DNA from: Pseudomonadota bacterium
GTDB taxonomy: Bacteria; Pseudomonadota; Alphaproteobacteria; Rhodospirillales; Magnetospirillaceae
NCBI GenBank assembly: GCA_021782815.1
Contig: JAJXUO010000005.1
Location: forward strand, 1-64,000
Length of the DNA: 64,000 nucleotides
Direction of reading: 5' to 3'
The notes below the pieces were generated by a model. That model was not told the DNA's origin, searched no databases, and worked only from the letters and a program-made list of their open reading frames with translations. How positions within the stretch are numbered: the first letter of the stretch is position 1; each line of letters starts with the position of its first letter. Shown here in pieces: positions 1 to 64,000 of the stretch. A program made the translations under genes and the position numbers.

Positions 1-262
1 TCAGCATGGCCACCGCCGGGGTGGGCAACGGCCCCAGCAGCACCACGTCCATACCCACCGAGATGAAGCCCGCCGTCAGGGCCGGTTCCAGCATATAGCC
101 CGACAACCGGGTATCCTTGCCGATCACCACCACGTGGCGATGCTCGCCCCGGGTGAAATACCGCCCCGCCGCCATGCCCAGCTTCAGGGCGGTTTCCGCC
201 GTCATCGGCGCCACGTTGGCGGTGCCCCGCACCCCATCGGTGCCGAACAGCTTGCGACTCAT
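1..262 (-). CDS. glmM: Phosphoglucosamine mutase, N-terminal part (cut by window edge)
   Basis: GlmM interconverts glucosamine-6-phosphate and glucosamine-1-phosphate, feeding UDP-GlcNAc and thus peptidoglycan and LPS. Only the first 87 codons lie in the window. The translation opens [13 protein letters not shown], the GTDGVRG motif being the hallmark of this family's N-terminus, followed by a conserved [12 protein letters not shown] segment. The catalytic serine loop and the metal site lie beyond the window edge and cannot be checked. It is the last visible gene of the tilS-ftsH-folP-glmM run; folP ends 33 nt upstream of its start, so co-transcription is likely. Confidence 0.93.
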
Positions 263-295
263 GCTTCTCGTCCCACCATGATTTCCGTATGGGTA

Positions 296-1434
296 TCACA
301 AACCGCGCAGGGCGCGCCACACCGCCAGGGCCTGGGCGGTTTCCGCCACGTCGTGCACCCGCGTCATCTGCACCCCGGCCTCCCAGCCGGCCTGGGCCAC
401 CGCCAGCGACCCGGCCAGCCGTTGCAGCGGCGGCTCGCCCCGGCTCAAGCGACCGATGAAGCTCTTGCGGCTCACCCCCAGCAACAGCGGCACCCCCAGG
501 CCGTGATAGAGGGCGAGGCGGGCCAGAATGGCCATGTTATGGGCGTCGGTCTTGCCGAAGCCGATGCCGGGATCCACCGCCAGCCGCTGGTCGGGGATGC
601 CCGCCGCCCGGCAGGCCGCCAGCCGCCCGGCCAGATAGTCGTAAACATCGAGGGGGGCGCAGTCGTAGCGCGGATCCTGCTGCATGTGGCGGGGATCGCC
701 GCGCATATGCATCAGAACCACGGCGGCGCCGCTTTTCGCCGCCGCCGCCAGCGCCCCCGGCCCTTCCAGACCGGCGATATCGTTGATGATGGCCGCGCCC
801 GCCGCCACCGCCGCCGTCATCACCTCGGCATGGCGGGTGTCCACCGACACCACCGCCCCGCGCTCGGCCAGAGCGCGGATCACCGGCACCACGCGGCGGA
901 TCTCCTCGTCGGGCGCCACCTCGCCCGAACCGGGCCGGGTGGATTCGCCGCCCACATCCAAGAGAGTGGCCCCCGCCTCCAGCAGGGCCACGCCGTGCGC
1001 CACCGCCTGCTCGGGGGTGGCATGGCGGCCGCCATCGGAAAAACTGTCGGGGGTAACGTTGACGATGCCCATGATGTGCGGACGGTCCATGGCCAGCCCG
1101 GCGAAGGGCGGACGGGGCGCGCCGAGGCGCCGCAACAGCCCGGCCACCTGCCGGGCCACCGCCTCGCCCTCGGCCTCCGACCAGTCCAGCAGCTCGGCGA
1201 AGGGGGCCACCGCCTCCCATACCGCGCCGCCCTCGCGCCACAAAAGGGCGCACAAGGACAGGGCCAGGGGCGATCCGGCCAGCGACCAGCCCTGCCCGGC
1301 CGCCAGGGCGGCGGCGGCGCTGCTGGCCGACAGGCTGCCCAGCGGCGCGATGTAAAGACCGGCCACGGCCTCAAGCGGCAAGCCCCGCGGCAGGGCGGGG
1401 CTTGCGTTCATCGGCAAAGACGCGGGGTTTGCCA

Positions 1435-1438
<4 letters not shown>
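296..1438 (-). CDS. folP: Dihydropteroate synthase
   Basis: Condenses para-aminobenzoate with dihydropterin pyrophosphate in folate synthesis (cytoplasm); the family is the sulfonamide target. The 380-residue translation carries the expected motifs in order: [31 protein letters not shown], a GIGFGKT loop and SRKSFIG. About 110 residues precede the TIM-barrel core, an N-terminal extension compared with the short enzymes of about 280 residues. The start ATG overlaps the ftsH stop by 4 nt, which suggests translational coupling. Confidence 0.95.
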
Positions 1439-3363
<1,925 letters not shown>

Positions 3364-3441
3364 ATGCCGATCCTCGTGAGCGGGAACTCTGGCGTCCCGC
3401 CATACCAGCCATCTCCCGAAAAATCTGGAAGAGGGCTTTCT

Positions 3442-4776
3442 TCACATAATGCCGTCCACGCCCGAAACAAGGCAATGAAAGACGCCCGCCAGCGGCCGCG
3501 AAGGCGCGAAGATCACCCGAGCCCCCTGGCTGCCGTCGGCGTCCGCCCCTGGACACCCCAAGCGGTTATACCCCAGGTGAGGCACGGCGCAAACACCCTG
3601 CTGATCGCGAAACGCCGGAAGTGTGGGGCAAAGGGCGGCGGGCGGCGTGTTTTTCCCCACCACACGGCGCAGGCGCGCCCACGCGGCGCCCCCCAACGCG
3701 CCCAGGGTCAGACCGGGCGCCCCCCCCTCCACCTGGAAACGCCCGTCCCAGACGGCACGCCCGGCGGCGTCCAGCGTGACCGGCGGCGCCATGCGCGCCG
3801 CCTCGCGCCCCACCAGGATATGGCCGCGCCAGGGCGCCAGCAGGCAGCCGCCGAAACTGCGCCGCCCGGCCAACCCGGCGGCGATGGCCGCATACATCCG
3901 TTCCAGCCGGTCCAGCCGGGGCGGATAGCCGTCCGCGCCGCTTAACGACCGGGTCAGCGCCGCCAGCAGCCGCAGCCCCACCTCCTCGGGCGCCGCCAGA
4001 AAAATCGCCGGATCCAGCAGGGCATAGCCCTCGGGGCGCAGGCACACCGCCCGCGCCCCGAGGGCGGCGGCGGCGGTTTCCAGGGCCAGCCGGGCCCGGC
4101 CCAGGCGGCGGGCGGTGGCGGCCAACCGCTCCGGCGACAGGCCCTCGGCCGCCAGACGCGGCGCCAGGGCCCGCAGCCGCCCCCGCTGATAGCGGAGGGA
4201 GGCGTTGGACGGATCCTCGGCCCAGGGCTGCCCCGCCGCCGCCAGCACCTGTTCCAGGCGGGCGCGCGGCCAGTCCAGCAGCGGGCGCACAAGGCGCAGG
4301 TCGGGCTCTTCCACCAGCGGGCTCATGGCCGCCAGCCCATCCACGCCCGAGCCGCGCCCCAGCCGGGCCAGCAGGGTTTCCGCCTGATCCTCGCGGTGAT
4401 GCGCCAGCAGCAGATGCAACAGCCCCCGTTCGACGCAAAAGCCGCGCAACAGGGCATAACGGGCCTGGCGGGCCGCCGCCTGCACGCCGTGGCCGGGCTT
4501 GTCGCCGCGCCAGGGCAGAATGTGATGGACGATGCCGCGCGCCGCCAGCCACCGCCCCACCGCTTCGGCCTCGGCGGCGGACTCGGGCCGCAGGCCGTGC
4601 TCCACCGTCAGCCCCAGCACCTGACCGCCCCGGGCGCGGGCCCAGCCGTCGGCCAGCAGGGTCAGGGCCAGGCTGTCGCGCCCCCCGGAAACGGCAATGG
4701 CCAGACAGGGCTCCCGTTCCCAGGGACCCAGTCCGGCCATGGCGGCGGCAAAGGCGTCTTCGCCCGACAGGCGCAT
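3442..4776 (-). CDS. tilS: tRNA(Ile)-lysidine synthase
   Basis: TilS attaches lysine to C34 of the CAU-anticodon isoleucine tRNA so that it reads AUA. The PP-loop ATP-binding motif SGGRDS is at residues 30-35, and the conserved AHHREDQAETLLARLGRGSG segment follows. The 444-residue length is typical, and the C-terminal part is divergent as usual. The start ATG overlaps the cpoB stop by one base, making tilS the downstream partner of the tol-pal genes here. Confidence 0.93.
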   Translation of the reverse strand: MRLSGEDAFAAAMAGLGPWEREPCLAIAVSGGRDSLALTLLADGWARARGGQVLGLTVEHGLRPESAAEAEAVGRWLAARGIVHHILPWRGDKPGHGVQAAARQARYALLRGFCVERGLLHLLLAHHREDQAETLLARLGRGSGVDGLAAMSPLVEEPDLRLVRPLLDWPRARLEQVLAAAGQPWAEDPSNASLRYQRGRLRALAPRLAAEGLSPERLAATARRLGRARLALETAAAALGARAVCLRPEGYALLDPAIFLAAPEEVGLRLLAALTRSLSGADGYPPRLDRLERMYAAIAAGLAGRRSFGGCLLAPWRGHILVGREAARMAPPVTLDAAGRAVWDGRFQVEGGAPGLTLGALGGAAWARLRRVVGKNTPPAALCPTLPAFRDQQGVCAVPHLGYNRLGCPGADADGSQGARVIFAPSRPLAGVFHCLVSGVDGIM

Positions 4777-5774
4777 CAGCAGCCCATCTTACGCTTTTCC
4801 TGCTTCGCCTGGCGGCGCATGCTGTCGGCGGCGTCGGGATATTCCGTGAGGAAGCGCTGGAACACCACGCAGGCTTCCTTCTTCTTGTTCAGCTTGGAAA
4901 ACGACAGCCCCACCTTCAGCAGGCTTTCCGGCGCCTTGGCCGATTTCGGATATTTGTGATAGGCCTCGTAGAAGAGATGCGCGGCCGCGTCGTAATTGCC
5001 CTGGGAATAGGGGATCTGCCCCAGCCAGTAGACGGCGTTGCCGGCCAGCGAATTCTTCGGATATTGCGAGACGAACAGTTTGAAGGCCTCCGTCGCCCCC
5101 TGATAGTCGTTGTTGCGCAACAGGCCGAAGGCGTAATCGTACTTTTCCTGGGGCGTGTTGCCGGGCAAGGCGCCGGGCTTGTGCTGTTCCGGGGTTTGCT
5201 GATTGCCCTCGTCCGCCACCTGGCGCTGCTCCTGCTTCAGGTCCCCCGCCGGCACCTGGCCCAGAGTGGTGGGCGGCGATCCCATGGTGGGATTCCACTG
5301 GCCGCCCTTACCGTCGGCGGGCGGCGGCGCGCCATTGGCCGGCGGCTGGCCTTGCGGCGGCGCGCCGGAAGGCGGCCCGCCCACGCCGGCCTTGGCCTCC
5401 AGATCCTTGAAGCGCAGATCATTGTCCTTGTTCATGCGCTCCAGCTTGTCCTGCAGCTGGTTCAGGGTATAGCCCTGCTTCTCGATCTGGCCGGTCAGGT
5501 CGCGCATCTGGTTTTCCAGAGCGTTGATGCGCTGGTCCAGCATGGAATAGGCGTCGCCGGCGATGGCGCCGCCATTGGCCGGCGCCGTGCCGCCCTCCGA
5601 AGAAGAGCCGCCATTGCGGTAAACCTGGGCCTCCACGGCATTGAGATCGCGCTCCAGGCGATTGACCCGGTCCGCCAGGCCGCTGACGTCGGCGGACTGG
5701 GCCAAGGCCGCCTGCCCCGCCATCATTCCCGCCACCAGGGTCAGAATAAATGCCGCTTTCCGTTCGACGCGCAT
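4776..5774 (-). CDS. cpoB: Tol-Pal system protein CpoB (YbgF)
   Basis: Periplasmic coordinator of outer-membrane constriction and peptidoglycan synthesis at division. A signal peptide is followed by an N-terminal coiled coil (DRVNRLERDLNAVEAQ and a second heptad region ALENQMRDLTGQIEKQ), a Pro/Gly-rich linker, then C-terminal TPRs (YDYAFGLLRNNDYQGATEAF and later units). Two ATGs four codons apart are possible; 5774 is chosen because GAGG lies about 9 nt upstream of it. It is the last gene of the tolQRAB-pal-cpoB order, separated from pal by a terminator. Confidence 0.92.
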   Translation of the reverse strand: MRVERKAAFILTLVAGMMAGQAALAQSADVSGLADRVNRLERDLNAVEAQVYRNGGSSSEGGTAPANGGAIAGDAYSMLDQRINALENQMRDLTGQIEKQGYTLNQLQDKLERMNKDNDLRFKDLEAKAGVGGPPSGAPPQGQPPANGAPPPADGKGGQWNPTMGSPPTTLGQVPAGDLKQEQRQVADEGNQQTPEQHKPGALPGNTPQEKYDYAFGLLRNNDYQGATEAFKLFVSQYPKNSLAGNAVYWLGQIPYSQGNYDAAAHLFYEAYHKYPKSAKAPESLLKVGLSFSKLNKKKEACVVFQRFLTEYPDAADSMRRQAKQEKRKMGC

Positions 5775-5877
5775 GCCTATCCTCATCTTGCCGGACGCCT
5801 TGTTTCAAGAAACAGGTAAAGACTGCGGGGAATACTAGACCAGGATCGCCATCGGCGCATCATGTTCAAGCCCCCCT

Positions 5878-5920
5878 CAAAAAAGATTAAGGCGCCTGCC
5901 GGTCCGGCAGACGCCTTAAT
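5878..5920 (-). terminator. Rho-independent terminator after pal
   Basis: On the minus strand, a hairpin of about 16 bp (arms ATTAAGGCG..CTGCCGG / CCGGCAG..CGCCTTAAT with one mismatch) is followed by a run of six T. It sits about 30 nt past the pal stop and should separate pal from cpoB transcription, at least partly. Confidence 0.85.
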
Positions 5921-5952
5921 TTCATACGGTGTGAACCAGACGCTGGGTCTGA

Positions 5953-6447
5953 TTACTCGCCGATGACGCCGACGCCGCGACGGTTCTGAGCCCACGCGGT
6001 TTCGTTGTCGCCCAGAACGGCCGGACGTTCCTTGCCGTAGGAAATGGTCTTCAGGCTGGCAGCCGGAACGCCCTGAGCCACCAGGAACTCCTTGACGGCG
6101 TTGGCGCGGCGGGCGCCCAGAGCCAGGTTGTATTCGCGGGTGCCGCGATCGTCGCAATGGCCTTCAACGGTCATCTTGTCCTGCGGATACTTCTTCAGGA
6201 AGACGACCCAGGCGGCCAGCTGCTGACGGGCCTGAGCGCTCAGGTCCGACTTGTCGAAGGCGAAGAACACGCGATCGCCAACATTGGCGACGAAGTCGGC
6301 CTGCGAACCGGGAACCACGCCGGGCTTGGCGGCGGTGGTGGCGGCGGCGGTGCCGGCACCGGTGTTCGCCTTACCGGCTTCTTCGTTCGAGGAGCAGGCA
6401 GCCAGCAGAGCGACGGCGGCCACCACAGTCAGGAAACGCATCTTCAT
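5953..6447 (-). CDS. pal: Peptidoglycan-associated lipoprotein Pal
   Basis: Outer-membrane lipoprotein that binds peptidoglycan and TolB. The 164-residue translation starts with a lipoprotein signal whose lipobox LLAAC puts the lipidated Cys at position 18, then a low-complexity Ala/Thr linker and an OmpA-like domain with the binding signature VEGHCDDRGTREYNLALGARRA. A GGGGGAG ribosome site lies just upstream. A 163-bp spacer separates it from tolB and a strong terminator follows, so it may be independently as well as co-transcribed. Confidence 0.97.
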   Translation of the reverse strand: MKMRFLTVVAAVALLAACSSNEEAGKANTGAGTAAATTAAKPGVVPGSQADFVANVGDRVFFAFDKSDLSAQARQQLAAWVVFLKKYPQDKMTVEGHCDDRGTREYNLALGARRANAVKEFLVAQGVPAASLKTISYGKERPAVLGDNETAWAQNRRGVGVIGE

Positions 6448-6610
6448 TTACAAACTCCCCCTTTAATCGGGATGAAAGTCGACTTGGAACGGAACTTGGC
6501 GCAAAGGGCGTCTCCCGCTTGCCCGGTGACGCCCCTTACTCATACAACGACAAGGGATTCGCTGTAGCTGTGTGAATTCCCTTACGGCGACGCAATATAC
6601 TGGGATTCTT

Positions 6611-7942
6611 CTAAGGAAGCAAGGGGGACCAAGCAGGATCCGATCCATCAAGCGGCGTAATCAACTGGCGTTCGTTGAAGCCGGTCAGATCGATGGTATA
6701 AAGCTTGTCCGAACCGCCGCGACCGCGGGAATTCATGCGTTCCTGCCGCCAAAAGGCCAAAACGCGGCCGTTCGGCGCCCAGGTCGGCCCCTCCACCAGA
6801 TAGCCTTGCGTGAGCAAACGCTCGCCCGACCCATCCGGATGCATGACACCTATGTAGAATGTGCCGCCCGTCCATTTGGTGAAAGCGATGAGATCGCCGC
6901 GCGGCGACCACACCGGCGTGGCGTAGCGGCCGGCGCCGAAGCTGATGCGGTGAATATTGGAGCCGTCGGCGTTCATCACGTAAAGCTGCTGATTGCCGCC
7001 GCGGTCCGAATTGAAGGTGATCTGGGTGCCGTCGGGCGAATAGCAGGGCGAGGTGTCGATATAAGGCGTGGAGGTGAGCTGGGTGACATGGCGGGTGCGC
7101 AGATCCATCACATAGATGTCGCTGCTGCCGCTATGCTCCAGGCTCATGATCACGCTGTTGCCGTCGGGCGAGAAGCGCGGGGCGAAGGTCATGCCGGGGA
7201 AATCGCCCAGCACCTCGCGCCGCCCGGTGTCCAGATGCAGCACATAGACGCGCGGCCGGTCGCGGTAATAGGACATGTAGGTGATGTCGCGGGTGGTGGG
7301 CGAGAAGCGCGGCGTCAGCACCAGATCGGCGCCGTCGGTCAGGAAGCGGTGGTTTTCGCCGTCCTGGTCCATGATGGCCAGCCGCTTGATGCGGTGCTTC
7401 AGCGGACCGCTTTCCGCCACATAGACGATCTGAGTGTCGAAATAGCCCGATTCACCGGTCAGCCGCTTATAGATGGAGTCGGCGATCATATGGGCGATGC
7501 GGCGCCAGCCCAGCGGCGAGGCGTTGTAGGCCTGGCCGATCAGGGCCTGCTCGGCGCCCACGTCCCACAGGCGGAACTCGACGCGCAGATGGCCGTCCTG
7601 GGTCATCTCGGCCTTGCCGTTGACCAGGGCCTGGGCGTTGATGGCCTTCCAGTCGGCGAAGCGCGGCTGGATCTGCAGGGAGTCCGGCGTCTGGATGAAG
7701 GCCTTGGGATCGATGGGACGGAACAGGCCCGAGCGCTCCAGATCGGCCGACACCACCTGGGAAATGTCGCGGCCGGTCTGGCTGTCCTGGGCCGAGCCGC
7801 CGAACAGGTCGGTGATGGCGATGGGCAGCGGCTGCACATTGGGATGGTTGATGTCGATCTGCACCTGGGCGCTGGCCGGCGCGGCCCACAGCCCGGCCGC
7901 CACGAGAACGGCGGCGAAAGCGGTAACGATGGTCTGTCTCAT
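6611..7942 (-). CDS. tolB: Tol-Pal system beta-propeller protein TolB
   Basis: Periplasmic protein that links TolA to Pal. The start at 7942 gives a 443-residue protein with a clear Sec signal peptide ([21 protein letters not shown]), an N-terminal D1 domain and a C-terminal six-bladed propeller, recognisable from repeated motifs such as [17 protein letters not shown] and PVWSPRGD. The upstream in-frame extension is rejected because it lies inside tolA and precedes the signal peptide. The ATG overlaps the tolA stop by 4 nt. Confidence 0.97.
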
Positions 7943-8907
7943 TGCAGGGCGTCCCTGGGATCGAAAGTCAGAATGAGGTCTTTCAAGGCGTCGTACTTGC
8001 CGGGCGGAATTTTGATCGGCTGGCAGGCATAGACGGCGCGCCGGGCCGAATCGGCCGCCGCGCGGTAATAACTGTCGCTGTAATAGCGCGGATCCGAAAC
8101 GACATCGCCGCGGATCACCCCGCCGTCGCTGTTGAGCAGGACATGCACGCGCACCACCAGGCTGGCGGCATCGCGGGCGCCGGGATCGAAGTTCCAGCAT
8201 TTGCGGAACTGGGCGGCGATATAGTCCTTCTCGGCCATGCTCACCGGCTGCGTCGGATCCCAGCTCGAGGAATTCGAGGTGATCTTCGACGCCGCCGGGG
8301 TGTTCTGCGGCTGCGGCGACGGCGCCCGGTGGCTCGACGGCTTGCTCTTGTCGAGGGTGTTGAGGGCCGAATCCATCAGCGCGTCGAAATTATCGCGCTT
8401 CTTCACCGGCTTGCTCTCCTTCGGCCGTTCGGGCTTGGGCGGCGCCGGTTTGGGCGGCGGCGGCTTAGGCGCCGGGGCCTCGGGTTCAGGCTTGGGCTCG
8501 GGCGGCTTGGGCACCGGCGGCGGCGGCGCCGGTTCCGGCGGCTGAGGCGGCGGCGGCGGTGGCGGCGGCGTCGGCTTGGGCGGTTCGGGCGTGGGCGGCT
8601 CCGGCTTGGGCTCAGGAATGGGCGGTGCCTCCACCTTTTCCGGTTCGGCGGGCTTTTCCTCGGCCTTGGGCTGTTGCTGCTGCTTGGGCGGCGCGTTGGT
8701 TTTTTCCGCCACCGGGGCCAGTTCCACCACCACGGCGTCGGTCACCTGCGGCGGCTCGGACATCAGCTGCGGCAGGCCGAAAATGGCGATAAGGGCGGCG
8801 ATGACGTGCAACGCGCCCGAGCAATACATGCCCAGACGCATTTCCGGCTCTTCGCCCTCCTCGCGGAACCAGTGTCCGCGCAAGCCTCCAAAGCGTGACA
8901 GGGGCAT
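7939..8907 (-). CDS. tolA: TolA/TonB-type energy transducer
   Basis: Inner-membrane protein that carries the force of TolQR to the outer membrane. A single membrane helix (about residues 24-44, after a short cytoplasmic segment) is followed by a long Pro/Lys/Glu-rich stretch (about residues 70-180, many PEPEPP-type runs) and a C-terminal TonB/TolA domain with [33 protein letters not shown]. The proline-rich linker replaces the alanine-rich helix of enterobacterial TolA, as often in alphaproteobacteria. Position between tolR and tolB fixes the identity. Confidence 0.92.
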
Positions 8908-8913
8908 GATGGC

Positions 8914-9387
8914 TTAGCGCCTTCCCTTCCGGGTCTGATCGTCGGCCCCGCCCCCGCTGCCGGGCTGGGTCACCAGCGACAGCTTGCCGAATCCGGCCGA
9001 GGACAGGGTGGACAGCACCTCGGCGATGCGGGCGTAGTTCACCCCGCCGTCGCCGCGCACGAAGATGGTGGTATCGGGCTTTTCGGCGGTGATGGCCTTG
9101 AGGCGGGCGGCCAGATCGGTCAGCTCGACCTGGGTGTCCTGCAGCCAGATGGTGCCGTCGGCCTTGATGGAGACGCTGATGGGCTTTTCGTCGCCCTTCA
9201 GTTCCCCGGCATTGGTCTTCGGCAGTTCCAGCGGCACCCCGGTGCTCAACAGCGGCGCCGTCACCATGAAGATGACCAGCAGCACCAGCATGACGTCGAC
9301 CATCGGGGTGACGTTGATATCGGCCATCGGCCGATGGGCCCGGCGTTGGCCCCGGCGGCTTCCGCCGCCGCCTAAAGAGGCACCCAT
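8914..9387 (-). CDS. tolR: Tol-Pal proton channel subunit TolR (ExbD family)
   Basis: Proton-motive-force stator subunit with TolQ. The single membrane helix follows the signature [22 protein letters not shown], which includes the proton-carrying Asp. A periplasmic domain of about 90 residues follows. 157 residues is normal; the Gly/Arg-rich first 20 residues are cytoplasmic. It lies 4 bp downstream of tolQ. Confidence 0.96.
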
Positions 9388-9391
9388 GGCG

Positions 9392-10117
9392 TTAGGCCTT
9401 TTCCTCGAGCTGACGGGACAGGATGGCGCCGAACTCGCCGGCGAAGGCTTCCAGGCGCTTGAAATAGCGGTCGACGTCGCTGGACAGCTTGTTGTAGGCC
9501 AGCACGGCCGGAATGGCCGCCACTAGGCCGAGGGCGGTGGCGAACAGCGCCTCGGCGATGCCGGGGGCCACCACCGCCAGGCTGGTGTTCTTGGTTTCGC
9601 CGATATGATGGAAGCTGTTCATGATGCCCCACACCGTGCCGAACAGGCCGACGAAGGGGGCGGTGGAGCCCACCGAGGCCAGGAAGCCCATGCGCGCCTC
9701 CAGCTGTTCCATCTCGCGGCCCATGGTCACCTGCATGACGCGGTCGATACGCTGCGGCAGGCTGAGACGCACCGCCTCGCGGTCAGCCAGGCCCTTGGCG
9801 GCCGACCGGCGCCATTCGCGCATGGCGGCGACGAAGATGGACGACATCGGATCCTGCGGACGGTTGCCGATGCGGTCATAAAGCTCTTCCAGCGAGCCGC
9901 CCGACCAGAAGCTTTCCTCGAACTGGTCGGCGCGCCGGAACAGGCCGCGCAGGCGGAACCATTTGTCGAAGATGATGGCCCAGCACCAGAACGAGGCGCT
10001 GAGCAGGGCGATCATCACGGTTTTGACGATGGGGTCGGCCTGCAAGAACAGGCCCCACATCGACAGGTCAGTTGACGCGGCCGCCCCGGCCAGGGCAGTG
10101 GTTTGAACCGGATCCAT
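9392..10117 (-). CDS. tolQ: Tol-Pal proton channel subunit TolQ (ExbB family)
   Basis: Inner-membrane motor subunit powering TolA. The 241-residue protein has three predicted membrane helices (about 28-48, and two near 140-205) and the conserved family segment [24 protein letters not shown] with [22 protein letters not shown]. It starts 4 nt after the ybgC stop. Confidence 0.97.
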
Positions 10118-10121
10118 GGGT

Positions 10122-10565
10122 CTATTCCGTCCCTTGAGTAAGATAAGTCTGAAACCGTGCGCGTAAATCGTCGGGGATGCGGGCGGCCTTGGCGGTGTCG
10201 GTCATGCAGACCAGGCGCACCACCAGCCGCACCAGTTCCTCCTCGCCGCGTGAAATCGTCTGCAACACGTGCATGCTGGCACCGCCCAGATGTGTCAAGG
10301 CCGAGCGCACTGTCAAGGGGTCATCCAACCGCGCGGGCCGCAGAAAATCGATCTCACAGCTGCGTACGGCGAATAGCAGGCCTTTTTCGGCGCGCAGGCG
10401 CACCTGATCCAGCCCCATCAACCGGGTCATCTCGGTGCGGGCCCGTTCGGCGAAAGCCAGGTAATTGGCGTGATAGACCACGCCGCCGGCATCGGTATCG
10501 GCATAATAGACCCGGACCGGCAGCAGATGCGCCACACCGTCCCAGCGGCCCGAAAGCTCAGTCAT
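10122..10565 (-). CDS. ybgC: Tol-Pal-associated acyl-CoA thioesterase YbgC
   Basis: Hotdog-fold thioesterase acting on short-chain or phospholipid-linked acyl-CoA. The 147-residue sequence shows the active-site helix [17 protein letters not shown], with the catalytic Asp in the DTDAGG motif. It is the first gene of the tol-pal operon in many proteobacteria, and here its start overlaps the end of ruvB by 8 nt. Confidence 0.95.
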
Positions 10566-11601
10566 CGCAAGGGGTCTCCTCGTCCGTATCCAGAAGATCG
10601 TACTGTTCGGGGCGCAGGCGCGGCGCCAGTCCCAGATGGCGGAAGCCGCCGGCGGTCAGCACCCGGCCGCGCGGCGTGCGCTGGATCAGCCCCTGCTGCA
10701 GCAGATAGGGCTCGATCACCTCCTCGATGGTGTCGCGCTGTTCCGAGAGCGCCGCCGCCAGGGTTTCGCCGCCCACCGGACCGCCGCCGTAATTTTCGGC
10801 GATGCAGGAAAGATAGCGGCGGTCCATGCCGTCCAGGCCCATCTCGTCCACGCCGAGACGGCGCAGCCCGCTATCGGCCACCGTTTCGTCCACCGGCAGG
10901 GTTCCGGCCACCACGGCGAAATCGCGCACCCGCCGCAACAGCCGTCCGGCCACGCGCGGCGTGCCGCGCGCCCGGCGGGCGATTTCGCGGGCGCCGCCCG
11001 CCGTCATCGGGCACTCCAGCAGCCGGGCGCCGCGGCTGACGATCAGCTCCAGTTCGTCCGGGGTATAGAAATGCATGCGCAGCGGAATGCCGAAGCGTTC
11101 GCGCAGCGGCGTGGTCAGAAGGCCCGAGCGCGTGGTGGCGCCCACCAGGGTAAAGGGAGGCAAGTCGATGCGCACGGAGCGCGCCGACGGCCCTTCGCCA
11201 ATGATGAGGTCCAGCTGGAAGTCCTCCATAGCGGGATAGAGCACTTCCTCTATGGCAGGATTAAGGCGATGAATTTCGTCGATAAAAAGCACATCGCGCG
11301 GTTCCAGGTTGGTCAGCAGCGCCGCCAGATCGCCCGCCTTGGCGATCACCGGCCCCGAGGTGGCGCGGAAGCCCACCCCCAGCTCGCGCGACACGATCTG
11401 CGCCAGGGTGGTCTTGCCCAAACCCGGCGGCCCGAAAAACAGGGTATGGTCCAGCGCCTCGCCGCGCGCCCGGGCGGCGGCGATGAACACCGAAAGATTT
11501 TCCCGCACCTCGCGCTGACCGATGAAGTCCCCCAGGACCTGGGGCCGCAGCGAGCCTTCCTGGTCGCCCGGGGCGTTTTGCGGCTGCACCACCCGGCTCA
11601 T
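10558..11601 (-). CDS. ruvB: Holliday junction branch-migration ATPase RuvB
   Basis: Hexameric motor that drives branch migration with RuvA. The start MSRVVQP at 11601 gives 347 residues, the normal length; longer in-frame readings run into ruvA. Motifs: [13 protein letters not shown], Walker [33 protein letters not shown], sensor [18 protein letters not shown], and the C-terminal winged helix with RTPRGRVLT. The start overlaps the ruvA stop by 4 nt. Confidence 0.98.
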
Positions 11602-12224
11602 CGCGTCAGATCCTTGCCCAATTGCTTCAGACCCGCCGAGATCAGGGCCGGCACCGTGGCGCCCTCGCCCAGGCCCTGCGCCGCCTGCAGCACGGCGCCG
11701 TGGGCCTCGATGCGGCGGTAGCCGAGATTGACCAGGGCCGAGATGGCGTCCTCCAGCGGCCCGGCGGCCAGCGGCGCGGCGCCGGGCGCGGTCTGGATGT
11801 GGGCGCCGGTTCCCAGACTGATGCCGGCGGCCTTGTCCTTCAGCTCGGTCAGCAGGCGGACGGCCAGCTTGGGACCGACGCCGTTGGCCCGGCTGATCAT
11901 GGCCTTGTCGGCGGCGGCGATGGCCCGCGCCAGCTCGTCCGGCGCCAGCACCGACAGGATGGCCAGGGCCACCTTGCTGCCCACCCCCTGCACCGTCAGC
12001 AGCAGGCGGAACCATTCCCGCTCGCCGGCATCGAGGAAGCCGTAGAGATGGATATGATCCTCGCGCACATGGGTTTCGATGAACAGCGCCGCCGCCTCGC
12101 CGGCCTTGGGCAGGCGCGACAGGGTGCGGGCCGAGCAGAACACCAGATAGCCGACGCCGCCCACATCGATCACCGCCTGATCCTCGGCGACGGCGTCCAC
12201 CAGTCCCTTCAGCTTGGCGATCAT
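11598..12224 (-). CDS. ruvA: Holliday junction branch-migration protein RuvA
   Basis: Tetrameric junction-binding subunit. The start [10 protein letters not shown] at 12224 gives 208 residues. The N-terminal OB fold is followed by two helix-hairpin-helix motifs ([14 protein letters not shown] and [19 protein letters not shown]) and a C-terminal domain III (LVNLGYRR), which contacts RuvB. The ATG overlaps the ruvC stop by 4 nt. Confidence 0.97.
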
Positions 12225-12727
12225 CGTCCGGCCTCCAATGCCGCTTTCAGTCCCCGCGCCGTGCCCCGGTGATGGGCATGGCACACCGCCACCGCCAGGG
12301 CGTCGGCGGCGTCGGCGGTTTTGGCCTCAGCCCCCGGCAACAGACGCCGCACCATCATTTCCACCTGCTCCTTGGCCGCCCGCCCGGTGCCCACCAGGGC
12401 CTGTTTGACCTCGGTGGGGGCGTATTCCGCCACCGGAAGGCCCGCCAGCGAGGCCGCCACCAGCACGGCGCCGCGCGCCTGCCCCAGCTTGAGGGTGGAG
12501 GCCGGGTTCTGGTTGACGAAGGTCTGCTCCACCGCCGCCTCGTCGGGCGTCCAGGCGGCCAGAACCGCCAGAACGCCGCGATGCAGCTGGGCCAGCCGTT
12601 CCCCTAAGGACAGGCGTTCGTCCGAGCGCACCACGCCGTCGGCCAGCCAGCGCAGACGGTTGCCCTCGGCCTCGATCACCCCCCAGCCGGTAACGCGCAA
12701 TCCCGGGTCCAGCCCCAACAGTCGCAT
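12221..12727 (-). CDS. ruvC: Crossover junction endodeoxyribonuclease RuvC
   Basis: Resolves Holliday junctions in complex with RuvAB. The 168-residue RNase H-fold enzyme shows the first catalytic Asp in [14 protein letters not shown], the [23 protein letters not shown] segment with the catalytic Glu, and the C-terminal [14 protein letters not shown] with the remaining acidic residues. It leads the ruvCAB group. Confidence 0.97.
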
Positions 12728-12750
12728 CCCGTCCCCGCTTTCAAGGAAGA

Positions 12751-12776
12751 CCGGACCGGAAACGGCTCCGGTCCGT
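12751..12776 (-). terminator. Hairpin between yebC and ruvC, possible weak terminator
   Basis: Perfect 8-bp arms GGACCGGA / TCCGGTCC with a 6-nt loop, 20-45 nt beyond the yebC stop on the minus strand. No T-run follows, so it may only attenuate or protect the 3' end. Confidence 0.35.
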
Positions 12777-12797
12777 CAGGAGTGGCACGAACCGGCG

Positions 12798-13547
12798 TTA
12801 CGCCAGCTTCTCCATCACCTCTTGGGCGATGTCGAAATTGGCCTGGACGCGCTGCACGTCGTCGTTGTCGTCCAGCACGTCGAGGAACTTCATCAGCGTC
12901 TGGGCCACCGCCTCGTCGCTGATGGGCACCAGGGTCTGCGGACGCCAGTCGAGACGGGCGCTGGCCGGCGAGCCGAACCGGGCTTCCAGGGTTTCGCGCA
13001 CGGCGTTCAGATCGTCGGGGGCGCAGGTGATGTCGTGGCCGTCTTCCGAACTTTCCACATTGTCGGCGCCCGCCTCCAGGGCGGCCTCGAACACGTCATC
13101 GGCGCTGCCGGCGGCGGCGGGATAATGGATGGCGCCCACGCGGTCGAACATGAAGCTCACCGAATTGGTTTCCCCCAGATTGCCGCCGGCCTTGTTGAAG
13201 GCGGTGCGCACTTCCGAGGCGGTGCGGTTGCGGTTGTCGGTCAGAGCCTCGACGATCACCGCCACCGAGCCGGGGCCGTAGCCCTCGTAGCGCACTTCCT
13301 CGTAATTGGCGCCGTCCTCGCCACCGGCGCCGCGCTTGATGGCGCGCTCGATGGTGTCCTTCGGCATGTTGGCCTCGCGGGCCGCCAGGATGGCCGCGCG
13401 CAGGCGCGGATTGGCCGCCGGGTCGGGCAGACCCGTCTTGGCCGACACCGTCAGCTCGCGGATCAGCTTGGTGAAAACCTTGGCGCGCTTGGCATCCTGC
13501 GCGCCCTTGCGGTGCATAATGTTCTTGAATTGCGAATGACCAGCCAT
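12798..13547 (-). CDS. YebC/TACO1-family translation or transcription factor
   Basis: The 249-residue protein starts [23 protein letters not shown], the characteristic opening of the YebC/TACO1 family (usually MAGHSKFANI), followed by [14 protein letters not shown] and [28 protein letters not shown]. Members have been described as DNA-binding regulators and as factors that help ribosomes through polyproline. It is located beside ruvC, the usual yebC-ruvCAB order. Confidence 0.93.
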
Positions 13548-13630
13548 GTTACAGCCAAAGCCCTATTGTCCGGAAACCTGTGCCTATACCACATGTGGTC
13601 GGTTCGTCCAACGATTCGCCGCGCGAGACC

Positions 13631-13827
13631 GGGATCACCCCAGGGTGATCGCATATGGAAGCCGCTATCAGCGGCTGACTAGCGCATTGAGCGCGCCGGA
13701 GCGTTGCCGAAGCGAAAGCGCAGGCATAAGCGAGGACAGCCAAGCTGGCGGAACGCCAGCGCCCGGCGCTTGAGGGACAATAAAGAAGCCAGGGTGAGCG
13801 CAAATGCGATCAACCTGGGGATCACCC
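13631..13827. repeat. Inverted-repeat spacer element with internal hairpins
   Basis: The yebC/TPR-gene spacer is bounded by imperfect inverted repeats at 13631-13654 and 13804-13827. The shared core is ATGCGATCA(C/A)CCTGGGG on the complementary strands. The left end is itself palindromic (GATCACCC..GGGTGATC). Inside are smaller hairpins, for example GCCGCTATCAGCGGC near 13661 and GCTGGCGGAACGCCAGC near 13745. The right end supplies the stop codon of the TPR gene (13822-13824). No ORF or transposase is present. It may be a small non-autonomous element or a 3'-end structure; the sequence alone does not decide. Confidence 0.5.
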
Positions 13828-15942
13828 CGCCGCCTCGGCCAGGAAGTCGGCCAGATCGGCCCGCACCCGCTCCATCACCGCCGGCCAGTCGCCCCAGCGC
13901 GGCTGGCGGTAGAGGCGCAGCCGCGGATACCAGGGGCTGGCCAGCCAGGCCTCGCCGCCGCCTTGCGGCCAGCGCCAGCAATGGTCGAAGCGGTCCAGCA
14001 GCCACACCGGGCGGCCCACGGCCCCGGCCAGATGCGCCAGGGCGGTATCGACGGTGATCACCAGATCCAGGGCCTGGACCAGGGCCGCCGTATCGGCGAA
14101 ATCGGTCACCCCGTCCATGAGGTCGATCAGCTGGCCGGTGGGCGCGGCCACGTCCTTCTGCAGGCTGAAGAACCGCGCGCCGGGCAGTTCCAGCAGCGGC
14201 GCCATGAGCGCGAAGGGCATGGAGCGGCGGGCGTCGATCAGGCGGGCGGCGGGCAGGTGCGGACGGGGATTGCCGGCCCACACCAGGCCGATGCGCGGCC
14301 CCGTGGGCGCCGCCTCGTCCACCCGGCGCCGCCAGCGCGCCGCCAGAGCCGGAGCGGGCGCAAGATAGGCCACGGGGGCCGGGGGCAGCGGCCGGGCCAG
14401 GGTATTGGGCAGGCTCAGCATGGGACAGACGTAATCCACCGGCGGCAGCGGCGCCTCGGGCGGCAGCACCTGGGCCGCCCCGTCCAGCCCGCCCAAAAGC
14501 CGCACCAGCGGCGCCGGCACCTGCAGCAGCACCTTAAGGCCGCGTTCGGCGGCCAGCGGCACGAAGCGGCAGAATTGCAGACTGTCGCCGAAGCCCTGCT
14601 CGGCCCGCACCAGCAGGGTTTTGCCGGGCGCGGACTCGCCTTGCCAGCGGGGCGCCGGATCGTCGGGCCATTCGCCGGCCATGCCCCGCGTTTTCAGGCG
14701 CCACTCATATTCGGCCCAGCCCTCGGCCATGGCTCCTTGCGCCAGCAGGGTCATGCCGAGATTTTGATGCAGATCGGCGTTATCGGGCGCCAGGGCCACG
14801 GCGCGGCGCAGCAGCGCCTCGGACTCGGGCGCGTTCCCCAACTCGCGCAGGGCGTTGCCCAGATTGTTGAGGGCGGCCGGATAATCGGGATCGATGGCCA
14901 GAACGGCGCGGTAGCAGGCGGCGGCGCGGGCGGTTTCCCCCAGGCTGGCCCAGGCCGCTCCCAGAAAGAACGGCCGACGCGGATCGTCGGGCAGATCCAA
15001 GCCTTCCAGCAGCGCCACCGCCTCGGCCCCCTTGCCCGCCGCGGTCAGCACATAGGCCAGATCGATGACCAGAGCGGGCTGATCGGGCTTTCGGGCCAGG
15101 GCGGCGCGGTAGCAGGTTTCCGCCATCGCCCATTCGCCGATCTCACGCAGACAATGGGCGGCCAGTTCATCCACATCGGGATCGTCGGGGGCCAGGGTGC
15201 GACATTGCACGAAACAGGCCGCCGCCAGTCGGAAATCGCCGGTCTGGCTATGCACCAGGCCGATATTCTTCCAGGCCAGCAGATGCTCGGGCTGATGCTT
15301 CAGGAGGGCGCGGAATTCCTCCAGCGCCTCGGGCAGACGGTCCTGGGCGCGGCGCACCAGCCCCAGGCCGATGCGGGCCTCGGCCATCTCGGGCCGGGCG
15401 GCGAGCGCCGCCGTCAGCTCGGCCTCGGCCGCCTCCAGGCGTCCGTCCTTGCGCAGGATGTCGGCCAGATTGACCCGGGCCTGAAAGAAATCGGAGCGCA
15501 AGGCCACCGCCCGCCCATAGGCCGCCTCGGCCTCGGCGAGGCGGTCCAACGCCGCCAGAACATTGCCCAGGCTGTTATGGAAACCGGCATTGCCGGGGGC
15601 CTGGGCCACGGCCCGTTCCAGCCAGGGCAGGGCCTCGGCGGCCCGCCCGCATTCGTAAAGGCAGCTGCCCAGATTACCAAGATAGGAGGCGGCGGGAGCA
15701 AGGTCGGCCGCCCGGCGGAAGCAGGCCAGCGCCTGCTCGCGGCCGCCCTGCTGAATGGCGACGACGCCACGCAGATTCCAGCCGTCGGCGTGATCGGGGG
15801 TCTGGGCCAGCAGCCGCTCCAACGCCGTCCCGGCCTCGGCGGCGCGCCCGGCCTGAAAGGCCGCGCGGGCGGCGGCGAACAGGGCCGCCGCATCCGCCCC
15901 GCCACTCTGGGTGGAAGAGGCGCGGCGCTGATGACGATTCAT
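13822..15942 (-). CDS. TPR-repeat protein with C-terminal GT9-like glycosyltransferase domain
   Basis: About 706 residues from the chosen start MNRHQRRASS. A longer reading from 16047 is possible, but this opening is typical of related TPR proteins. Roughly the first 430 residues are tandem TPRs (for example GNAGFHNSLGNVLAALDRLAEAEAAYGRAVAL and DYPAALNNLGNALRELGNAPESEALLRRAVAL). The C-terminal ~250 residues resemble a heptosyltransferase/GT9-type fold with RIGLVWAGNP and a late DTALAHLAGAVGRPVWLL motif. The acceptor is unknown; protein glycosylation or polysaccharide modification are possible. It is divergent from msrB. Confidence 0.75.
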   Translation of the reverse strand: MNRHQRRASSTQSGGADAAALFAAARAAFQAGRAAEAGTALERLLAQTPDHADGWNLRGVVAIQQGGREQALACFRRAADLAPAASYLGNLGSCLYECGRAAEALPWLERAVAQAPGNAGFHNSLGNVLAALDRLAEAEAAYGRAVALRSDFFQARVNLADILRKDGRLEAAEAELTAALAARPEMAEARIGLGLVRRAQDRLPEALEEFRALLKHQPEHLLAWKNIGLVHSQTGDFRLAAACFVQCRTLAPDDPDVDELAAHCLREIGEWAMAETCYRAALARKPDQPALVIDLAYVLTAAGKGAEAVALLEGLDLPDDPRRPFFLGAAWASLGETARAAACYRAVLAIDPDYPAALNNLGNALRELGNAPESEALLRRAVALAPDNADLHQNLGMTLLAQGAMAEGWAEYEWRLKTRGMAGEWPDDPAPRWQGESAPGKTLLVRAEQGFGDSLQFCRFVPLAAERGLKVLLQVPAPLVRLLGGLDGAAQVLPPEAPLPPVDYVCPMLSLPNTLARPLPPAPVAYLAPAPALAARWRRRVDEAAPTGPRIGLVWAGNPRPHLPAARLIDARRSMPFALMAPLLELPGARFFSLQKDVAAPTGQLIDLMDGVTDFADTAALVQALDLVITVDTALAHLAGAVGRPVWLLDRFDHCWRWPQGGGEAWLASPWYPRLRLYRQPRWGDWPAVMERVRADLADFLAEAAG

Positions 15943-16100
15943 GATCTTGTTCCAAGGAAGGTTAAGACGCCTCGAAGGTGGGAAGTGTGCCAAGGCTTGG
16001 GATAAAGCGCCATAGCCCAAAGCTTTAACCTGTTGGAGGGCTTGCATCGAAGCGCCATATATGAGGAAAACACAACGAGTGTCTCATGGAGGGAGTTCCC

Positions 16101-16550
16101 GTGTCTTCCTACCGTAAAAGCCCAGAAACCCTGGCCCGGCTGACCCCGGAGCAATACCGCGTGACCCAGCAGAACGGCACAGAATATCCCGGCAGCGGCG
16201 AATATCTGCATACCCGCGACTCCGGTCTTTATGTGGACGTGGTCTCGGGCGAACCGCTGTTTTCCTCGGACGACAAATACGAGTCCGGCTGCGGCTGGCC
16301 CAGTTTCACCCGTCCGGTGGACGCCGCCCATGTGCGGGAAACCGCCGACACCAGCCACGGCATGATCCGCACCGAGGTGCGCTCGGCGCAAGGCGACAGC
16401 CATCTCGGCCATGTCTTCGACGACGGCCCGCGCGAACGCGGCGGACTGCGCTACTGCATCAATTCCGCCGCCTTGCGCTTCGTGCCGCGCGCCGCCATGG
16501 CCGGAGAGGGCTATGCCGCCTTTCTCGATCGGGTGGGGGAGGACTCCTGA
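16101..16550 (+). CDS. msrB: Peptide-methionine (R)-S-oxide reductase MsrB, zinc-free type
   Basis: Reduces the R epimer of methionine sulfoxide. The GTG at 16101 is preferred because GGAGGG lies 8-10 nt upstream; the in-frame ATG at 16086 overlaps that site. Numbered from the GTG, the catalytic Cys is C119 in [11 protein letters not shown] and a conserved GCGWPSF holds C64. Unlike E. coli MsrB, both CxxC zinc pairs are missing: the positions read VDVVSG and SAQGDS. The stop overlaps the msrA start by one base, so the two stereospecific reductases are co-translated. Confidence 0.93.
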
Positions 16551-17047
16551 TGGTGGAACGGGCGTTACTGGCCGGAGGCTGTTTCTGGGGCATGCAGGCC
16601 CTGCTGCGCCGCCTGCCCGGCGTGATCTCCACCTGTGTCGGCTATAGCGGCGGCAGCGTGGAAAATGCCACCTACCGCAACCACGGCACCCACGCCGAAG
16701 CGGTGGAGATCATCTTCAATCCCGAGCAGCTGCCCTACCGCCGCCTGCTGGAAGCCTTCTTCCAGATCCACGATCCCACCACGAAAAACCGCCAGGGCAA
16801 CGATCTCGGCCCCAGTTACCGTTCCGCCATCTTCTATGCCGACGAGCGCCAGAAACATATTGCCGAGGACCTGATCGCCGCCATCGAGGCCTCGGGCCGC
16901 TGGCCCGGCCCGGTGGTCACCGAACTGGCTCCGGCCGGGCCGTTCTGGGAGGCCGAACCCGAGCACCAGGACTATCTGGAGCGCATTCCCCACGGCTACA
17001 CCTGCCACTTTCCCCGCCCGCAATGGACCCTGGAAGGGGGATCTTAA
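16550..17047 (+). CDS. msrA: Peptide-methionine (S)-S-oxide reductase MsrA
   Basis: Reduces the S epimer of methionine sulfoxide. The active-site motif GCFWG contains the catalytic Cys11, followed by VGYSGG, the [11 protein letters not shown] segment and FFQIHDPTT. The 165-residue length is normal. It follows msrB with a one-base overlap. The next gene is preceded by a cobalamin riboswitch, so the msr operon likely ends here. Confidence 0.96.
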
Positions 17048-17092
17048 AAAATCCCGCTGTTCCCGGCGGCGCGGACAGGCTACAAAAGTTCA

Positions 17093-17264
17093 TTCGTCCG
17101 GTGCCGTAGGCCGCGCAAGCCTTCGGAGAATCGGGAATGCGGTGAAACGCCGCGACGTGCCCAACGCTGTGAGGGGGACCGGCCGACAGCATGCCACTGG
17201 CCATTACAGGCCGGGAAGGCGTCGCGCCGGGAGGAACCCAAGTCAGAAGACCGGCCGGACGAAG
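17093..17264 (+). ncRNA. Cobalamin (adenosylcobalamin) riboswitch upstream of bluB
   Basis: The leader shows the recognisable B12 aptamer landmarks in order: a closing stem TTCGTCCGG / CCGGACGAA, GGAATGCGGTGAAACGCCG, ACGTGCCC, ACGCTGTGA, CCGACAGCATGCCACTGG, GGGAAGGCG and CCCAAGTCAGAAGACC. It ends about 55 nt before the bluB start. In the known family, cobalamin binding represses the downstream gene. Genes for dimethylbenzimidazole synthesis are common targets, so structure and context agree. Confidence 0.93.
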
Positions 17265-17318
17265 ATGGCCCCACCGGCATGGACAGCCGGAAGGGGCGGC
17301 CTCCATCTCAGGGGAACG

Positions 17319-18077
17319 ATGATGGAAACCACGACCACGCTTCAACCCGCCACCCCCTTGCCCGCCACCGAGCGCGAGGGCCTTTACCGCGCCATCCTCA
17401 CCCGGCGCGATACCCGGGGCGAATTTCTGCCCGACCCCATTCCCGACGCCGTGCTGAGCCGCATCCTGATCGCGGCGCATCACGCTCCCTCGGTGGGCTT
17501 CATGCAGCCCTGGAACTTCCTGGTCGTCACCGACACCGGGGTCCGCCGCCAGGTGCACGAGGCCTTCCTCAAGGCCCATGACGAGGCCGCCCTGATGTTC
17601 CCGCCCGAAAAGCAGGACACCTATCGCTCGCTGAAGCTGGAAGGCATCCTCGACGCCCCGGTGAACATCTGCGTCACCTGCGATCGCCAGCGCAGCGGCC
17701 CGGCGGTGATCGGGCGCACCCATATCCGCACCATGGACATCTACAGCAGCGTCTGCGCCGTGCAAAATCTGTGGCTGGCGGCCCGCGCCGAGGGGCTGGG
17801 CCTGGGCTGGGTCAGCATCTTCGACAATGCCACGGTGCAGCGCGCCCTGAACATTCCCCCCGGCGTGCTGCCGGTGGCCTATCTGTGCCTGGGCCGGGTG
17901 CGCGGCTATCACCCCCGCCCCGAACTGGAAACGGCCGGCTGGCTGCCGCGCCTGCCCCTGGACGAGCTGGTGCATTTCGATCATTGGGGCAACCAGAAGG
18001 ATCCCGGCGGCCTGCTGGCGCAGGTGCGGGAGCATCAGCAGGCGGTGCGGGACGGCCGCCTCGACGCCCTGTCGTAA
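17319..18077 (+). CDS. bluB: 5,6-dimethylbenzimidazole synthase BluB
   Basis: Nitroreductase-fold enzyme that cannibalises reduced FMN to make the lower ligand of cobalamin. Key segments: RAILTRRDTRGEFLPDPIPDAVLSRIL, AAHHAPSVGFMQPWNFLVV and GLGLGWVSIFD. The ATGATG start at 17319/17322 has AGGGG upstream. The cobalamin riboswitch directly in front supports the assignment. A dispersed repeat starts two bases after its stop. Confidence 0.93.
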   Translation: MMETTTTLQPATPLPATEREGLYRAILTRRDTRGEFLPDPIPDAVLSRILIAAHHAPSVGFMQPWNFLVVTDTGVRRQVHEAFLKAHDEAALMFPPEKQDTYRSLKLEGILDAPVNICVTCDRQRSGPAVIGRTHIRTMDIYSSVCAVQNLWLAARAEGLGLGWVSIFDNATVQRALNIPPGVLPVAYLCLGRVRGYHPRPELETAGWLPRLPLDELVHFDHWGNQKDPGGLLAQVREHQQAVRDGRLDALS

Positions 18078-18078
18078 G

Positions 18079-18179
18079 ATCAAAGTGCGGTGATCGGACC
18101 CGATCACCGCACCCTCAGGCGCGCGTTGCCTTGCTCCTAACCGGCGTCGCGATGAGCCACGCTCATCGCGATTTGGTAT
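18079..18179. repeat. Dispersed palindromic repeat, copy A
   Basis: Two hairpins: 13-bp arms GTGCGGTGATCGG / CCGATCACCGCAC (18085-18112) and 11-bp arms TCGCGATGAGC / GCTCATCGCGA (18147-18171), ending in TTGGTAT. The segment CTTGCTCCTAACCGGCGTCG is shared exactly with copies C and D. The left ATACCAA end is degenerate here. Confidence 0.8.
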
Positions 18180-18204
18180 AACCCTTTGCGGCCGGAAAGG
18201 CGCC

Positions 18205-18456
18205 ATGTCCGATCCCTGGTTCGTCTATGTCCTGCTGAACACGCGCGCCGTCTGCTACACCGGCATCGCCAAGGATGTGGCGCGGCGCCTGGACCAGCAC
18301 AATGCCGGCCAAGGCGCCCGCTTTACCCGTGGGCGCGGCCCCTGGCGGCTTTTGCATGTGGAAGGACCGCTCTCCCACGGCGACGCCCTGCGCCGCGAAC
18401 GGGCCTTGAAGGCCGACCGCCGCTTCAAGGCCCGCCTGAAGCTCACAGCCCTTTGA
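18205..18456 (+). CDS. GIY-YIG nuclease superfamily protein
   Basis: Small protein of 83 residues made almost entirely of a GIY-YIG domain: [29 protein letters not shown] matches the start of the fold (GIY represented by VYV, YIG by YTG), with the following Arg and a [17 protein letters not shown] segment. Standalone members of this size (UPF0213/YhbQ type) are common in bacteria and of uncertain role in nucleic acid processing. It converges on manB, overlapping by 14 nt. Confidence 0.85.
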
Positions 18457-19807
18457 GGATAGCCTCCACCTCGGCCACCCGCTCGGCCACCAGCGCGGCG
18501 CTGCCCCGGCTTTCCACATTGAGGCGCAGCAGCGGCTCGGTGTTGGAGGCGCGCAGATTCAGGCGCCAGTCGCCGCACTCCAGGCTGAGGCCGTCCACCC
18601 GCTCCACTTTGGGATGCAAGGGGCGGTAATGCTCCAGCACGCGGTCGCAGGCGCGGGTGGCGTCGGCCACGGCGTAGTTCAGCTCGCCGCTGCAGGGGAA
18701 GGCGGCGATGCGGTCGCCCAGCAGCGCCGCCAGCGGCCGCCCCGAGGCCGACAGCAGTTCCGCCACCAGCAGCCAGGGGATCATGCCGCTGTCGCAATAG
18801 GCGAAATCGCGGAAGTAATGGTGGGCGCTCATCTCGCCGCCATAGATGGCGTTTTCCGCCCGCATGCGTTCCTTGATGAAGGCATGCCCGGTTTTCGATT
18901 GCACGGCGACGCCGCCGGCCTTTTCCACCACATCGACGGTGTTCCACACCAGGCGCGGATCGTGGATGATCTTCTCGCCGGGATGGCGGGCCAGGAAGGC
19001 CTGGGCCAGCAGGCCGACGATGTAATAGCCTTCGACGAAGCCGCCCTCGTTGTCGAAAAGGAAGCAGCGGTCGAAATCGCCGTCCCAGGCGATGCCCATG
19101 TCGGCGCCATGGGCGCGCACCGCCTCGATGGTGGCCTGGCGCCGCTCCGGCAGCAGCGGATTGGGGATGCCGTTGGGAAAGGCGCCGTCGGGCTCGTGCT
19201 GGATCTTGATGAATCGCAGCGGCACCCCGGCCTGATCCAGCGCCGTTTCCAGGGCGTCCAGCACCGGACCGGCGGCGCCGTTGCCGGCATTGACCAGCAG
19301 GGTGAGCGGCGTCTGGAACCGGGCGGGAGCGATATAGCGCAGAAGATGGGCGATATAATCGGCGCGCACCGAATGCGCCTCCAGACGGCCCCGGCGCGGC
19401 GCGGCGATGAAATCGTTGGCCTCGGCCAGGGCCTGGATCGAGCGCAGGCCGCTGTCGCCGCTGATGGGGCGGGCGCCGCGCCGCACGAACTTCATGCCGT
19501 TATAGTCCAGCGGGTTATGGCTGGCGGTCACCTCGATGCCGCCGTCCACATCGCGATGGAAGGCGGCGAAATACACCTCCTCGGTGCCGGTCATGCCGAG
19601 ATCGAGCACATCGGCGCCGCCGGCCATCAGCCCTTCGGCCAGGGCCTGTTTCAGCACCGTGCTGGAGGGGCGCACGTCGCCCCCCACCACCACCCGCCGC
19701 GCCGAGAGGAACTGGGCGTAGGCCCGGCCCACCCGGTAGGCGATATCCTCGTTCAGCTCGTCGCCCAGGCGGCCGCGCAGGTCGTAGGATTTGAAACAGC
19801 TCAGCAT
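18443..19807 (-). CDS. manB: Phosphomannomutase/phosphoglucomutase
   Basis: Interconverts hexose-6- and hexose-1-phosphates, supplying Man-1-P and/or Glc-1-P for the neighbouring polysaccharide locus. The 454-residue alpha-D-phosphohexomutase has the phospho-serine loop [14 protein letters not shown], the metal loop DGDFDRCF, the sugar loop GEMSAHHYF and the C-terminal phosphate-binding [14 protein letters not shown]. It starts 7 nt inside the end of manC, giving a coupled manC-manB pair. The symbol could equally be algC or pgm-like. Confidence 0.9.
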
Positions 19808-21222
19808 GCCGGTGTCCGTCCGTAAATGTCGTCGAAACGCACGATATCGTCCTCGCCCAGATATTCGCCGCTCTGCACCTCGATCATCACCAGATCGATG
19901 ACGCCGGGGTTGGACAGGCGATGGCGGCAGCCCGCCGAGATGTAGGTGGATTGGTTGGGGCCGATCATCATCTCCTGGTCGCCGTTCACCACCCGCGCCG
20001 CGCCCGACACCACGATCCAGTGCTCGCTGCGGTGATGATGCGCCTGCAGGCTTAATGACGCCCCCGGCTTGACCATGATGCGCTTGATCTTGTAGCGGCT
20101 GCCCTCCTCCAGCACGGTATAGGTGCCCCAGGGCCGGGCCACGGTGTTGTGCAGGCGAAAGGCGGTATGGCGGCGGCGCTTCAGTTCGGCGTAAAGCTGC
20201 TTGACGTCCTGGGCGCGGGCCCGGCTGGTGACCAGCAGGGCGTCGGGGGTATCCACCACGATCACGTCCTCGAGGCCGATGGCGCCGACGATCTTATGCT
20301 CGCTTTGAAAGAAGCTGTTCTTCACGTCCAGCAGCACCGCTTCGCCCACCACCCGGTTGCCGTCGGCGTCGGGCGCCGCCAGTTCGGCGGTCAGCGCGTC
20401 CCACGAGCCGATATCGCTCCAGCCGATATCGCAGGGCACCACCGACACCCGGTCGGACTTTTCCATCACCGCGTAATCGATGGAAATATCGGGCACCGCC
20501 TCGAACAGCTCCGGCAGCAGCTCCAGCCGGTCGGCCGCGCCGCTCAGGCGGGGCGACGCCGCCAGACAGCGTTCCACCGCCTCCAGCACCTCGGGACAAT
20601 GGCGGCGCAATTCCTCCCGCATCACCCCGGCCCGGAAACAGAACATGCCGGAATTCCACAGATGCCGTCCGCCCTCCAGAAAGGCCTGCGCCCGCGCCGC
20701 GTCGGGTTTTTCCACGAAACGCAGCACGCGCTCGCCCTCGGCCTCGATATAGCCGTAGCCGGTTTCCGGCGCGGTGGGACGAATGCCGAAGGTGACCAGA
20801 CGCCCCTCCTCGGCCAGCGCCTGGGCCCGGGCCACGGCCCGGTCGAAGGCCGGTTGATGGGCGATGAGATGATCGGCGGCCAGCACCAGCAGCACCGCCT
20901 CGGCCCCATGGCGTTCCTCGGCGTAGAGCACCGCCGCGGCGATGGCCGCCGCCGTGTTGCGCCCGAAGGGTTCCAGCAGAAAGGCCTGCGCCAGCCCCTT
21001 GGGCGCCACTTCGCGGAAATCGTCCTGCGTTTTGAAGAACAGCTCGCGGTTGGTCACCGTCAGCAGTTCGGCCACGCCGGGCTGGGCGGCGCCGCGCAGG
21101 AAACTCTTCTGCAGCAGGCTCTGCCCGTCGCCCAGGCGGATAAAGGGCTTCGGATAAAGCTCACGCGAGATCGGCCACAGCCGCGACCCGGCGCCGCCGC
21201 ATAAAATCGTCGGAATCAGCAT
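19801..21222 (-). CDS. manC: Mannose-1-phosphate guanylyltransferase / mannose-6-phosphate isomerase
   Basis: Bifunctional (type II PMI) enzyme making GDP-mannose. Start at 21222 ([17 protein letters not shown]) has a strong GGAGGGGGG site directly upstream; the longer in-frame start lacks support. The N-terminal nucleotidyltransferase has [18 protein letters not shown] and FVEKP; the C-terminal cupin isomerase has [20 protein letters not shown] and the metal-site region [13 protein letters not shown]. It is transcribed divergently from the exopolysaccharide operon across a 414-bp AT-rich gap. Confidence 0.94.
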
Positions 21223-21636
21223 CCCCCCTCCTGATGTCAAACGCGGTCCCGCCGTCACGATACCCGCATTCCCACGGCTCCGAAAGACCAAGACGTCCCA
21301 CGTCCTCGCCACAATCGCGGTAACGGCAGAGATAAAACCCGCAAAATATTATTAAGCACACGAAAATTTAGACGGCCACATCACCAGTCGGGAAAAATTA
21401 CCTATAAGAGCCATTTCACCTGCAACAACTTGGCACTCAAAATAGAACAAGGGACGGGATCATTATCACGAAAACTATACGCTCAAACCGAGTACTTGAC
21501 TGCCTCGCATCATTCCCATAGATAGCGCATTGCAAACAATGCCTGTTTCGGCCATGCTTCGTGGCTGCGGGCACCGGCAGAACAGTGCCTGTAATGGTAT
21601 TCCCGCCCCAGGGTCCGCTCAAATAAAGTCAGAAAC
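21223..21636. other. Divergent AT-rich promoter region of the exopolysaccharide locus
   Basis: This 414-bp gap is markedly AT-richer than its surroundings, particularly 21330-21540, as expected for a shared regulatory region between manC-manB and the GumC-like operon. Apart from one good plus-strand promoter candidate, no gene, repeat or recognisable operator was found. Confidence 0.5.
21496..21524 (+). promoter_or_regulatory. Sigma-70 type promoter candidate
   Basis: TTGACT (21496-21501), a 17-bp spacer and TAGATA (21519-21524), about 110 bp upstream of the chain-length gene and pointing into the exopolysaccharide operon. Confidence 0.5.
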
Positions 21637-23802
21637 ATGGCCTCACTCCTCCCCCGGAAGATCTCGCCCCAAACGCAGCAAAGCGCCGCCATTCAGGTTT
21701 CGTTGCGCGATCTCCTCAACACGATTTTCTTTTATCGCTGGGTCTGGACGGCCATCGTCGTCGGTTGTTTCGTTTTAAGCGGCGTACTGGCGGTGGTGCT
21801 GCCGCCTTCCTACCGGGCCGAGGCCAGGCTGCTGACCCTTTACGCCGGCTATTACGACATGCAGATGGACCGTTCGTCCGGACGGGCCGGTCCCAGTTTC
21901 GATCCCACCCAGGTGGTCAATGTCGAGGCGCAGATCCTCTCCAGTCCGGAACTGCATCGGGAGGTGGTGCAAAACGAAATCGGCGCCAAGGCCGGACGCG
22001 AGGGGCTGGACCGCGCCCTGCAAGGGTTCGAGAAGCATTTTCATCTGGAAAAGGTCGATCTGGCCAATCTGATCGAACTCAGCTACTCCGATTCCGATCC
22101 CAACCGCGCCGCCCGGGTGCTGAACCGGCTGATCACCGACTATTTCCGCCAGCGTTCCGGGGTGTTCACGCAAGGCCGTCTGTCGTTCCTGGAAGCCCAG
22201 CGCGACAAGGTGCGCGAGGAGCTCGATACCGCCAACGCCGAACTGATCGCCTTCCAGCGCTCGCGCAACGTGGTCAACATCGATTCCCAGATCGCCGCGG
22301 CGGTGGCCCTGCGCGGCCTTTTGCACCAGCGGCAGCTGGAAAACGACGGCGCCCTGGCCCAGGACGGCAGCACCCTGGCCGAACTGGTCAAGCAGACCGT
22401 GCATGTGCCGGCCGATATCGAACTGTTCCGCGACAATACCGAGGCCGCCCACGCCATCGACACCATGCAATTGTCGCTGTTGCAGCTGAAAAGCCGCCGC
22501 GCCGATCTGGCCTCGCGCTATATGGAGCAATCGCCTTTCGTGACCGAGCTGGATTCCCAGATCCATGACGTCAAGAAAGCCATCACCGAACAGAGCGGCC
22601 GTCTGGTCAGCACCGTGCGCACCGGCCACAACAGCTATTACGATACGGTGCAGGACCGCATTCTGCGCCTGCAGTCGGACGTAGCCGGCGAAAAGGCCCG
22701 CCAAACCACCCTGCTCGAGCAGAATCAGAAGGCCGAGGCCACCCTGCGCGACCTGATCACCACCGCCAACCAGTTACGCCGCATGGAAATCGACCGCGAC
22801 CTGCTGGTGCAAACCTTCAAAACCTTCTCGCAGCAGGTGGAGGAGGCGCGGATCGAGCAAAACCAGATGGATACCGCCTCCAGCACCAATGTCCGCATCA
22901 TCCAGGCCCCCACCGCGCCCATCCACCGCAGCAATCCGCCCATCCTGTTCCTGGCCGCCGGGCTGGTGACCGGGATCTTACTGGCCTGCCTGTCGGTGAT
23001 CGTGCTCTCCAGCCTGCGGGAAACCTTCCTCAGCCCCGAGGAGATCGAACGGTCGCTGGGCCTGCCGGTGCTGATCGCCCCCATGAGCCCCAACCCGCCG
23101 CTCTCGGCCCTGCAACGGCTGCGCAAGAACCGTCCGGCGCAGACGCCGCCGCAGCATGCGCGCGGCCCGCGCCGGGGCGATTTCGGCCGCATGATCATGG
23201 CGGTGAACAACAGTTCCGAGGCCGCCTCGAAACTGATCCTGATGCTGGCCTTCCGCGACGACGACGGCATGCCCACCATCGTGCGCGGCCTGGTGGAGGA
23301 TCTGGAGGCCCGTTCGGCCCATTCGGTGCTGCTGCTGGATCTGCATCCCGGCAGCGGCGACTACGGCCTGCCCGATAAGGACGGCCTGTTGCATTGGCCC
23401 GGAGAACCGTCCGGCACCGCCGCCCTGGCGCCGCGCAGCCCCGACGCCACCGATGCCCTGCTGAATTACCTGCCCCTGGCCGGTCGGCGCGTGCTGGTGG
23501 CCAGGCCCCGCCCCGACGTGGTGATGCCCATCGGCCGCCAGGCCAGCGCGCTTTTCGAAACCTTGCGCGCCAACCACGATTTCGTTGTGATCCACGCCCC
23601 GGCGGCCAGCCGCTCCTTCACCGGCATCGAAAACTCCATTCTGGCCGACGCCACGGTTCTGTCGATCCGCGCCGAGGCCACCCGCAAGCCGGTGGCCCTG
23701 ACCCTGCGCCAGCAGATCGAGGAAGCGGGCGGGCGGATCGCCGGCGTGGCCATGACCAACCGCCACAGCTACATCCCCGACGCCATCTATCGCTTCCTCT
23801 AG
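21637..23802 (+). CDS. Polysaccharide chain-length/export protein, Wzc/GumC-like
   Basis: Inner-membrane polysaccharide co-polymerase controlling chain length and connecting to the Wza channel. 721 residues: a first membrane helix (about 35-56), a Wzz-type domain, long periplasmic coiled coils (for example residues 180-230 and 345-390), a second membrane helix (about 435-462), then a cytoplasmic Rossmann-like part. That part lacks a Walker A motif, and its C-terminus has no tyrosine cluster, so it looks like a kinase-dead BY-kinase remnant. First gene of the plus-strand operon. Confidence 0.85.
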   Translation: MASLLPRKISPQTQQSAAIQVSLRDLLNTIFFYRWVWTAIVVGCFVLSGVLAVVLPPSYRAEARLLTLYAGYYDMQMDRSSGRAGPSFDPTQVVNVEAQILSSPELHREVVQNEIGAKAGREGLDRALQGFEKHFHLEKVDLANLIELSYSDSDPNRAARVLNRLITDYFRQRSGVFTQGRLSFLEAQRDKVREELDTANAELIAFQRSRNVVNIDSQIAAAVALRGLLHQRQLENDGALAQDGSTLAELVKQTVHVPADIELFRDNTEAAHAIDTMQLSLLQLKSRRADLASRYMEQSPFVTELDSQIHDVKKAITEQSGRLVSTVRTGHNSYYDTVQDRILRLQSDVAGEKARQTTLLEQNQKAEATLRDLITTANQLRRMEIDRDLLVQTFKTFSQQVEEARIEQNQMDTASSTNVRIIQAPTAPIHRSNPPILFLAAGLVTGILLACLSVIVLSSLRETFLSPEEIERSLGLPVLIAPMSPNPPLSALQRLRKNRPAQTPPQHARGPRRGDFGRMIMAVNNSSEAASKLILMLAFRDDDGMPTIVRGLVEDLEARSAHSVLLLDLHPGSGDYGLPDKDGLLHWPGEPSGTAALAPRSPDATDALLNYLPLAGRRVLVARPRPDVVMPIGRQASALFETLRANHDFVVIHAPAASRSFTGIENSILADATVLSIRAEATRKPVALTLRQQIEEAGGRIAGVAMTNRHSYIPDAIYRFL

Positions 23803-23842
23803 GGGGCGGCGCCGCAACACCAAGCCCAGGGGCCAGACCATC

Positions 23843-24826
23843 GTGACCAAGATCAGCGCCATTCTTCCGGTCAAGACGCGCGGACGGCACTATGCCGACA
23901 ATATCGCCCGCTGCGACATCCTGTTCTCGTCGCTGCGCCATTTCGCCCGCCCCGACACCTTCGACAAGATCCTCGTCATCGTGCCGCACGACGAGTTCGA
24001 GGACGCCAAGGGCTATGCTCGGGCCTGGAGCGACTTCCCCGTCGAGGTGGTGGACGAATCCGTGCATATGACGGCCTTCGCCGAGTTCAACAAGCGCCAC
24101 CAGATCCGCCCCTGGCATCGCCAGCAGATCATCAAGCTCTACGCCCCGGCGCTGATCGACACCGAATATTTCATGATCTTCGATCCCGACGTCTTCGCCA
24201 TCCATCCCTTCGGCATCGACGATCTGATCATCGACGGTCGCGCCCTCACCTATTGCCAGCCCCGCATGCGCGAACCCCATCTGTGGCGCCCCTCGGCCAA
24301 GCTGCTGCAACAAGATCCCCATCTCGACCGCGACGGCGTGTGGTGGACCCCCACCATTCTCTCCAAAACCCTGGTGCAGCACCTGCAACGGCGCCTGGAG
24401 GAGCTTTATCAGCAGGATTGGATGCGGGTCCTGCTGTCGAACTACATGATCGACTGGACCGAATACACCCTCTATTGGCTGAACGCCGAGCGCGAGGGAC
24501 TGCTCGACCAGTATCACATCGCCGCCCCGCCCGGCCGCCGCTCCATGCATGCCTCGGAAAGCGTGTGGTATGCCGGCAAGGACGGCAGCAATCTCGAGGA
24601 ATGGCAGGCCGATCATCACTTCGCCCCGGAAAGCGACGGCCTGTTCGCCGTGGTGCAAAGCAATACCTTCATCGCCCCGGAGCGGGTGGTGGAGAAGCTG
24701 ACTCCCTATTTCCCCATCCGCCTGCAACCCTACGACCGCCATATCAGCCTGGGCCTGAAGGCGGCCGAACTTTATTCCGCCCTGGTCCGGCGCCTGCTGG
24801 GCTGGTTCCATCCGAAACGGGGCTGA
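23843..24826 (+). CDS. DUF6492-type, probable glycosyltransferase-like protein
   Basis: 327 residues with no signal peptide or membrane helix. The fold looks GT-A-like: ISAILPVKTRGRHYADNIARC at the N-terminus, then YFMIFDPDVFAIHPF, where the DPD triplet could be the metal-binding DxD. YCQPRMREPHLWRP and SVWYAGKDGSNLEEW are conserved-looking. It resembles the uncharacterised DUF6492 family often found in polysaccharide loci. The donor sugar is unknown. It ends exactly at the start of the next gene (ATGA overlap). Confidence 0.6.
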   Translation: MTKISAILPVKTRGRHYADNIARCDILFSSLRHFARPDTFDKILVIVPHDEFEDAKGYARAWSDFPVEVVDESVHMTAFAEFNKRHQIRPWHRQQIIKLYAPALIDTEYFMIFDPDVFAIHPFGIDDLIIDGRALTYCQPRMREPHLWRPSAKLLQQDPHLDRDGVWWTPTILSKTLVQHLQRRLEELYQQDWMRVLLSNYMIDWTEYTLYWLNAEREGLLDQYHIAAPPGRRSMHASESVWYAGKDGSNLEEWQADHHFAPESDGLFAVVQSNTFIAPERVVEKLTPYFPIRLQPYDRHISLGLKAAELYSALVRRLLGWFHPKRG

Positions 24827-25287
24827 TGATGCGGGCGGCGGCGCGGCGTTTTTTCGGCATTCCCTGCGCGGCGGCGCTGCTGCTGGCCGCCCTGACGGCC
24901 CCCGCCCCGGCCCGGGCCCAGGGCGCCATCACCCAGCCGCGTCTGCAGATTTACGCCGGCAACCTGCATCATGAATATCTGGGCTGCCTCAACTGCGACC
25001 GTTACGCCACCAATTCGGTGTGGAACGGCTACGGCCCCTTCGGCTGGGACAACGGCTATCTGCAGCAAAGCCATTTCGCCCTTTATTTCCGCCAGCGCGG
25101 TCATTTTTCCGCCTGCGATCCCTATGCCGAGGACCCGCCCATTCTCATCGACATGTCGCGGAATTATTATGGCCGCCTCAATGTGTCGCTAACCCGGACC
25201 GACAGTATCTGCGGCCCGCACGGCGCCGCCGACATCTGCCAGAAGCTGAAGGCCAAATGCCTCAGCGACCAGGAGCCGCCGCCATGA
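24826..25287 (+). CDS. Small secreted protein of unknown function
   Basis: 153 residues beginning with a Sec signal (membrane segment about 13-28, cleavage near ARAQ). The mature part has six cysteines and a motif of the form YLGCLNCDRYATNSVWNGYGPFG, echoed later by YYGRLNVSLTRTDSICG. This YLGxLxxxxYxxxSxxNxYGxxG pattern occurs in a scattered class of small bacterial secreted proteins with no assigned function. Start overlaps the preceding stop and its end overlaps the next ATG by 4 nt, so it is firmly inside the exopolysaccharide operon. Confidence 0.75.
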   Translation: MMRAAARRFFGIPCAAALLLAALTAPAPARAQGAITQPRLQIYAGNLHHEYLGCLNCDRYATNSVWNGYGPFGWDNGYLQQSHFALYFRQRGHFSACDPYAEDPPILIDMSRNYYGRLNVSLTRTDSICGPHGAADICQKLKAKCLSDQEPPP

Positions 25288-26042
25288 CCGCGCCTTGCAT
25301 CTTCGGCTTTTCCGTCAGCCCGCTCACCGCCCGCGAGGTGGCCAGCCATCTGCTGACCCACCCGCGCGACACGGCTCAGGGCGTGGGGCTGGTGGTCACG
25401 CCCAACATCCAGCACGTGGATCTTTTGCGCCGGGACCAGGCCTTCCGCCGGGCCTACGACGGGGCCGAGATCGTCACCTGCGACGGCTTTCCCGTGCATT
25501 ACTACGCCCGCCTGCGCGGCTGCCCCTCGCCGGAGCGGGTCACCGGCTGCGATATCGTGAGCGAACTTCTGGCCGATCCCGCCGCCCTGCAGGGTCAGCG
25601 CCTGTTTTTCGTGGCCGATCACCAGACCACGGAGGCGGCCATCACCGCCTGGGCAACACGCCACGGTTTGGCCGTCGCCTGCCATGTGCCGCCCGTGGGC
25701 TTCGAGACCGACGCGGCGCGCTGCCGCGCCCTGGCCGAGGCCATTTCCGCCCACGGCACCACCTTGCTGTTCATGGGGGTGGGGGCACCCAAGAGCGAGG
25801 TGTTCATCCAGGAGCACCGCGATCAGTTGCCGCCCTGCTGGGCCTTGTGCATTGGCCAGGCGGTGAAGATCGCCCTGGGCCTGACCACGCCGCCGCCCGA
25901 TCTCTGGAAACGGCTCAATCTGGAATGGGCCTGGCGCATCGTTCTGGAACCGAGGCGCATGGCCCGCCGCTATGGCCGCTCGGTGCTGGGCTTCGCCGCC
26001 GCCGTGGCCGCCGATCTCTGGACCGGAGAACGGCCGTGTTGA
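25284..26042 (+). CDS. WecG/TagA/CpsF family glycosyltransferase (GumM-like, GT26)
   Basis: Transfers a second sugar to the lipid-linked primer at the cytoplasmic membrane face. 252 residues with the family signatures: VVTPNIQHVDLLRRDQAFRRAYDGAEIVTCDGFPVHYYARL, ERVTGCDIV, and GTTLLFMGVGAPKSEVFIQEH. The C-terminal basic helical tail (LEPRRMARRYGR) matches the membrane-association region known for this family. Xanthan GumM is a member that adds glucose to glucosyl-PP-undecaprenol. Confidence 0.88.
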   Translation: MTAPCIFGFSVSPLTAREVASHLLTHPRDTAQGVGLVVTPNIQHVDLLRRDQAFRRAYDGAEIVTCDGFPVHYYARLRGCPSPERVTGCDIVSELLADPAALQGQRLFFVADHQTTEAAITAWATRHGLAVACHVPPVGFETDAARCRALAEAISAHGTTLLFMGVGAPKSEVFIQEHRDQLPPCWALCIGQAVKIALGLTTPPPDLWKRLNLEWAWRIVLEPRRMARRYGRSVLGFAAAVAADLWTGERPC

Positions 26043-26662
26043 CCGCCGCCCCGCCGCATCTCCTGTGGAGACTGATCACCGATTTCGGCGACAGCGCCGT
26101 CACCGTTCCCCTGGCGCTGTTTTGCGTCGCCTATCTGCTGCTGGCCCGCCGCCACCGCGCCGCCCTGGCCCTGGCCCTGAGCAGCGGCGGCGCCGCCCTG
26201 GTCATTCTGCTGCTGAAGCTGGCCCTGCAATCCTGCCTGCCGGGACGGAACGGCGCCCTGCTGACCAGCCCCAGCGGCCATGCCGCCTTGAGCGCCAGCG
26301 TTTACGGCGGTCTGGCCCTGCTGCTGTCGCAAGGCCTGCCGCGGCGGCCGTTGCTGCTCACCGCCACCGCGCTGCTGGTGGCGGGTATCGCCGCCTCGCG
26401 GCTGGCGCTGAAGGCGCACACCCCGCCGGAAATTCTGCTGGGCCTGCTGGTGGGCGGCGGGTTCGCCCTGCTGATGGCCCGCCTGATCTGCGGCGAACCG
26501 CCCTTTCATCCGCAACGCGGGTCGCTGCTGGCCCTGGCCGCCCTGATCCTGCTGGCCACTTACGGATTGCGTTCCCCGGCCGAACAGATCATCCGCCATA
26601 TGGCGCACGGCCTGCACGGCCAGGCCATCTGGTGCGATCAGGGGAGCGGCGCATTCCGATGA
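26036..26662 (+). CDS. PAP2-superfamily membrane phosphatase
   Basis: About 208 residues from a GTG that overlaps the previous stop by 7 nt; translational coupling makes the start plausible though unproven. Five or six hydrophobic segments. The PAP2 catalytic elements are visible: KLALQSCLPGRNG, the central SPSGHAALSASVYGG (PSGH motif) and ASRLALKAHTPPEILLG with the last His. Likely acts on undecaprenyl (pyro)phosphate released during polymer assembly. Confidence 0.8.
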   Translation: MLTAAPPHLLWRLITDFGDSAVTVPLALFCVAYLLLARRHRAALALALSSGGAALVILLLKLALQSCLPGRNGALLTSPSGHAALSASVYGGLALLLSQGLPRRPLLLTATALLVAGIAASRLALKAHTPPEILLGLLVGGGFALLMARLICGEPPFHPQRGSLLALAALILLATYGLRSPAEQIIRHMAHGLHGQAIWCDQGSGAFR

Positions 26663-26715
26663 CCCGACACATGCCCTATGCTATTCGCGCTTCCCGCCAA
26701 AGAGGACCCATCCGG

Positions 26716-27447
26716 ATGAAGAAACTGCTCTGTCTCGGCCTGATGCTGGCCGCGCTGACGGGATGCGGCAGCCCCAGCGTCGACCCCGCCCAGGATCATC
26801 CCGAACTGTTCCCTCTGGTGAAACCGCTGCCGCCGGAATATCACATCGGGCCGGGCGACAGCCTGTCCATCATCATGCCCTATAATCCGGAACTGAATTA
26901 CGAAGGCTTCGTCGGTCCCGACGGCCGCTTCACCATGCCGGTGGCCGGCACCGTCCTGGTGGCGGGCCTGACCCCGGCCCAGGCCGGCCAGGCCATCGAC
27001 GCCGCCCTCATCAACAACCATACCGTGCGCCAGGCCCATTCCTCGGTGACCATCCGCCGTTATGCCCAGGTGATCTATGTGGGCGGCGAGGTGAAGCTGC
27101 CCGGCGCCATCCCCTTGCGCAACAGCATGGATCCGCTGCAGGCCATCACCGGGGCCGGCGGCCTTCTGGATACCGCCCGCAGCGAGGATATCGTGCTGAT
27201 CCGCCCCGGTCCCGACGGCAAGCCGATATTGCGCAGCCTCAATCTGGACAAGCTGATCCATCACGGCGACCCGTCGCAGGATGTGGCCCTGCGCCCCAAC
27301 GACACCCTCTTCGTGCCGAAATCCTCCATCGCCGAAGTTGATCTGTGGATCAACCAGCACATCGACCAGCCGCTGCCCTTCAACCGCAATTTCGATTTCA
27401 GCATCAATCAGAATTCCAACGCCACCACCACCACGCCGGTGCCGTAA
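26716..27447 (+). CDS. Outer-membrane polysaccharide export lipoprotein, Wza/GumB-like
   Basis: Forms the outer-membrane export channel. 243 residues; lipoprotein signal with lipobox ALTGC (Cys17), then a polysaccharide-export domain (YHIGPGDSLSIIMPYNPELNYEGFVGPDGRFTMPVAGTV) and a SLBB domain (VIYVGGEVKLPGAIPL, AITGAGGLLDTA). At 243 residues it is short like GumB, without the long additional domains of E. coli Wza. The tail is Asn/Thr-rich. Confidence 0.92.
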   Translation: MKKLLCLGLMLAALTGCGSPSVDPAQDHPELFPLVKPLPPEYHIGPGDSLSIIMPYNPELNYEGFVGPDGRFTMPVAGTVLVAGLTPAQAGQAIDAALINNHTVRQAHSSVTIRRYAQVIYVGGEVKLPGAIPLRNSMDPLQAITGAGGLLDTARSEDIVLIRPGPDGKPILRSLNLDKLIHHGDPSQDVALRPNDTLFVPKSSIAEVDLWINQHIDQPLPFNRNFDFSINQNSNATTTTPVP

Positions 27448-27452
27448 CGGCG

Positions 27453-28739
27453 ATGGCGCGCACGGCGGCTTCAGCGGGACCGGCCTGGACGCCCGCCACC
27501 CTGGCGGTGGCGGACGAGGCGCCCTTGCGGCCCAACATTATGGCGCCCTTGCTGCTGCTGCTGCCGCTGTTCGGCCAAAGCTTTCATTATGTGAAGGATC
27601 TGCTGCCGCTGTGGGCCATGTCGAAGGCCTTTCCGGTGATGTCGCTGCCGCTGATGCTGGTGCTGCTGCGCCGCCCCCTGCTGCCGATGACGCGCCAGGT
27701 GCTGATCACCTTCGCCTGGTGCGTGCTGGTGCCCAGCATCACCGCCATCTCTTATTTCGATCAGGATTTCTTCACCGGCATCGCCGCCCAGGTGAAGATG
27801 CTGCCCCTGCTCTACTACTATTCCTTCCTGGGGCTGCTGTTCGTGCTGCGCCCCACCCTGAAGGAACTGGCCATGGGGTTCCTGGTATGGGGGTTGGCCA
27901 CCTATGTCAGCCTGATCCTGATGTGGGCCCTGGTGCCGAAGACCTGGTATATCGACGGCTACGCCTTCGGCTCGTCGCCGCTGTTTTCCGCCGACAGCCG
28001 CGGCGAACGCATCCGCATGCCCATGTATTTCGGCATGATCACCCTGTTCTACAGCTACCGCCGCTATCTCTGCGGGCACGGCGCCCGCTGGCTGGGCGGC
28101 GCCCTGCTGGGCGTGCTGCTCACCTTGTTCGTGGTGAAGACCCGGGCCATGATGGTGGGCATCGCCGGGGTGGTGGCCTTGAACAGTTTCCGCGCCGCCA
28201 ACCCCCGCCTGCGGGTGTTGCTGCTGCTGCTGATCCCCCTGGCCGTGGCGGGGCTGTTCTCCTTCACCTATCTCGACAGCATGTTCAGCACCAGCGCCAG
28301 CAGCGGCTTCGACGTACGCTGGGTGACGGCGGAAAAGGCGGTGGAGTTTCTGGGGCTCACCCCCGACCGCTGGATTTTCGGCGTCGGCACCATCAGCCCC
28401 ACCAGCCAGGACAGCCTGTTCGCCTTTTTCGGGCATTTCTTCTTCCTGGCCGATATCACCTGGCTCGGCATCGTCTTCGAATACGGCGTGGTGGGCGCCC
28501 TGCTGATCCTGCTTTACGAGGTGCGCGGTCTTTTGTTCTACCGCCGCCTGAAACGCCAGATCGACGATTGCTTCCTCGGCGGCCTGAACGACTACATCAT
28601 CTACGTGCTGCTGATCTCCAATCTCTACCCTCCCACCCTGAGCCCGGGCGAAACCGCCATCATCCTGGCCATTTTCGTCTATGTCTGGTTCAGACTCCGT
28701 ACCGAAGCTCCCCCGACCGCAAACGAGGCCCCGGCATGA
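27453..28739 (+). CDS. Exopolysaccharide repeat-unit polymerase (Wzy/GumE-like)
   Basis: Integral membrane protein of 428 residues with about 10-11 hydrophobic helices and a larger periplasmic loop holding FDVRWVTAEKAVEFLGLTPDRWIFGVGTISP, a position typical of Wzy/O-antigen-ligase proteins. VKTRAMMVGI is Wzy-like. Family-level sequence similarity is weak as usual; assignment rests on topology and location between the export lipoprotein and the flippase. Its stop overlaps the next ATG (ATGA). Confidence 0.72.
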   Translation: MARTAASAGPAWTPATLAVADEAPLRPNIMAPLLLLLPLFGQSFHYVKDLLPLWAMSKAFPVMSLPLMLVLLRRPLLPMTRQVLITFAWCVLVPSITAISYFDQDFFTGIAAQVKMLPLLYYYSFLGLLFVLRPTLKELAMGFLVWGLATYVSLILMWALVPKTWYIDGYAFGSSPLFSADSRGERIRMPMYFGMITLFYSYRRYLCGHGARWLGGALLGVLLTLFVVKTRAMMVGIAGVVALNSFRAANPRLRVLLLLLIPLAVAGLFSFTYLDSMFSTSASSGFDVRWVTAEKAVEFLGLTPDRWIFGVGTISPTSQDSLFAFFGHFFFLADITWLGIVFEYGVVGALLILLYEVRGLLFYRRLKRQIDDCFLGGLNDYIIYVLLISNLYPPTLSPGETAIILAIFVYVWFRLRTEAPPTANEAPA

Positions 28740-30373
28740 CGTCCAGATTTCTCGCCTGTTCCGCCGCCCTGCTGCTGGCCCAGACGGCCCTGGTCCCGCC
28801 CGCCGCCGCCGCCCAGCCCGCCACGGCGCAGGTCGCCATCGACGCGGCGGCGGCCCGCCATCCCATCAACCCGCTGATCTACGGCGTCTCCTACGCCACC
28901 ACCGCCCAGTTGGAGGATCTGAACGCGCCGCTGAACCGCTCGGGCGGCGACAGCGCCAGCACCTACAACTGGCGGCAGAACGCCCGCAATGCCGGCAAGG
29001 ACTGGTATTTCGAAAGCCTGGCCTGCACCAACGATATCTTCGACCAGCACGGCGACGGCTTCGTGGCCCTGACCAAGGCCGCCGGAGCCCAGGCCATGCT
29101 GACCATGCCGCTGCTGGGCTGGGTGGCCCGCCTGGACGCCGACCGCAAACCGCTGGCCAGCTTTTCCATCGGCAAATACGGCTTGCAGGAAAAGACCGAT
29201 CTGCAGGGCTTCGTCGAGGCCGGCAACGGCAAGCTGCTGGACGGCAGCCCCATCGTGCATAACGACCCGCGCGACGCCATGGTGCGCTTCGGGCCGGAGG
29301 ACGCCCGCGACTGGATGGAGCATCTGGTGTCCACCTGGGGTCTCGCCGACAAGGGCGGCGTGCGCTACTACATGATGGATAACGAACCCAGCTTCTGGCA
29401 CGACATCCACCGCGATGTGCATCCCGAAGGGGCGCATGCCTCGGAAATCGCCCGCAAGGTGCGGGTGTTCGCCGAGGAGGTCAAGGATATCGACCCCGGC
29501 GCCAAGGTGGTGGCGCCCGAGGAATGGGGCTGGACCGCCTATCTCTACAGCGGTTTCGACCAGCAATATGCCGAGCAGCACGGTTTCGAGAACGCCCCCG
29601 ACCGCACCCATGAAACCGACGGCATGGATTACCTGCCCTGGCTGCTGAAGCAATGGAAAGAAGCCGGGCATCCGGTGGACGTGGTCAGCGTGCACTTCTA
29701 TCCGCAGAACAAGATCTACACGGAAGCGGGCGGCGATCATTCCACCGCCGGCGAACTTTTGCGTAATCGCCTGACCCGCGATCTGTGGGATCCCGACTTC
29801 ACCGATCCCTCGTGGATCCATGCCAAGGTGGACCTGATCCACCGCCTGCGCCATTGGGTGGATACCTACTATTATCCCGGCACCCCCATCGCCCTGACCG
29901 AATACAACTGGGGCGCCGAGGACACCATGAACGGCGCCACCGCCCAGGCCGATCTTTTGGGAATCTTCGGCCGCGAGGGTCTGGACATGGCCACCCGCTG
30001 GGCCACTCCGCCGCGCACCAGCCCCACCTATCTGGCCATGAAGATGTACCGCAATTACGACGGTCATAAATCCGGATTCGGCGCCACCAGCGTTTCGGCC
30101 AAGGTGGCGGATCCCGATCATCTGGCCGCCTATGCCGCCTTACGCGCCGACGGAGCCCTGACGGTGATGGTGATCGACAAGGATCTTTCCGGCCGCACCA
30201 GGGTGGATCTGGCGCTGGCGCATTTCCCCGATCACGGCAGCCTGGAGCGCTATCAGCTGGCCGACGGGGTGCTGAAGGCCCTGCCGTCCGGCCGCTACAC
30301 CAACAGCCGCCTGACCGCCACCGTCCCCTCGCCCAGCGTGACCCTGTTCGTCCTGAAAGGGCCGTCACCGTGA
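28736..30373 (+). CDS. Glycoside hydrolase family 44 endoglucanase, secreted
   Basis: 545 residues with a Sec signal (cleavage after about residue 26, AAAAQ). The catalytic domain shows the GH44 pattern: NPLIYGVSYA at the start, RSGGDSASTYNWRQN, the acid/base Glu217 in MMDNEPSFWH, and the nucleophile Glu389 in ALTEYNWG. GH44 enzymes cleave beta-1,4-glucans and xyloglucan. Inside an assembly operon it may trim or release a beta-glucan-containing polymer. Its last codons lie in the first copy of a 122-bp tandem duplication. Confidence 0.9.
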   Translation: MTSRFLACSAALLLAQTALVPPAAAAQPATAQVAIDAAAARHPINPLIYGVSYATTAQLEDLNAPLNRSGGDSASTYNWRQNARNAGKDWYFESLACTNDIFDQHGDGFVALTKAAGAQAMLTMPLLGWVARLDADRKPLASFSIGKYGLQEKTDLQGFVEAGNGKLLDGSPIVHNDPRDAMVRFGPEDARDWMEHLVSTWGLADKGGVRYYMMDNEPSFWHDIHRDVHPEGAHASEIARKVRVFAEEVKDIDPGAKVVAPEEWGWTAYLYSGFDQQYAEQHGFENAPDRTHETDGMDYLPWLLKQWKEAGHPVDVVSVHFYPQNKIYTEAGGDHSTAGELLRNRLTRDLWDPDFTDPSWIHAKVDLIHRLRHWVDTYYYPGTPIALTEYNWGAEDTMNGATAQADLLGIFGREGLDMATRWATPPRTSPTYLAMKMYRNYDGHKSGFGATSVSAKVADPDHLAAYAALRADGALTVMVIDKDLSGRTRVDLALAHFPDHGSLERYQLADGVLKALPSGRYTNSRLTATVPSPSVTLFVLKGPSP

Positions 30374-30574
30374 CCGGCGGCGGCACGGCGGCGCCCCGCC
30401 GCGGCCTGGTGGGCGGCGCCCTGGCCACCATCGCCGTGCGCGGCATCGATCTGCCCAGCGTGACCCTGTTCGTCCTGAAAGGGCCGTCACCGTGACCGGC
30501 GGCGGCACGGCGGCGCCCCGCCGCGGCCTGGTGGGCGGCGCCCTGGCCACCATCGCCGTGCGCGGCATCGATCT
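30331..30574 (+). repeat. 122-bp perfect tandem duplication across the GH44/flippase junction
   Basis: Two identical 122-bp units (30331-30452 and 30453-30574) followed by a 6-base start of a third (GCCCAG). Each contains the last GH44 codons, its stop, the flippase GTG and about 30 flippase codons. The period is not a multiple of three. GH44 ends normally in copy 1 and the flippase starts normally in copy 2. Confidence 0.95.
30370..30495 (+). other. Chimeric 41-codon mini-ORF created by the tandem duplication
   Basis: From the copy-1 GTG, 30 flippase codons (VTGGGTAAPRRGLVGG..) run out of frame into GH44's C-terminal codons (SVTLFVLKGPSP) and stop at 30493-30495. It begins in a GTGA overlap with the GH44 stop and ends in a GTGA overlap with the flippase start. 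It therefore could relay translating ribosomes. No function as a peptide is claimed. Confidence 0.55.
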
Positions 30575-31823
30575 GCCCAGCCGCTACGGCTTCCATCTGC
30601 TGGTGGCGGCCTCGCTGGGGGTGGAGCAGGCCGGCCGCTTCTACATCGTCTACAGCGCCGTCACCGCCCTGTCCGGCCTGGGCCGGGTGGGGCTGGACCG
30701 CGCCCTGACCCGCCGCCTGGCGGTGGCCCTGGCCCATGACGATACCCGCCAGATCCGGCCGCTGCTGCTGCGCGGGATGGCCCTGGTCTCGGCGCTGTCG
30801 CTGCTGGCGGGGCTGCTGCTTTACGCCGGCGCCCCCCTTCTGGCCCGCACCCTTTTGGGCAAACCCGCTCTGATCGAGCCCCTGCGGCTGGCCGCCCTGA
30901 TCCTGCTGCCGCAAAATCTCAGCACCCTGATGGCCGGCGCCCTGGCCGGGCTGCACCGGGTGGGGCAATCGCAGATGATTTATTCCTGGCTGTGGCCCAG
31001 CCTGTTCTGCGCCGTCGCCCTCGTCACCGGCCTTACCTTGCCCGGCGCTCTGCTGCTGATGGCCCTGGCCTTTCTGACCGCCACCCTGATCGGCGCCGTG
31101 CTGCTGGTCCGCGCCCTGCCGGCGGCGCACGACGCCCCCCACCCGGCCCTGCCCACCCGCGCCCACGGCCTGATGCACGACGGCATGGCGATGTTCTCGC
31201 TGGAAATGACCCAGTTGCTCATCGCCGCCGCCCCCGTTCTGATCCTGGGCATGCTGGCCGACAGCCGCGCCGTGGGCCTGTTCTCCCTGGCCTGGCGCGT
31301 CGCCCTTATGGTCAATATCGTGGTCAGCGGCATCGCCGCCATGGCCTCGCCCCGCTATGCCGCCCTGCATGCCAAGAACCAGGCCGCCGATCTCAACCGC
31401 GCCGCCGCCCAGGCCATCGGCCTCAGCCTGCTCCTCACCCTGCCCGCCGTGGCGGTGATGCTGGCGGTCCCGGCGCCGCTGCTGGGCATGTTCGGCCATG
31501 GCTTCGCCGATGGCGCCGACGTGCTGCGCATCCTGGCCTTGGGGCAGATCCTGGCCGCCGCCTCGGCCTCCATGCCCGATCTATTGGGCATGACCGGGCA
31601 TCGCACCGCGCTCCGGCGGCTCAATCTGGTGTCGCTGACCGTTCTGCTGCTGGGCACCCTGGCCCTGGCGCATTTTTGGAGTGCGGCGGGCACGGCCTGG
31701 GCGGTGTCGCTGTCCATCGCCGTCAACGGCCTGGGGGCGCTGATCCTGGCCCGGCGCGATCTTGGCCTGGCCCCCTGGCGCGCCCTGACCGCCCGGCTGC
31801 TCAAACGGAAGGCGACGGCATGA
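30492..31823 (+). CDS. Polysaccharide flippase, Wzx/GumJ-like
   Basis: 443 residues, about 12 hydrophobic helices, lipopolysaccharide-translocase (MOP) type. The N-terminus GGALATIAVRGIDLPSRYGFHLLVAASLGVEQAGRFYIVYSAV is typical of this family. It flips the lipid-linked repeat to the periplasm. The GTG start at 30492 overlaps the stop of the chimeric mini-ORF. The first 30 codons lie in copy 2 of the duplication and are intact. Confidence 0.85.
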   Translation: MTGGGTAAPRRGLVGGALATIAVRGIDLPSRYGFHLLVAASLGVEQAGRFYIVYSAVTALSGLGRVGLDRALTRRLAVALAHDDTRQIRPLLLRGMALVSALSLLAGLLLYAGAPLLARTLLGKPALIEPLRLAALILLPQNLSTLMAGALAGLHRVGQSQMIYSWLWPSLFCAVALVTGLTLPGALLLMALAFLTATLIGAVLLVRALPAAHDAPHPALPTRAHGLMHDGMAMFSLEMTQLLIAAAPVLILGMLADSRAVGLFSLAWRVALMVNIVVSGIAAMASPRYAALHAKNQAADLNRAAAQAIGLSLLLTLPAVAVMLAVPAPLLGMFGHGFADGADVLRILALGQILAAASASMPDLLGMTGHRTALRRLNLVSLTVLLLGTLALAHFWSAAGTAWAVSLSIAVNGLGALILARRDLGLAPWRALTARLLKRKATA

Positions 31824-32194
31824 CCCGCGCGCCCTTTCTGCTGGCCGCCCTGCTGCTGCTGGCCGCCGGCCCCACCCGTGCCGACGACCGTCCACCCCGC
31901 TTCGACGTGGACGGTCATTGCAGCAGCATCGCCAACCATGTGGACGGCTTCGATTCCGGCGCCATGTCGCGCTGCCTGATGGGACAGGGCGATGCCCTGG
32001 ACACTCTGCAGCGGCTGTGGCCCGACACCCCGACCTATATCCAGGACGATTGCCTGCGCCGGGCCCGCCGGGGCGGCGGCGACCAGGATTACGTCTGGCT
32101 GTTGCGCTGCGTGCGCACCCAAAAAAGCCAGGAGGTGCCGGTGGTGCCGGGCGTAACCCCCGGCGTGCCGGCGGGCACCGGCGCCGCCCCCTGA
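31820..32194 (+). CDS. Small secreted cysteine-containing protein, unknown
   Basis: 124 residues: Sec signal (about 1-21, cleavage near TRAD), then a short acidic/neutral mature part with four cysteines (DGHCSS, SRCLMG, DDCLRR, LRCVRT) and a Pro/Gly/Val-rich tail. ATG overlaps the flippase stop, making it the last gene of the operon. No family recognised; two disulfides in the periplasm are plausible. Confidence 0.7.
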   Translation: MTRAPFLLAALLLLAAGPTRADDRPPRFDVDGHCSSIANHVDGFDSGAMSRCLMGQGDALDTLQRLWPDTPTYIQDDCLRRARRGGGDQDYVWLLRCVRTQKSQEVPVVPGVTPGVPAGTGAAP

Positions 32195-32195
32195 T

Positions 32196-32305
32196 CCGCC
32201 TTAACCGGCGTCGCGCGGCTGACGCCGCGTTAGGCAAGGGGTCTGGAAGACCCCGCCCGGCGCATGAGGGTGCAGTGATCGGTTCCGATCACTGCAATTT
32301 GGTAT
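32196..32305. repeat. Dispersed palindromic repeat, copy B (inverted relative to D)
   Basis: Contains the 12-bp hairpin TGCAGTGATCGG / CCGATCACTGCA (32271-32296) next to TTTGGTAT, and a second hairpin GGGGTCT / AGACCCC. Its right part is the reverse complement of the left part of copy D, including CGCCCGGCG and ATGAGGGTGCAG. It lies between two convergent genes and touches the epimerase stop. Confidence 0.8.
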
Positions 32306-33270
32306 TACGCCCCCTGGGCGCGGCACCAGGCGGCGGTTTCGGCCAGACCCTCGTCCAGCGGCATCCAGCTCTGGCCCAGCAGATCCTCGCTCTTGCCGGA
32401 AACCAGACGGATCTCCTGGCAAAAGAGCCGGGCCAACGACGGCGGTATCAGCGGCGGCGCCCAGGCCCCGCCTCCCAGACGGGCCGCCGCCATTTCCAGA
32501 ATTTTCAAGGGGGGCGCCAGAAGCTTGCTTTCCAGCCGTACCCGCCGCGCCGACAGCCGCCGCACCGGCACATGGCCCAAAGCCTGGGCGAAGGCCATAA
32601 GATAGTCGTTCCAGGTGGGGGCTCCGGCCATGGCCAGATTGAAGGCCTGCCCCTCGGCCAGGCTATTGCGCAGCGCCGCCGCCACCGCCTGCGCCACATC
32701 GTCCACATGCACCAGATTGGCGATGCCGTCGCCCGCCGCGCCCAGATCCCCCAGGCGGCGGGCCTTCAGCAGGCGGGCGATACGCAGGCTCCATTGCGTG
32801 CCGCCGGGCCCATAAACACAGCCGGGACGCAGGATCACGGCGCGGCCGTACGCGGCGGCCAACCGTTCCCCCTCCAGCTTGGCGGCGGCGTAGGGCCCCT
32901 GCTCCTCCGACAATGGCGCCGTTTCGTCCACCCGGCCCACGGCATTGCCGTAGACCGCCATGGAACTCAATTGCACCACCAGAGGCCGTCCGGCGGCCTG
33001 GGCGGCATGGAACAGGGCGGCGTTACCGCGGCGCATCTCCTCGGGCGGGGCCGCCCGGCAGTCCACCACCGCCTGCACCCGGGCCAGGGCGGCGCTCAGG
33101 GCCGCCGTGTCGCCGTCCTCCAGGCGCAAGGCTTCGATACCGTCCTCGGTGCGGGCGGCGACACGGCGGCCGGCGGCCAGGGGAATGAGATCGTCGGCGG
33201 CGGCCAGGGTCCGCAGCACCCGGCGGCCGATGAACCCCGAGGCCCCCAGGACAAGAACGGATCGGATCAT
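32305..33270 (-). CDS. NAD-dependent epimerase/dehydratase family protein
   Basis: 321-residue extended SDR. N-terminal NAD-binding GASGFIGRRV, a catalytic Ser region (QLSSMAVYG) and YAAAK active-site motif, plus RPGCVYGPGG. The substrate is not evident; a nucleotide sugar or lipid-linked sugar is likely given its position behind the GMC oxidoreductase and the priming transferase (10-bp gap). Confidence 0.82.
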   Translation of the reverse strand: MIRSVLVLGASGFIGRRVLRTLAAADDLIPLAAGRRVAARTEDGIEALRLEDGDTAALSAALARVQAVVDCRAAPPEEMRRGNAALFHAAQAAGRPLVVQLSSMAVYGNAVGRVDETAPLSEEQGPYAAAKLEGERLAAAYGRAVILRPGCVYGPGGTQWSLRIARLLKARRLGDLGAAGDGIANLVHVDDVAQAVAAALRNSLAEGQAFNLAMAGAPTWNDYLMAFAQALGHVPVRRLSARRVRLESKLLAPPLKILEMAAARLGGGAWAPPLIPPSLARLFCQEIRLVSGKSEDLLGQSWMPLDEGLAETAAWCRAQGA

Positions 33271-33280
33271 GATGCCCCCT

Positions 33281-34954
33281 TCATGATGTGCTGACGGAGA
33301 CGGGCGGACGGGCCGCCAGGGTTTTCAGATGATCGGCCAGCCGCAGCCCCAGGGCCACGGCGGTCAGGGTGGGATTGGCCTGGCCCGAGGTGGGGAACAC
33401 CGAACTTCCCGCCAGATGCAGATTGGCCAGGCCATGCACCGTGCATTGGGCATCCACCACGCCCTGACGCGGCGAGGCCGCCATGCGGGTGGTGCCGATA
33501 TGATGGCCGCCATAAGCGCCATAGCGGGTCATTTCATGGGCCACACTGTCGGGATCATAGGTAAATGTTCCAACGCCGGAGGCGGCCACGTCGCGGGCCA
33601 GAACCTCCAGCATGGCGGCAATCGAGGCGATATCCTGGCGGGTATGGCGCCAATCCGCCTTGAGGCGCGGCATACCCAAGGCATCGATGTCGCCGCAAAG
33701 GGTGAGGCGGCTGTCGGGGTTTGGCTCCTGTTCGCCATGCACGTCCAGGCTATAGAGGTTGGCCTTGGAACGGATGATGATGGAGGGGAATTTGCGTTCG
33801 GCCAGGCGGCGGTCGCGCAACAGATGCCACATGAAGGCGGCGGTGCCCGGCATGTCGGCCAGAACATTCCACAGATGGCGGGCCTGGGTGGGCAGATCGA
33901 GGCGCACCTCGCCGTCGAGGCGCTTGGCATATTCGTAAGGAATGAACATGCGGGCCAGATAGAGCATGGACAGCACGCCGTTGCGATGGGCCGGATCGAT
34001 GATGCGGGGATGATGCAGGCGGGCGATGACGTTGCCCACGCGCAGGCGGCGCTGCGCCTCGGGGATCAGAGCGATGCGGCGACGGCAATAGGTACCGTCG
34101 TCGGCGATATCGTAGCCGTGCCATACCGGACGGGTGAAGCGCAGGGCGCCGATGGTGCCGGCCATATGACACATGTAGTAGCGCCCCACCAGATCCTCGC
34201 CGTTGCCCACCCCGGCCGGATGCACATCGCGGCTGGCCAGCAGCAGACGGGCGTTTTCCAGCCCTCCCGCCGCCAGCACCACATGGCGGGCCCGCACCGG
34301 AAAGCGCCGCCCCGCCAGGGTGGCGACCTGGAGATGATCCACAGAACCGCCGTCGGCGGCCAGGGCGATGCCGGTGACGTTGGCATGCAGCAGCAGGCGG
34401 AAATCGGGTGCCGCCTCCAGTTTGTGGCGATACCGCCGCCCGAAATCGGTGGGGCAGGAAAAGCGTTCCAGGGTATCGGTGGAAAGATCGGCGCTGGCGA
34501 AGCCCTCGATCATCGGCGCCAGGGGCCGGGTGAAAGCCTGGTCGGCGCGGTAGGCATAGGCCCCGGCCTCGGCGATGCGGTTGGCGCGGGGATAATAGGG
34601 GGCCAGATCGGCGAAGGCGATGGGCCAGCCGCTATGGGCGATATAGTCGCGCGCCTCGAAATCGATGGGATCGAACGGCATCGAGCGACCGCCCCACAGG
34701 GTGGTGGATCCGCCAAAGCGCCGTTCGCGGTAGGTGTCGAGCGGACTGTGCAGGGCCGGATCGGCCACGGTGCCGGCGTAAAGAGCCTGGCTTCCGGCCT
34801 CGGGCGCAACGCCGCCCGATTCCAGCAGCAGCACGCGCAGACCGCTGTCCAGAAGATCCAGCGCCATGGCGATCCCCACCGCCCCCGCCCCGACGATGCA
34901 GAGATCGGCCTCCTGCGGCGTGCCGTCGGGAAGATCGTTGGCATCGAGGATCAT
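33281..34954 (-). CDS. GMC-family FAD-dependent oxidoreductase
   Basis: 557 residues from an ATG at 34954 with GGAGG upstream. The N-terminal dinucleotide-binding motif CIVGAGAVGIAMALDLLDSGLRVLLLESG and the C-terminal GMC signature (LHLAGSSVFPTSGQANPTLTAVALGLRLADHL) are clear, as is GTTRMA before it. No signal peptide, so probably cytoplasmic. It oxidises a sugar or alcohol not identifiable here; similar genes occur in alphaproteobacterial polysaccharide loci. It starts 11 nt after the priming transferase stop. Confidence 0.85.
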   Translation of the reverse strand: MILDANDLPDGTPQEADLCIVGAGAVGIAMALDLLDSGLRVLLLESGGVAPEAGSQALYAGTVADPALHSPLDTYRERRFGGSTTLWGGRSMPFDPIDFEARDYIAHSGWPIAFADLAPYYPRANRIAEAGAYAYRADQAFTRPLAPMIEGFASADLSTDTLERFSCPTDFGRRYRHKLEAAPDFRLLLHANVTGIALAADGGSVDHLQVATLAGRRFPVRARHVVLAAGGLENARLLLASRDVHPAGVGNGEDLVGRYYMCHMAGTIGALRFTRPVWHGYDIADDGTYCRRRIALIPEAQRRLRVGNVIARLHHPRIIDPAHRNGVLSMLYLARMFIPYEYAKRLDGEVRLDLPTQARHLWNVLADMPGTAAFMWHLLRDRRLAERKFPSIIIRSKANLYSLDVHGEQEPNPDSRLTLCGDIDALGMPRLKADWRHTRQDIASIAAMLEVLARDVAASGVGTFTYDPDSVAHEMTRYGAYGGHHIGTTRMAASPRQGVVDAQCTVHGLANLHLAGSSVFPTSGQANPTLTAVALGLRLADHLKTLAARPPVSVSTS

Positions 34955-34965
34955 GCCGCCTCCAA

Positions 34966-36408
34966 TCAATAGGCGTTGCGGTGGATAAGCCCGACGAACG
35001 GCGTCATCAGCAGGATGCGCAGATCGAGGAGAAGCGACCAGTTTTCGATGTACCACAGATCGAAATCGACGCGGCGGCGAATATGCTCCTCGTCCTCCAC
35101 GCTGCCGCGCAAACCGTTGACCTGGGCCCAGCCGGTGATGCCGGGCAACACGCGGTGACGGGCATAATATTCGTGGATGATGCGGGCGAACTGCTCGTCG
35201 TGCGACAGGGCGTGCGGACGCGGCCCGATGATGGACATCTCGCCGCGGATCACGTTCAGGATCTGCGGCAACTCGTCCAGGCTGGTGCGGCGCAGGAAAT
35301 AGCCCACCCGGGTCACCCGGGGATCGTGGCGTCGGGCGGCGTCGGTCCGCCCTTCGGGCTGACACTCCTCCACCTTCATGGAGCGGAATTTATAGACCAT
35401 GAAATTGCGGCCGTTGAAGCCGCGCCGCACCTGTTTGAAAAACACCGGCCCCCGGCTGTCCAGCTTGATGGCCAGGGCGATCAGCAGACACAGCGGCAAG
35501 ACCAGCGGCAACACCAGAAGGATGAGCAGCGCATCCTCGACGCGTTTGATCAGCCAGTCCCAGCCGTCCAGCGGCCGGCGGCCGATGGTGAACATGGGCA
35601 GGCCGCCCAGGGTGGTGGCGATGGAATTGCGGAACAGAGGAAAACTGCGCACCACGAAGCCCAGCCCTTCCGGGCAGATCTGCACGTCCACCGCCAGGCC
35701 CTGCAGCATCTCGATCAGTTCGCGCAGGCGCCGTTCGCTGCTCCAGGGCAGGGCGATGACGATGCAGTCGATCTGCTGTTCGGCGGCCCAGGGAATGATG
35801 TCGGCGATGCGGCCCTTGATCTCGATGCCGTTGGCCTCGGCCTGGGCGCGCAGGCGATCCATGCGGTCGTCGAACACCCCCACCACCTCGACATAATCGT
35901 CATGGGCCTTCAGGTGCTGGTAAAGCTGGGTGCCCAGTTCGTCGGCGCCGATGATGCCCACCCGCATGGACAGGCGGCCCGAACGGTGCGCCTGCACCAC
36001 CAGACGCGCCACCACGATGCGCGCCGCCACGAAGCCCGCCGCCGACTGCACCACCCAGAGCCCCACCCACAGGCGGGAAAACTGGGCCGAAACCTTCAGC
36101 ATGAAGGCCGCCGCCACCAGGAACAGAAACACCAGCAGCCAGTAGCCCAGGGCCCGCACCGACATGGCCCACACGCTTTCGGCATAGCTGCTGACATAGG
36201 CCTGCCCCAGATTGAACACCAGCAGACACAGCATCATGCCCAGGGCGATGGCGATGATCTCGGCGCGCGGCACCATCCCGATCTGATAGCGGATCCAGTA
36301 GGCCAGAACCCCGCTGGCCGCCACCATCAGCAGATCCACCAGCCGCAACCCCATGAAAATGGCCGCCAGCCAGCCCAATCGTTGCGATTTGATCATGTTC
36401 ACGGGCAT
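34966..36408 (-). CDS. Undecaprenyl-phosphate hexose-1-phosphate transferase (WcaJ/GumD-like)
   Basis: Primes repeat-unit synthesis by moving a hexose-1-phosphate (usually Glc) to undecaprenyl phosphate. 480 residues: four or five N-terminal membrane helices, a CoA-binding-like middle domain (VGIIGADELGTQLYQHLK), a further hydrophobic helix, and the C-terminal catalytic domain with KLDSRGPVFFKQVRRG, VYKFRSM, RRTSLDELPQILNV, GEMSIIGPRPH and PGITGWAQVNGLRG. First gene of a three-gene minus-strand operon. Confidence 0.93.
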   Translation of the reverse strand: MPVNMIKSQRLGWLAAIFMGLRLVDLLMVAASGVLAYWIRYQIGMVPRAEIIAIALGMMLCLLVFNLGQAYVSSYAESVWAMSVRALGYWLLVFLFLVAAAFMLKVSAQFSRLWVGLWVVQSAAGFVAARIVVARLVVQAHRSGRLSMRVGIIGADELGTQLYQHLKAHDDYVEVVGVFDDRMDRLRAQAEANGIEIKGRIADIIPWAAEQQIDCIVIALPWSSERRLRELIEMLQGLAVDVQICPEGLGFVVRSFPLFRNSIATTLGGLPMFTIGRRPLDGWDWLIKRVEDALLILLVLPLVLPLCLLIALAIKLDSRGPVFFKQVRRGFNGRNFMVYKFRSMKVEECQPEGRTDAARRHDPRVTRVGYFLRRTSLDELPQILNVIRGEMSIIGPRPHALSHDEQFARIIHEYYARHRVLPGITGWAQVNGLRGSVEDEEHIRRRVDFDLWYIENWSLLLDLRILLMTPFVGLIHRNAY

Positions 36409-36701
36409 GCTGTTCTATCCAATGCCGTTTTGATCTTTACCCTCGATTGCGGACCCTACCCCCAATCGCCACGCACCGAAAGATAAAAATAGGACATACC
36501 ATAGAATAAAGAGATAAGTACAAATCATGTTATGACACGTGAAACATAGCATTCAGAAAAAGTTAATTTCCGTTAAGGGATAGCGGTTTCATTTTTTCCA
36601 ACCATTACCGGACCCCTTCCAGCGCTGCCGCCGCCATACATTTTATCGTTAAATAAATAATCTTGCCTCACCCGTATTCCTTCACATTGAAAGGCGACAT
36701 C
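36409..36701. other. AT-rich divergent intergenic region
   Basis: About 290 bp between the priming transferase and the SPFH gene, clearly AT-richer than its flanks (36480-36570 and 36640-36665). Divergent promoters are expected. It contains a CACGTG box inside ATGTTATGACACGTGAAACAT (36527-36547), whose outer arms are only 5 bp. No gene or known RNA was recognised. Confidence 0.4.
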
Positions 36702-37511
36702 ATGTCCATGTTCCCCTTCTTCCCGGTAGACGGCGTCTGGCTCGTGCTCGGCCTCGCCCTGCTGCTGTTCCTGGCCCGCGGGCTGGTGATCATCCGTCAG
36801 ACCGAACGCGGCGTGGTGCTGACCCTGGGGCGCTTCAGCCGCACCCTGGAGCCGGGCTTACGCTTCGTGCTGCCGGTGGTGCAGCAGCTGATGCGCACCG
36901 ACGTGCGGGTCTATGTGCTGGAAATCTCCGATCAGGATCTCATCACCAAGGACAATGTCTCGGTACGGGTGGCCGCCGTCACCTCCTATGCGGTGAAGGA
37001 TCCGAAAAAGGCGCTTCTCGATGTGCGCGATTACAAGAGCGCCATCGACCTTCTGGCCCAGATCACCCTGCGCTCCACCGTGGGCAAGCACGCCCTCGAC
37101 GATCTTCTGGCGCATCAGGAGGAGTTGAACAAAACCATCGCCACGGCGCTGGAGGCCCATTCCGAGGAATGGGGGGTGACCATCAAGGATGTGGCCATCC
37201 GCAGCGTCGATCTCAATCAGACCATGGTGCGGGCCATGGCGCAGGAGGCCGAGGCCGAACGGGGCAAGCGCGCCCGCGTCATCACCGCCGAGGGCGAAAA
37301 GGAGGCGGCGGTGAAACTGCGCAAGGCCGCCGACGAACTGGCCAAATCCCCCGCCGCCCTCACCTTGCGCTCGCTGGCCACGCTGAAGGAGATCGGCGCC
37401 GAACGCAACACCACCATCGTCTTCCCCATGGAGGCCAGCCTGTTCGCCGCCACCGCCGCCGTCTCCGCCGCCCTGCACGGAACGCCGCCCAAAGACGCTT
37501 CGGAGGGGTAG
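36702..37511 (+). CDS. SPFH/Band 7 (stomatin-like) membrane protein
   Basis: 269 residues starting MSMFPFFPVDG with AAAGG upstream; the upstream TTG start is less likely. One N-terminal helix (about 9-28) anchors an SPFH domain (IIRQTERGVVLTLGRFSRTLEPGLRFVLPVVQ, KDNVSVRVAAVTSYAVKDPKKAL), followed by a charged coiled coil (AQEAEAERGKRARVITAEGEKEAAVKLRKAADEL). Family members build membrane microdomains or hold proteases. No NfeD partner gene is adjacent. Confidence 0.9.
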   Translation: MSMFPFFPVDGVWLVLGLALLLFLARGLVIIRQTERGVVLTLGRFSRTLEPGLRFVLPVVQQLMRTDVRVYVLEISDQDLITKDNVSVRVAAVTSYAVKDPKKALLDVRDYKSAIDLLAQITLRSTVGKHALDDLLAHQEELNKTIATALEAHSEEWGVTIKDVAIRSVDLNQTMVRAMAQEAEAERGKRARVITAEGEKEAAVKLRKAADELAKSPAALTLRSLATLKEIGAERNTTIVFPMEASLFAATAAVSAALHGTPPKDASEG

Positions 37512-37518
37512 GCGCCTG

Positions 37519-37815
37519 TCAGCGGCTCAGATCCTGCCAGGCCCGGTCGGCGGCCGCGCCCACCTCGTGCGCCGCGTCGCGGACGCCATGGCCGATGGCA
37601 TGGGCGGCGTCGCGGGTGCCGTGGCCGATGGCGCGGGTGGTGGTGCGCGCCGCATGTCCCACCGCGCGGCCGCTTTCCTTGAGATCCTGCTTGAGGCTGC
37701 CGCCGCTGCCCGACGTGGCCGACGGCGTTTCCGGCGCCGCGCCGGTATTGCCGGCCCGGCCCGGCGAGGTCCACACCACCAGCGCCGTGACGCACACCAG
37801 GGCGATCCGCTTCAT
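37519..37815 (-). CDS. Small secreted protein with 11-residue repeats
   Basis: 98 residues from ATG 37815. A signal peptide (cleavage near GRAG) precedes a short linker and a predicted helical tail in which an 11-residue unit recurs (AVGHAARTTTR, AIGHGTRDAAH, AIGHGVRDAAH). The 11-residue period suggests a long amphipathic helix, as in LEA or apolipoprotein-like repeats. No family recognised. Convergent with the SPFH gene. Confidence 0.65.
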   Translation of the reverse strand: MKRIALVCVTALVVWTSPGRAGNTGAAPETPSATSGSGGSLKQDLKESGRAVGHAARTTTRAIGHGTRDAAHAIGHGVRDAAHEVGAAADRAWQDLSR

Positions 37816-37846
37816 TCCGCTCTCCTCACCAAAAAACCGTCCACCG

Positions 37847-39244
37847 TCAGGCCGGTTCGGACGCCGCCATTTTAAGCGCCGCCATGCGTTCGTAAAGGGT
37901 GGCGCGGGAAATGCCCAGGGCCTTGGCCGCCGCCGTCTTGTTGCCGCGGGCATGGCGCAGGGCGGCGGCGATGGCGCCGCGTTCGGCCTGCGACAGCGCC
38001 TGCGACAGCGGCAGCGGCGCCTCGGCGGCGGGCAGCAGCGCCTCGGGCACCGGCAGAATGGTGAGAAAATGCTGGGCCGACAGCACCGGCGCCTCGGTCA
38101 GGGTACACACCCGTTCCAGCACGTTGCGCAGCTCGCGCACATTGCCCGGCCAGTCGTAGCCGCGCAGCACCTGCAGCGCCCCGGCATCCAGCTCGCGCGG
38201 GCCGCCCCCCACCACCAGGCGCAAGGCATCCAGCATGTTTTCCGCCAGCACCTCGATATCCTCGGGGCGGCGCTGCAACGGCGGCAGGGTGATGGGCACC
38301 ACGTTCAGGCGGTAATAAAGATCGGCGCGAAACTGCCCCGAACGCACCAGGGCGGCCAGATCGCGGCTGGTGGCGGCGATGATGCGCACATCCACCCGCA
38401 CCATCTTATTGCTGCCCAGCGGCTCCAGTTCCCGCTCTTGCAACACCCGCAGCAGCTTGCTTTGCGTCGAGAGCGGCATGTCGCCGATCTCGTCCAGGAA
38501 CAGGGTGCCGCCGTCGGCCAGCTGGAACTTGCCTTCGCGCCCCTTGCGGTCGGCGCCGGTATAGGCCCCCGGCGCCGCCCCGAACAATTCGCCTTCCAGC
38601 AGGGTGTCGGGAATGGCCGCCACGTTGATGCCGACCATGCGCCGCCCGGCGCGGGCGCTGGCGGCGTGGATGGAATGGGCCAGAAGCTCCTTGCCGGTGC
38701 CGGTCTCGCCCAGCAGCAGCACCGTGCTGTCGGTCTGGGCGGCGCGCCGGGCCAGACGCTTGACCTCGCGCACCGCCTCGCTCACCCCCAGAAACTGCGA
38801 GAAGGTGTATTTGGCCCGCCGCTCCCCCGCCAGTTCGTGGCGGGCGCGGCGCAGATCCTCCTGCAGCTGCGAGAATTTGCCGAACAGCGGCTTCAGATAG
38901 TCGGCCTTTTCGTACAAAACGAAGCCGATGGCCCCAGACACCGCGCCAGCCTCGTCGCGCACCGGCATGCGGATCACCACGAAGCTGCGGCCGCCATGCT
39001 CCATTAGGTCCAGCAGCATGGGTTTGCCGGTCTGCACCACGGTGCGCAGCGCGCTTTTGGGGATCACCTCCTCGATGGCCCGCCCGGACACGTCGCCGCT
39101 GATGCCTAGCAGGTTTTTGTATTTGTCGTCGATCCACACGATGCGGGCCTGGCGGTCCACCGCCACCGCCCCCTCGCAGGCGCCGAGCAGCACGTCGAAC
39201 CACGATTGGGCGACGCTGCCGCGAATCTGATCTGCGCTCATCAT
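37847..39244 (-). CDS. Sigma-54-dependent activator with PAS sensor domain
   Basis: 465-residue bacterial enhancer-binding protein. Residues about 10-125 are a PAS domain (GAVAVDRQARIVWIDDKYKNLLG), not a response-regulator receiver, so a small ligand may be sensed directly. The AAA+ domain has Walker A GETGTGKE (179-186), the sigma-54 contact loop GAYTGA (226-231, Tyr replacing the usual Phe) and FLDEIGDMPL. A Fis-type HTH ends the protein (NKTAAAKALGISRATLYERM). Divergent from the hydroxybutyrate operon, which it most likely controls. Confidence 0.93.
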   Translation of the reverse strand: MMSADQIRGSVAQSWFDVLLGACEGAVAVDRQARIVWIDDKYKNLLGISGDVSGRAIEEVIPKSALRTVVQTGKPMLLDLMEHGGRSFVVIRMPVRDEAGAVSGAIGFVLYEKADYLKPLFGKFSQLQEDLRRARHELAGERRAKYTFSQFLGVSEAVREVKRLARRAAQTDSTVLLLGETGTGKELLAHSIHAASARAGRRMVGINVAAIPDTLLEGELFGAAPGAYTGADRKGREGKFQLADGGTLFLDEIGDMPLSTQSKLLRVLQERELEPLGSNKMVRVDVRIIAATSRDLAALVRSGQFRADLYYRLNVVPITLPPLQRRPEDIEVLAENMLDALRLVVGGGPRELDAGALQVLRGYDWPGNVRELRNVLERVCTLTEAPVLSAQHFLTILPVPEALLPAAEAPLPLSQALSQAERGAIAAALRHARGNKTAAAKALGISRATLYERMAALKMAASEPA

Positions 39245-39307
39245 GGCGGCGCCAACCCTCCCGAAGGGCTTGGGACCATAATCCCATAGCCTTGTTTTTT
39301 GTCATTC

Positions 39308-39325
39308 TGTCCGCTTTTCCAGACA
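39308..39325. promoter_or_regulatory. Inverted repeat, likely enhancer site 1 for the sigma-54 activator
   Basis: TGTCCGCTTTTCCAGACA: arms TGTCCG / CAGACA match at 5 of 6 positions with a 6-bp spacer. Same motif as the site at 39364, 56 bp away. Confidence 0.65.
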
Positions 39326-39363
39326 GCCGCAAGCCCCAGGAAAGCCCTTATCCCCGCCCCCAT

Positions 39364-39381
39364 TGTCCGCTTCTCCGGACA
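39364..39381. promoter_or_regulatory. Inverted repeat, likely enhancer site 2 for the sigma-54 activator
   Basis: TGTCCGCTTCTCCGGACA: perfect 6-bp arms and a 6-bp spacer. Lies 65 bp upstream of the -24 element, a normal distance for an upstream activator site. Confidence 0.7.
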
Positions 39382-39445
39382 ACACCCCGGCCACCCGTTT
39401 CGGGTGCGCCGCAACAACTGGCCGAATTCCGCCGCTTTCGCCGCC

Positions 39446-39461
39446 TGGCATGCCGCTTGCC
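39446..39461 (+). promoter_or_regulatory. Sigma-54 (-24/-12) promoter
   Basis: TGGCATGCCGCTTGCC keeps the diagnostic GG-N10-GC spacing and most of the TGGCAC-N5-TTGC consensus. It is about 90 bp before the GntP permease start and downstream of both inverted repeats. Confidence 0.8.
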
Positions 39462-39551
39462 CTTTGGAGGCACAAGAAGCCGCGCAACGGCTCCACCACA
39501 ACATCACGGCGACCGTCCCGCGAGGGGCCGCCGGAACGGGAGGTTTCATCC

Positions 39552-40946
39552 ATGAGTTTTCTTGTCTGCATCGGGGCCCTGGCCTTTCTGATGCTGGTGG
39601 CCTATCGCGGCTACAGCGTCATCCTCTTCGCCCCCGTCGCCGCCCTGGCGGCGGTGCTGCTCACCAACCCCGCCGCCGTGCTGCCGGTCTATAGCGGCCT
39701 GTTCATGGAGAACATGGTGGGGTTCGTGAAAAACTACTTTCCGGTCTTCATGCTGGGCGCGCTGTTCGGCAAGGTGATCGAACAGTCGGGCTTCGCCCGC
39801 TCCATCACCGCGGCGGTGATCGATCTGGTGGGGGCCGACCGCGCCATCCTGTCCATCGTCCTGGTCTGCGCCCTGCTCACCTACGGCGGCGTATCGCTGT
39901 TCGTGGTGGTGTTCGCCGTCTATCCCTTCGCCGCCGAGATGTTCCGCCAGAGCGACATCCCCAAACGGCTGATTCCCGGCACCATCGCCCTGGGGGCCTT
40001 CACCTTCACCATGGACAGCCTGCCCGGCACGCCGCAGATCCAGAACATCATTCCCACCACCTTTTTCAAGACCACCAGCATGGCCGCCCCGGTTCTGGGC
40101 AGCATCGGCGGCCTGTTCATCCTGGTAGTGGGCCTCGTTTACCTGAACTGGCGGCGGCGCACGGCGCAGGGACAGGGCGAAGGCTACGGCAAGGGGCATC
40201 TGAACGAACCCGAGGCGGTGGATCACCACGCCGTCGTCCATCCCCTGATCTCCGTGCTGCCGCTGTTCGTGGTGGGGATCGCCAATTTCGCCGTGACCAA
40301 ATGGATCGGCCCGGCCCTGTGGGGCACCGTCAGCCAGGTGGAGCTGGCCCCCGGCGGCAAGGTGCTGGTGCAGCCGGTCTCCAAGTTCCTCGGCATCTGG
40401 TCGGTGGAGATCGCCCTGCTGCTGGGCATCCTGACGGTGGTGGCCTTCGCCTGGAAGGCGGTGCGGCCGCGCTTCGCCGAGGGCAGCAAGGCCGCCGTGG
40501 CCGGATCGCTGCTGGCGGCCATCAACACCGCCTCGGAATACGGCTTCGGCTCGGTGATCGCCGCCCTGCCCGGCTTCCTGGTGATCAAGAACGCCCTGAC
40601 CGCCATCCCCAATCCCCTGGTCAACGAGGCCCTGACCGTCACCACCCTGGCCGGGGTCACCGGCTCGGCCTCGGGCGGCATGGGCATCGCCCTGGCCGCC
40701 ATGGCCGATCAGTTCACCGCCGCCGCCCATGCCGCCGGCATTCCCCTGGAGGTGCTGCACCGCGTGGCGGCCATGGCCTCGGGCGGCATGGACACCCTGC
40801 CCCACAACGGCGCCGTCATCACCCTGCTGGCGGTGACCGGCCTCACCCACGCCCAATCCTACAAGGACGTGTTCGCCATCACCTGCATCAAGACCCTGGC
40901 GGTGTTCGTGGTCATCGGCACCTATTACGCCACCGGTCTGGTGTGA
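39552..40946 (+). CDS. GntP-family permease, probable hydroxybutyrate/acetoacetate importer
   Basis: 464 residues with about 12 hydrophobic helices. Family features include TYGGVSLFVVVFAVYPFAAEMFR, MDSLPGTPQIQNIIPT and ASGGMDTLPHNGAVITLLAVTG. GntP members carry gluconate and related hydroxy acids; gene order with 3-hydroxybutyrate dehydrogenase and a 3-oxoacid CoA transferase points to D-3-hydroxybutyrate or acetoacetate here. Start has GGGAGG upstream and follows the -24/-12 promoter. Confidence 0.88.
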   Translation: MSFLVCIGALAFLMLVAYRGYSVILFAPVAALAAVLLTNPAAVLPVYSGLFMENMVGFVKNYFPVFMLGALFGKVIEQSGFARSITAAVIDLVGADRAILSIVLVCALLTYGGVSLFVVVFAVYPFAAEMFRQSDIPKRLIPGTIALGAFTFTMDSLPGTPQIQNIIPTTFFKTTSMAAPVLGSIGGLFILVVGLVYLNWRRRTAQGQGEGYGKGHLNEPEAVDHHAVVHPLISVLPLFVVGIANFAVTKWIGPALWGTVSQVELAPGGKVLVQPVSKFLGIWSVEIALLLGILTVVAFAWKAVRPRFAEGSKAAVAGSLLAAINTASEYGFGSVIAALPGFLVIKNALTAIPNPLVNEALTVTTLAGVTGSASGGMGIALAAMADQFTAAAHAAGIPLEVLHRVAAMASGGMDTLPHNGAVITLLAVTGLTHAQSYKDVFAITCIKTLAVFVVIGTYYATGLV

Positions 40947-40963
40947 CCCAGGAAGGATCTACC

Positions 40964-41746
40964 ATGCTGAAAGGACGCAGCGCCGTCATCACCGGCTCCA
41001 CCAGCGGCATCGGCGCGGGCATTGCCCGCGCCCTGGCCGCCCAGGGCGCCGATATTCTGCTGAACGGCTTCGGCGCGGCCGAGGCCATCGAAAGCTTGCG
41101 TGCCGGCCTTGCCGCCGAATTCGGCGTCAGGGTGCTCTATCACGGCGCCGACCTGGCCCGGGCCGAGCACTGCGACGCCCTGGTGCGAACGGCCGAGGAG
41201 GCGTTCGGCCGCCTCGACATCCTGGTGAACAACGCCGGGATCCAGCATGTGGCCCGGGTGGAGGATTTTCCGCCGTCGCGCTGGGACGCCGTGCTGGCGG
41301 TGAACCTCTCCTCGGTGTTCCACACCACCCGCGCCGCCCTGCCCGGCATGCGGGCCCGCGGCTGGGGGCGGCTGATCAATGTGGCCTCGGTGCACGGATT
41401 GGTGGCCTCGGCCGAAAAGGCGGCCTATGTGGCCGCCAAGCACGGCGTGGTGGGGCTCACCAAGGTGGTGGCCCTGGAAAATGCCGAAAGTCCAGTCACC
41501 TGCAACGCCATCTGCCCCGGCTGGGTGCTGACCCCGCTGGTGGAGGCCCAGATCGCCGCCCGCGCCGCCCGCGAGGGCATCCCCGTACCCCAGGCCGAGC
41601 GCGAGCTTCTGCTGGAAAAACAGCCCTCGGGCCGCTTTACCACCGTGGAGCAGCTGGGCGGCCTCGCCGTCTTCCTCTGCTCGGAGGCCGCCGCCAACAT
41701 CACCGGCGCCACCCTGCCGGTGGACGGCGGCTGGCTGGCCCGCTGA
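40964..41746 (+). CDS. bdhA: 3-hydroxybutyrate dehydrogenase (SDR)
   Basis: 260-residue classical SDR: cofactor motif TGSTSGIGAGIA, NNAG (VNNAGIQHV), catalytic Ser in NVASVHGLVAS, Tyr-Lys in YVAAKHG. The segments AICPGWVLTPLVE and LLLEKQPSGRFTT are typical of D-3-hydroxybutyrate dehydrogenases, which oxidise 3-hydroxybutyrate to acetoacetate with NAD. Neighbouring CoA-transferase genes then activate acetoacetate. Confidence 0.9.
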   Translation: MLKGRSAVITGSTSGIGAGIARALAAQGADILLNGFGAAEAIESLRAGLAAEFGVRVLYHGADLARAEHCDALVRTAEEAFGRLDILVNNAGIQHVARVEDFPPSRWDAVLAVNLSSVFHTTRAALPGMRARGWGRLINVASVHGLVASAEKAAYVAAKHGVVGLTKVVALENAESPVTCNAICPGWVLTPLVEAQIAARAAREGIPVPQAERELLLEKQPSGRFTTVEQLGGLAVFLCSEAAANITGATLPVDGGWLAR

Positions 41747-41774
41747 CCCCCCTAGACGACACAAGGACATCGGA

Positions 41775-42437
41775 ATGAACAAGGCCATTTCCGCCGCCGC
41801 CGCCGCCGAACGCATCGCCGACGGCGCGGTGATCATGATCGGCGGCTTCATGGGGGTGGGCAGCCCGCACCGCCTGATCGAGGAGCTGGTGCGCCAGAAG
41901 CGCGCCGGTCTTACCATCATCGCCAACGACAGCGCCCGCCCCGGCGTCGGCATCGGCAAACTGATCGACGCCCGTGCCGTGCGCCGCCTCATCGCCACCC
42001 ATATCGGCACCAATCCGGAAACCCAGCGCCAGATGATCGCCGGAGAGCTCGCGGTGGATCTGGTGCCGCAGGGCACCCTGGCCGAACGCATCCGCGCCGC
42101 CGGGCACGGCCTGGGCGGGGTGCTCACCCCCACCGGGGTCGGCACCATCGCCGCCGAGGGCAAGCAGACCCTGGAGGTGGACGGCCGCGCCTTCCTGCTG
42201 GAAAAGCCCCTGGCCGCCGATGTCGCCCTGATCGGCTGCCACCGCGCCGACTATAACGGCAATCTCGACTATTCCCTCACCGCCCGCAACTTCAACCCCC
42301 TGATGGCCATGGCCGCCGGTCTGGTCATCGCCGAACCCGACGCCGTGGTGCCGGTGGGGGTGATCCCGCCCGACGCCGTGGTCACCCCCCATGTGCTGGT
42401 GGATCTGTTCGTGCAAGGAGATCATCGTCATGGATGA
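41775..42437 (+). CDS. atoD: 3-oxoacid CoA-transferase subunit A
   Basis: 220 residues of the family I CoA-transferase alpha subunit: AAERIADGAVIMIGGFMGVGSPHRLIEELV and TPTGVGT. With subunit B it moves CoA from an acyl-CoA (succinyl- or acetyl-CoA) to acetoacetate. Which donor is used cannot be told from sequence (atoD or scoA). Overlaps the subunit B start by 8 nt. Confidence 0.92.
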   Translation: MNKAISAAAAAERIADGAVIMIGGFMGVGSPHRLIEELVRQKRAGLTIIANDSARPGVGIGKLIDARAVRRLIATHIGTNPETQRQMIAGELAVDLVPQGTLAERIRAAGHGLGGVLTPTGVGTIAAEGKQTLEVDGRAFLLEKPLAADVALIGCHRADYNGNLDYSLTARNFNPLMAMAAGLVIAEPDAVVPVGVIPPDAVVTPHVLVDLFVQGDHRHG

Positions 42438-43086
42438 CAAGACCATTATCGCCCGACGGGTGGCCCGCGAGATGAAAAGCGGCCAGCTGGTCAATCTGGG
42501 CATCGGCCTGCCCACCACCGTGGCCCGCTATCTGCCCACCGGGATCGAGGTGTTCTTCCAATCGGAAAACGGCATCATCGGCATGGCGCCGGTGCCGGCG
42601 GAAGGCCTGGAAAACGACAGCCTGTCGGATGCCGGCGGCAGCCCCATCGGCGCCGTGGCCGGCGCCGCCGCCTTCGACAGCTGCACCTCGTTCGGCCTGA
42701 TCCGCGGCGGCCATCTCGATGTCACCGTGCTGGGCGGCCTGCAGGTGGACGAACAGGGCCGCCTGGCCAACTGGATGGTGCCGGGCAGGATGGTGCCCGG
42801 CATGGGCGGGGCCATGGATCTGGTCAGCGGCGCCCGCCGGGTGATCGTGGCCATGACCCACACCGCCAAGGGCGAGGCCAAGATCCTGCCCCGCTGCACC
42901 CTGCCCCTGACCTCGGTGCGGCGGGTGGATCTTCTGGTGACCGAACTGGCGGTGATCGAACCCACGGCGCAGGGGCTGCTGCTGCGGGAAACCGCGCCGG
43001 GGGTCAGCGTCGATCAGGTGCTGGCCGCCACCGCCGCCCGCCTGATCGTGCCCGATCAGGTGGGGGTGATGGCCCTGGCCGCCTGA
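42430..43086 (+). CDS. atoA: 3-oxoacid CoA-transferase subunit B
   Basis: 218 residues from [10 protein letters not shown]. It contains the catalytic Glu in the [11 protein letters not shown] motif and the GLGxP-like NLGIGLPT loop, [15 protein letters not shown] and [16 protein letters not shown]. Forms the heterotetramer with subunit A. Last gene of the operon; it ends directly against the stop of a convergent hypothetical gene. Confidence 0.93.
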
Positions 43087-43545
43087 TCAGGACAGGGTGT
43101 TGGCGGCGGTGGCAACGCTGGAGGCGCCGCTGGCCGCCGCCGTCACCCCGCCGCTGGTTCCCAGATTTTCCGTCATCTTCTTTTTCAGATATTGCTGGAA
43201 CGCCGCCTGCAGCTTGGTCTTCTGATCGGCCGGCAGGGCGTTGTACTCGGCCTTGCTGATATGCTGGGCGTTCAGCCAGGCGTCGAACATGCGCTGCACC
43301 GGCGTTTCCTTCATGTAGGACATGAAATCCTGCACCGCCGCATCGGAATTGCGGGTCCACGAAACCGACGAACTGCTGCCGCTGCTGGAACTGGTACTGG
43401 AGGCACTGCTGGTGCTGGCCGCGTTTTTGTTCCCCGCCGCCAGAGCGGCCTGCAAGGTTTCCTGAAACGACGCGCCGCTCTGCGTGCCGCCGCTCCGGCT
43501 GCTCGCGCTGCGTCCCGATGATGCCGTAACGCCATAGATCTGCAT
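43087..43545 (-). CDS. Hypothetical Ser-rich protein
   Basis: 152 residues from MQIYGVTASS with GGGAG upstream. Residues about 45-65 are a Ser/Thr/Ala low-complexity run; the centre has a helical region (VQDFMSYMKETPVQRMFDAWLNAQHISKAEYNALPADQKTKL) and a basic YLKKKM helix. No signal peptide. No family recognised. Layout (disordered N-terminus, helical C-terminal half) resembles small regulatory or flagellum-linked proteins, but nothing nearby supports that. Confidence 0.65.
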   Translation of the reverse strand: MQIYGVTASSGRSASSRSGGTQSGASFQETLQAALAAGNKNAASTSSASSTSSSSGSSSSVSWTRNSDAAVQDFMSYMKETPVQRMFDAWLNAQHISKAEYNALPADQKTKLQAAFQQYLKKKMTENLGTSGGVTAAASGASSVATAANTLS

Positions 43546-43816
43546 GTGAGATCTCCCATGTTGCCCTTGCGCGCCGCGGACTGGCGGCGCACACCCCAAA
43601 CGGGAAGGCGGCATTCAGATTTCATGCCAGGGTCATGCAACGAAAAAACGCTTTTCTTTCAAACCCGCAGCTTGTGCCGGGCGGCAAAAATTGCCGGGTC
43701 GGGCGGCACATTTTACCCGCCGCCGGGCGCTCATCGCGCCAACACGGCGAAAATTCCCTTGCAAACGAACACCGATCCCGCGTTCACCCGATGACCCTGG
43801 ACACCGCACAGCACGA
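43546..43816. other. Upstream part of long intergenic region
   Basis: About 270 bp with no convincing ORF. It holds short inverted motifs (for example GGGCGGCAAAAATTGCCGGG and CGGGCGGCACATTTTACCCGCCG near 43679-43725), which may serve as the end of a transcript; nothing else was recognised. The riboswitch promoter follows. Confidence 0.35.
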
Positions 43817-43844
43817 TTGACGTGGCGCCCATCAGGCCTATCAT
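43817..43844 (+). promoter_or_regulatory. Sigma-70 type promoter of the fluoride riboswitch transcript
   Basis: TTGACG (43817-43822), 16-bp spacer, TATCAT (43839-43844). The predicted start (about 43850-43852) falls just at the first base of the aptamer, which strongly supports the pair. Confidence 0.65.
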
Positions 43845-43852
43845 GGCGGGAA

Positions 43853-43902
43853 GGGAATGGAGTCTCCCTTAAACCGCCGCAAGGCTGATGACTCCTACCG
43901 CG
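43853..43902 (+). ncRNA. Fluoride riboswitch (crcB motif)
   Basis: The aptamer reads GGGAATGGAGTCTCCCTT, then AAACCGCCGCAAGG, then CTGATGACTCCTACCGC. P1 GGGA / TCCC, a long-range helix GGAGTC / GACTCC, and P3 GCC-GCAA-GGC can all form, and the invariant GCTGATGxCTCCTAC 3' segment is present. These match known crcB aptamers. A second hairpin with arms ACCGCG / CGCGGT follows and may be the expression platform. The next gene starts 128 nt downstream. No crcB or ClC-type exporter is in the window. Confidence 0.9.
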
Positions 43903-44029
43903 TGGATGAAATCGTCCGCGGTGGGATGTCGTGTCGACCCGCCGCCGTCAGGAAGAGAGCGGGTCCTCGTCAGACGCTCCCCCTCCCTCCCCTTCATCAC
44001 CGCCTCAACACCGCAAGGAGTCGCGTCCG

Positions 44030-44722
44030 ATGACGTATACCCATGAAGTCGAACAGATGTGCCGGGTCGCCCGGGGCCCCAATCACGGTCCCGCCCCCAT
44101 TCCGCAAGAGGGGCGCTGGACCAAGGCGCGGGAGGTTTCCGACATTTGCGGCCTGACCCACGGCGTGGGCTGGTGCGCCCCGCAGCAGGGGGCCTGCAAA
44201 CTGACCCTGAACGTCAAGAACGGCATTATCGAGGAGGCGCTGGTGGAAACCATCGGCTGCACCGGCATGACCCATTCGGCGGCCATGGCCGCCGAGATCC
44301 TGCCGGGCAAGACCATCCTTGAGGCCCTGAACACCGATCTGGTGTGCGATGCCATCAACGTCGCCATGCGCGAGATCTTCCTGCAGATCGCCTATGGCCG
44401 CACCCAGACCGCTTTTTCCGAGGGCGGCCTGCCCATCGGCGCCGGACTGGAGGATCTGGGCAAGGGCCTGCGCAGCGTCACCGGCACCATGTACGGCACC
44501 AGCGCCAGGGGGCCGCGCTATCTGGAGATGGCCGAGGGGTATGTGACCAAACTGGCGCTGGACGCCGACGACGAGATCATCGGCTACGCGTTCGTGCAGC
44601 TCGGGGTGATGATGGACCATATCGCCAAGGGCATGGAGCCGAGCGCCGCCCTGGCCAAGGCTTCCGGCAGTTACGGCCGTTTCGCCGAGGCCGTCAAGAT
44701 CATCAACCCGCGCCAGGCATAG
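44030..44722 (+). CDS. NifU/IscU-like iron-sulfur scaffold protein
   Basis: 230 residues, start with AAGGAG upstream. The NifU-N-like portion has Cys-containing motifs GVGWCAPQQGACKLTL, ETIGCTGMTHSAAMAAEIL (aligning with the scaffold's central Cys) and NTDLVCDAIN. The rest (FSEGGLPIGAGLEDLGKGLRSVTGTMYGTSARGPRYLEMAEGY) is conserved in the scaffold subfamily that travels with GGGtGRT genes. Actual cluster binding is inference. It is under the fluoride riboswitch and 12 nt from the next gene. Confidence 0.82.
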   Translation: MTYTHEVEQMCRVARGPNHGPAPIPQEGRWTKAREVSDICGLTHGVGWCAPQQGACKLTLNVKNGIIEEALVETIGCTGMTHSAAMAAEILPGKTILEALNTDLVCDAINVAMREIFLQIAYGRTQTAFSEGGLPIGAGLEDLGKGLRSVTGTMYGTSARGPRYLEMAEGYVTKLALDADDEIIGYAFVQLGVMMDHIAKGMEPSAALAKASGSYGRFAEAVKIINPRQA

Positions 44723-44734
44723 GGAGAGCCCGCC

Positions 44735-45733
44735 ATGATCACCTTCGAAGGATATGAGCGCCGCATCGCCCGGATTTCCGCCTTCCTGGCCGCGTATGGC
44801 CTGGCCTCGCTGGAGGCGGCCGAACAATGCTGCCGGGACAAGGGCGTGGATGTGCGCCAGATCGTGAAATCCATTCAGCCCATCGCGTTCGAAAATGCCG
44901 GCTGGGCCTATCTCATCGGCGCGGCGGCGGCCATCCGCCAGGGCCAGAACGCGGCCGCCGAGATCGCCGAAACCCTGGGCCGGGGCCTGCAGGCCTTCTG
45001 CATCCCCGGTTCGGTGGCCGACGACCGCAAGGTGGGGCTGGGGCACGGCAATCTGGCCTCGCGGCTGCTGCGCGAGGAAACCGGCTGCTTCGCCTTCTGC
45101 GCCGGGCACGAAAGCTTCGCGGCGGCGGAAGGGGCCATCGGCCTGGCCCGTTCGGCCAACGCCGCCCGCCGAACGCCGCTGCGGGTGATCCTGAACGGCC
45201 TGGGCAAGGACGCCGCCCAGATCATTTCCCGCGTCAACGGCTTCACCCATGTGGAAACGGTGTTCGATTACGCCGATGGTCGCCTGGAGGTCACCCGCAG
45301 CAAGGCCTATTCCAGCGGCGAGCGGGCCATGGTGCGCTGCTACGGCGCCGACGACGTGCGGGAAGGCGTCGCCATCATGCATCTGGAAAATGTCGATGTG
45401 GCCATCACCGGCAACTCCACCAATCCCACCCGGTTCCAGCATCCGGTGATGGGCGTTTACAAGAAGGAACGGCTGGACCAGGGCAAGCCGTTCTTCTCGG
45501 TGGCCTCGGGCGGCGGCACCGGACGCACCCTGCATCCCGACAATATGGGCGCCGGCCCGGCTTCCTACGGCATGACCGACACCATGGGCCGCATGCATTC
45601 CGACGCCCAGTTCGCCGGATCGTCCTCGGTACCGGCCCATGTGGAAATGATGGGGCTGATCGGCATGGGCAACAATCCCATGGTGGGAGCCTCGGTGGCG
45701 GTGGCCGTGGCGGTGCAGCAGGCCATGACCTGA
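44735..45733 (+). CDS. GGGtGRT protein family member
   Basis: 332 residues including the motif SGGGTGRTLHPDNMGAGPASYGMTDTMGRMHSD that names the family. No signal peptide. ITFEGYERRIARISAFLAAYGL opens it, with a GHGNLASRLLREETGCFAFCAGHES segment in the middle. Function is unknown; members are usually paired with a NifU-like gene, as here. It shares a transcript with the scaffold protein under a fluoride riboswitch, which suggests a role in fluoride stress or in protecting a fluoride-sensitive metal pathway. Confidence 0.88.
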   Translation: MITFEGYERRIARISAFLAAYGLASLEAAEQCCRDKGVDVRQIVKSIQPIAFENAGWAYLIGAAAAIRQGQNAAAEIAETLGRGLQAFCIPGSVADDRKVGLGHGNLASRLLREETGCFAFCAGHESFAAAEGAIGLARSANAARRTPLRVILNGLGKDAAQIISRVNGFTHVETVFDYADGRLEVTRSKAYSSGERAMVRCYGADDVREGVAIMHLENVDVAITGNSTNPTRFQHPVMGVYKKERLDQGKPFFSVASGGGTGRTLHPDNMGAGPASYGMTDTMGRMHSDAQFAGSSSVPAHVEMMGLIGMGNNPMVGASVAVAVAVQQAMT

Positions 45734-45752
45734 ACGGACGGCGGGGGGCGGC

Positions 45753-45804
45753 GCCTTGCTCCTAACCGGCGTCGCGATGAGCCCTGCTCACCGCGACTTG
45801 GTAT
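45753..45804. repeat. Dispersed palindromic repeat, copy C (right half only)
   Basis: GCCTTGCTCCTAACCGGCGT followed by a hairpin TCGCGATGAG / CTCACCGCGA (one mismatch) and TTGGTAT. Matches the right halves of copies A and D. Lies between two convergent genes. Confidence 0.8.
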
Positions 45805-45810
45805 GAAAGG

Positions 45811-46665
45811 TTATTCGCAACAGGCAAAGGCTCTCAACGCCTCGACGTCTTCTATATAGATGCAGCGGCTATGCGTTCGTACGCCGTGTCCTCTCAGCGC
45901 GACGAACGCCCGTGACAGGGTTTCCGGCATCATCCCCAGACGGGCCGCCAGTACGCTCTTATCGAAGGCCAGACGGCAATCCCGGTGACGGCCGCCATCG
46001 GGAAACAAATCGGTCAGGAACACCGCCAGCCGTTGCGGCGCCGACAACCAGTAGGCATTTTCCAAGTCCTGGATCTGCCGTTCCAAACGCCGGCTCAGAT
46101 GCTCGGTGGTGCGCCGGGCCACCGAGCCGTACCGGGTGAGCGCCTCGAGAAAGCCCTCGGACGGCAATTCCAGCACACGGGAATCCCACACCGCTTCGAC
46201 TCCGGCGGCATAGGGCTGGGCCAAAAACAAATCCAGTTCCCCCAGACAGGCCCCGGCCTCGACGATGCGGTTCACCGTTATCACGCCGTTACGTCGGTTG
46301 CGGTATTCTTTCAGGCATCCCTCCAGCACCAGAAAGAGCGTGCGGGCGGCGTCGCCCTGATGGAACAGGCTGTCACCCCGGTAGAGAACCCGAACCCAGC
46401 CCTGATTGACCAGGGACAGCAGGGCGCCCTCCTCCATGCCGGCCAACAGGGTCGACTGCCGGATCACGCTCAGATCCGTCACCGTGAGAACGCCACGCTG
46501 CGATTTCAGCCGGGAATCTCGGCGATAATGGAATTCCCGCTGGCACATCCCCCGATCGACCTCCGATACGCGAATACAGACGCGGGGAATATTCGTTTTT
46601 CGGCAACCGTTACAACTCCGGTCTTCCGCGGAGGATGGAACAGTCATGAACAGCTTTTCCGGCAC
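45811..46665 (-). CDS. Crp/Fnr-family regulator with N-terminal cysteine cluster
   Basis: 284 residues if the GTG at 46665 is used; GGAGGAGGG lies directly upstream, whereas the ATG 10 codons earlier has none. N-terminal cysteines read SCNGCRKTNIPRVCIRV (C-x2-C-x8-C), not the C-x2-C-x5-C of Fnr. A cyclic-nucleotide-like domain (FHQGDAARTLFLVLEGCLKEYRN) and a C-terminal HTH (KSVLAARLGMMPETLSRAFVALRGHGV) follow. Downstream of tatA on the same strand, it could belong to the nos transcript. The effector is unknown. Confidence 0.82.
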   Translation of the reverse strand: MPEKLFMTVPSSAEDRSCNGCRKTNIPRVCIRVSEVDRGMCQREFHYRRDSRLKSQRGVLTVTDLSVIRQSTLLAGMEEGALLSLVNQGWVRVLYRGDSLFHQGDAARTLFLVLEGCLKEYRNRRNGVITVNRIVEAGACLGELDLFLAQPYAAGVEAVWDSRVLELPSEGFLEALTRYGSVARRTTEHLSRRLERQIQDLENAYWLSAPQRLAVFLTDLFPDGGRHRDCRLAFDKSVLAARLGMMPETLSRAFVALRGHGVRTHSRCIYIEDVEALRAFACCE

Positions 46666-46843
46666 GCGGCCCTCCTCCGAGCCACACGGTTTCATGAACC
46701 GCGATGATTCGGATCATCCCTAAAGTCTAAATCACCTTCCATCATGCTGCAGAGAGATGGACTCAAGCCTTGAGGCCGATCCCCGAACCGATTCAGGCCC
46801 GAGGCACCCGGCTCTAAACGAAATCCATATCTTTTAAGGTAGG

Positions 46844-47044
46844 TTACACGGAATCCGTTGGCGGGCGGCCAAGCGGCAACGTCGTGGCGGACGGGACCGG
46901 ATCATCGTTTTCCCGCATTTCCTTCTTGAAGGTTTTCACTCCCTTGGCCACGTCTCCCGCCAGGGATGAGAATTTATTGCCGCCAAACAGCAGCAGAGCG
47001 ATGACCAGTACGATCATCCAATGCCAGATGCTGAAACTGCCCAT
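46844..47044 (-). CDS. tatA: Twin-arginine translocase subunit TatA/TatE
   Basis: 66 residues: [43 protein letters not shown], i.e. a membrane helix, the FG hinge and an amphipathic helix. It sits after nosL, as in other nos clusters that carry a tatE. NosZ and NosX here both have Tat-type signals, so the extra subunit may serve their export. The main tatABC locus is not in the window. Confidence 0.93.
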
Positions 47045-47086
47045 GATGGCTCTCCCTATCCGTCGATCGACCGGGATATTGTAACG

Positions 47087-47614
47087 TCACCGGACCGCGC
47101 CGCTTTCCAGCACGGCACGATCGATATGTTTGAAATCGGTGATCCGGCCGCCATGGACGGCCACGAAGGCCTGGGCCGAAGCGAAATCCGAAAACGGCAC
47201 GATCTCGGCGGTGGCGTCCATGCTGGCCGACTTGTCGCTGCCGACGACGAAAAAAGCCCGGCGCGCCTCCACCCAGGCCCCTGCCGGCGGATGTTTCCAA
47301 TCGGCACCGTGCCCCATGTCGTTGACCCAGATGGCGGCCACCGACTGTTCCACGCCATCGTCCATCAGCAGCCACGTGAAAGTATCGCGCACCGAGGAAA
47401 ACCACAGCGGCTGCTCCGCCGCCGCGCCATCGCCGCCGCTCAGAAACACCTGGCCCTTGGGGCCGGTATGTTCGGCCATATCCATATGGCAAATGGTGCC
47501 GGTATCCCCCGGCCCCGGTTCACGCGGCCGCGGCAGCGCGGCGGTCTTGCCGGGGCCGCAGGCCGTCAGCAACAGGCAGAGCGCGGCCACGGCCAAAACG
47601 GGGGTCCGGCTCAT
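47087..47614 (-). CDS. nosL: Copper chaperone lipoprotein NosL
   Basis: Delivers Cu(I) for the CuZ site of NosZ. 175 residues with lipobox LLTAC (Cys about 18) and the copper-binding CHMDM motif, then SGGDGAAAEQPLWFSSVRDTFTWLL. The start MSRTPVL overlaps the nosY stop by 4 nt. Confidence 0.93.
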   Translation of the reverse strand: MSRTPVLAVAALCLLLTACGPGKTAALPRPREPGPGDTGTICHMDMAEHTGPKGQVFLSGGDGAAAEQPLWFSSVRDTFTWLLMDDGVEQSVAAIWVNDMGHGADWKHPPAGAWVEARRAFFVVGSDKSASMDATAEIVPFSDFASAQAFVAVHGGRITDFKHIDRAVLESGAVR

Positions 47615-48435
47615 AGCTCCCGCCTCCGGAACACGAACAGCGCGATGGCCAGCGGCACGGCGCACCAGCCGCCCAGCAAGGCCAGCAGCAGCCAGGGAGA
47701 GAAGCGCAGGCTCTCCGACAGGCCGGCCATGCCGGAAAAGACCCGGATATTTTCCATACCGGTCAGATTGACCAGGCGGTAAAGATCCGCCGGATTGCAG
47801 ATCAGAAGCCAGCGGAACAACGCCGGATCCAATCCGCTTTTCAGCCAGACCAGCAGCCCCAGCACAGCCACATCGAACACCACCACGAACAGCAGCCACA
47901 CCGCCACCGCCAGACCGGCGGCGCTGGCGCGCTCCCGCACCAGCAGACTGATCAGGGTGGCCAGACAGATGAAGGCCGCCCCCAGCATCACGGTGGACAC
48001 CAGCAGCAGCGCCAGCGCGGCCCAGCCCTGCGGGTCGCGGCCCTGGCCCAGCCCCACGGCCAGCCCGGCCCCGCCATAACCGATCAGGGTGGCCAGCGCC
48101 AGAATGGTGCAATGTCCCAAAACCTTGCCCAGCAGGATCTCTCCGCGCCTCACCGGATAGGTCAGCAGCAGCAGCAAGGTTCCGTGTTCGACCTCGCCGA
48201 CGATGGAATCGTAGGACAGCAGCAGGGCGATCAGCGGAATCAGGAAAATCGACAGGCTGGCCAGACTGACCACCGTGACCGCCAGCGGCTTCACGCCCAG
48301 AACGCCGGTGGGAGCCGTTCCCAGCATGGCCAGAGCAAAGGCCAGGACGGCCAACAGCAGCGTGGTGCCGACGATCCAGCGGTTGCGCAAGCCGTCGCGC
48401 ACCTCCTTGCCGGCGATGATGAGAATAGCGTTCAT
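47611..48435 (-). CDS. nosY: ABC transporter permease NosY
   Basis: 274 residues, six hydrophobic segments. Family features: IIAGKEVRDGLRNRWIVGTT and DSIVGEVEHGTLLLLLTYPVRRGEILLGK. Works with the NosF ATPase and NosD to mature the CuZ centre. Start overlaps the nosF stop by 4 nt. Confidence 0.94.
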   Translation of the reverse strand: MNAILIIAGKEVRDGLRNRWIVGTTLLLAVLAFALAMLGTAPTGVLGVKPLAVTVVSLASLSIFLIPLIALLLSYDSIVGEVEHGTLLLLLTYPVRRGEILLGKVLGHCTILALATLIGYGGAGLAVGLGQGRDPQGWAALALLLVSTVMLGAAFICLATLISLLVRERASAAGLAVAVWLLFVVVFDVAVLGLLVWLKSGLDPALFRWLLICNPADLYRLVNLTGMENIRVFSGMAGLSESLRFSPWLLLALLGGWCAVPLAIALFVFRRREL

Positions 48436-49340
48436 TCCGGATCGTCTCCTTGTCCGTAATGAAGATAGACATCGTCCAGGCCGGGCAGTCGCATCTCGAC
48501 ATCCTCGACCAGAGCGCCCAAAGCGGCGACATGCCGCAGAACGGCCATTTTGTCCTGTTGGGAACACGTCAGCTCCACCGTCCGCCCGTCCACCGCGCTC
48601 ACCGGAAATCCGTTCAAATGGGGGGCCAGACTGGCCGGACCGCCGGGGGCGGCGAGCCGGATGCGGATCGGCATGCCGGCGTTACCACACAACGCGGGCA
48701 GCGTCCCCCAGGCCGCCAGGCGCCCGCGCCGCATGATGGCCACCAACTCGGTACGGGCGTCGAGTTCGGTCAGAATATGCGACGACAGCACCACCGTGGC
48801 GCCATTGCGCGTCAGTTCGCCCAGAATGGCGAAAACCTCCCGCCGCAGCACCGGATCAAGGCCGGTGGTGGGTTCATCCAACAGCAGGATGCGCGGCTTT
48901 CCCAGCAGGGCCTGGGCCAACCCCAGCCGCTGACGCATGCCTTTGGAGTAGGTCTTGACCCGCCGCCCGGCGGCGAAGGACAGACCGACCCGCTCCAGCA
49001 GATCGTCGCACACGGCGGGCCGCTCGCCTTTCAGACGGGCGAAGTAACGAAGCGTGTCCCGTCCGTTCAGTTCGTCATGGAAGGCCACGTTCTCGGGCAG
49101 AAAACCCAATTGCCGGCGAAAGGCCAGAGCGGCGGCGGACGGCATCTGCCCCAACACCCGCACCGATCCGCTGGTGGGATGGATCAGCCCCAGCATCAGT
49201 TTCATCAGCGTGGTCTTGCCGGCGCCGTTATGGCCCAGAAGGGCCAGCAGCGTACCTTGCGGCAGGCTGAAGGAAACATCGGCCAGGGCCGTTTGCTCGT
49301 GGTACCGTTTGCCGAGCGCCTCGGCGACAATGGCGTTCAT
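48432..49340 (-). CDS. nosF: ABC transporter ATP-binding protein NosF
   Basis: 302 residues. Walker A GHNGAGKTT, signature-like YSKGMRQRLGLAQALL, Walker B LLLDEPTTGLDP and the switch His in LSSHIL. The ATPase partner of NosY in maturation of nitrous oxide reductase. Start overlaps the nosD stop by 4 nt. Confidence 0.95.
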   Translation of the reverse strand: MNAIVAEALGKRYHEQTALADVSFSLPQGTLLALLGHNGAGKTTLMKLMLGLIHPTSGSVRVLGQMPSAAALAFRRQLGFLPENVAFHDELNGRDTLRYFARLKGERPAVCDDLLERVGLSFAAGRRVKTYSKGMRQRLGLAQALLGKPRILLLDEPTTGLDPVLRREVFAILGELTRNGATVVLSSHILTELDARTELVAIMRRGRLAAWGTLPALCGNAGMPIRIRLAAPGGPASLAPHLNGFPVSAVDGRTVELTCSQQDKMAVLRHVAALGALVEDVEMRLPGLDDVYLHYGQGDDPE

Positions 49341-50635
49341 GAACCGGCCTCGTTCAGGGTGGGAAGATCCGGCGGCAAAGCGGGCGGCGCCATCAACGGA
49401 TGGCTGTCGATCACGCCGCCGGGCATCAGGGCGGGAAACTGGCTTTGGGCGAAGCGCAAGGCTTCCATCACCGGGCTGTCCATCAGTAGCCTGGCCAGGG
49501 GCGTGCGCCACAGCACGCGGTCCATCACACTGTTGGGACGATAGGCGGTGGCGGCCACGCCGTCGCCCTTCAGATCGAAGGCGGTATTGTCGCTCCAGTA
49601 ATTGCCGCGCCCGTTCTTCGACCATTCGTCATAGGCCGTGCCGGTGTACTTCACCTGAGTCCGGTTATTGACGAAAGCGTTGCCGTAGACTTCGTTATCC
49701 AGGGAACTGCCGCTGAAATGCAGTCCCAAGGGACAATCCTCGATGCGGTTGCCGCGGATCACGTTCTTGGCCGCCGTATAGACGAACAGGCCGATTTCGT
49801 GCGCGCCGCGCAGCCAGTTTCCGGCCACCACCGAATGATTGGTGCTATGCAACATCAACCCGTAGCGCACGTCGTCGACCGACAGATTGCGTTCGACGTC
49901 GATCCCGTTGGAATACATCAGGGCGAACCCCAGCCGGTTATGGGCCGACAGGTTGCCCAGAATGCGGGTCTGGTTGGTGTACATGTAGTGAATGGCGAAG
50001 CGCACCCCCTGGATGCGGTTCCCTCCGATCAGCAGATGATCGCTGACTTCGGAAAAAATACCGTCCCGCCCGCCGTGGATGTGATTTCCGACAACCGCGC
50101 CGCCATGCACGCCAGTCAGAAAAACACCGTCTCCCAGGTCGGCTTCATAGGCGTCGCTCCGGTTGTCGATGCGATTTCCCTCGATCCGCACCCGTTGGGC
50201 ATGGCGCAAGGCGACGCCGAACAGATTACCGTCCAGCCAGTTGTTCTGGGCGGTGAAGCGGTCCACGCCCTCGGCCACATAGATGGCGGCATCGAAATCC
50301 CTCGTCCGACGTCCCGATCCGCGGATCGTCAGGCCGCGCACCGTCACGCCCGATGCCGTGACCTTGATGACGCTGCCTTGTCCCGATCCGCTCACCACCG
50401 CGCCGGGCCGCCCCTCCAGAATAATGGAGCGGTCCAGAACCACCGGCCCCCGGTGGTTGCCGGGCAACAGAATCAGCCTGTCGCCCGGCGCCGCCCGCGC
50501 CACGGCCGGGGCCAGCGGCCCGGCCGCCACGGAGATATCCGCCGCGCGCGCCCCGAAGGCGAACGTGGTCAGACACAGGGCCATAGCGGCCAGCATCCAA
50601 CCACCTTTCCTCCATGGGCGCGGCGCGGCGGCCAT
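49337..50635 (-). CDS. nosD: Periplasmic copper-site maturation protein NosD
   Basis: 432 residues from MAAAPRPWRKG. Signal peptide (cleavage near ARAAD) followed by a right-handed beta-helix of CASH-type repeats (GVTVRGLTIRGSG, IRGNRIEDCPLGLHFSGSS). It acts with NosFY in CuZ assembly. The start is 1 nt beyond the nosZ stop. Confidence 0.94.
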   Translation of the reverse strand: MAAAPRPWRKGGWMLAAMALCLTTFAFGARAADISVAAGPLAPAVARAAPGDRLILLPGNHRGPVVLDRSIILEGRPGAVVSGSGQGSVIKVTASGVTVRGLTIRGSGRRTRDFDAAIYVAEGVDRFTAQNNWLDGNLFGVALRHAQRVRIEGNRIDNRSDAYEADLGDGVFLTGVHGGAVVGNHIHGGRDGIFSEVSDHLLIGGNRIQGVRFAIHYMYTNQTRILGNLSAHNRLGFALMYSNGIDVERNLSVDDVRYGLMLHSTNHSVVAGNWLRGAHEIGLFVYTAAKNVIRGNRIEDCPLGLHFSGSSLDNEVYGNAFVNNRTQVKYTGTAYDEWSKNGRGNYWSDNTAFDLKGDGVAATAYRPNSVMDRVLWRTPLARLLMDSPVMEALRFAQSQFPALMPGGVIDSHPLMAPPALPPDLPTLNEAGS

Positions 50636-50636
50636 A

Positions 50637-52553
50637 TCAGGCCTCCACCAGCATGCGGCCCTGCATTTCCATATGCAGCGCATGGCAGAACTGGTGGCAG
50701 TAGTAGTAATAGACGCCGACCCGGTCGGCGGTAAAGGTGACCGACGCCGTTGCCTGGGGGGAAATTTCCATGGACAGGCCGTATCCGGTCATATTGAAGC
50801 CGTGCGTCAGATTGACCACGTCGTCAATGTTGGTCACCACCACCGTGACCTCATCGCCCTTTTTGACCTTGAAGCTGCTCAAACCGAACTTGGGGGCGAC
50901 ACTGGTCATATAGACCCGCACCTTGCGGCCATCGCGGATCACCTTGCTGTCATTCAAAAGATCGACCTTGTCCTTGGCCGCCATGGCGACGGCGTCGGCA
51001 AACATCGGATCGTCACGTTTATAGATCTCGATCGGATTGATCAGGGTGCGCCGTACCAGGGTGGCGTCATGCGGCTCCTGGAAGGCGGAATCGTCCTTCA
51101 CAAGCACCATTTCGTCACCGGAGATATCGATGAGCTGATCGTTGTTGGGCTTCATCGGCCCCACATTCAGGAAACGATCCTTTGAGAATTTATTCAATGA
51201 AACCAGCCATTTGCCATCGGCCTCATGGGTTTCGGCCATGGTGGCGTTGTTATGGCCGGGCTGGTATTGCACATCGAGTTTCTGGCGGATCGGCTTGACC
51301 GTCTTGTCGCCCTTATACGCCTTGATGGCGTCGTCGATGTTCCATTTGACGATCTGGCTGTCCAGGAACAGCGTGGTATAGGCATTGCCGCGACCGTCGA
51401 AGGTGGTGTGCAATGGCCCCAACCCCACTTCCAGCTGGCCGACGATGGCGTCCTCCTCCTTGATCTTGCCGGCGAACAGATCATCGAGCTTGGCCCACTC
51501 AATGATGGTGACGGTGGGCGACAGCTTGCCGTTGGCGACAAAATATTTGCCGTCGGGCGTGGCGTTGCAGCCGTGCGGGCTGGTCGGCACCGGAATATAG
51601 CGGGTGAAGTTGGATCGGGCCGCCTTGCGGCCGTCCAACACCGGCACACCACTCATCATCGTGGCCTCGCCCTGCTGCACCGCCGCCTCGATGGCTTTCA
51701 GGTTGAACACCACCGCCCAGTCGCGTTCCTTGTTGGTCATCTGCTCCAGGGTGACGCCCTCGGGCGAGTTGTAGCAGGTGGCGGCGGAATATTTGCCCGC
51801 GTAATCGGCGTCGGTGTTGTCCAGGTTGCCATCCACCAGCACCTGCCAGGCCACCTTCATGGTTTCGCCGTCGAGCGCCGTGTAGACGCACTTATATTTG
51901 TGGTAATCGTCCAGAATCTTGCCGTCGTTGGGAATCGGCGTGCGGAATTCGCTGTTGCAGAACACATAACCGGTCTTGGGATAGCGCTGCAGACGCAGAC
52001 CATGCACCCCCAGGGCGTGAGGGATCTGGGTGATCTTGTCGACGCGCATGATATCCAGACGCACACGGGCAACCCGCGCGTTGGTCTTGTCGTTGACATA
52101 AAGATAGCGGCCGTCATAGGTGCCGTTGGTGTAAGACGGGCGGGCGTGATGGGTATCGCCGTTCTCGAAGGTGAGCATGCCCTGCTTCTTCAGGAACGCC
52201 TTCGACTCGGGCAACAGGCCTTCCGTCAGAATCTTGAGGCTCTCGTTGGTGCGCCCCCACCCGGTGGCGCCGCAGCGGTTGAAGACGGGAATGCGCGTCA
52301 GTTCGCGCATGGAGGGAATGCCCAGCACGCGCAGTTCTCCGGTCTGCCCCCCCGACCAGAACCCGTAATATTCATCCAACTGCCCCGGCTGCACTTCGTA
52401 GGCCTGCTTGCTTTCCGACGCGCTTGCCGAACCGCCGACCACCGAGGCGATTCCCCCGCCTGCGGCGGCCATCCCCGCCAGCGCCGCCAGTTTGGCGGTG
52501 GAGCCGAACAGATCGCGGCGGCTGATACCGCCGTCATCAGTTTTTGAAGACAT
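50637..52553 (-). CDS. nosZ: Nitrous oxide reductase NosZ, clade I
   Basis: Terminal enzyme of denitrification, N2O to N2, periplasmic. 638 residues from MSSKTDDGG, with a twin-arginine signal (SRRDLFGSTAKLAALAG). The beta-propeller supplies the CuZ histidines (for example DTHHARPSYTNG, TSPHGCNATPDG, PLHTTFDGRG and EPHDATLV). The C-terminal cupredoxin has the complete CuA site C619-x3-C623-x3-H627-x2-M630. The Tat-type signal and gene order mark clade I. Confidence 0.98.
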   Translation of the reverse strand: MSSKTDDGGISRRDLFGSTAKLAALAGMAAAGGGIASVVGGSASASESKQAYEVQPGQLDEYYGFWSGGQTGELRVLGIPSMRELTRIPVFNRCGATGWGRTNESLKILTEGLLPESKAFLKKQGMLTFENGDTHHARPSYTNGTYDGRYLYVNDKTNARVARVRLDIMRVDKITQIPHALGVHGLRLQRYPKTGYVFCNSEFRTPIPNDGKILDDYHKYKCVYTALDGETMKVAWQVLVDGNLDNTDADYAGKYSAATCYNSPEGVTLEQMTNKERDWAVVFNLKAIEAAVQQGEATMMSGVPVLDGRKAARSNFTRYIPVPTSPHGCNATPDGKYFVANGKLSPTVTIIEWAKLDDLFAGKIKEEDAIVGQLEVGLGPLHTTFDGRGNAYTTLFLDSQIVKWNIDDAIKAYKGDKTVKPIRQKLDVQYQPGHNNATMAETHEADGKWLVSLNKFSKDRFLNVGPMKPNNDQLIDISGDEMVLVKDDSAFQEPHDATLVRRTLINPIEIYKRDDPMFADAVAMAAKDKVDLLNDSKVIRDGRKVRVYMTSVAPKFGLSSFKVKKGDEVTVVVTNIDDVVNLTHGFNMTGYGLSMEISPQATASVTFTADRVGVYYYYCHQFCHALHMEMQGRMLVEA

Positions 52554-52603
52554 AGAACCCTCCTGTTGCGAATAAAAACACGTCCCCCCGGCAAAACCGC
52601 GGA

Positions 52604-54799
52604 TCAACCGGCCGTGGGTGGAGTGGCGGATGAAGCGGCTTCCGGAGCGCTGGCGGACCGCGCGGCGGTCTTGGCTCTGGCTTGCCGTTTCATCAACAGA
52701 GGCGTGCACATGTCATGATCGTGGTAGACCACCTGACAGTGCATGCAATAGAGACACTCATTGGGATTGATCTGGCCGTTGGGATGAATGGATTGCACCA
52801 TGCAGTCCCGGGCGCATTTGGTGCATTCGAAGCCGCACTGCTTGCGCCGCTTCAGCCATTCGAACAGACGGCCACGGCCGGGAATGGCCAGCGCCGCCCC
52901 CAGCGGACAGATGTAGCGGCAATAGGCCCGCTCCACGAACAGGCCCGCCCCCAGGGCGATCACCGCCCACAGCACGAATTGCCATTCCCGCAGGAAATGC
53001 AGGAGCAACACGGTCTTGAAAGGCTCGATCTCGGCAAGGCGCTCGGCTGTCGCCACCGAATTCAGCGACACCCCGAACAAAGCCAAAAACACGATATATT
53101 TGAAGGCCCACAACCGTTCATGCCAGGCGAAGGGCAGCGTGATCTGACGCAAACCCACCCGTTTGGCGATGGCCGACAGAATTTCCTGAATAGCCCCGAA
53201 CGGGCACAGCCAACCGCAATAGGCCCCGCGCCCCCAGAACAGCAACGATACGGCGGTGGCGCACCACAGAATGAAAATCAGCGGCTCCAGCAGGAAGAAA
53301 TCCCACGAGAAATGGGTCATCAGGGCATTGGCGAACGTAAAGATGTTCACCACTGACAACTGCCCCCTGGCATAGCCACCGATCCAGACGGCGGTGAACA
53401 GCAGGTAGCCCATGCGCAAACGCTTGAACATCACCGGCCGCTTCACCAGCCAATCCTGGAAAAAGAAAATCAGGGTCAGGATCGTCAACGCGGTCAGCAG
53501 GATGGCGATGTCCACCATGCGCCGGCTCCAGATGCCTTTCCACACCAGGGGGCGGCCGGAGGTTTCGGCGTCGATCGGGCCGGCCTCGGGCGCGGAGGCC
53601 GCGCGAGCCGCCTCGGTATGGACCATGGCGGGCGGCAGGCGGTAGTCCAGAGAAAAGCTGGTGAAGGCCTTTTCCCGCGCCCCCAGGGCCCGCTGCACCA
53701 GAAGGTCCAGCCGCCACGGTTTGGCCGGGTTGAAATCGACGCCTTTCGGCACTTTGAACAGGCCGATTTCGGCAAAATCCGGCGCGCCTCCCGCCAGACT
53801 GCCCAGGCGGCGGTACAGTTTGTCGGTAAACCGCAGGCTGACGCCATCCTGAATGAGCTGGATGCGGTCGAAAATTCCGCCGCGCACATAGCCCGACCCC
53901 CGGAAGGAATAGGCGCCGTTGGCGGCGATCAGAACCGCCTGCTGTCCCGGCTCCAACCACCGGGTCATGGCCTTGTAAACGTCCTCGCCCAACAGATTGC
54001 GGCCAATGACGGGCGGCGTCACCAGGGTGACGTAAAGGTCGATGAAGGTGCTCTCCGGAGCCACCGGGGCGGCGTAAAGATCGGGACCGGTGACGCCGTT
54101 CTTGCGAAAGGCGTCATCGACCTGAGCCTCCGTCAGCGACAGGCGGCGAACGGAGCCGTCGCCCAGCAGGGTCTGCCAATCCTTGGCGACGAACGGCACC
54201 TCCGCCAGACTGACCTTGCCTCCGGCGGCGGCGGCGGCGGAAAATCCGGCCACGCCACGGGTCCGGGCCACCTGCAGGGCGGTGCGCAATAAGCCATCAT
54301 CCACCACGATGGCGGTGACGGTGGCGCCGCTGATGACGTCGACCACCGGCCGCTTGGCCCCTTGCGCGGTCATCTCCAGAACGCTTTTGCCAACATAGCC
54401 CGACACGAAGTCGAACAATTTCTGGACGGGAATGCCCACCAGCAGAATCGGCTCGTGATGTTCCATCACCTTGGCGCCAACGATGACACCCTTGATGTTC
54501 ATTCCCACCAGAACTTTGATCGGCTTGCCGGAATAGCCCGTATCGCTGGTTTCAAAGACATACCCGGCCAGAGCGGTGCCGTGATAGGCGGCGCGGGCAG
54601 CCGGTTTGCCTTCGACGGGGCCGAAGTGATCGGCGCCGGGGAACACCTCGGCGGGCTGCACATCGACTTTGTAGGCGCTGAACTGCGCCGCCGCCGCCGG
54701 AGACACATCCGCCAGCATGCCCATCAGCACGAAAAAGACCGTGAGAAGAACCGGATACATCAGTTTTTGCGGCAGGGAACGGCAAATGCGGGATGTCAT
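52604..54799 (-). CDS. nosR: Membrane flavo-iron-sulfur protein NosR
   Basis: Supplies electrons to and regulates nitrous oxide reduction. 731 residues from ATG 54799 (GGAGG upstream): signal/membrane segment, periplasmic FMN-binding domain with SGATVTA, about five membrane helices, two CxxxCP motifs (CGWLCP and CRYICP), and a C-terminal ferredoxin-like part (FECTKCARDC and CLYCMHC). Starts the nosRZDFYL run, with an Fnr-type box upstream. Confidence 0.97.
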   Translation of the reverse strand: MTSRICRSLPQKLMYPVLLTVFFVLMGMLADVSPAAAAQFSAYKVDVQPAEVFPGADHFGPVEGKPAARAAYHGTALAGYVFETSDTGYSGKPIKVLVGMNIKGVIVGAKVMEHHEPILLVGIPVQKLFDFVSGYVGKSVLEMTAQGAKRPVVDVISGATVTAIVVDDGLLRTALQVARTRGVAGFSAAAAAGGKVSLAEVPFVAKDWQTLLGDGSVRRLSLTEAQVDDAFRKNGVTGPDLYAAPVAPESTFIDLYVTLVTPPVIGRNLLGEDVYKAMTRWLEPGQQAVLIAANGAYSFRGSGYVRGGIFDRIQLIQDGVSLRFTDKLYRRLGSLAGGAPDFAEIGLFKVPKGVDFNPAKPWRLDLLVQRALGAREKAFTSFSLDYRLPPAMVHTEAARAASAPEAGPIDAETSGRPLVWKGIWSRRMVDIAILLTALTILTLIFFFQDWLVKRPVMFKRLRMGYLLFTAVWIGGYARGQLSVVNIFTFANALMTHFSWDFFLLEPLIFILWCATAVSLLFWGRGAYCGWLCPFGAIQEILSAIAKRVGLRQITLPFAWHERLWAFKYIVFLALFGVSLNSVATAERLAEIEPFKTVLLLHFLREWQFVLWAVIALGAGLFVERAYCRYICPLGAALAIPGRGRLFEWLKRRKQCGFECTKCARDCMVQSIHPNGQINPNECLYCMHCQVVYHDHDMCTPLLMKRQARAKTAARSASAPEAASSATPPTAG

Positions 54800-54882
54800 C
54801 AAAAACCTCCGGGAACCGGACGCCGGTCCAGAACGGTTGGGGTGTCGTTTTGATGACCCTATTGGTTTGATGGAAACGAACA

Positions 54883-54896
54883 TTGACGATTGTCAA
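54883..54896. promoter_or_regulatory. Fnr/Dnr-type box upstream of nosR
   Basis: TTGACGATTGTCAA, a perfect TTGAC-N4-GTCAA palindrome, 84 bp from the nosR ATG. A regulator of the Crp/Fnr family (Fnr, Dnr or Nnr) would bind here under oxygen limitation and/or NO. Confidence 0.85.
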
Positions 54897-54995
54897 TTAT
54901 TGATCAGCGTTTTGCGCCGGGATCGCATCACGGTCCCATCCCGTCGGCGCAAAATCTCCGCAGAAATGGCGCGCCGGCCACTCATCTGAAACGCG

Positions 54996-55033
54996 AAAAG
55001 GCGGGAAACCGAAAAATCCGGTTTCCCGCCTTT
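54996..55033. terminator. Strong bidirectional terminator between nosX and nosR
   Basis: Perfect 15-bp stem AAAGGCGGGAAACCG / CGGTTTCCCGCCTTT with a 7-nt loop, flanked by A and T runs. It follows the nosX stop by about 58 nt, so nosX and nosRZDFYL are separate transcription units. Confidence 0.85.
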
Positions 55034-55090
55034 GAAAATGATTCCGCCTCCCCTCGCGTGTCCGGTCGGGCCGCGCCGATGCCGGTGGTT

Positions 55091-56092
55091 CTACGCCTCC
55101 AGTTCGGTGATGACGTTGCCGTCGTCGACGAAATAGGCGGTGCCCCCGCCGACGGCCCGCATCACGGCGGCCGCCTGATCACGCGGCACCACCGACAAGG
55201 CGGTGGACAAGGCATCGGCCGCCAGACCGGTCCGCGTCACCACCGTGACCTGGGCGGCGTAATGCGCCGAGCGGCCGGTTGAGGGAATGAACAGATGGTT
55301 AAAGCGTCCGGCCGGATCGAAGACCGTGCCATAGCCGCCGGAACTTCCCACCGCTTTGTCCACCAGCGCGATGTCCTTCAGCGACTGATCGGGAGCGCGA
55401 GGATTGGCCAGACCGACCCGCCAGGGCCGGCCATCGGCGTGCGGCCCCAGGGCGACGGCTTTGTCCAGCTGGACCAGAACGTTGCGCATCCCGCGCGCGC
55501 GCAGTAAGGCCGCCACCTTATCGGTAGCGTACCCGCGCGCGATGCCGTCCAGGGTGATTCTCATGCCCGGCGGCATCTCGATCCGATCGGTATCGAAGCG
55601 CACCTTGCGGTAGTCGATGGTGCGGATGGCGGCGGCAATGGCGGCATCGGACGGACCGTTGGGATCGGCGCCCGCCCGTGCGAAATGTCCGGCATAAAGA
55701 TCCCACAGAGGTTGAACCGTGACGTCGAAGGCGCCATTGCTGGCCACACTGTAACGTTGCGCCTCGGCCAGCACCTGAACCAGGTCGAGTGGCGGCAGAT
55801 CGAGCCGCCCTGCGGCGTTCAGCCGGCACAGGGCCGAGCCCGGCCGATACAGGCTCAAAACGGCTTCCAGACGCTGAATTTCACCAACGCAATCGGCCAG
55901 CAGGGCTTTCGCCTCCGCCTCATCGGAATGATAGAGCGAAATACTGGAACGCGCCCCCAGGGCGAACCCCTGCCACTGATACAATCTGGTCTCGGACGCC
56001 ACGGCAGGACGGCTCGCAAACGGTATCAAAGGCAGGCCGGCAACGGACGCCAAAATAGCGACCGCCCGGCGGCGGCTGACGTTTCCGGACAT
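55091..56092 (-). CDS. nosX: FAD:protein FMN transferase NosX (ApbE family)
   Basis: Flavinylates NosR (FMN to Thr) in the periplasm. 333 residues from MSGNVSRRRAVA, a twin-arginine signal; the ATG 13 codons upstream is possible but unsupported. ApbE motifs: TLDGIARGYATDKVA and VGSSGGYG, plus the C-terminal ALSVVPRDQAAAVM region. Own Fnr-type box 66 bp before the start; terminator behind it. Confidence 0.9.
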   Translation of the reverse strand: MSGNVSRRRAVAILASVAGLPLIPFASRPAVASETRLYQWQGFALGARSSISLYHSDEAEAKALLADCVGEIQRLEAVLSLYRPGSALCRLNAAGRLDLPPLDLVQVLAEAQRYSVASNGAFDVTVQPLWDLYAGHFARAGADPNGPSDAAIAAAIRTIDYRKVRFDTDRIEMPPGMRITLDGIARGYATDKVAALLRARGMRNVLVQLDKAVALGPHADGRPWRVGLANPRAPDQSLKDIALVDKAVGSSGGYGTVFDPAGRFNHLFIPSTGRSAHYAAQVTVVTRTGLAADALSTALSVVPRDQAAAVMRAVGGGTAYFVDDGNVITELEA

Positions 56093-56157
56093 CGCGATAT
56101 TTCTCCTGCGGCTGCATTTTCCAACCATCACTAAAGCATGCGGACCGAGCCACGAAA

Positions 56158-56171
56158 TTGACGCCCGTCAA
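56158..56171. promoter_or_regulatory. Fnr/Dnr-type box upstream of nosX
   Basis: TTGACGCCCGTCAA, a perfect TTGAC-N4-GTCAA match. At the expected class II distance on the minus strand lies TTTAGT as a possible -10. Confidence 0.8.
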
Positions 56172-56278
56172 TAATGCGGGGCAAAGATGAGCTCTGGTTC
56201 AAGGCGGCACACCTGAAAAATGATCCCCGCCGCGTCCGCATCCCATGCGAAAAGGGGTCCGGTTTTTGACAAATCGGC

Positions 56279-56292
56279 TTGATCAACGTCAA
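56279..56292. promoter_or_regulatory. Fnr-type box upstream of the porin gene
   Basis: TTGATCAACGTCAA (TTGAT-N4-GTCAA). Downstream at 56311-56319 is TATTAATGT, a suitable -10 for a box centred near -41. It points to the porin on the plus strand. Confidence 0.7.
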
Positions 56293-56438
56293 AGACGCTC
56301 CTCCCCCCTCTATTAATGTCTCCCTAGAAATAAGAGGGAAATATGCCTCCTTGTTATTTCGCAAAGACTTCGGGCCCGGCGTCTGCCGGGCGGGGACCGC
56401 GCCGGCACAGTGGGATCCGGCGCCAGGAGGATTGAAGC

Positions 56439-57788
56439 ATGATGCCTAGCAAAAGACATTCCTTGCGGCGGACGCTGCTGGCCGCCACCGCCACGGCGGC
56501 GATGCTGGCGATGGCCGGACAGGCCCAGGCCGACGACGGCGCCAGCCTGGCCGACGAACTGGGCCAGGCCGTGACCCAGGGCACCCCCAGCATCCAGGTG
56601 CGGCCGCGCTATGAGGTGGTGCAGCAGCAGAACAAGGCCGAGGCCCAGGCCGCCACGGTGCAGACCCTGGTGGGCTACAGCACCAAGCCGCTGGACGGCT
56701 TCGGCGCCACCGTGCAGTTCATCGACGTTTCGGTGCTGAACTCCACCGGGAACTACAATGTGCCGGTCTGGTACGCCCAGAACACCCATACCGCCTTCGC
56801 CGGCAATCATCCCCGTTACGCCAATATCGCCGATCCGGCGGGCGACAACGTCAACCAGGCCTTCCTCAGCTACGAGGGCTACAACACCCGTCTGGCCGCC
56901 GGCCGCCAGATCATCGAGCTGGATGACGAGCGTTTCGTCGGCAATGTCGGCTTCCGCCAGAACATGCAAACCTTCGACGCCGTCAGCGTGGTCAATAAAA
57001 GCCTGCCCGACATCAAGATCTTCGGCGCCTATCTGTGGGGCCTGAAGGATATCGAAAACCAGCAGGTGGATCAGAACTCCTATCTGGCCGAGGCCAACTG
57101 GACCAAATTCAAGGCCCTGCAGGTGGATGCCTTCGGCTACTGGTACGGCAACCAATCCGATCAGACCTACGCCTATCTGCCGGGCGCGGCGGGCTGCTAC
57201 ATCACCACCACGCCGGGTTCGTGCAACAGCGCCACCTATGGCGGCCGTCTGCACGGCAGCTTCGACCTGCCCGCCGCCGTCAAACTGGCCTATGTGGGCG
57301 AACTGGCCCATCAGGGCTCCTACGACGGCGGCGCGTCGACCATCGACGCCGATTACAGCCACGAAGGCGCCAAGGTGAGCTGGCACGGCTTCGGGCTGGC
57401 CGGCGACTACATGGTGATGGGCTCCAACAACGGCCTTTACGGCTTCCAAACGCCGCTGGCCACCAAGCACGCCTTCAACGGCTGGGCGGAAATGTTCCTG
57501 ACCACCCCGAAGGAAGGCCTGCGCAGCGCCTACGGCACCGCCACCGCCAAACTGTTCGGCGTCGACCTGCTGGCCCGCTACTACAGCTTCCGCTCCGACT
57601 ACCAGAACAAGGATCTGGGCCACGAATGGGATCTGTCGGCCACCTATCCCCTGAACCAGCACATCAACGGCGGCGTGCAGTTCGCCAAATATCACGCCAG
57701 CAACGGCGGCTTCGCCGACACCAGCAGCGGCGGCGGCACCCTGGCCAACACCGACGCCATGTGGGCCTTCGTCACCGTGGGCTTCTAA
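56439..57788 (+). CDS. Outer-membrane porin, probably anaerobically induced
   Basis: 449 residues; Sec signal (cleavage near QAQAD) and many alternating-hydrophobic strands ending in the terminal Phe typical of beta-barrel proteins (WAFVTVGF). It looks like an alginate-export/porin type barrel, with repeated segments such as SYEGYNTRLAAGRQIIELDDERFVG. Substrate unknown. The Fnr-type box and location beside nos suggest a role under denitrifying conditions. ATGATG start. Confidence 0.82.
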   Translation: MMPSKRHSLRRTLLAATATAAMLAMAGQAQADDGASLADELGQAVTQGTPSIQVRPRYEVVQQQNKAEAQAATVQTLVGYSTKPLDGFGATVQFIDVSVLNSTGNYNVPVWYAQNTHTAFAGNHPRYANIADPAGDNVNQAFLSYEGYNTRLAAGRQIIELDDERFVGNVGFRQNMQTFDAVSVVNKSLPDIKIFGAYLWGLKDIENQQVDQNSYLAEANWTKFKALQVDAFGYWYGNQSDQTYAYLPGAAGCYITTTPGSCNSATYGGRLHGSFDLPAAVKLAYVGELAHQGSYDGGASTIDADYSHEGAKVSWHGFGLAGDYMVMGSNNGLYGFQTPLATKHAFNGWAEMFLTTPKEGLRSAYGTATAKLFGVDLLARYYSFRSDYQNKDLGHEWDLSATYPLNQHINGGVQFAKYHASNGGFADTSSGGGTLANTDAMWAFVTVGF

Positions 57789-57959
57789 TACCAAATTGCA
57801 GTGATCGGAACCGATCACTGCACCCTCATACGCCGGGCGGGTTTCTCCGAAACCCTTGGCGTCGTGCCTGATGGCGCGCTTTGCCTCACCGCGCCATCAG
57901 GCGCGCGTCGCCTTGCTCCTAACCGGCGTCGCGATGAGTCAAACTCATCGCGACTTGGT
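57788..57959. repeat. Dispersed palindromic repeat, copy D (full length, 172 bp)
   Basis: Bounded by ATACCAA (57788-57794) and TTGGTAT (57953-57959). Four internal hairpins: TGCAGTGATCGG / CCGATCACTGCA, GGGTTTC / GAAACCC, a 13-bp stem GCCTGATGGCGCG / CGCGCCATCAGGC, and TCGCGATGAGT / ACTCATCGCGA. It is the reference copy for the family; its left end shares a base with the porin stop codon. Confidence 0.9.
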
Positions 57960-58009
57960 ATAAATCCGGCGGGGCTTCCGGGCGCAAGGGTCCGGAAGCC
58001 CCTTTTCCA

Positions 58010-59149
58010 TCAGGCCGGCCAGCCCCGCCACCAGCGCCACAGCGCCGCCGGGCGGGGAGGCAGCAGGGCGCACTGGCCGCCGCAAAAGGCCAGCCAGGCA
58101 TCGAGCCGGGTGATGGAGACGGTGGTCAGCAGCGGCAGCCCTTCGGCCATCACCGCCATCATGTCATCGGCCAGGCCCTCGCCATCGGCTTCCAGCGGCC
58201 CGAACTTGTTGACCAGCACCGGCCGCTGCCGCAGCCGCAACGCCCGGCGCAATGCTTCCGAGGCGGCGCTCACCCCCCAGGGATCGACGGCGCAGCCGCC
58301 GAAACGCCCCAGATCCTGCATCAAGGGGAAACTCTCCCCGGTATCCACCGCCAGCATGCGCACCGTGCCGGGCGCGCTGCCGGCGCTTTTCCCGCCCTGT
58401 TGCAGCAGGCCGCCGGGCCGCGCTCCCGCCTGGCGCAAGCGGGCGGCGAAGGCGGCCAGCAGGGCGTGCCCCGACTGCCCTTGCGCCAGCAGCACCGCTC
58501 CGGCCACAGCCCCCTGACGGCCGGCCAGGGCCTGGGCCGCCGCCAGATCGGCCGGATGGTTGACGTTGAAGAAGGGATCCACCGGCTCGGTCGGCCAGAC
58601 CGCCTCGGCGGCGCCGCAGCGCTCGGCCCAGCCGGTCATGCGCCGCCCGCCCTCCTCCATCACGAAGCGGCGCAGATCCCGCCGCAACGACACCGACCAC
58701 AACCCCGCCACCGCATGGCGGCTGCCGCCCGAGGCGGCCACGGCGGCGGGCCGCCCGCTCCGCGCCACCGCCGCCGCCAGCCGGGGCAGCAGGTCGCCGG
58801 GCAGGAAGGGGGTATCGCACGGCGCCGTCAGCAGCCAGGCCAGACCCTGCGCCGCCGCCCAGTCCAGGCCGGTGAGCAGGCCGGAGAGAGGCCCCAGCCC
58901 CGGCACGGCATCGGCCAGCACCGGCAGGCCGAGATCGGCGAAGCGGGCCGCCGGGCCGTTGGCGCTCAAGGCCAGAACGATGCCCTGCCCCGCCAGATTT
59001 TCCAGAAGCCCGGTGAGAATGGCCTGCCCGGCCACGCCGTGACGGCCCTTGTCGCCGCCGCCCATGCGCCGCGCCTGGCCGCCGGCCAGGATCAGCCCGG
59101 CGCAGCAGGCCGCCGCATCGAACAGCGGATCAGTGTCGGCAAAGGGCAT
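58010..59149 (-). CDS. mobA: MobA-DUF2478 fusion, molybdenum cofactor guanylyltransferase
   Basis: 379 residues. The N-terminal ~205 residues are MobA: LILAGGQARRMGGGDKG and the LLTAPCDTPFLP and DPFFNVNHPADL motifs. It attaches GMP to molybdopterin, giving the MGD cofactor. The C-terminal ~165 residues fit DUF2478 (LLAAFAARLRQAGARPGGLLQQ and VLVNKFGPLEADGEGLADD), a P-loop-like domain found in molybdenum gene clusters. It overlaps the moaE stop by 20 nt, ending the Moco operon. Confidence 0.85.
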   Translation of the reverse strand: MPFADTDPLFDAAACCAGLILAGGQARRMGGGDKGRHGVAGQAILTGLLENLAGQGIVLALSANGPAARFADLGLPVLADAVPGLGPLSGLLTGLDWAAAQGLAWLLTAPCDTPFLPGDLLPRLAAAVARSGRPAAVAASGGSRHAVAGLWSVSLRRDLRRFVMEEGGRRMTGWAERCGAAEAVWPTEPVDPFFNVNHPADLAAAQALAGRQGAVAGAVLLAQGQSGHALLAAFAARLRQAGARPGGLLQQGGKSAGSAPGTVRMLAVDTGESFPLMQDLGRFGGCAVDPWGVSAASEALRRALRLRQRPVLVNKFGPLEADGEGLADDMMAVMAEGLPLLTTVSITRLDAWLAFCGGQCALLPPRPAALWRWWRGWPA

Positions 59150-59573
59150 GACCCTGCACCCAGGCGCTGTCGCCGTCGTGATAATGCTCCTGTTTCCAGA
59201 TGGGCGCGCGGTGCTTGATCTCCTCGATCAGGAAGCGGCAGGCCTGGAAGCGATTGTCTCGCTGCGGCGAGCCCACGGCGATGACGATGCTGATCCCCCC
59301 CACCGCCAACCGGCCCTTGAAATGCTCCAGCCACAGGCTGAGGCCATCCCCCCAGCGGGCGCGGGCCTCACCGGTCAGCTGGAGGAAGCCGCGCAGGGCC
59401 AGGGCGTCGTAAACGTCGTAGCTCACCCCGCGCACGGCCCGCCCCTGGTTGAGATCGCGCACCTGGCCGACGAAGCTGGTGACCGCGCCGTTGCCGGGCC
59501 CGGCCACGAAGCGCAGCGCCGCCTCCACCGACAGGGCCTCGCCGGAAATGGCGCAATGGATTCCGTCCGCCAT
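59130..59573 (-). CDS. moaE: Molybdopterin synthase large subunit MoaE
   Basis: 147 residues from MADGIHC. Features: GAVTSFVGQVRD, FKGRLAVGGISIVIAVGSPQRDNRF, and FLIEEIKHRAPIWKQEHY, including the active-site Lys region. With MoaD it makes molybdopterin from cPMP. Starts 2 nt after the moaD stop. Confidence 0.95.
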   Translation of the reverse strand: MADGIHCAISGEALSVEAALRFVAGPGNGAVTSFVGQVRDLNQGRAVRGVSYDVYDALALRGFLQLTGEARARWGDGLSLWLEHFKGRLAVGGISIVIAVGSPQRDNRFQACRFLIEEIKHRAPIWKQEHYHDGDSAWVQGHALCRH

Positions 59574-59575
59574 GA

Positions 59576-59839
59576 TCAGCCTCCGCACACCGGCGGCAGC
59601 ACCGCCAATCCCTGGCGTCCGGCCAGCGCGGCCTCCTCGTCCAGAACCTCGTTGGCGTCGGCGAAGGCCGAGCGCTCCACCAGACCATCGTCGCCGGCGG
59701 CGGGATGGAGAGCGCGCAAATGCACCTTCAAGGCGGCGCGCAAATGACGCACGCGGGCATCGTCGGGCAGGATGAAAGTCAGGTCGCTTTGCGCCACCTG
59801 GCCACGAAAGGCGCCGAAAACGGCTAATCGGATCTGCAT
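59576..59839 (-). CDS. moaD: Molybdopterin synthase small subunit MoaD
   Basis: 87 residues of ubiquitin fold, start MQIRLAVFGAFRG, ending in the required C-terminal Gly-Gly (LPPVCGG), which is thiocarboxylated to donate sulfur. 7 nt from moeA and 2 nt before moaE. Confidence 0.93.
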   Translation of the reverse strand: MQIRLAVFGAFRGQVAQSDLTFILPDDARVRHLRAALKVHLRALHPAAGDDGLVERSAFADANEVLDEEAALAGRQGLAVLPPVCGG

Positions 59840-59846
59840 GCGGTCC

Positions 59847-61109
59847 TCACGCCACGGTTTGCGGAAAGGCGGGGTAAAAATCCACCAGATGGCCGGATTC
59901 CAGCTCGGCACAGCTCTCGTCCCAGGCCACCCAGCCATTGGCGGCCAGCATGGGACGGATGCGGAAGGATTCCTGTCCGGGCAGAATCTCCACCCGGGGC
60001 GTGCCGCCGCCGCCGATGGACAGCGCCGCCTTCAGAAACACCGTATAGCCCGGCTTGACCGCATGGGAGCGGGCCAGCGGCAGCCGCCAGGGCCGCTCCG
60101 GCGCCAGCCCCAGACGGGCGCGCAGCAGCGGCACCACGAAAAAGCGGAACCCCACCGCCGCCGAAATGGGATTGCCCGGCAGGCCGAAGAAGGGAACGCC
60201 TCCCGGCAGCAGGGCGAACAGCACCGGCTTGCCGGGCCGGATGGCCACGCGGTGGAACAGAATGTCCGCCCCCACATCGGCCAGGGCGGCGGGTACGAAA
60301 TCGAACTCGCCCTTGGACACCGCGCCGGTGGACAGCACCATCTGCCCCGGCCGGTTGCGGGCCATGAGGGTGCGCAGGGCCTCGGCGAAGGCGGCGCGGG
60401 TATCGGGCACCTGCCCGCCCTCCTCGATCTCCCCACCCCAGAGCCGCGCCGCCGTGCGCAGATAGGGGCTGTTGACGTTGAAGATGGCATCGCCGCCGGG
60501 TGCTTCGCCCGCCGAGGCGGCGGTCACCGGCCGCACCTCGTCGCCGGTGGCCAGCACCGTCAGCAGCGGCGGCGCCGCCACCTCGAGCCGTCCCACGCCC
60601 AGGGCGGCCAGGGCCATGACCTGATGCGGCGTGAGGTGCTCGCCCGCCGTCACCAGGGCGTCGCCCGGCGTGAAATCCTCGCCCCGGCGGCGGATATGGG
60701 CGCCGGGACGGGGCGGCGCCGTCAGGGTGACGGCCCGGGCCACGCCGTCGCCGTCGCGCTCCACCGTCACATTTTCGATGGGCACCACCGTATCGGGGCC
60801 GGGCGGCAGGGCGGCGCCGGTCATGATCTGCACCACGGTCCCCGGCCGCCACAGGGTGGGACCGCCGCCGGCGGCGGCCACCGCCGCCACCGGCAGGCGG
60901 AGCGGCTGTTCCGGCCGGGCCGCGGCGGCATCGGCGGCGGCCAGGGCGAAACCGTCCATGGCGGAATTATCGAACGACGGCACGGAAAATCCCGCCGCCA
61001 CCGGAGCGGCGGCCACCCGGCCCACCGCCTCGTCCAGCGGCAGCGTCAGCGCCTTGGCGCAACCGGCATGGGCCAGCAGCAGCGCTTTAGCGTGGGCGTA
61101 CGGAATCAT
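59847..61109 (-). CDS. moeA: Molybdopterin molybdenumtransferase MoeA
   Basis: 420 residues. Motifs: FDNSAMDGFAL, the PGTVVQIMTGAALPPGPDTVVPIE stretch, the MPT-binding VLSTGAVSKGEFDFV and the GLPGNPISAAVGF motif. Inserts molybdenum into adenylylated molybdopterin. Overlaps the end of the moaCB fusion by 23 nt. Confidence 0.96.
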   Translation of the reverse strand: MIPYAHAKALLLAHAGCAKALTLPLDEAVGRVAAAPVAAGFSVPSFDNSAMDGFALAAADAAAARPEQPLRLPVAAVAAAGGGPTLWRPGTVVQIMTGAALPPGPDTVVPIENVTVERDGDGVARAVTLTAPPRPGAHIRRRGEDFTPGDALVTAGEHLTPHQVMALAALGVGRLEVAAPPLLTVLATGDEVRPVTAASAGEAPGGDAIFNVNSPYLRTAARLWGGEIEEGGQVPDTRAAFAEALRTLMARNRPGQMVLSTGAVSKGEFDFVPAALADVGADILFHRVAIRPGKPVLFALLPGGVPFFGLPGNPISAAVGFRFFVVPLLRARLGLAPERPWRLPLARSHAVKPGYTVFLKAALSIGGGGTPRVEILPGQESFRIRPMLAANGWVAWDESCAELESGHLVDFYPAFPQTVA

Positions 61110-62094
61110 GTTTTTTCCCCGCGATGGTATCGAGAAGATGCGGCAGCAGCGGCAGCAGGCTTTCCAGCCCCTCGCGCACCGCTTTGGGATTGCCGGGCAG
61201 AGCCACCAGCAACGTGCGCTCCAGCACCGCCGCCACCGAGCGGCTGCTCCAGGAATGCGGCGTGAAGGCGGCGCCGCTGTGGCGCAGAAATTCCCCCAGG
61301 CCCGGCACCATGCGGGGCGACAGATCGGCGATGGCCTCGGGGGTGACGTCGCGCGGGGCGATGCCGGTGCCGCCGGTGGTCAGAACCAGTTGCGGCGCCG
61401 CCGGACCGGCGGCCAGATCCGCCAGGGTTTGGCGCAGCAGGGCCCGTTCATCGGGAATGACGCGGCTGAGCACCACCTGGGCGCCGGCCTCTTCCAAAAG
61501 GGCGCGCAGCACCGGGCCGGACCGGTCCTCATAAAGGCCTTCGGCGGCGCGGTCGCTCAAGGTCACCACCGCCGCCGTCACCCCGGCCAGGGGCGGCGGC
61601 CGGTCCAGCCGCAGCAGCTCGCGCACCCAGGCGGGAACGCCGCGCGGACTGAGATACACCCCGTTTTTCCCGCCCAGCTTGGCCAGGAGATAACTGTCGC
61701 CCAGGGTCAGGGTGGGTTCCACCATCTTGGCCAGATCGTAAATGGTCAGCAGTCCGGCCTGCACCCCGGCCATGGCCTCCATCTCGACGCCGGTGCGGGC
61801 GAAGGCCGACACCAGGCAGAACAGGGTGACGCTGTGGCTCGCCTCGTCCAGCGCGTGGCGCAGCGCCACCTGATCCAGCGGCAGCGGATGGCATAGCGGC
61901 AGGGCGGTGGCGGCGGCCTTGGCCCCCTGGATGCCCGCCACCTCGGCCAGCATCAGGGCATCGCCCTTGGGCAGGGCGCGGCTCTTGATCAACGGAAAGG
62001 CGGTGGGACCGACATGAATGCTGCCCTGCGCCACCGCCACCCGGCGGCTGGGAGCCTTGCCGCCCACATCGATCATCTGAAAGGCCTGCTCCAT
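61087..62094 (-). CDS. Bifunctional MoaC-MoaB/MogA fusion protein
   Basis: 335 residues from MEQAFQMIDVGGK. The N-terminal ~150 residues are MoaC (cyclic pyranopterin monophosphate synthase): HVGPTAFPLIK, ALPLCHPLPL, TGVEMEAM and LAKLGGKNG. The C-terminal ~165 residues are MoaB/MogA type (molybdopterin adenylyltransferase): VVTLSDRAAEGLYEDRSGP and the TTGGTGIAPRDVTPEA motif. Two non-consecutive Moco steps on one chain. First gene of the operon, behind an Fnr-type box. The upstream extension is rejected, as it has no support and crosses the box. Confidence 0.93.
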   Translation of the reverse strand: MEQAFQMIDVGGKAPSRRVAVAQGSIHVGPTAFPLIKSRALPKGDALMLAEVAGIQGAKAAATALPLCHPLPLDQVALRHALDEASHSVTLFCLVSAFARTGVEMEAMAGVQAGLLTIYDLAKMVEPTLTLGDSYLLAKLGGKNGVYLSPRGVPAWVRELLRLDRPPPLAGVTAAVVTLSDRAAEGLYEDRSGPVLRALLEEAGAQVVLSRVIPDERALLRQTLADLAAGPAAPQLVLTTGGTGIAPRDVTPEAIADLSPRMVPGLGEFLRHSGAAFTPHSWSSRSVAAVLERTLLVALPGNPKAVREGLESLLPLLPHLLDTIAGKKHDSVRPR

Positions 62095-62160
62095 GCCGAT
62101 TGTCCTCGCACGTTCCCGGAGAATTCGCCCATAGAGTAGCGCCGCCGCGAAAAAACCCGC

Positions 62161-62174
62161 TTGATCCTGGTCAA
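62161..62174. promoter_or_regulatory. Shared Fnr-type box between Moco operon and norEF
   Basis: TTGATCCTGGTCAA, a perfect TTGAT-N4-GTCAA match. TACTCTAT on the minus strand (near 62133) and TTGATG on the plus strand (near 62197) lie at class II distances, so both divergent operons could be activated from the one site. Confidence 0.8.
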
Positions 62175-62245
62175 GATCGCCGGAGCTTTCCGCCGCTTGA
62201 TGAGAGTTAAGGAGCCGCCCCCGCCGGGCTCGCCATAGTTCCGCC

Positions 62246-62839
62246 ATGACCATCGCCTCCTCCCCTCCCGCCCCACCCGCCCCACCCGCCGAAGACAGCT
62301 GGGGCGTGCTCGATCATCTGCCCGGCAATCCCCTGATGTGGGTGCTGATCCTGAGCGAGCTTCTGGTGTTCGGCTGCTTCTTCGCCGGTTTTTCGGCGGC
62401 GCGGGCCTGGCACGCCGCCCAGTTCGCCGCCGATCAGAACCATCTCGACCGGCTGTCGGGCGGCATCAACACCATGATCCTGCTGACCAGCGGCTTCGCG
62501 GCGGCCGCCGCCACCCGCGCCGTGGTCCTGGCGCGCCGCCGGGCCTGCCGGCTGTGGCTGCTGGCCGCCGGGCTGCTGGGGCTGGGCTTTCTCGCCGTCA
62601 AGGCCAGCGAATACGCCGCCGCCCTCGCCCAGGGCTTCACCCTGGACGGCAGCCCGTTCTTCACCCTGTTCTATCTGATGACCGGCTTTCACGCCCTGCA
62701 TGTGGTGCTGGGTCTGGTGCTGCTGGCCATTGCCGCCTGGAAGCCCAGCCCCGCCAATGTGGAAACCATGACCGCCTTCTGGCACATGGTCGATCTCATC
62801 TGGGTGCTGCTCTACCCCATCGTCTATCTGATCCGATAA
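62246..62839 (+). CDS. norE: NorE, cytochrome c oxidase subunit III-like protein
   Basis: 197 residues, five hydrophobic helices, COX3 fold (NPLMWVLILSELLVFGCFFAGF, MTGFHALHVVLGL, TAFWHMVDLIWVLLYPIVYL). The C-terminal HMVDxIW motif with the preceding His-rich helix is typical. NorE and NorF support nitric oxide reductase activity. 4 nt before norF; norCB itself is not in the window. Confidence 0.88.
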   Translation: MTIASSPPAPPAPPAEDSWGVLDHLPGNPLMWVLILSELLVFGCFFAGFSAARAWHAAQFAADQNHLDRLSGGINTMILLTSGFAAAAATRAVVLARRRACRLWLLAAGLLGLGFLAVKASEYAAALAQGFTLDGSPFFTLFYLMTGFHALHVVLGLVLLAIAAWKPSPANVETMTAFWHMVDLIWVLLYPIVYLIR

Positions 62840-62843
62840 GGCC

Positions 62844-63140
62844 ATGACCACCACCCCCCTCCCCTCCTTCCGCGCCCTGCTGCTCACCTGGCTGCTGCTG
62901 ATGGGCCTGACGGTGCTGCTGCTGCTGGCGGGCGATCCCGACGGATCGGGCCGGCTGCCGCTGATCAGCGTGGCGCTGCTGCTGCTGGTGGCGCTGCTCA
63001 AAGCCCGGCAGATCCTCTGGGTGTTTCTGGGCCTGGCCCGCTCCAGCGGCCTGTGGAAGGCCACCTTCCTGGCCAGCCTGGCGGTGATCCTGGCCCTGGT
63101 GCTGGGCTGCGCCGCATTGGCGCCGCTGCTTTCGCGTTAA
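62844..63140 (+). CDS. norF: NorF, cytochrome c oxidase subunit IV-like protein
   Basis: 98 residues, three hydrophobic helices. The segment LLLLVALLKARQILWVFLGL is the family's conserved helix. Located immediately after norE, as in other denitrifiers. Confidence 0.8.
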   Translation: MTTTPLPSFRALLLTWLLLMGLTVLLLLAGDPDGSGRLPLISVALLLLVALLKARQILWVFLGLARSSGLWKATFLASLAVILALVLGCAALAPLLSR

Positions 63141-63201
63141 CCTTCCGTTCCGGGCCGCGCGGCATCAGCCCATAGCGGCGCGGTTCTCCGGGGCGGAAGG
63201 T

Positions 63202-63233
63202 GGGGCCGGTTCCATGCGGATGGAACCGGCCCC
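63202..63233. terminator. Terminator-like hairpin between convergent norF and dnr-like gene
   Basis: Perfect 14-bp arms GGGGCCGGTTCCAT / ATGGAACCGGCCCC, loop GCGG. Can act for both converging units, although no long T-run follows. Confidence 0.65.
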
Positions 63234-63242
63234 CTCCCCATC

Positions 63243-63947
63243 CTAACCTTCGTCGCAAAAACGGCGCAGCCGCGCGATATCGGCGATGATGAAATCCCGC
63301 CCGGACGAGCGCACCCCCAGGGGTTTCAGACGGGCCAGCGCCCGCGACAGGCTTTCCGGCGTGATGCCGATGCGGCTGGCCAGCTGCACCTTGGTCATGG
63401 GCAGCAGAACGTGCCCCTCGCCGTCGATCGGCCCGGGGGTATCCTCGCGCAGCTGGGTCAGCAGGAACCAGCCGAGGCGCTGGCCGGGGCTGCGCCGCTT
63501 CAATTCGCCGATTTCGGCGGCCATGCGCCGCTGCCAGCGCCCCAGCGAGGCCAAAAGCTGCGCCGCCAGGCCGCCCCGGTCGGACAATCGGGCCAGGAAA
63601 GGCCGCGCCGGAATTTCCAGAAGCCGCGTGCCGGGGCGGCATTCGGCGTTGATGGGAAAACGCTGGCTGGCGAAAATGGCCGCCTCGGCGAAGCTTTGCC
63701 CGGCCTCGATCACCTCCAGGATCGATTGATCCCCGGCTTCGGTCAGGGCGAACAGGTTGACCCAGCCGGCCAGCACCAGGAAAAAGCGGTCGGCGGGATC
63801 GCCGGCCGAGAACAGCAGACCGCCATCGGGATGATTGCTGGCATAGGCCGCCGACAACAGGGCCAGCACGTCGTCGCGTCCGATGGCGGAAAACAGCGGC
63901 GCGGCCAGAACCAGACGCTCCTCTGCGGGCGACAGCAGCAGGGTCAT
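63243..63947 (-). CDS. Crp/Fnr-family regulator, Dnr/NnrR-like
   Basis: 234 residues. Sensor domain (LLFSAGDPADRFFLVLAGWVNLFALTEAGDQSILEVIEAG) without an Fnr cysteine cluster, dimerisation helix, and a C-terminal HTH with KVQLASRIGITPESLSRALARL. Heme-dependent NO sensors of the Dnr type share this layout. Position next to norEF and the boxes above suggest that it controls them. Its ATG overlaps the stop of the upstream gene. Confidence 0.85.
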   Translation of the reverse strand: MTLLLSPAEERLVLAAPLFSAIGRDDVLALLSAAYASNHPDGGLLFSAGDPADRFFLVLAGWVNLFALTEAGDQSILEVIEAGQSFAEAAIFASQRFPINAECRPGTRLLEIPARPFLARLSDRGGLAAQLLASLGRWQRRMAAEIGELKRRSPGQRLGWFLLTQLREDTPGPIDGEGHVLLPMTKVQLASRIGITPESLSRALARLKPLGVRSSGRDFIIADIARLRRFCDEG

Positions 63948-64000
63948 TCCTCGTCCTCGACGCAGAAATCATGCAGCTGGCGCAGCTCGGCGATCTCCAC
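63944..64000 (-). CDS. C-terminal end of a gene cut by the window edge
   Basis: Only the last 18 codons (VEIAELRQLHDFCVEDEE) and the stop are visible. The pattern resembles the end of the neighbouring Crp/Fnr protein (IIADIARLRRFCDEG), so a tandem paralogous regulator is possible. Four-base overlap with the next start. Confidence 0.4.
   Translation of the reverse strand: MEIAELRQLHDFCVEDEE

What the first reader, a model, noticed from the sequence alone, without database searches (positions are those of the whole stretch)
43817..45733. Fluoride riboswitch controlling a NifU-like/GGGtGRT gene pair
A crcB-type aptamer with its own promoter directly at its 5' end precedes a NifU-like scaffold and a GGGtGRT protein, not a fluoride exporter. 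This indicates that the uncharacterised GGGtGRT pair is fluoride-induced and may protect or rebuild a fluoride-sensitive metal or Fe-S centre. I cannot say whether this association has been reported. The function is inference; the riboswitch, promoter and gene order are visible.
Basis: partly seen in the sequence, partly recalled or inferred. Interest (0 to 1): 0.8.

Follow-up and report, generated by a model that had tools for sequence, protein, structure and literature searches.

The report
Fluoride-switched candidate iron-sulfur enolase
A fluoride-sensing RNA switch sits in front of two genes of unknown function whose genomic company suggests that they make a second, unrelated, iron-sulfur version of the glycolysis enzyme enolase, the enzyme that fluoride classically poisons; this is predicted from sequence and not yet tested at the bench.

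Summary
In detail: RF01734 scores 55.9 bits (cut-off 34) at 43844-43904, behind a good promoter and before a NifU-like and a GGGtGRT gene. Of 148 pair-bearing genomes scanned, 39 hold a fluoride switch and 13 of these have one within 4 kb upstream of the pair (0.04 expected). On the GGGtGRT tree the link was gained or lost at least four times. In 5 of the 13 the pair shares the operon with CrcB exporters.

Function: (1) Two genomes read gap-pgk-tpi-gpmI-YezG-like-NifU-like-GGGtGRT, so the pair stands where enolase usually follows gpmI. (2) Enolase directly precedes the pair in 3 of 80 loci. (3) In fluoride cassettes enolase (2 switches) and pair (13) take comparable slots, never both. (4) Canonical enolase is missing from 6 of 16 pair-bearing but 0 of 26 pair-lacking genomes of one phylum (p=0.0015). 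Against: an order of Bacteroidota shows no difference (3/26, 2/26), and 87 of 108 tested bearers keep enolase. (5) Three cysteines are invariant, and the pair falls in iron deficiency in B. thetaiotaomicron.

Best explanation (0.65): a fluoride-tolerant Fe-S enolase, induced when fluoride blocks the Mg enzyme. It could explain published "missing enolase" cases. Untested biochemically.

The parts
43817..43844 (+). sigma-70-type promoter TTGACG-N16-TATCAT; expected start of transcription about 43851, at the 5' end of the aptamer (inferred)
   Evidence: 10/12 match, 1 found vs 0.1 in shuffles; conserved in congener G014
43844..43904 (+). fluoride riboswitch aptamer (crcB motif, RF01734)
   Evidence: 55.9 bits, E 8.7e-13
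43890..43930 (+). hairpin that uses the aptamer's 3' pseudoknot strand (competing structure); no U run here, so termination would have to be Rho-dependent or control translational (inferred)
   Evidence: fold; sequence conserved in G014; in L063, G456, G941 and G880 the equivalent hairpin is followed by a T run
44015..44020 (+). Shine-Dalgarno-like AAGGAG, before ATG at 44030
   Evidence: sequence
44030..44722 (+). NifU-like protein, 230 aa; predicted Fe-S-binding subunit (Cys 49, 77, 106 invariant in 141 of 141 aligned rows)
44735..45733 (+). GGGtGRT protein (PF14057), 332 aa; predicted catalytic partner

Best explanation
A fluoride ON-switch drives a two-gene operon. When fluoride enters the cell it binds the nascent leader, stabilises the pseudoknotted aptamer, and keeps the aptamer's 3' strand out of the competing hairpin, so the operon is expressed (switch class shown by covariance model; mechanism in this leader inferred). 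The two proteins are predicted to form one Fe-S enzyme. The NifU-like subunit would hold a [4Fe-4S]-type cluster through three invariant cysteines. The GGGtGRT subunit would supply the many invariant Arg/Lys/His/Asp/Glu residues of a phosphate- and carboxylate-binding active site. The predicted reaction is 2-phosphoglycerate to phosphoenolpyruvate plus water, the enolase reaction, by Lewis-acid Fe-S hydro-lyase chemistry. It would therefore be insensitive to the fluoride complex that blocks ordinary Mg enolase. In most bearers it would be a second enolase used when iron is plentiful and oxygen absent; in some the ordinary enolase is absent; in the fluoride-switched lineages, including this one, it would be induced to keep glycolysis and gluconeogenesis running under fluoride. 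Shown: switch, gene pair, conservation, recurrent fluoride linkage, place in a glycolytic operon of one clade, excess of enolase absence in one phylum. Inferred: Fe-S cluster, complex formation, catalysis, fluoride tolerance.
For: (a) Fluoride linkage: 13 of 39 genomes holding both pair and switch have a switch within 4 kb upstream on the same strand (chance expectation 0.039, which ignores relatedness). The label needs 8 gains or losses on the GGGtGRT tree, at least 4 forced by supported branches (quick method). A hairpin with T run overlapping the aptamer's 3' strand lies directly before the NifU-like gene in L063, G456, G941 and G880. (b) Same operon as CrcB/DUF190 in L078, L085, G941, G880, G844; antiporters next door, behind their own switch, in L010, L063, G632, G641. 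(c) Glycolytic slot: gap-pgk-tpi-gpmI-YezG-like-NifU-like-GGGtGRT in G1030 and G1035, gaps 3-117 nt, with one extra 211-aa ORF between pgk and tpi in G1030; gpmI before the pair in 6 of 80 loci; in 4 of 6 enolase loci looked at, gpmI directly precedes eno. (d) Enolase directly upstream on the same strand in L040, L060, L054, downstream in L034. (e) Slot exchange: of 68 switches, 13 lead to the pair, 2 to enolase, none to both in the up to 5.5 kb read; G520 reads CrcB-DUF190-enolase where L078/L085 of the same phylum read CrcB-DUF190-pair. (f) Enolase TIGR01060 absent in 6 of 16 pair-positive vs 0 of 26 pair-negative genomes sampled from the phylum of G081 (Sporomusa), p=0.0015; overall 20 of 108 positives vs 2 of 52 negatives, p=0.013. 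(g) Iron: the B. thetaiotaomicron pair falls 11- to 12.8-fold under iron deficiency (PMC10434189 passage). (h) Cys 49/77/106 in 141 of 141 rows.
Against: 87 of 108 tested pair-bearing genomes have a full-scoring canonical enolase (one more a weak match, 20 none), this genome included, so the pair is not simply complementary to it. In the order of G085 (Bacteroidota) there is no difference (3 of 26 vs 2 of 26). 26 of the 39 genomes with both do not have the switch near the pair, and only 4 of the 80 named pair loci carry a switch in the flank held. The glycolytic-operon loci belong to one clade of gut Clostridia, and G1030 keeps an intact enolase about 4 kb downstream. In the stretches read around the pair of eight enolase-less genomes no gpmI homologue was found. 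Completeness of most genomes was not told, so some absences may be assembly gaps. No homology to enolase or any solved enzyme. Presence of gpmI and pyruvate kinase in enolase-less genomes could not be searched (cap reached), nor presence of the pair in the enolase-negative isolates of the literature. The Hungate1000 authors report no substantial complementing gain of function in enolase-negative Butyrivibrio (PMC6118326 passage), which fits only if both kinds carry the pair. Fluoride tolerance is pure inference.
Confidence: 0.65

Rival explanations
1. The pair is another Fe-S enzyme close to the 2-PG/PEP node (for example making pyruvate from a phosphoglycerate, or a repair step) and is up-regulated because fluoride disturbs that node; it is not an enolase.
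For: Same context evidence: glycolytic operon, enolase neighbours, fluoride control. Most tested bearers keep a canonical enolase.
Against: The pair follows gpmI where eno often follows, takes eno's place in fluoride cassettes, and in enolase-less genomes something must still make PEP.
Confidence: 0.17
2. One reading: the NifU-like protein is a scaffold and the pair protects or rebuilds a fluoride-damaged metal or Fe-S centre.
For: IscU/NifU-like region; fluoride control; sufS/sufU genes upstream of the pair, beyond a transposase gene, in one Collinsella replicon.
Against: Among neighbour clusters shared by three or more of 80 loci I recognised gpmI, enolase, CrcB and DUF190 but, by eye from the first residues, no Fe-S assembly or repair gene (not every cluster was identified). 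The pair goes down in iron deficiency. The NifU-like protein scores below the scaffold families' cut-offs.
Confidence: 0.12
3. The pair is itself fluoride-sensitive and is simply over-produced under fluoride, as some bacteria do with ordinary enolase.
For: Precedent: enolase under fluoride switches, described as making more of the inhibited enzyme (PMC11139923 passages).
Against: Does not by itself explain why a second, unrelated gene pair stands where enolase stands in related cassettes.
Confidence: 0.04
4. Hitch-hiking: the switch lies before the pair by chance or through transfer of one cassette.
For: Most pair loci lack the switch; the tree counts gains or losses together, so one old gain with losses or transfer is not fully excluded.
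Against: 13 genomes against 0.04 expected, at least 4 changes forced on the tree, different gene orders in the lineages.
Confidence: 0.02

Closest known systems
Fluoride riboswitch (crcB motif, RF01734) operons
   Same: Aptamer, ON-switch logic, company of CrcB, DUF190, Na+/H+ antiporters; enolase under the switch is described (PMC11139923 passages)
   Different: Output here is the NifU-like/GGGtGRT pair. The passages read name exporters, antiporters, pyrophosphatase, haloacid dehalogenases, enolase, formate hydrogen lyase, chorismate mutase (PMC11139923) and mutS, K+/Cl- transport, formate hydrogen lyase (PMC2864571); they do not name the pair. The 2012 gene list itself is not held
Enolase (phosphopyruvate hydratase, TIGR01060/PF00113/PF03952)
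   Same: Predicted reaction, place after gpmI, comparable slot in fluoride cassettes
   Different: No sequence similarity found, two genes, predicted Fe-S instead of Mg
IscU/NifU/SufU Fe-S scaffolds (PF01592)
   Same: Residues about 43-113 resemble IscU/NifU; Cys 77 aligns with a conserved scaffold cysteine
   Different: Below the family cut-offs; over 100 further residues; adjacent to GGGtGRT in 79 of 80 loci (loci were fetched through GGGtGRT, so the converse was not tested)
[4Fe-4S] hydro-lyases (aconitase, class I fumarase, L-serine dehydratase type)
   Same: Three Cys ligands leaving one iron free for the substrate (recalled chemistry, analogy only)
   Different: No homology found

Membership tests
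Fluoride riboswitch RF01734 | covariance-model score above gathering cut-off | tested here: met
   55.9 vs 34 bits
Fluoride riboswitch RF01734 | fluoride-dependent control of the downstream gene | not testable with these tools
   needs in-line probing or reporter; overlapping terminator-like hairpin seen in four relatives only
GGGtGRT family PF14057 | full-length Pfam match | tested here: met
   602.8 bits over 1-327 of 327
NifU/IscU scaffold (PF01592, TIGR01999, TIGR03419) | score above curated cut-off | tested here: not met
   20.6 vs 22; 21.1 vs 192.4; 25.6 vs 187.9 bits
NifU/IscU scaffold (PF01592, TIGR01999, TIGR03419) | three conserved cysteines | tested here: inconclusive
   three invariant Cys (49, 77, 106), but only Cys 77 aligns clearly with a scaffold cysteine
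Enolase superfamily | Enolase_N/Enolase_C domains | tested here: not met
   no match of either protein at E up to 1; none of GGGtGRT at E up to 10
Enolase activity (function, not family) | 2-PG to PEP | not testable with these tools
   context and presence/absence only
Enolase activity (function, not family) | stands in the eno place of a lower-glycolysis operon | tested here: met
   G1030 and G1035; one clade only, and G1030 keeps eno nearby
Enolase activity (function, not family) | canonical enolase missing more often where the pair is present | tested here: inconclusive
   6/16 vs 0/26 in the phylum of G081 (p=0.0015), 3/26 vs 2/26 in the order of G085

The most novel reading that the evidence does not exclude
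NifU-like/GGGtGRT is a second, non-homologous enolase: an oxygen-sensitive, iron-dependent, fluoride-tolerant Fe-S hydro-lyase spread across anaerobes of many phyla. It would supply PEP in the rumen and gut bacteria reported to lack enolase, and is placed under fluoride riboswitches as the bypass of the classic fluoride target.
Probability: 0.62. Interest if true: 0.97.

Novelty: new variant of a known kind. Interest (0 to 1): 0.9.

Why it matters
[quoted passage not shown] a methylglyoxal shunt has been proposed there) and Endomicrobia (PMC11257099, where that shunt is absent and the gap is called perplexing). A named two-gene candidate makes the question directly testable. It would also assign a function to a very highly conserved family that is highly expressed in vivo in gut bacteria (PMC11204068) and seen in rumen metaproteomes (PMC7035244, PMC12643325), explain why fluoride regulates it, and offer a fluoride-tolerant enolase for work on organofluorine-degrading strains.

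Tried and rejected
Shine-Dalgarno sequestration: in the window the aptamer strand GACUCCU is complementary to AGGAGUC over the SD, but this is not kept in G014, so I do not rely on it. Frameshifted enolase genes in G1032, G1035, G1038, G1040: each has one or two lesions in an otherwise well-kept gene, possibly assembly errors; not used as evidence. Sub-threshold switches before pairs lacking one: none at E up to 1 in the eight loci given. Homologues of GGGtGRT in the PDB: none (best E 1.4, chance). BT0173/BT0174 in the literature: two papers listed, only the iron paper relevant. The C. pasteurianum proteome paper (PMC5395762, passage) lists both proteins among iron-affected ones, but I did not establish the direction. 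Wide stretches around the pair of eight enolase-less genomes showed no gpmI or enolase.

Papers: of each paper cited only the passages found by term were read. Of the 9 papers holding 'GGGtGRT' I opened 6 and left PMC12101220, PMC12014591 and PMC13041051 unread. One of the six (PMC9942572) reports GGGtGRT flagged by a virulence-factor predictor, which I do not follow. Baker et al. 2012, the original fluoride-riboswitch gene list, is not held, so I cannot exclude that its supplement lists the pair. Searches for prior report: 'fluoride riboswitch' with NifU (0); with 'iron-sulfur' (2 listed, not opened); 'fluoride','riboswitch','nifu' (3 listed, judged unrelated from titles); alternative/missing/iron-sulfur enolase terms (7 held, 5 listed, 2 opened); novel/noncanonical enolase terms (31 held, 20 listed, one opened earlier). 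Nothing seen proposes GGGtGRT as an enolase.

Full report
OBSERVATION. The fluoride aptamer is real: RF01734, 55.9 bits against a cut-off of 34, window 43844-43904. A 10-of-12 sigma-70-type promoter ends exactly at its start, and promoter, aptamer and the following hairpin are nearly unchanged in a congener while the flanks differ. Then come a NifU-like gene (44030-44722) and a GGGtGRT gene (44735-45733, PF14057, 602.8 bits). The same genome has a second switch before CrcB-DUF190 and one ordinary enolase elsewhere.

THE PAIR. In 80 named loci fetched by the GGGtGRT protein, the NifU-like gene lies directly upstream in 79; the other locus is cut at a contig end. Outside the genus both proteins keep about 60-87% identity to the window's, across phyla. 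The NifU-like family has exactly three strictly invariant cysteines (49, 77, 106 in 141 of 141 rows; Cys 56 in 139), whereas GGGtGRT has none (best 142 of 145) but many invariant Arg, His, Lys, Asp and Glu (second loci of the same genomes and truncated genes were left out of these rows). A profile of the NifU-like family finds IscU/NifU structures (best E 7.4e-5, residues about 43-113); GGGtGRT finds nothing in the PDB. The pair is patchy: 4 of 55 genomes of the window's family and 9 of 337 of its class, and 3 of 28, 26 of 149, 18 of 155 and 16 of 249 in groups centred on known bearers.

FLUORIDE LINKAGE. I scanned 148 pair-bearing genomes for RF01734 (1, 40, 67, 40; one search used stricter filters). 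39 hold 68 switches over the cut-off; 7 others have only matches below it. In 13 genomes a switch lies on the same strand within 4 kb upstream of the pair: G000 and G014 (window genus), G058, G632, G641, G642 (class of a record named Deltaproteobacteria), G081 and G456 (order of Sporomusa), G941, G880, G844 (phylum of Sporomusa), G085 and G089 (records named Bacteroidota and Bacteroidetes). In the other 26 it does not. Uniform placement predicts 0.039 such genomes (this ignores relatedness). Within the 80 named loci, 4 carry a switch in the flank held. On a 145-row GGGtGRT tree the label needs 8 gains or losses, at least 4 of them forced by well-supported branches, and it is clustered (0 of 500 shuffles as low, quick method, some long branches). 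Different gene orders in each lineage suggest repeated gain (inference). The switch is absent in close relatives L007 and G001, without even a weak aptamer in what is held. Four relatives show the classic expression platform: the aptamer's 3' strand re-pairs into a hairpin followed by T's, immediately before the NifU-like gene. In the window the equivalent hairpin lacks a U run, so the final step there is unclear.

COMPANY. All 68 switches were read up to 5.5 kb downstream, less where the contig or my stretch ended, against ten reference proteins: dynamin-like GTPase 23, CrcB 22, DUF190 16, the pair 13, antiporters 11 and 8 (two references), Usp 6, enolase 2; neighbouring switches can count the same gene. 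The pair shares the operon with CrcB and DUF190 in G941, G880, G844, L078 and L085. Enolase and the pair occupy comparable slots and were never seen together downstream of one switch: G520 reads CrcB-DUF190-enolase (its pair is on another contig), L078 and L085 read CrcB-DUF190-pair; G452 reads enolase-dynamin-antiporter-Usp, L063 reads pair-(second switch)-antiporter-Usp-DUF190.

GLYCOLYSIS. Among neighbours in the 80 loci (flanks up to 3 kb), 2,3-BPG-independent phosphoglycerate mutase lies upstream of the pair in 6 (one clade of gut Clostridia), enolase directly upstream in 3 (two Akkermansiaceae, one Clostridium) and downstream in 1. Wider stretches of two of the six (G1030, G1035) show gap-pgk-tpi-gpmI-YezG-like-NifU-like-GGGtGRT on one strand, with one extra 211-aa ORF after pgk in G1030. 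A third stretch (G1032) has no glycolytic gene directly before the pair. In 4 of 6 enolase loci examined gpmI directly precedes eno, so in G1030 and G1035 the pair stands in the usual enolase place. G1030 still has an intact enolase about 4 kb downstream; in G1035 it is frameshifted. In stretches around the pair of eight enolase-less genomes neither gpmI nor enolase was found.

PRESENCE AND ABSENCE. Canonical enolase (TIGR01060) was sought in 108 of the 148 pair-bearing genomes and in 52 pair-lacking ones (12 of the 52 were not listed by name as negatives but follow from the handle numbers). It is absent from 20 of 108 and 2 of 52 (p=0.013); one more bearer (G064) has only a weak match. The 80 genomes were hand-picked from the bearers, so the fair comparison is within samples drawn the same way: phylum of G081 6 of 16 vs 0 of 26 (p=0.0015), order of G085 3 of 26 vs 2 of 26 (no difference). 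One enolase-less bearer, G199, is 95% complete in about 20 contigs; completeness of most others was not told. All 14 control genomes have enolase.

LITERATURE (passages only). Enolase loss is a published puzzle: Oscillibacter valericigenes (PMC3558957), Butyrivibrio and Prevotella (PMC6118326; PMC6912079), Pseudobutyrivibrio (PMC7523725), Endomicrobia (PMC11257099). GGGtGRT protein of Pseudobutyrivibrio ruminis and Eubacterium ruminantium appears in rumen metaproteomes (PMC7035244; PMC12643325). In the chicken caecum GGGtGRT is highly expressed by Bacteroides and others, while phosphoglycerate mutase and enolase are low or absent in Bacteroidetes (PMC11204068; the low mutase weakens this as support). 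The B. thetaiotaomicron pair drops 11- to 12.8-fold in iron deficiency (PMC10434189). Fluoride inhibits enolase with a Ki near 80 uM, and enolase is often found in fluoride-switched operons (PMC11139923).

CONCLUSION. A fluoride switch most likely controls a candidate Fe-S enolase. The regulatory link is firm at the level of sequence; the enzyme function is an inference from several kinds of context, with the counter-evidence that most tested bearers keep ordinary enolase and that one of two fair comparisons shows no anticorrelation. I rate it 0.65.

Noticed in passing
68 fluoride-switch loci, e.g. L010 577-2241, L190 4217-5917, L192 1774-3519: A dynamin-like GTPase (PF00350 in the two scanned) is the commonest of the reference genes downstream of the fluoride switches examined (23 of 68), level with CrcB (22); the passages of the papers shown to me do not mention it.
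   Followed up: partly
L184 6721-14161 (G456): A complex I/formate-hydrogenlyase-like membrane operon lies downstream of two fluoride switches in a Sporomusa relative.
   Followed up: no
L183 5749-6462 (G844): A TauE/SafE-family exporter gene lies between a fluoride switch and the NifU-like gene.
   Followed up: no
L187 4294-5865 (G642): A MutS-domain gene follows a fluoride switch downstream of the pair; mutS is named in the original crcB-motif report (PMC2864571 passage).
   Followed up: no
L257 7977-8843, L258 9937-10584: A YezG-like (immunity-protein family) gene stands between gpmI and the NifU-like gene in a clade of gut Clostridia.
   Followed up: no
L221 1080-5516 (G880): In an enolase-less genome, pgk is followed by two genes with phage-integrase domains where further glycolytic genes might be expected.
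   Followed up: no
L205 615-5999: On a Collinsella aerofaciens replicon the pair lies near sufD, sufS and sufU genes, with a transposase gene between.
   Followed up: no
window 17082-17273: Cobalamin riboswitch, 113.3 bits.
   Followed up: no
window 45811-46695 (-): A Crp/Fnr-family regulator gene is convergent with the GGGtGRT gene.
   Followed up: no
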